The notes below the pieces were generated by a model. The model was given only the letters and a program-made list of their open reading frames with translations, did no database searches and had not been told where the DNA came from. Below are positions 1 to 17,102 of a DNA stretch of 17,102 nt, piece after piece. Each line of letters begins with the position of its first letter. Position 1 is the first letter of the stretch. This stretch comes from an uncultured Pedobacter sp. GTDB taxonomy: Bacteria; Bacteroidota; Bacteroidia; Sphingobacteriales; Sphingobacteriaceae. The DNA is taken from NCBI GenBank assembly GCA_946478755.1, contig CAMLDJ010000104.1, positions 1-17,102 on the forward strand, given 5' to 3'. Position numbers and translations under genes: made by a program.

Positions 1-139
1 TCAGATTCTCCTTATTGATCAGCAGCCATTTGTAACGGTCCTTTTTTTCCGCGTCCACAGGCATGTCTGGCAGTTTGATCTCGACAATACACAGCTGATC
101 AGTATCGAGAAAGTAAAGACATTTAAAATTTGTCGTCAT
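1..139 (-). CDS. N-terminal part of an unidentified protein, cut by the window edge
   Basis: An open frame starts at the ATG at 139 on the minus strand and runs 46 codons out of the window without a stop. It begins M-T-T-N-F-K-C-L-Y-F-L-D-T-D and continues with C-I-V-E-I-K-L-P-D-M-P. The mix of hydrophobic and charged residues looks like a genuine soluble protein rather than chance translation. There is no signal peptide and I recognise no domain in this fragment. The spacer to the next gene upstream (140-312, 173 bases) shows no convincing promoter or terminator. The function is unknown; only the coding call is supported, and moderately. Confidence 0.5.
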   Translation of the reverse strand, partial: MTTNFKCLYFLDTDQLCIVEIKLPDMPVDAEKKDRYKWLLINKENL

Positions 140-312
140 GTTTGGTTGGTTGAACACTTACATAGCTTAAAAATGATGCCAATTTATTTGGTTTGCCTAA
201 ATCGCCTGATTGCGTGATATTCGTTTGTATGAATATTCAAGGCTGTGGTTCGTTTGCCTCCTTTGATGAGATTATTACACACAATGTCTCCGTACTGCAG
301 CTTCGTTTACCC

Positions 313-1149
313 TTATACTTCTCCTTTGATCCAGTTTTTTATCCGTTTAAAAAGATCTTTTTTTAAAGGCTTCGGCTGGCCATCATGCGTTATTTTATGC
401 GTATAGTTGTGGATGAGCTTTTTCGCATAGGCGGATAAATGAGGCACTGATTTCAGCACGTCTAAAAAAGGGGCCGCATTATGGTTAAGGGTGGCATTAA
501 GGGAAATACTCTGGTATTCACTTCTTACTATATCAGCAGTGTTTTCATTAATAGATGCATTCCCGTTTTCGGCAAAATAATCAACGTGAAAAATCTCAGG
601 ATTCTGTTTTCTTAACCTTTTTGTTCCCTTCCTTTCATTTCTCCAGGGATGTTCGTTAGGCGGTAACTGTCGTGTTAAAAATGCCTTGTTCCAAAGAGAA
701 ACCTGGTGAGACATTAAAAAGCCACTGTCTTTATTGTCCAAGATGGAAACATTGAAACCCTTAATAAAGATATCGCTGCTTTTTGTTTTAAAAACGCCTG
801 ATGAATTCAGTTTAACGAGCTGCCACTTATTTCGGACGGTCAATTGAAAGAGTTCGTTAAAAAAATCTTTATCTACAGGTTTGCTCAGCCACATGTCTTC
901 CTGAAAATAAATCACGTATTCCTCGTCGATCTGATCCAGGAGGAGAGAAAGCCGGTTACTCCATTCACCTTTTCCTGACCTGATGTTTTTAAAGTTTTTT
1001 ATTTCAACCGGCTTTTCTTCGGTAGCAAAATAATAATTTATCGGGATGTCAAAATCCCAGTGCTTCAAAAAGAAGTATTCGAAGCCTTTAAACAGCAATT
1101 CATATCGGTCGCAGGCATGCACAATTAATGCAATATTATTCTTCATCAT
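313..1149 (-). CDS. Hypothetical protein, possibly a GT-A-like glycosyltransferase
   Basis: A 278-residue cytoplasmic protein starting with two adjacent methionine codons. The start M-M-K-N-N-I-A-L-I-V-H-A-C-D-R-Y looks like the first beta strand of a nucleotide-sugar-binding fold. Around residues 78-90 the stretch Y-V-I-Y-F-Q-E-D-M-W-L places an acidic pair after a hydrophobic strand, where GT-A glycosyltransferases carry their metal-binding acidic motif. The C-terminus (last ~35 residues) is strongly basic and could lie against the membrane. There is no signal peptide or membrane segment. It follows the ACC deaminase-like gene on the same strand after 44 bases, so co-transcription is possible. 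The coding call is solid; the glycosyltransferase role is a fold-level guess, and conserved hypothetical is the safe label. Confidence 0.7.
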   Translation of the reverse strand: MMKNNIALIVHACDRYELLFKGFEYFFLKHWDFDIPINYYFATEEKPVEIKNFKNIRSGKGEWSNRLSLLLDQIDEEYVIYFQEDMWLSKPVDKDFFNELFQLTVRNKWQLVKLNSSGVFKTKSSDIFIKGFNVSILDNKDSGFLMSHQVSLWNKAFLTRQLPPNEHPWRNERKGTKRLRKQNPEIFHVDYFAENGNASINENTADIVRSEYQSISLNATLNHNAAPFLDVLKSVPHLSAYAKKLIHNYTHKITHDGQPKPLKKDLFKRIKNWIKGEV

Positions 1150-1193
1150 CTATCTAAGCCATGATGTTTATTCCGCCGCAAAATACAAAATAT

Positions 1194-2075
1194 CTATTCA
1201 AATCTGTTTTTCATTCCAAGAAGGCCGAGCAGTCCGCCGGTATGTAAAGCCACAATTTTGTCTGTCGGTTTAAAGTATTTTTTGGTAGTTAAATCATCGA
1301 TAGCATAAAACATTTTGCCTGTATATACCGGATCTATCAATATACCTTCGGTTGTGGTAAATTTTTTTATATAATCAATTAATTCCTTGCTGGTTTTTGC
1401 ATAGCCTCCAAAGTGATACTCGGTATGCAGTACAAGCTGGGCATTGCCGCCTGTATATTTTATAATTTCATCAGCAATAAAGTCTCCACCTTTCAATACA
1501 GGGACGACGTGCAACTTTGTTTTTAAGCCGCGTTGATAGATTCCGCTTAATAGGCCTGCTGCGGTCGTTCCCGTTCCCGCCGCACAAAATATATGGTCAA
1601 CATCGTCCGGCAATTCTGCGATGATCTCCGCGCAGCCCCTGACCGCTTCGGGTCCTGCTCCGCCTTCGTCTACAAAAAGTGCATGCTGATCTTGTCCAAA
1701 ATGCGTCTGAAATAACAATTTTTTGTCTTTATAGCTTAACCTGTCCGTAAAGATCAGTACCATGCCGAATAACTTACATAGCATCAGTATTTCGTTATCA
1801 AGGCATTCAGTGGCTTCTCCGCGAACAAAAGCTGTACTTTTCAAGCCAAGCCTGGAACAAGCTGCTGAGGTAGCAATTAAATGATTGGAATAGGCCCCGC
1901 CGAAGGTGACCAAATGATTTTTTTGCTGCTCGCTGGCAGCAGTCAGAATGTATTTAAGCTTGCGCCACTTGTTTCCTGAAACATATGGGTCGATCAGATC
2001 GTCTCTTTTTACGAGCACCTGAGGTGCCCCAAAACCTTTTAATTGCTGTAGCGGACTATCGATATCTGTAAACAT
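1194..2075 (-). CDS. PLP-dependent ACC deaminase / D-cysteine desulfhydrase family protein
   Basis: A 293-residue fold-type II PLP enzyme. S-G-N-K-W-R-K-L-K-Y places the Schiff-base lysine at about K36. G-G-A-Y-S-N-H at about 59-65 matches the substrate-carboxylate loop of the family. A-A-G-T-G-T-T-A-A-G at about 165-174 is the glycine-rich loop that holds the PLP phosphate, and T-G-G-L-L-G-L at the C-terminus is also typical. The length is slightly short of the usual 320-340. Members either open 1-aminocyclopropane-1-carboxylate to 2-oxobutyrate and ammonia, or split D-cysteine to pyruvate, sulfide and ammonia. Sequence inspection cannot decide between these; in Bacteroidota D-cysteine desulfhydrase is the likelier activity. 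The N-terminus is compact, which supports the ATG at 2075. A 58-codon ORF ends 31 bases upstream on the same strand. Confidence 0.9.
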   Translation of the reverse strand: MFTDIDSPLQQLKGFGAPQVLVKRDDLIDPYVSGNKWRKLKYILTAASEQQKNHLVTFGGAYSNHLIATSAACSRLGLKSTAFVRGEATECLDNEILMLCKLFGMVLIFTDRLSYKDKKLLFQTHFGQDQHALFVDEGGAGPEAVRGCAEIIAELPDDVDHIFCAAGTGTTAAGLLSGIYQRGLKTKLHVVPVLKGGDFIADEIIKYTGGNAQLVLHTEYHFGGYAKTSKELIDYIKKFTTTEGILIDPVYTGKMFYAIDDLTTKKYFKPTDKIVALHTGGLLGLLGMKNRFE

Positions 2076-2080
2076 TTAAG

Positions 2081-2088
2081 CAAATATA
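2081..2088 (-). promoter_or_regulatory. Possible -7 promoter element for the PLP enzyme gene
   Basis: Read on the minus strand this is TATATTTG, a full match to the Bacteroidetes -7 consensus TAnnTTTG. It ends 6 bases before the ATG at 2075, so transcription would start at or next to the start codon and give a leaderless mRNA. No TTTG-like -33 box is present 19 bases further upstream, so this may be chance. Confidence 0.25.
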
Positions 2089-2106
2089 GATGCCTTTGCT
2101 GAGCTT

Positions 2107-2283
2107 TTATTGCTTGAAATAAATCTTTTTAAGCAGGTAAGGAAAGAAATTCAGGATGATTTTAACGTTTTGACTAAAATTTTTCATAAGGGTAGGGTTC
2201 AGGTTTTCCTTATTGATCAAAGTGTTATGAGCTTTGTACATAGGCTGGGGATGGTAGCTTTGTAAAGTTTTATTATTGATCAT
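2107..2283 (-). CDS. Small hypothetical ORF (58 aa), possibly a gene remnant
   Basis: This minus-strand ORF runs from ATG 2283 to TAA 2107 and encodes 58 residues. It starts M-I-N-N-K-T-L-Q-S-Y-H-P-Q-P and ends in a basic, aromatic tail, F-F-P-Y-L-L-K-K-I-Y-F-K-Q. The same frame stays open upstream of the ATG for 15 more codons, beginning K-E-I-G-L-L-F-D-K-L-H-D-I-H, and these also look protein-like. That suggests the C-terminal end of a longer gene whose front part is gone. There is no recognised domain, no clear ribosome binding site and no TAnnTTTG promoter. It stops 31 bases before the ACC deaminase-like gene on the same strand. Either a short real gene or a remnant; function unknown. Confidence 0.35.
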   Translation of the reverse strand: MINNKTLQSYHPQPMYKAHNTLINKENLNPTLMKNFSQNVKIILNFFPYLLKKIYFKQ

Positions 2284-2351
2284 GTTATGTATGTCGTGTA
2301 ACTTATCAAAAAGCAGACCAATTTCTTTTTAAATATGTAATTGTTAAAGAT

Positions 2352-2359
2352 TAGTTTTG
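2352..2359 (+). promoter_or_regulatory. Candidate -7 promoter element for rluD
   Basis: TAGTTTTG matches the Bacteroidetes -7 consensus TAnnTTTG exactly. It would place the transcript start near 2364 and give a leader of about 65 bases before the rluD ATG at 2430. The -33 region, about 20 bases upstream, is only T-rich (TTTA), so the match is partial. Confidence 0.35.
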
Positions 2360-2429
2360 CAGAATCAAACCTGCAAAGTAAAAAGCTGCAGAAAGCTTCG
2401 TTACCTCAATACATATCAATAAAAATTAA

Positions 2430-3461
2430 ATGGAAAACAGTTATAACGGGTCGGAATCGGAAGATCAGGATTTATATGAGCATTTTAACATTGTTGTTGA
2501 TAAAGGACAGTCTCTGCTGCGTGTAGACAAGTTCTTGATGCAGCGCATGGAAAATGCGTCGCGAAACCGTATACAAAATGCCATAGATGCTGGAAATGTA
2601 CTGGTGAACCGGAAAACGGTTAAACCTAGTTATAAAGTTAAGCCAGCTGATGAGATTTCCATAGTATTTCCACACCCTCCCCGGGATACGGAAGTTTATC
2701 CGGAGGACATTCCGCTGGATATTGTTTATGAAGATGAGGATCTGCTGGTGGTAAATAAAGCTGCGGGAATGGTGGTTCATCCTGGATTTAATAACTATAC
2801 AGGGACGCTGGTCAATGCACTGGCTTTTCATTTTGAACAACTGCCACAGTTGCCCGGCAACGAGGGAAGGCCTGGCCTGGTGCATCGTATTGACAAAGAT
2901 ACATCCGGGCTTTTACTGATCAGCAAGAACGAGATCACAATGACCAAGCTGGCTAAACAGTTTTTTGATCACTCCATCACCCGGAAATATGTGGCCCTTG
3001 CATGGGGGGATATCGAGCAAAATGGTACGGTAACAGGCTATATTGGCCGTAGTGCAAAGAACAGAATTGTAATGGATGTTTATGATGATGAAGAAAAAGG
3101 TAAGTGGTCGGTAACACATTATACCGTGTTGGAGCGTTTAGGTTATGTTACCTTAATCAGTTGCCAGCTTGAAACTGGCCGTACACATCAAATAAGAGCA
3201 CATATGCAGCACATTGGCCACCCCCTATTTAGCGATGCTAATTATGGCGGAGATAAAATTTTAAAAGGAACCACCTTCACCAAATACAAGCAGTTTGTAC
3301 AAAATTGCTTTGACATTTTGCCCCGCCAGGCACTTCATGCAGAAACTCTGGGCTTTATTCATCCCCGAACAAGAAAATATATGGAATTTCAGGCGCCTTT
3401 GCCTTCCGATTTCGATTCGGCATTGAACAAGTGGAGAAATTATATTGTACAACCCAGCTAA
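2430..3461 (+). CDS. rluD: Ribosomal large subunit pseudouridine synthase, RluD type
   Basis: A 343-residue RluA-family pseudouridine synthase, close to the usual 320-350. It has an N-terminal S4 RNA-binding domain (about 28-90), with R-V-D-K-F-L at 31-36 and N-A-I-D-A-G-N-V-L-V-N at 50-60. The catalytic domain starts near D-L-L-V-V-N-K-A-A-G at about 104-113. The family signature H-R-I-D-K-D-T-S-G at 152-160 carries the catalytic aspartate D155. L-E-T-G-R-T-H-Q-I-R-A-H-M near residue 250 is the second hallmark. RluD converts uridines in helix 69 of 23S rRNA to pseudouridine; the exact target of this copy is inferred from the S4 plus catalytic layout. The downstream aminotransferase gene starts within about 20 bases of its stop, so the two are probably co-transcribed. 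Confidence 0.93.
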   Translation: MENSYNGSESEDQDLYEHFNIVVDKGQSLLRVDKFLMQRMENASRNRIQNAIDAGNVLVNRKTVKPSYKVKPADEISIVFPHPPRDTEVYPEDIPLDIVYEDEDLLVVNKAAGMVVHPGFNNYTGTLVNALAFHFEQLPQLPGNEGRPGLVHRIDKDTSGLLLISKNEITMTKLAKQFFDHSITRKYVALAWGDIEQNGTVTGYIGRSAKNRIVMDVYDDEEKGKWSVTHYTVLERLGYVTLISCQLETGRTHQIRAHMQHIGHPLFSDANYGGDKILKGTTFTKYKQFVQNCFDILPRQALHAETLGFIHPRTRKYMEFQAPLPSDFDSALNKWRNYIVQPS

Positions 3462-3479
3462 GCTTTGGCACAGACAGAC

Positions 3480-4319
3480 ATGCAGCAGGAATATATCATA
3501 CATAACGATGAGTTTGTGGGGGTTAACCATCCGATACTAACGGCTGGTAACCGTGGATTTAAATATGGTGACGGACTTTTTGAAACCATGCGCATGAGTA
3601 AAGGCAAACTTAAATTTCCTGAACTGCATGCCGACAGGTTAAGGGCTGGGATGATGGCTTTGAAAATTGAAGGTAGTACTTTGCTTGATGACTATTTTTT
3701 AAAGCAAAAGACCGCGGAACTTTGCAAAAAGAACAAATTGAAAGACAATGTCCGTTTCAGGCTTTCGGTTTACCGAGCGGGCGATGGATTATATACACCC
3801 AATAGCAACAAGGCAGGCTATGTACTGGAAGCTTCGGCCCTTGATGAAGAGCAGTACGGACTGAATAAAAAAGGATTGATCATTGATGTTTTTGATGAAC
3901 TCACCAAACCGGTCAACAGCCTTTCTAATTTTAAAACAAGCAACTCCTTGTTGTATGTGATGGCAGGGCTTTATAAAAAACAGCACCGGCTGGATGATGC
4001 TTTTATTTTAAACCAGCATGGTTTTCTATGTGAAAGCATCAGCTCTAATATTTTTGTCGTCTATGATAAAAAGATCTATACGCCGGCCTTATCGGAAGGA
4101 TGTGTGGCCGGTGTCATGCGCAACGTGGTCATGGGCATGTGCAAAGCACATGATATTGAGGTGATAGAGGCCCAGATTAACCCGGAAATATTAAAGGCTG
4201 CCGAAGAAGTATTTGTTACCAATGCGATCACTGGCATCCGTTGGGTAATGGGTTATGGCCGTAAGCGTTATTTTAATGAAATGACCAAGCTACTAAGTGC
4301 CAGACTGGATTCATTTTAG
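3480..4319 (+). CDS. Class IV aminotransferase (BCAT / aminodeoxychorismate lyase-like)
   Basis: A fold-type IV PLP enzyme of 279 residues from ATG 3480. An in-frame TTG at 3465, three bases after the rluD stop, would add five residues, but the ATG fits the family better. The start N-D-E-F-V-G-V-N-H-P-I is followed by R-G-F-K-Y-G-D-G-L-F-E-T-M-R, the family's N-terminal signature. The PLP lysine is in N-F-K-T-S-N-S-L, about K152. C-E-S-I-S-S-N-I-F-V and T-P-A-L-S-E-G-C-V-A-G-V-M-R are the glutamate and phosphate-binding motifs. Family members are branched-chain or D-amino acid aminotransferases or 4-amino-4-deoxychorismate lyases (pabC). The compact ~280-residue form resembles the lyases, but substrate cannot be read from the sequence. 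It converges on fmt with only four bases between stops and no terminator. Confidence 0.88.
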   Translation: MQQEYIIHNDEFVGVNHPILTAGNRGFKYGDGLFETMRMSKGKLKFPELHADRLRAGMMALKIEGSTLLDDYFLKQKTAELCKKNKLKDNVRFRLSVYRAGDGLYTPNSNKAGYVLEASALDEEQYGLNKKGLIIDVFDELTKPVNSLSNFKTSNSLLYVMAGLYKKQHRLDDAFILNQHGFLCESISSNIFVVYDKKIYTPALSEGCVAGVMRNVVMGMCKAHDIEVIEAQINPEILKAAEEVFVTNAITGIRWVMGYGRKRYFNEMTKLLSARLDSF

Positions 4320-4323
4320 TCCG

Positions 4324-5241
4324 TTATAGCCGAATACCCCTCAAAAATTCATCTACTTGCATGCGTTTTTTACCTTCGTATTGAAGGTCAGTGAGTTTAA
4401 TAAAGCCATCCTTAGCTGCAAATTTCAAATAGGTTTTTCCGTCAGATAAAAAGGCACCTGCGGCCAAACCGGTTTCTTTCTCTTCCAGTTCTGCTTTGAA
4501 AACCTTGAGGGTTTTGTCGTTCAGCTTGGTAAAGGCAGTAGGGTAAGGACTCAAGCCCCGAATCTGATTGTAGACCGAACGTACCGGCTGGTTCCAATTG
4601 ATCAGGCAATGTTCCTTAAATATTTTTGGGGCATGTTTCAGCTCAGCGCCCTCCTTGCTTTCGGGCTGTGCATGCTCGGTGTAATCACCGGTTTCAATAG
4701 CTTTAACGGTTCTTACCAGTAAGTCTGCGCCAACCTTCATCAGCCTATCGTGCAGATCTCCAGCGGTGTCATTTTCGGTAATGTTTACTTTTTCAGAAAA
4801 TATAACATCACCGGTATCTATTTCGTGTTTCAGGAAAAAGGTAGTTACGCCGCTTTCTTTTTCTCCGTTAATGATGGCATGATTGATGGGCGCTGCGCCA
4901 CGGTATTGAGGCAGCAAAGAGGCATGCAGGTTTATAGTTCCTTTTGCAGGCATATCCCATACGATTTCAGGCAGCATTCTAAAAGCCACAACTACGTTTA
5001 AGTCGGCCTGTAAGCGCTTCAGTTCCTCTACAAACAGCGGGTCTTTTAGTCTTAACGGCTGCAGTACTTTCAAGTCCTGCGCAACAGCATATTGTTTTAC
5101 GGCGCTTTCCTGCAGCTTTTGTCCGCGGCCGGCAGGCTTATCAGCGGCGGTAACCACACCCACAACATCAAATCCAGCTCCTACCAGCGCGTTCAAAGAA
5201 GCAACAGCAAAATCGGGCGTACCCATAAAAACTATTTTCAT
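4324..5241 (-). CDS. fmt: Methionyl-tRNA formyltransferase
   Basis: This enzyme transfers a formyl group from 10-formyl-tetrahydrofolate to initiator Met-tRNA in the cytoplasm. The 305-residue protein begins M-K-I-V-F-M-G-T-P-D-F-A-V, the standard Fmt start; another ATG six bases upstream (5247) would add Met-Leu. The catalytic core is complete: N-L-H-A-S-L-L-P-Q-Y-R-G-A-A-P-I supplies the asparagine and histidine, and E-I-D-T-G-D-V-I supplies the aspartate. G-L-S-P-Y-P-T-A-F marks the start of the C-terminal tRNA-binding domain. Length is normal (310-315 in E. coli). It is divergent from the topoisomerase gene, sharing a 55-base spacer that holds only weak -7-like sequences, such as TTATTTTG on the minus strand at 5257-5264. 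Confidence 0.95.
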   Translation of the reverse strand: MKIVFMGTPDFAVASLNALVGAGFDVVGVVTAADKPAGRGQKLQESAVKQYAVAQDLKVLQPLRLKDPLFVEELKRLQADLNVVVAFRMLPEIVWDMPAKGTINLHASLLPQYRGAAPINHAIINGEKESGVTTFFLKHEIDTGDVIFSEKVNITENDTAGDLHDRLMKVGADLLVRTVKAIETGDYTEHAQPESKEGAELKHAPKIFKEHCLINWNQPVRSVYNQIRGLSPYPTAFTKLNDKTLKVFKAELEEKETGLAAGAFLSDGKTYLKFAAKDGFIKLTDLQYEGKKRMQVDEFLRGIRL

Positions 5242-5296
5242 CAGCATGTGTTTTTACAAAATAACACAAATTAAACGTAAATTTCATTCAACCTGT

Positions 5297-6349
5297 ATGG
5301 TGGAGACGCTTGAAGAGCTAAAAGAAAGTGGCCTGGTTTATTTAACGGATAGCCAGCCAGGTATATACAGAAGGGGTGAACCCGGAAAGTTTTATTATGT
5401 AGACAAGGAAGGCAACAGGATTACGGATGGCAGGCAGCTGGACCGGATTAATGCCCTGGTATTGCCTCCTGCATGGACGGAAGTATGGATTGCGCCTAAA
5501 CCCAAAGCCCACCTACAGGCTACAGGATTTGATGTTGCTGGAAGAAAGCAATACCGATATCATCACGAATGGACTTCACGTAGATCTGATAGCAAATATT
5601 TCCGGTTACTGGAATTTGGTAAAGCTTTGCCAGGAGCACGTAAAAGGATTGCCAAAGACCTGAGACGAAAAGAACTGGATGAACAAAAGGTTCTAGCGAT
5701 CTGTATACAATTAATGCAAAAGACCTTAATCCGCATTGGAAATGAGACTTATAAACAATTGTATGGGAGTTATGGATTGAGCACTTTGAAGGATAAGCAT
5801 GTAAAGATCAACGGGAATAAAATGATGCTCAGCTTTGTAGGTAAAAAAGGGGTGAAGCATGAAGTCATATTGAATGACAAGACCTTAGCCCGTTTGGTAA
5901 AAAAGTGCAGGGATATTCCTGGTCAGGATCTGTTTCAATTCTATGAAAATGATACCGATCACCGCCCCATTGACTCTGGAAAAATCAACAGTTACATCAA
6001 GGAAATTACCGGTAGTGATTTTACGGCTAAAGACTTCCGTACCTGGGGTGGTACCCTGGAGGCACTAAGGCAGCTGGCGATATGCGACTGTAACGTCACA
6101 GAAAAAAAATCTAAAAAGAAGATCATTGTTGAAGTCCTTGATTGTGTAGCAGATAAGCTGGGTAATACCAGGGCGGTTTGTAAAAGTTCCTATGTTTACC
6201 CTTTGTTGCTTCAGGCTTTTGAAAATGATCAGATGGGCAGGTACCTGAAAAGGATAAGCAAAGACCAGCCAAACACAGTCAAGGCCCTAGAAAATGATGA
6301 AAAAGTACTCATGCAATTTTTAAAGGCTGCGCAGAAACTTAGCAATTGA
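5297..6349 (+). CDS. DNA topoisomerase IB, poxvirus/bacterial type
   Basis: A 350-residue type IB topoisomerase that nicks one DNA strand through a 3'-phosphotyrosine link and relaxes supercoils without ATP. ATG 5297 begins M-V-E-T-L-E-E-L; earlier in-frame starts lie in the promoter spacer. The N-terminal domain contains L-P-P-A-W-T-E-V-W-I-A at about 56-66. All catalytic positions can be assigned by family pattern: R146 in L-I-R-I-G-N-E, K183/K184 in F-V-G-K-K-G, R248 in K-D-F-R-T-W-G-G-T, and the nucleophile Y299 in C-K-S-S-Y-V-Y-P. Position N290 (L-G-N-T-R-A-V) stands where vaccinia has a histidine; asparagine there is common in bacterial members. It ends directly before a strong hairpin. 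Such genes are common accessory genes in Bacteroidota. Confidence 0.93.
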   Translation: MVETLEELKESGLVYLTDSQPGIYRRGEPGKFYYVDKEGNRITDGRQLDRINALVLPPAWTEVWIAPKPKAHLQATGFDVAGRKQYRYHHEWTSRRSDSKYFRLLEFGKALPGARKRIAKDLRRKELDEQKVLAICIQLMQKTLIRIGNETYKQLYGSYGLSTLKDKHVKINGNKMMLSFVGKKGVKHEVILNDKTLARLVKKCRDIPGQDLFQFYENDTDHRPIDSGKINSYIKEITGSDFTAKDFRTWGGTLEALRQLAICDCNVTEKKSKKKIIVEVLDCVADKLGNTRAVCKSSYVYPLLLQAFENDQMGRYLKRISKDQPNTVKALENDEKVLMQFLKAAQKLSN

Positions 6350-6350
6350 C

Positions 6351-6396
6351 TTTAAACAAGAAACCCTGAATCAGGATTCAGGGTTTCTTGTTTAAA
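6351..6396. terminator. Perfect bidirectional hairpin terminator
   Basis: A perfect inverted repeat with 22-base arms (6351-6372 and 6375-6396) around a two-base centre. The GC-rich core AAACCCTGAATC is flanked by A/T-rich ends, TTTAAACAAG and its complement. It begins one base after the topoisomerase stop codon. Its right arm contains the TAA stop (6394-6392) of the small minus-strand gene. It can act in both directions between these convergent genes. Confidence 0.88.
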
Positions 6397-6604
6397 CTTT
6401 CGGCGCTTTTTTAACCGGATGCACCGGCTGCTCGCTTTCTTCCCGCCTTTTAGCTGGGTTTTTGAAATGTGCCTCTTCTCGGTTATAATCTTTATCCTCT
6501 GGTTTTTTTACCGCTTTATCGCCAGCAGGGACCTTACCTTTTGGAATTTCTTCCTCGTAATTGCTGGCCGGGCTATCATTTTTCTTTTTAGGCTCCCTAT
6601 TCAT
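6392..6604 (-). CDS. Small highly charged hypothetical protein (70 aa)
   Basis: A 70-residue hydrophilic protein rich in lysine, glutamate and proline, starting M-N-R-E-P-K-K-K-N-D-S-P and ending V-K-K-A-P-K-V. It has no hydrophobic segment, signal peptide or cysteine, and is predicted to be disordered. Its start is 20 bases downstream of the namZ-like stop on the same strand, and a strong terminator follows, so it is probably the last gene of that transcript. Similar short charged proteins are widespread in Sphingobacteriaceae and usually remain unnamed. The position and composition support real coding; the function is unknown. Confidence 0.65.
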   Translation of the reverse strand: MNREPKKKNDSPASNYEEEIPKGKVPAGDKAVKKPEDKDYNREEAHFKNPAKRREESEQPVHPVKKAPKV

Positions 6605-6624
6605 AATGCTTATATCCTTTCCGT

Positions 6625-7899
6625 TTATGGATACAACAAGTACTTCTTGCGCATTGTTTTATATTTACTGAGTCCTGGTTCCCAGCTGGCCCTGATTTCT
6701 TTTTCAGATTTTCCGGCCATGATCTGTTCCCTGAAATCCCCCACTCCAATGAGTTTCTCGATAGGCATCATTTGCTTGCTTAGTTTAGAATTGAAGAAAT
6801 CGGCTTTGTTTGGGGAGGCCTTGTAAAGTTCAATCATCCAGGACAGGTTGATCTGTTTCGTTTTTCTGAAAATACTGGTATCGTAGTTTCTAAGGTCCAG
6901 ACCATAACAAACCTGGTTCATAAATATCGGGGTTTCAGCCATACCCTTAATGCTTTTTGGCGTAAAGGAGAAGCTGTATTTTCCTTTTAACGCCGGCCCG
7001 CCTATAATGGTGAAAGGGAATTGTGTGCCACGTCCATGGTTAAGGTACACGCCCTCAAATAAACAGGTTGAAGGGTAAAGCAGAATGGATTGTGCCGTAT
7101 TTAAGTTCGGCGAAGGTTTTACAGGCAGCTCATAGGGCGTATCGTGAGTGTAATTGGCCACTTTAATGATCTTTATCCTGCATTTTAACTTATTGTCGAG
7201 CCAGCCTTCGCCGTTCAGCATCTGTGCGTATTCTGCTACCGTTAGCCCGTGAACTGCCGGAATTGGCTTCAGACCCACACCTGATTTATATTTGGGATCT
7301 AATATTGGCCCGTCTATATAAAACCCGTTGGGATTTGGTCGGTCCAGAATTAAGAGTTCTTTATCGTGTGCTGCGCAAGCTTCCATTACATGCTGTAAGG
7401 TGTTAATATAGGTGTAAAAACGGACGCCAACATCCTGGATATCAAATACCATAATGTCTACATCAGCAAGATCCTCCTGTGTAGGGGTAGAATGCGTACC
7501 ATATAATGAAATGGCCTTAATGCCTGTTTTGGCATCCACATCATCAGCTACATGTGTGCCAGCACTGGCGTTTCCACGAAATCCATGCTCAGGGCCGAAT
7601 ATTTTAACGATGTTCACTCCGAGTTTCAACAAGCTGTCTACAGCAGTCTCCTTACCAATTATAGAAGTAGGATTTACAACCATGCCTACACGCTTGCCTT
7701 TTAAATAAGGGACATAGAGCTCTGTTTGCTCTGCGCCAGTAAGTAATTTTTCTTTTTTTGGCTTATCAATATCTTCCGCTTTTACTTTGTAAGGGTTCGG
7801 AACAGCCGGATTAAAAGCGACGGTTGTCGACGGCCCGCAAGCCAGAAGTGTTATAGAAACCAAAACTGTGTTTAGTAAATAGGTTAGGGAATGTGTCAT
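6625..7899 (-). CDS. namZ: DUF1343 family lipoprotein, NamZ-type exo-beta-N-acetylmuramidase
   Basis: A 424-residue exported protein. The N-terminus is a lipoprotein signal with L-L-A-C (C21 as the lipidated cysteine), so it should be membrane-anchored outside the cytoplasm. The mature part carries the DUF1343 hallmarks in order: G-K-R-V-G-M-V-V-N-P-T-S (68-79), F-G-P-E-H-G-F-R-G (101-109), V-F-D-I-Q-D-V-G-V-R-F-Y-T-Y (151-164) and D-R-P-N-P-N-G (186-192). NamZ of Bacillus subtilis belongs to this family and removes N-acetylmuramic acid from the non-reducing ends of peptidoglycan fragments, so a role in cell-wall turnover is the best inference. The length is normal. No good promoter is visible in the 80-base spacer shared with the divergent permease gene. 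The small charged gene follows after 20 bases. Confidence 0.9.
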   Translation of the reverse strand: MTHSLTYLLNTVLVSITLLACGPSTTVAFNPAVPNPYKVKAEDIDKPKKEKLLTGAEQTELYVPYLKGKRVGMVVNPTSIIGKETAVDSLLKLGVNIVKIFGPEHGFRGNASAGTHVADDVDAKTGIKAISLYGTHSTPTQEDLADVDIMVFDIQDVGVRFYTYINTLQHVMEACAAHDKELLILDRPNPNGFYIDGPILDPKYKSGVGLKPIPAVHGLTVAEYAQMLNGEGWLDNKLKCRIKIIKVANYTHDTPYELPVKPSPNLNTAQSILLYPSTCLFEGVYLNHGRGTQFPFTIIGGPALKGKYSFSFTPKSIKGMAETPIFMNQVCYGLDLRNYDTSIFRKTKQINLSWMIELYKASPNKADFFNSKLSKQMMPIEKLIGVGDFREQIMAGKSEKEIRASWEPGLSKYKTMRKKYLLYP

Positions 7900-7979
7900 T
7901 GAATAACCTTTTTTATTTTAAATACCTTAAATCAAAATCAAATGAGCATTTTTGCTAAGTTACAATTTATTACACAAGG

Positions 7980-9200
7980 TTGAATACAGAATATTTCATA
8001 GCAGGACGGATTGCCATAAAATCAGCGCGTACTTTTTCTAAGCTCATTGTTAGGATAGCGATAGCGGGAGTGATGCTGAGCCTGGCCGTTATGATGCTTT
8101 CTGTAGCCATTATAAAGGGCTTTAAAACAGAGATACAGGAGAAAGTAAGGGGCTATATTGGCGACGTAAGGGTATTCAAATACAGTCTGAACAATTCCTT
8201 TGAACTTACGCCTTTTGTTCCTGCGAAAGAAACCTTGGCGCAGCTTAAAAATAACCCGGATATTGAGTTCTATCAGCCCTATGCTACAAAGCCGGCCATC
8301 ATCTCGGCCAATGATGAGGTAGAGGGAATCAACTTTAAGGGGATAGATAAAACATTTAACTGGGATTATATCCGGAAGCACTTGGTAAGCGGTACTGTGA
8401 TTAATTTTGCTGACAGTGCAAAGGCTACCCGGCAGATTCTCATCTCATTATATACGGCAAACAGGTTAAAGCTTAAGGTTGGTGACGATTTTATCATGTA
8501 TTTCGTGCAGAATCCTCCACGTAAGCGTCCTTTTAAGATCGTTGGGATCTATGATATCGGAGTTGAGGAAATCGATAAAGGTTTTGTGATTGGTGATTTG
8601 AATATCATCCGGAGATTAAACGACTGGAAGTCTAATGAAATCGGAGGAATTGAAATTAGGATTAAGGACTTTTCTAAATTAAAGACCGTATCGGATGGTA
8701 TTTACGAAAAGATCGAAACGAACTTGAAATCGGAGTCCGTCTCAGATTATTTTCCCGCCATTTTTACCTGGCTATCCCTGCTGGACATCAATACAAAAGT
8801 GCTCCTGGTTCTGATGATGGTTGTAGGAGTAATCAATATGGTCACGGCCTTGCTTATCATGATCCTCGAACGCACCAATATGATCGGCATCCTGAAAGCT
8901 TTCGGTATGTCAGATTACAGTGTCATGAAAGTATTTCTTTACAATGCACTTTATCTGGTTGGATTTGGTTTATTGCTGGGCAACCTGCTTGGTCTTGGTC
9001 TTGGATTTTTGCAGCAGTATACACATATTTATAAGCTCGAGCAGTCTTCCTACTACCTGTCCTACGTCCCTGTTGAGATTCACTTCACTGATGTGCTGAT
9101 CCTGAACACCGTTACATTTGTGATCTGTGTGCTGGTATTGATTCTGCCTTCCATGCTCGTTAGCCGGATCAGTCCTTTAAAGGCGATCAGGTTCAAGTAG
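7980..9200 (+). CDS. FtsX/LolE-like ABC transporter permease
   Basis: A 406-residue inner-membrane permease of the LolC/LolE-MacB-FtsX superfamily. Helix 1 is at about 24-47 (I-V-R-I-A-I-A-G-V-M-L-S-L-A). A large periplasmic domain of about 220 residues follows, then three C-terminal helices at about 274-295, 318-345 and 373-396. The ending S-R-I-S-P-L-K-A-I-R-F-K is typical of Bacteroidota members. The only possible start is the TTG at 7980, because a stop lies eight codons upstream; N-T-E-Y-F-I-A directly after it matches the usual start of this family, so TTG initiation is credible. AAGG a few bases upstream could assist. Members either extract lipoproteins (LolCDE) or move other envelope substrates. 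No ATPase gene is adjacent, so the partner must be encoded elsewhere. Confidence 0.88.
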   Translation: MNTEYFIAGRIAIKSARTFSKLIVRIAIAGVMLSLAVMMLSVAIIKGFKTEIQEKVRGYIGDVRVFKYSLNNSFELTPFVPAKETLAQLKNNPDIEFYQPYATKPAIISANDEVEGINFKGIDKTFNWDYIRKHLVSGTVINFADSAKATRQILISLYTANRLKLKVGDDFIMYFVQNPPRKRPFKIVGIYDIGVEEIDKGFVIGDLNIIRRLNDWKSNEIGGIEIRIKDFSKLKTVSDGIYEKIETNLKSESVSDYFPAIFTWLSLLDINTKVLLVLMMVVGVINMVTALLIMILERTNMIGILKAFGMSDYSVMKVFLYNALYLVGFGLLLGNLLGLGLGFLQQYTHIYKLEQSSYYLSYVPVEIHFTDVLILNTVTFVICVLVLILPSMLVSRISPLKAIRFK

Positions 9201-9250
9201 CCATTCTTTTCCCGGCAACCTTCATAGGTGTGTTTATGACTTAAACAGTT

Positions 9251-9332
9251 GGCTACAGATTCTCTACGGTTCCTCCGGGGGTTAAATATGTCTTTAGCCG
9301 TAGGGAACACGCAGAGAACCCGTCTGTAAGCC
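9251..9332. other. Imperfect long inverted repeat between convergent genes
   Basis: Three complementary blocks are nested in order: GGCTACAGA (9251) with TCTGTAAGCC (9323), TTCTCT (9260) with AGAGAA (9313), and CTACGG (9264) with CCGTAG (9298). The right side has extra bases between blocks, so the structure would be a bulged hairpin with a loop of about 28 bases. It lies between the convergent permease and VOC genes and could be a terminator, a structured RNA or a decayed repeat. There is no clear T-tract after it. Confidence 0.35.
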
Positions 9333-9383
9333 GTCCTGATTATTGACTCATTTAGAAATTGTCAATATACAAAGCCATAGCAT

Positions 9384-9812
9384 TTATTGCTGCTGACCTG
9401 CGTTGTAGCTGATCATCCACTGGGTGCCGAACTGATCGGCAACGATGCCGAAGTAATCACCCCAAAACATGTTCTCCATTGGCATCTCTACCTTTCCGCT
9501 GGCTGATAATTCGGCGAACACGCGATCAGCCTCGGCTTTGCTTTCTAAGCCAAGCGACAAGTAAAAATTGTTTCCTGCAACAAGTTTTTGTCCATGACAA
9601 TCCAGGCTATCTGTCGCCATTAACATAGTTCCGTTAGGTAGGCTTAATGAGATGTGACAGATCTTGTCTTTATCGGCTTCCGGTGTCTGGTCTTCCGGCA
9701 TATCTCTGAAGCGCATGATCATCGGGATTTCGCCGCCAATTACAGATTTATAGAAATTGAAGGCATCCTCTGCTGTACCGGGAAAGTTTAAATAAGGGTT
9801 AAGGGCTATCAT
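9384..9812 (-). CDS. PhnB-like VOC family protein
   Basis: A 142-residue protein of the vicinal oxygen chelate superfamily, PhnB/DUF1338-like branch. It begins M-I-A-L-N-P-Y-L-N-F-P-G-T-A-E-D-A-F-N-F-Y, the standard first beta-alpha unit with the A-F-x-F-Y helix. It ends with W-G-D-Y-F-G-I-V-A-D-Q-F-G-T-Q-W, the standard second module. Members are small cytoplasmic proteins usually forming dimers; many are called glyoxalase-like or 3-demethylubiquinone methyltransferase-like without a proven reaction. It stands alone between two plus-strand genes and has its own candidate promoter 27 bases upstream. The family call is firm; the substrate is unknown. Confidence 0.9.
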   Translation of the reverse strand: MIALNPYLNFPGTAEDAFNFYKSVIGGEIPMIMRFRDMPEDQTPEADKDKICHISLSLPNGTMLMATDSLDCHGQKLVAGNNFYLSLGLESKAEADRVFAELSASGKVEMPMENMFWGDYFGIVADQFGTQWMISYNAGQQQ

Positions 9813-9838
9813 AAGTATTGAATTTATTTTAGTGTACT

Positions 9839-9846
9839 CAAATGTA
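9839..9846 (-). promoter_or_regulatory. Candidate -7 element of the PhnB-like gene
   Basis: Read on the minus strand this is TACATTTG, a full match to TAnnTTTG. The predicted transcript start near 9834 gives a leader of about 20 bases to the ATG at 9812. No TTTG is seen at the -33 position, so the promoter would depend mainly on this box. Confidence 0.4.
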
Positions 9847-10022
9847 GGAGCAATGGTCTGTTTTCCGGGAGGCTTATTACGGCAATATAAGGGGTTAACT
9901 GCGGCATAATTTCGCCCATCACGCTATACAGCAAGTTGGCCAGGGATGATCCGGTGATTTTTTATTGGCAAAAAATAAAGAAGCTGTGGTTTTTTAAACC
10001 AGCGCTTGTAAACTTATTTGCG

Positions 10023-10030
10023 TAAATTTG
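10023..10030 (+). promoter_or_regulatory. Candidate -7 element of the DEAD-box-like gene
   Basis: TAAATTTG fits TAnnTTTG exactly. Transcription would begin near 10036, downstream of the in-frame TTG at 10018, which therefore cannot be the start codon of this transcript. A TTG at 10006-10008 is the nearest -33-like sequence, at shorter spacing than normal. Confidence 0.4.
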
Positions 10031-10056
10031 TAGCCTTATCCATTAATAAAGATACT

Positions 10057-11358
10057 GTGTCGTTAGATAAATTAAAACTAAGCAAGCCCCTGGTAGCCGC
10101 AATGAATGATGCCGGATACCTCTCTCCAAAAGAAATTCAGGCAAAAACAATGTCCCGGATGATTGGTGGACAGGATATCATTGCTGTCGGGCCCGAAGGC
10201 TGCGGTAAAACCACAACTTATGTGCTTGGTGTTTTAATGAAGCTAAAATACAGCACAGATGAAGCCCCTAAGGTATTGATCCTTGTGCCCGATGGCGAAC
10301 GGGTTGAAGCAGTAATCGCCGAGTTTATGCTGCTCAGCAGGAATAGGAACCTGCGTATTATAGGTTTATATGGTACTGGCGGTATGGATGAAGAGATTAA
10401 CGACCTGTTAGACGGTATGGATATCGTTGTCGCTACCCCGACAAGGGCACGTGCAGTGTATCTGAAATTAGGCTTAAACCTGAACAGACTGCAAACCTTT
10501 ATTGTTGATGATGCCGAAGTTATTGTCAAACAAGGAATGCAATTGCCTGTTGCCGAGCTGGCAAGAAGCGCGGGTAAAGTGCAGCACCTGATCTTCACTA
10601 CCGTTGTGCACGATAAACTGAACCTGATGATTGATCAGTTTATGAATTTTCCTACGACAATTGAAGTGGAAGAGCTGGGGGAAAGTCAGGCTGAAACACA
10701 TGAACTTTTGAGCTATCATGTGCCAAATTTTAAAACGAAGATTAACCTCATGAATCTCTTATTAAGAGATGATGAGGTATTTGATAAAGTTGTCATATTC
10801 GTAAATACGCGTTTAACGGCACAAAAGCTGTCTAAAAACCTGCATTCTGCCAGGCCGCGAGCGATCTCAGTATTGAATCCCCTATTTTTTGATGAAGAAG
10901 GTTTTGATCATATTGACGACTTTAAAGCTACACCTGAAGCCAGGGTCCTAATTGTTGCCAATGAGGGGCTTTCTACACTGGATCTCTCGGATATTCATTA
11001 CCTATTCCATTTCGAGGTTCCTGAAGAAAAGGAAACTTTCTTAGGCAGGGTGGTTAAAGGAAGTGGCGAAGAGGTGGTAGCCATTACCTTTGCAACAGAT
11101 CTGGAACTTGCAGAAATAAAAAAGATAGAGCAGTCTTTGGGTAAAAAGATTGAAGTATTGGAATTACCAGAAGATCTGATCATCGACAAATCAGTTAAAT
11201 CTACTCCGGTTAAAACGAAAAAGGAAGTCCATAACGGTCCCCGGGGTGGCGGTGCTTACCATGAAAAGAAAGAAAGTAATTCAAAGACCCACAATTACGG
11301 GATAGGCCAGAAAGCTAAAATGACCATGAAGAAAAAACACGGTTCAAGCTCTAAATAA
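10057..11358 (+). CDS. Divergent DEAD-box helicase-like protein with altered motifs
   Basis: A 433-residue protein with the two-RecA layout of DEAD-box RNA helicases. The GTG at 10057 is chosen because S-L-D-K-L-K-L-S-K-P-L-V after it looks like a natural N-terminus; the upstream in-frame TTG overlaps the promoter. The Q-motif region (S-P-K-E-I-Q-A-K-T) and Walker A G-P-E-G-C-G-K-T (45-52) are intact. Other motifs are changed: D-D-A-E (151-154) replaces DEAD, T-T-V replaces SAT near 181, motif V reads A-N-E-G-L-S-T-L-D-L (301-310), and motif VI reads T-F-L-G-R-V-V-K instead of H-R-I-G-R-T-G-R. ATP binding looks possible; normal unwinding looks doubtful. The tail after about 385 is basic and glycine-rich, likely RNA-binding. 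A terminator follows at once. Confidence 0.85.
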   Translation: MSLDKLKLSKPLVAAMNDAGYLSPKEIQAKTMSRMIGGQDIIAVGPEGCGKTTTYVLGVLMKLKYSTDEAPKVLILVPDGERVEAVIAEFMLLSRNRNLRIIGLYGTGGMDEEINDLLDGMDIVVATPTRARAVYLKLGLNLNRLQTFIVDDAEVIVKQGMQLPVAELARSAGKVQHLIFTTVVHDKLNLMIDQFMNFPTTIEVEELGESQAETHELLSYHVPNFKTKINLMNLLLRDDEVFDKVVIFVNTRLTAQKLSKNLHSARPRAISVLNPLFFDEEGFDHIDDFKATPEARVLIVANEGLSTLDLSDIHYLFHFEVPEEKETFLGRVVKGSGEEVVAITFATDLELAEIKKIEQSLGKKIEVLELPEDLIIDKSVKSTPVKTKKEVHNGPRGGGAYHEKKESNSKTHNYGIGQKAKMTMKKKHGSSSK

Positions 11359-11366
11359 AGAACTGG

Positions 11367-11395
11367 AAAAGGCTGTATCAATGATGCAGCCTTTT
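11367..11395. terminator. Bidirectional rho-independent terminator
   Basis: A 13-pair stem (11367-11379 with 11383-11395, one T-G wobble) closes a three-base loop. The core GGCTG/CAGCC is flanked by AAAA on one side and TTTT on the other, so it works as an intrinsic terminator on both strands. It lies 9 bases after the helicase-like stop codon and faces the convergent VOC gene. Confidence 0.88.
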
Positions 11396-11432
11396 CTACT
11401 ATATGGAACAGCAGTAAATCAATGTCTATATG

Positions 11433-11849
11433 CTATTGTGCTGCATGTAAGCCCACTCTATTCCCTTCAGTATCCATGATAACAGCTATTGATCCGGCAT
11501 TCATAGCCGTTTTGGGAATAAGTATCTCCCCTCCAGCTTGCTGCACTTTGCCCAACACCACCTGTATCTCAGGGCTGGCATTAATGTAAATCAGCGTGCC
11601 TGTTGCGGAAGGTTTATTTGCTGAGGATTTTGCGAGTACCCCTGTGACACGTCCGGAAGTGGCTTGAATAACCTGTGGATCATAAGGGAAAAATGTTAAC
11701 TCTTCCCCTGTTTCAGGGAAAGTACGGGTGCTCATTTCTATATCCAGTATCTGTTCATAGAATTTCTTAGCGCGTTGGGTATCTAAAACAGGAATTTCAA
11801 ACCAGGTGATGATATTGGTCTCTGAATCGATCTTTTTTAACTTTTGCAT
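11433..11849 (-). CDS. VOC (glyoxalase-like) family protein
   Basis: A 138-residue VOC-superfamily protein. ATG 11849 starts M-Q-K-L-K-K-I-D-S-E-T-N; an in-frame TTG at 11870 overlaps the putative promoter and is rejected. N-I-I-T-W-F-E-I-P-V-L-D-T-Q-R-A-K-K-F-Y-E-Q at residues 12-33 is the typical first beta-alpha module, and the C-terminal I-A-V-I-M-D-T-E-G-N-R-V-G-L-H the typical last strand. Proteins of this type are annotated as glyoxalase or bleomycin-resistance-like; the substrate is unknown. It is the last gene of a minus-strand cluster headed by the thioredoxin-fold/TPR gene and the Crp/Fnr gene. A CRP-like palindrome stands about 50 bases upstream of its ATG, so it is a candidate target of that regulator. 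Confidence 0.88.
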   Translation of the reverse strand: MQKLKKIDSETNIITWFEIPVLDTQRAKKFYEQILDIEMSTRTFPETGEELTFFPYDPQVIQATSGRVTGVLAKSSANKPSATGTLIYINASPEIQVVLGKVQQAGGEILIPKTAMNAGSIAVIMDTEGNRVGLHAAQ

Positions 11850-11867
11850 ATCTCTATTTTTATGAAG

Positions 11868-11875
11868 CAAAGTTC
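11868..11875 (-). promoter_or_regulatory. Weak -7 element for the VOC gene
   Basis: The minus-strand reading GAACTTTG has one mismatch to TAnnTTTG. It would start transcription near 11862, 13 bases before the ATG at 11849. No -33 box is present at the expected place; instead the TGTGA-N6-TCACA palindrome is centred about 43 bases upstream of that start, close to where a class II CRP activator sits. The call depends on that arrangement. Confidence 0.3.
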
Positions 11876-11897
11876 AAAAATCTGTAAGAATTTAACC

Positions 11898-11913
11898 TGT
11901 GACCTTTATCACA
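11898..11913. promoter_or_regulatory. CRP/FNR-type operator TGTGA-N6-TCACA
   Basis: A perfect 16-base palindrome with half-sites TGTGA and TCACA and the spacer CCTTTA, identical in form to the E. coli CRP consensus. It overlaps the TGA stop codon (11911-11909) of the Crp/Fnr gene and lies upstream of the VOC gene. The neighbouring regulator has an R-E-T-x-x-R recognition helix suited to this half-site. Confidence 0.55.
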
Positions 11914-12490
11914 AACTTCGGTTTACAAGTCTTTGTTTTCTGATTCGGCTCAGTGTTTCTCTGGCCACACCCAGAAAAGAAGACAGCTGTGTTAATGATA
12001 CTCTTTGCAGCATTTCAGGGTGGTTCCTCTCTAAATATTCCAGGCGGTCTTTGGCGGTGTACAGCTTAAATATAGTCGAAAATTCTTCCTGTTTTGTGGC
12101 GAATAAGCGAATACAGTTCCGTCCCAAGGTTTCTATTTCCGGTTCTTGCCGACCAGCCTCCATCAATTTTTGCTTATCGAAAACAATGGCGGTTAACGGC
12201 TCACAGGCCTTTATAAAATAGGCAGATTTTTGTCCTGTTCCAAAGCTGTGAATATTGGTGGCGATCTCGTTTTCAAAAAAGAAGCCCGTGTTTTTTTCGA
12301 TACCTTCAATGATATGGCAGCTTTTGCAATGGCCCCTTTCAATAAAGTACAGCGCATCGCAAACTTTTCCTTCTTCCAATAAGTACGCCCCCTTTTTAAA
12401 CTCCTTTCTGGTCAATGCAGGCAACAGCGTTTCCCAGCTGTTTGCAGAAAAGTGAGTTAGTGAATGAATATATTTTAAGAGGTTTTCCAT
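11909..12490 (-). CDS. Crp/Fnr family transcriptional regulator
   Basis: A 193-residue regulator. A cyclic-nucleotide-binding-type beta barrel spans about 28-115 (G-A-Y-L-L-E-E-G-K-V-C-D-A-L-Y-F-I-E-R-G). A dimerisation helix follows, then a winged helix-turn-helix at about 163-186. The recognition helix A-R-E-T-L-S-R-I-R has R177, E178 and R182 in the spacing of R180, E181 and R185 of E. coli CRP. The phosphate-binding cassette of cAMP-binding members (G-E-x-x-L ... R-S) is missing, so cAMP is probably not the ligand; there is no FNR-type cysteine cluster either. It starts 25 bases after the stop of the thioredoxin-fold gene, with a strong Shine-Dalgarno, and its stop codon lies in a CRP-like operator. 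Confidence 0.92.
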   Translation of the reverse strand: MENLLKYIHSLTHFSANSWETLLPALTRKEFKKGAYLLEEGKVCDALYFIERGHCKSCHIIEGIEKNTGFFFENEIATNIHSFGTGQKSAYFIKACEPLTAIVFDKQKLMEAGRQEPEIETLGRNCIRLFATKQEEFSTIFKLYTAKDRLEYLERNHPEMLQRVSLTQLSSFLGVARETLSRIRKQRLVNRSL

Positions 12491-12494
12491 ATCA

Positions 12495-12501
12495 CTCCTT
12501 T
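12495..12501 (-). promoter_or_regulatory. Strong Shine-Dalgarno of the Crp/Fnr gene
   Basis: Minus-strand AAAGGAG lies four bases before the ATG at 12490. Most other genes in the window lack such a motif, as is usual in Bacteroidota, so this one stands out and fixes the start codon. Confidence 0.6.
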
Positions 12502-12515
12502 TACCTATTCCAAGG

Positions 12516-13880
12516 CTACAACTGACGTTGTTTCATTTTTTCGGCTTCCGCTTTGAACCGTGTAATTCTGTCTTTTCCGTTCTTTTGTTTGCTGACTAGA
12601 TCGACGGCTTTAGCCTGATTCAGCAGCGCTTCATCAAAAAGCTGCATGCGATAAAAGAGGTGTGCTATGGTATCGTAATACTCAGCTGTTGGTGATATTT
12701 CAATGGCACGTTTGCTCCATATCAATGCTTTGGATAGGTGGTTGATGTTTTTTGTGCCTAGCGCATAAAAATCCCATGCTACATTATTTAGTGTGTTGGC
12801 TACGTCATTGGTTTGCATTGAGGAAATTTTGCTGTAAGAATAAGTTGTTCTCACTGCAGCGGGATTTGCGGCGAAGCTTTTCTTTATGCTGTCGCCTTTT
12901 TTTAGCAGTGCCAATCGCTTGTCTGCCGCTACTTTTGCCATTTTATTTATTGAATCGGTAGAGATGTTCATAAAATAGCGATCATAAAAGTATTGAGCTT
13001 GCGCATAAAAATTTGCCGTGTCTTTCACCGCTTTATAATAATTCAGCAAACTCAGGCTGGCGCGTCTCTGGCCTTCTTTGTAGTCTTTCGACCAGGTGCC
13101 TCGCAAATAATTCGCAACAGAGTTGGCCATCGTGATATTCTTCGTCGCGATGGCCTCCTTTTGGCTATTGGCAATGATGCTTGAATTCATTTCAACACGC
13201 ACCCGTAGGGGTTCGGTCTTGTAGATGCTATCAATAATTTTCTTATTGGTATAGGCCAGCCGGTAGGCCTTACCATAGGCAAACGGCCCTGCCTTTAACA
13301 CAAATAACACCTCGTCATAATCATTAAAGCTGCCTACAGTTAAGTAGTCAACGTATTCATCAATAAGTTTGGCATTGTCCCGCATGCCTAGCTGCTGTCT
13401 CAAAATAATATACTCCTTCAAAAAGTCTTTGTTAACCTTCCCACTTTTGTATTTTGCCTCATAATCCCCCAAAGACAAGCCACTTGAAAGTTTATCCAAT
13501 GCTTTACGGGCCAGCATCAGGTAATGGGCTGAAGAAGAGCTGTTTTTATCCCCTTTAAATATCAAGAGTCCATTTTTGTCGAGGAAAAGATACGCAGGGA
13601 ATACCTTAAGCTGGTACTTGCGCATGAAAGCCATCGCTTCCGCACTTGGCATGTTAACCGCATAGCTCACAAAGTTTTTATTGTAAAAACTAATCACATC
13701 CGGGTTGTCAATGGCACTTTTGTTGCCGAGCTGAGTGGGAGTGCCGACGGTTAAAAATATAGGCTGGCTCGTTTCAGCAGCCTTTTTTATAGCATGGTCA
13801 AAGTTTTTCTGGTAGCTGATCTGAGCAAATAGAAAACTGGATTTAAATAGAATGACAGACAGGAGCAGTATCTTTCTCAT
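12516..13880 (-). CDS. Exported thioredoxin-fold protein without cysteines, with C-terminal TPR
   Basis: A 454-residue protein with a signal peptide ending at F-A-Q (residue 20), so it should be periplasmic. Residues about 25-130 follow a thioredoxin-like fold: the strand P-I-F-L-T-V, a helix, then V-F-P-A-Y-L-F-L-D-K-N-G with the cis-proline at P95. The C-x-x-C active site is absent; G-T-P-T-Q-L-G stands at its place, and the whole protein has no cysteine. The middle part is helical. Residues about 365-440 (N-V-A-W-D-F-Y-A-L-G, then W-S-K-R-A-I-E-I-S-P) form TPR-like repeats. It cannot be a redox enzyme, so a binding or scaffold role is likely. The Crp/Fnr gene follows on the same strand. 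Confidence 0.82.
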   Translation of the reverse strand: MRKILLLSVILFKSSFLFAQISYQKNFDHAIKKAAETSQPIFLTVGTPTQLGNKSAIDNPDVISFYNKNFVSYAVNMPSAEAMAFMRKYQLKVFPAYLFLDKNGLLIFKGDKNSSSSAHYLMLARKALDKLSSGLSLGDYEAKYKSGKVNKDFLKEYIILRQQLGMRDNAKLIDEYVDYLTVGSFNDYDEVLFVLKAGPFAYGKAYRLAYTNKKIIDSIYKTEPLRVRVEMNSSIIANSQKEAIATKNITMANSVANYLRGTWSKDYKEGQRRASLSLLNYYKAVKDTANFYAQAQYFYDRYFMNISTDSINKMAKVAADKRLALLKKGDSIKKSFAANPAAVRTTYSYSKISSMQTNDVANTLNNVAWDFYALGTKNINHLSKALIWSKRAIEISPTAEYYDTIAHLFYRMQLFDEALLNQAKAVDLVSKQKNGKDRITRFKAEAEKMKQRQL

Positions 13881-13904
13881 AGAGCGTTTAGGATTTTATT
13901 CTGG

Positions 13905-13936
13905 CTAATATAAGCAACTTAAGGAGAGTTTTTCAA
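13905..13936 (-). promoter_or_regulatory. Candidate promoter of the thioredoxin-fold gene
   Basis: On the minus strand a TTG (13936-13934) and TATATTAG (13912-13905) are separated by 21 bases. The second box has one mismatch to TAnnTTTG and the spacing is slightly long. The transcript would start close to 13899, about 20 bases before the ATG at 13880. Confidence 0.35.
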
Positions 13937-13961
13937 TTTTGTTATCTGCACCGCCCTAATG

Positions 13962-13998
13962 GAAAAAATTACCCTCTGCTATTCTGCTCCTGCTGACC
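13962..13998 (+). repeat. Single copy of the ~39-bp repeat that also flanks mprF on the other side
   Basis: This 37-base segment starts GAAAAAATTACC, contains GCTATTCTGCTCC and ends TGACC, followed by GAAAAAG, the start of a next unit. It matches, in the same orientation, the tandem copies at 16847-17014. It lies inside the reading frame of the truncated virJ gene, whose frame stops at a TAG supplied by the repeat (13981-13979). Confidence 0.8.
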
Positions 13999-14180
13999 GA
14001 AAAAGCCCAGTTTTCCAGCCACCATCACCTGAAATAAACAGGGTAACTGAAGCAGGCCTGCCTTTTGGATGGTATATCATAATTTTACCAAACTCGTCAT
14101 AGGTTACAGAACTGGTGTCTTTGGGCGAATGTTTTGTCACTAAAGTATAGCAGTAATATGGGCACCAGGATGTATTTCAT
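13979..14180 (-). pseudogene. virJ: Truncated and frameshifted VirJ/AcvB-family gene
   Basis: ATG 14180, 19 bases after the mprF stop, opens a signal peptide beginning M-K-Y-I-L-V-P-I-L-L-L and ending T-F-A-Q. That frame then stops at R-H-Q-F-C-N-L. One frame over, the expected mature protein continues: K-D-T-S-S-V-T-Y-D-E-F-G-K-I-M-I-Y-H-P, then S-V-T-L-F-I-S-G-D-G-G-W-K-T-G. S-G-D-G-G-W is the signature of the VirJ/AcvB alpha/beta-hydrolase family. About 50 codons in, the frame enters the repeat, gains L-F-R-S-A-G-A-E and ends at TAG 13981-13979. The catalytic part is absent from the window. A two-base loss in the run after GCCCAAA would explain the frameshift. AcvB hydrolyses lysyl-PG in Agrobacterium, which fits the mprF neighbour. 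The gene is very likely dead. Confidence 0.75.
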
Positions 14181-14199
14181 AACAGTTCAATTAGAATCA

Positions 14200-16782
14200 C
14201 TAAGGTTTGATGACTTGATTCAACACAGTGGGTACCTGCAGCAGATCGTAATCCTGACTGTAAATCAAATACTTATTGTGCCATGTGGGCGAAAACTTGT
14301 CTTTGGCATCCCTTAATCCTCTGTACCTGGAGAAAGAACGGATCTTTTCGTAAGCAAATTTCATGGAGCGTTCAGGAATATTATGTGCCTGTATCATGCC
14401 GGACATCGGTGCAAATCCAATATTCACCGTTTCGAAGCCCTGCAGCTTTAAATGTTCAAACATAGCTACTATGATGAAATCAATAATGCCATTTGGTGCA
14501 TCTGCCGTTTTTCTGATCAGATCATAGGTCGCTTCACCTTTGGCGTAATCAGGTACAAGATTCAAAAAAGCAATAATTTTTTCTTCTGTATTTTCTATGG
14601 TAATGATGCTTTGTGATTTAAGTTCATCCCAGTCGAACATGCCCTGCGAAAATACGATCTCTTCCCTTTCTGTATCTTTCAGCCATTCGTCTGAAACCGA
14701 TTTCAGCCGTTGTAAAATACCGTCTTTTATCGGAGCAGTATAAATTTTGCTGATATAACCATTCTCAGCAACTTTCCTGATCGCATTGCGGATCGATTTT
14801 CTGTTTCCTCCTGCCAGGCTGAAAGATTGCAGGTCAACTATTCCTTCCTGTCCAAGAAACAGCTTCTTTTTATTCAATAGTTCATAATCAGACAGATTTT
14901 CTTCAGGAACGCGATAGTAGATGTTTTTTAAGCCCTTTTCCGCACAATATTTGTCAAAAGACTGGATGATGAGCTTTCGATTTTCAGATCTGGAAACAGG
15001 GCATTCCAATACTACAGCAAAATTCCCGGAAATGCGGTAAGCCAAAAAGCCATTTTCCTCCCGATAAATGAGCTTGTCACCGTAAGTTTTGAAGTAATCC
15101 AGTGCAGAATTGCCATATTTTTCCAATTGCAGTTTTGCCCATTGCAGATCATCATCTTCCGTCTCAGATTTAGGGATATACGGTCGGATGAGGGCGTAGA
15201 TCAGGAAGGCAACGGAAAGGAAGCCACTGATATTAATCGACAACAAAAAGTTGCGTGCAAACTGGTCCTCGGGAACCAGGTCATTGTTTCCGATCAGTAT
15301 AAAATTTTCCAATGTATACCTGACCGACTGCCACCAGCTAAAGTCTATATTGAAGTGCTTTTTGTCCAGAAAATAAAATCCAATTGTTCCATACAGTAGG
15401 ATAGCGGCTACACTCAGCAAGGTCGTTTGAATACCCAACGAACGTGTTTTTGGATTGGTCTTGATATAATATTCCTTTCTTGAAACAAACAGGATTACAA
15501 TTACTAATAGTGCAAAACTAGCCTCCTCGTAATCGATGGCCTTGGTCATATGGCCAATAAGGGAAATGATACATAGGCTGAGCCCAAAGTACCAGGCGAT
15601 ACGCAGTCCTTTGAGCATAAATGCTGCTGTTACCAGCAGGAACAAGCCTGCTGTCAACACAAAATAGTTGGAAACCCTGATCGCTTCGATGGGAAGAAAG
15701 TCTTTCAAAAAAATAAGTCTGGAATGAATGGCGGGGGTAAGTACAGATGTCAGGTTGACGATCCCCATCAGCAGCAGTAATAAAGCCGGCAATATGCGCA
15801 TCAAGAGCCTGTCGATCTTTAAAAGAAAACTGAATGCTCCCAGCAGCATTGGTGTCCAGAACTCCATAAACCTGTATACAAAGGTTATAGATACTGCTTC
15901 AGCACTTGAATATCCCAATCGCATCAACATAAAAGTCATCGATGCTTCTACAGCACCAAGTCCTCTTAAAAATGGAGATATGATCAGGAATACAACGCTG
16001 ATGATATAAGTGACCAACGCACTGGCCAGAGCGGGGTGGATCGATAAAGCCAGCATGGCAATGTAAATGTGCACAATACCTATTACTTCGATTAACACGC
16101 TGTAGCCTAATGTTTTTAAAAAGCTGTTGCGTTCAATTGCATTGCTCCGGAAATCTGCTGCATACACCTCTATCACCGGAATGTACTTCATGATAAGCAA
16201 ATATGACGCTCCTTTGTTAACCACAGCACGGTACAGCATATAGATGCCGGCAATCAGTCCAAATACAGCAATCAATCCAAACCATTCACCATGTCCTATG
16301 CTGCCTTCAATAATGGCGTAAATGAACACAGGAATAGCTATAATTACTACCGAAAGGATCCCTACAAAACCATATATAGAAGATGCGAAATTGATCTGCG
16401 ACTGGGATACTCCTTTTTTTTCAATATCACCACTGAAAAAAGCGAGTGAGGAAACTCCTCCCGCAGGTAAAAAGACACTGACAAAATTTCTTTTGAGGAA
16501 TAACAAGGTGCCATCTCCAATGGAAATAGAGCTTCCAATAGCGGAAAAAGCAAATTTGTACATCATTCCATGAACAAATAGATAAGCTATGCTCAGAGTA
16601 ATGCCCAATGAAATCCATATCCGGTCGGCGGTGAGGAATAACTGTTTTACCTGCTTCAGTTCGCCCTGCTCATGCTTCATGAACCAAATGGAAAGTGCCA
16701 GAAAGAAAACTGTAAATATAAAACTGGCGATGATTTTTGCATGCTCACGAACAAACGGAGTAACAAACCGGAGTGCTTTCAT
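14200..16782 (-). CDS. mprF: Bifunctional lysylphosphatidylglycerol flippase/synthetase, MprF-like
   Basis: An 860-residue inner-membrane protein. The N-terminal half is strongly hydrophobic with repeated helices (first at about 17-35), including F-L-P-A-G-G-V-S-S-L-A-F-F-S-G (about 104-118), typical of the MprF flippase (UPF0104) domain. A further set of helices reaches about residue 530. The rest (about 550-860) is the DUF2156 aminoacyltransferase domain, with S-I-R-N-A-I-R-K, N-G-I-I-D-F-I-I-V, N-I-G-F-A-P-M-S and F-R/Y-R-G-L-R-D-A-K-D-K-F. Such enzymes transfer lysine (or another amino acid) from tRNA to phosphatidylglycerol and flip the product outward, lowering surface charge and raising resistance to cationic peptides. 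The amino acid used here is not known. A virJ remnant follows, and a repeat array stands 65 bases upstream of the start. Confidence 0.9.
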   Translation of the reverse strand: MKALRFVTPFVREHAKIIASFIFTVFFLALSIWFMKHEQGELKQVKQLFLTADRIWISLGITLSIAYLFVHGMMYKFAFSAIGSSISIGDGTLLFLKRNFVSVFLPAGGVSSLAFFSGDIEKKGVSQSQINFASSIYGFVGILSVVIIAIPVFIYAIIEGSIGHGEWFGLIAVFGLIAGIYMLYRAVVNKGASYLLIMKYIPVIEVYAADFRSNAIERNSFLKTLGYSVLIEVIGIVHIYIAMLALSIHPALASALVTYIISVVFLIISPFLRGLGAVEASMTFMLMRLGYSSAEAVSITFVYRFMEFWTPMLLGAFSFLLKIDRLLMRILPALLLLLMGIVNLTSVLTPAIHSRLIFLKDFLPIEAIRVSNYFVLTAGLFLLVTAAFMLKGLRIAWYFGLSLCIISLIGHMTKAIDYEEASFALLVIVILFVSRKEYYIKTNPKTRSLGIQTTLLSVAAILLYGTIGFYFLDKKHFNIDFSWWQSVRYTLENFILIGNNDLVPEDQFARNFLLSINISGFLSVAFLIYALIRPYIPKSETEDDDLQWAKLQLEKYGNSALDYFKTYGDKLIYREENGFLAYRISGNFAVVLECPVSRSENRKLIIQSFDKYCAEKGLKNIYYRVPEENLSDYELLNKKKLFLGQEGIVDLQSFSLAGGNRKSIRNAIRKVAENGYISKIYTAPIKDGILQRLKSVSDEWLKDTEREEIVFSQGMFDWDELKSQSIITIENTEEKIIAFLNLVPDYAKGEATYDLIRKTADAPNGIIDFIIVAMFEHLKLQGFETVNIGFAPMSGMIQAHNIPERSMKFAYEKIRSFSRYRGLRDAKDKFSPTWHNKYLIYSQDYDLLQVPTVLNQVIKP

Positions 16783-16846
16783 ACGCAGTATTTTAATTCA
16801 ATTTACGTAATTGTCTGTATAGAATTAATGAGGATCAGCAAAAAGA

Positions 16847-17014
16847 GAAAAAAATACCCTTTGCTATTCTCCTGCTTTACCGGAAAAATTATCCTTTGCT
16901 ATTCTGCTCCCAGCTTGACCGAAAAACTTATCCTTTGCTATTCTGCTCCCTGCTTGACCGAAAAACTTATCCTTCTATTCTGCTCCCTGCTTGACCGAAA
17001 AAATTACCTTCTTA
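16847..17014 (+). repeat. Tandem array of ~39-bp units upstream of mprF
   Basis: Four units start at 16847 (35 bases), 16883 (38), 16921 (39) and 16960 (37), and a partial fifth starts at 16997. The shared pattern is GAAAAACTTATCC, then TTTGCTATTCTGCTCC, then CTGCTTGACC. Units 3 and 4 differ mainly by loss of two bases (TTTGC to TTC). Units 1 and 2 have diverged more, and unit 5 begins GAAAAAATTACC exactly like the distant copy at 13962. There are no unique spacers between units. Confidence 0.88.
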
Positions 17015-17102
17015 GAGGAGGCCTAGGAATTTTTGTCCCCTTCAGGACAAAAGGTTCCAGACTCCGAAAAGAACGGTTATTTTTTCTTTGCTTCATTCCA
17101 AT
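17004..17102 (-). CDS. Possible C-terminal end of a gene cut by the window edge
   Basis: A minus-strand frame is open from the window edge to TAA 17006-17004, about 32 codons. It includes M-K-Q-R-K-N-N-R-S-F-R-S (ATG 17096) and ends with the basic K-I-P-R-P-P-L-R-R. The stop codon lies in the partial fifth repeat unit. An internal 8-bp hairpin (17031-17052) makes a non-coding explanation equally plausible. I recognise no family. Low confidence that it is translated. Confidence 0.2.
   Translation of the reverse strand: MGMKQRKNNRSFRSLEPFVLKGTKIPRPPLRR
17031..17052. other. Short perfect hairpin next to the repeat array
   Basis: TTTTGTCC (17031-17038) and GGACAAAA (17045-17052) form an 8-pair stem with a six-base loop, CCTTCA. 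The T and A runs belong to the stem itself, so it is not a standard terminator with a following T-tract, though weak termination is possible. It stands 17 bases right of the repeat array. Confidence 0.4.

Follow-up and report, generated by a model that had tools for sequence, protein, structure and literature searches.

Results

The mprF locus and the remnant beside it

The window, a stretch of 17,102 nt from an uncultured Pedobacter sp., carries on its minus strand an mprF gene (14200..16782) encoding an aminoacyl-phosphatidylglycerol (aminoacyl-PG) synthase/flippase in an uninterrupted frame of 860 aa. Pfam searches recovered PF09924 (E 9.3e-58, 196.1 bits) and PF03706 (E 8e-21, 75.2 bits), so that both synthase and flippase are present, and the NCBIfam MprF model NF033480 gave a full-length match of 586.8 bits, narrowly missing the equivalog cut-off of 600. 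The window mprF retained 182 of 183 near-invariant columns in an alignment of 105 rows, some of which represent the same genome twice, and comparison with the most similar mprF among 145 genus genomes (G096, 82%; the runner-up reached 71%) gave a dN of 0.098 and a dS of 1.62. By these two measures the gene looks to be under constraint. In the protein database there was one nearer named relative than G096, a protein labelled Pedobacter heparinus with 87% to the window mprF. An mprF protein identical to that of the window (P0001) was present on a contig of 4277 nt, shorter than the window.

Nineteen bases past mprF, a reading frame begins at an ATG (14180) with a hydrophobic stretch that resembles a signal peptide. 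This first frame (14097..14180, minus strand) runs for 27 codons to a stop, and its DNA aligned with the start of an intact gene in G096. The second frame (14006..14116, minus strand) holds 37 codons from the N-terminal domain, ending in SGDGGWKTG, contains FGKIMIYHPKGRPASVTLFISGDGGW and meets a stop at 13979. Of an acvB/virJ-type gene, the stub thus preserves roughly the first 60 codons, spread over two frames and then truncated. It has two lesions, a frame change close to where the signal peptide ends and a cut at ~14006-14000. The catalytic C-terminal domain with its GYSFGA serine is absent from the stub, and the rest of virJ is found nowhere in the window; judged by its sequence, the stub is a non-working member of the AcvB/VirJ family.

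To place the stub in this family, we searched 80 Bacteroidota mprF loci with each piece by tblastn. The second piece alone matched VirJ genes beside mprF, the best being in L011 (67% over 36 aa, E = 4e-15), and the stub DNA was colinear with the intact G096 gene. The original prediction, a VirJ/AcvB remnant with a signal peptide, a frameshift and S-G-D-G-G-W 19 bases after mprF, is borne out by both lines of evidence. Its proposed extent, 13979..14180, held down to ~14006-14000, where virJ homology stops; the in-frame bases onward to 13979 are repeat sequence and not virJ. The similarity expected of both frames was found for the second and not for the first, since the signal-peptide piece alone reached a best E of 0.82 against the same 80 loci, with the correctly placed match in L078 at E = 1.8, and was not significant. 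We accordingly dropped this piece as evidence of virJ by itself. With E values up to 10 allowed, Pfam returned no family for either piece, and the second piece matched no NCBIfam family, because the pieces are too short.

The gene directly downstream of mprF in G096 is intact, encodes 459 aa and has both AcvB-type domains. Positions 14000-16812 of the window aligned with G096 DNA in a single alignment of 2819 columns (77.5%), which runs through the virJ start, after which homology ends; of the tests applied to the stub, this DNA alignment was the strongest. The stub is a genuine pseudogene remnant, the mprF-virJ gene pair from which it derives is genuine too, and the predicted loss of the hydrolase gene at this locus is upheld by the intact copy in the closest relative. 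In a tree of 20 mprF proteins the window and G096 were sisters (100/100). This position, together with the intact G096 virJ, indicates that the loss postdates the split between the two. A first mprF tree had joined the window to G003, a Daejeonella MAG (86/79), and a loss shared with G003 was considered; we rejected it because, with G096 added, the window pairs with G096 and G003 falls outside. Among 20 Daejeonella genomes, VirJ was present in none and mprF in one.

We think it likely that the stub preserves the 5' part of an AcvB/VirJ-type gene ancestrally paired with mprF, and that the segment was rejoined at a 39-nt repeat, which cut virJ.

VirJ genes accompany mprF in Bacteroidota

The 80 mprF loci, found with the window's mprF as the query, carried a VirJ gene beside mprF on the same strand in 50 cases, 38 downstream and 12 upstream. 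Of the downstream genes, 32 followed directly, within 200 nt, and the other 6 were separated from mprF by 439-748 nt. Among the 30 loci without an adjacent VirJ, 20 were flanked on each side by 1.5 kb of sequence or more, and the rest were shortened by contig ends. A DUF998 gene (PF06197) was seen right after mprF in two loci, preceding VirJ in one (L022:8568-9245) and without VirJ in the other (L058:8595-9242); it is possibly a further lipid-related partner of mprF.

Among 119 genomes of the genus, 54 were positive for PF06057 and 55 for PF09924; all 54 VirJ genomes had mprF, and G029 alone was mprF-only. For the linkage count, low-scoring N-domain hits were first removed where they shared an open frame with a VirJ hit already listed. 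In the 55 mprF genomes, VirJ lay downstream on the same strand in 30, convergent downstream in 20 and upstream in 1, and no VirJ was found within 3 kb in 4. The convergent layout (G094, G097, G106 and others) consists of one or two opposite-strand VirJ genes facing the end of mprF, mostly two single-domain genes.

When the survey was extended to 399 genomes of the family, with mprF called by similarity to the window's protein at E 1e-100, 118 had mprF and 101 had VirJ; VirJ without mprF was never observed, and 17 of the 118 had mprF without VirJ. The dependence of VirJ on mprF is clearly one-way, and the pairing is not obligatory. Fisher values for co-occurrence (3e-77 for the family, 2e-33 for the genus) take no account of kinship. 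Because the sampled genomes share ancestry, these values cannot be read as probabilities for independent events, and we do not take them as proof. Taken together, the 459-aa G096 gene and the 50/80 loci confirm that relatives have an intact VirJ beside mprF, and the same loci, with mprF in 101/101 VirJ genomes of the family, support the proposal of a synthase/hydrolase gene pair outside the proteobacteria.

The intact proteins matched PF06057 well above its cut-off of 22 (188.6 bits in G096, 188.7 in L007 of P. steynii and 157.8 in L001), and the G096 protein aligned with AcvB 9xhm across both domains (E 2.6e-47). A structure comparison returned mostly N-domain matches, and 9xhm was absent among the 50 listed; the link of the relatives' VirJ to AcvB rests on sequence. 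Transferring AcvB residue numbers through sequence alignment to 39 two-domain Bacteroidota proteins, we found the equivalents of Ser336 and Asp271 in 39/39 and that of Asp370 in 38/39. Asp340, which is required in AcvB and reported to be conserved among proteobacterial homologues, was not kept as such: its equivalent was Asp in 4, Ser in 15, Cys in 9, Glu in 9 and Asn in 2. The N-domain of these proteins (L007:8594-10024 and 38 others) carries a Ser-Asp-His triad that solved proteobacterial N-domains do not have, with Ser in 37 (the exceptions being L022 and L039), Asp in 39 and His in 38.

Repeated loss at the locus and unlinked VirJ copies

No VirJ adjoins mprF in five relatives (G001, G002, G003, G004 and G082), their mprF being 68-70% identical to that of the window. 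G001, G002 and G004 form one clade that has lost the linked VirJ. G082, which the mprF trees place as sister to Pedobacter gandavensis (G017), retains an independent VirJ relic straight after mprF (L133:3750-3860), consisting of the last ~20 VirJ codons, with both sides colinear with its sister. In G017 the VirJ gene has lost its N-domain alone. With the losses in G082, in the G001/G002/G004 clade and in the window, we conclude that loss at this locus has been repeated, usually with a paralogue left.

Such a paralogue could keep the hydrolase function in the window's organism as well, by an unlinked VirJ elsewhere in the genome, and make the decay neutral, a possibility to which we assign slightly less than an even chance. 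Consistent with it, an unlinked VirJ was retained in four of the five relatives lacking the linked gene (G001, G002, G004 and G082, with none in the MAG G003), and of the 30 genus genomes in which VirJ follows mprF directly, 19 had a further copy, either on another contig or at a distance above 3 kb. Unlinked copies in G019, G082, G001 and G002 have, by eye, a lipobox-like start, and single-domain copies adjoin a gene that by eye is DnaA-like in G019 (L128:3643-4380) and G082 (L129:3526-4251). However, the remaining 11 of the 30 had no further copy, among them the nearest relative G096, whose only VirJ is the mprF-linked one, and there was likewise no second VirJ in G022, G113, G132 and G098.

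A 39-nt repeat marks the cut in virJ

The cut end of virJ abuts a 39-nt repeat unit with its edge (13951..14005, minus strand), which was delimited by repeat family D1, the alignment of the units and the end of G096 homology. Upstream of mprF lies an array of ~4.4 copies of the same repeat (16847..17010, plus strand; TRF score 230). The pattern had 4 matches in the window against 0.10 expected, and the unit at the virJ cut and the array beyond mprF have the same orientation. The 16-mer core of the repeat had no exact match in the 119 genus genomes or in the 80 mprF loci; in G096, with up to 2 mismatches allowed, 6 scattered matches against 3 in a reversed control gave no sign of the repeat. 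The gene adjoining the cut (12516-13880, 454 aa) had no Pfam match at E 0.001, and its start resembles, by eye, that of a secreted thioredoxin-type protein.

To evaluate relocation, we followed one flanking gene, a DEAD-box gene (10018-11358), across six relatives. This gene is 2.8 kb from mprF in the window; in 5/6 relatives it is on another contig than mprF, which for draft genomes is weaker evidence than distance, and in G113 the two are on the same contig, 2.6 Mb apart. The DEAD-box gene lies near fmt in G113 (26 kb), G098 (18 kb) and G019 (10 kb), as it does in the window (4.8 kb), and we therefore regard the DEAD-box/fmt neighbourhood as conserved and the mprF segment as the newcomer. 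Positions 14000-17010 of the window, an mprF segment flanked by same-orientation 39-nt repeats where the six relatives have no mprF, look relocated. Since the DEAD-box gene is apart from mprF in 6/6 relatives, the mprF-stub segment, with 39-nt repeats at its edges, probably moved, and virJ was probably truncated where the segment was joined.

The break coincides exactly with a unit of the repeat, further copies of which sit at the contig end, and the neighbourhood changes there, as would be expected if virJ were truly intact, the contig misjoined at the repeat and the frame change an indel error. We consider such an assembly or sequencing artefact improbable, because a misjoin through the repeat would still require a real repeat copy beside the virJ start, so that the gene would be interrupted anyway, and because the frame change is a second lesion, ~100 nt from the repeat.

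Over the second frame, 83 of 111 bases are identical to G096. Its 37 in-frame codons gave a dN of 0.144, compared with 0.098 for the whole of mprF, and a dS of 1.40, a value near saturation; this dN was reached by 2 of 23 equally long stretches of mprF. The pattern fits recent decay, which would account for the low dN of the stub. That the stub is still useful, for example as a short exported peptide, is very improbable: its start codon, spacing and hydrophobic start are preserved and the 37-codon stretch has a dN below its dS, but the first frame reaches a stop after 27 codons, and in the second no start codon precedes the conserved stretch and the triad Ser and His are missing.

Discussion

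Membrane-lipid aminoacylation has been studied mostly in Firmicutes and Proteobacteria. Our search of the open-licence literature found no description of the mprF-VirJ pair in Bacteroidota, where an earlier mention is possible; we regard the pair as a known kind of system in a phylum for which no description was found. The strict co-occurrence in Sphingobacteriaceae, with VirJ never found without mprF among 399 genomes, suggests that turnover, beyond synthesis, belongs to the system.

In the reading that we prefer, a pseudogene cut at the repeat, the ancestor would have had an AcvB/VirJ-type gene and mprF as a co-oriented pair. MprF would synthesise an aminoacylated lipid and move it outward, and the secreted AcvB/VirJ-type partner would strip the amino acid off the lipid again. 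The segment carrying mprF and the start of virJ would then have been relocated, or otherwise rejoined, at the 39-nt repeat, with removal of ~85% of virJ and with the frame change sitting upstream of the cut; relocation may thus have caused the loss of virJ.

To our knowledge, Lys-PG hydrolysis has been established for Agrobacterium AcvB and VirJ and for no Bacteroidota protein; a Pseudomonas hydrolase is reportedly the subject of a 2013 paper. By analogy, the intact enzymes of the relatives would hydrolyse aminoacyl-PG. Deletion of acvB in Agrobacterium is reported to raise lysyl-PG and to impair growth in acid, acid growth being harmed by loss of the hydrolase and not of the synthase (PMC13135905), so that lineages that have lost only the hydrolase are informative. 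By the same analogy, the originally predicted rise in aminoacyl-PG in the window's organism is plausible; it would require that no paralogue is present and would depend on the lipid used by MprF, the acceptor here being an assumption. A broader proposal is tentative and, in our judgement, rather unlikely: Bacteroidota may own a widespread aminoacyl-lipid cycle of MprF and a two-active-site AcvB-type partner, possibly with one site for each of two aminoacyl lipids, and the window's organism would be a natural mutant in which the synthase remains and the only hydrolase is gone. For geneticists, the Sphingobacteriaceae offer ready comparisons between species that have the VirJ partner and species that lack it.

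Among known systems, the Ti-plasmid VirJ is described as the C-terminal domain of AcvB (PMC13135905). Similarly, the linked proteins of L001, L005, L008 and L019 (228-250 aa) have a single VirJ domain; unlike it, the single-domain Bacteroidota forms lie beside mprF on apparently chromosomal contigs, and no link to a type IV system was seen in the flanks read. In the LpiA-AcvB operon of Agrobacterium tumefaciens, an MprF-type synthase gene is reported to precede one that encodes a secreted two-domain alpha/beta-hydrolase (PMC13197417, PMC13135905). The Bacteroidota pair resembles this operon in the synthase-then-hydrolase order, in similarity over the whole length of the hydrolase and in the catalytic Ser and the Asp271 and Asp370 equivalents retained in the relatives. 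It differs in its host, in the reduction of the window hydrolase to a stub, in a gene order that varies (VirJ downstream, upstream or convergent), in the variable Asp340 equivalent and in the N-domain triad of the intact relatives, the AcvB N-domain having no Ser. In domain 1 of Brucella abortus VirJ (9rc4), sequence alignment places GIGQGA where the Bacteroidota N-domains have GYS(Y/S)GA, so that 9rc4 lacks the N-domain Ser. The N-domain triad of the Bacteroidota proteins is relevant to the role of the first domain of AcvB.
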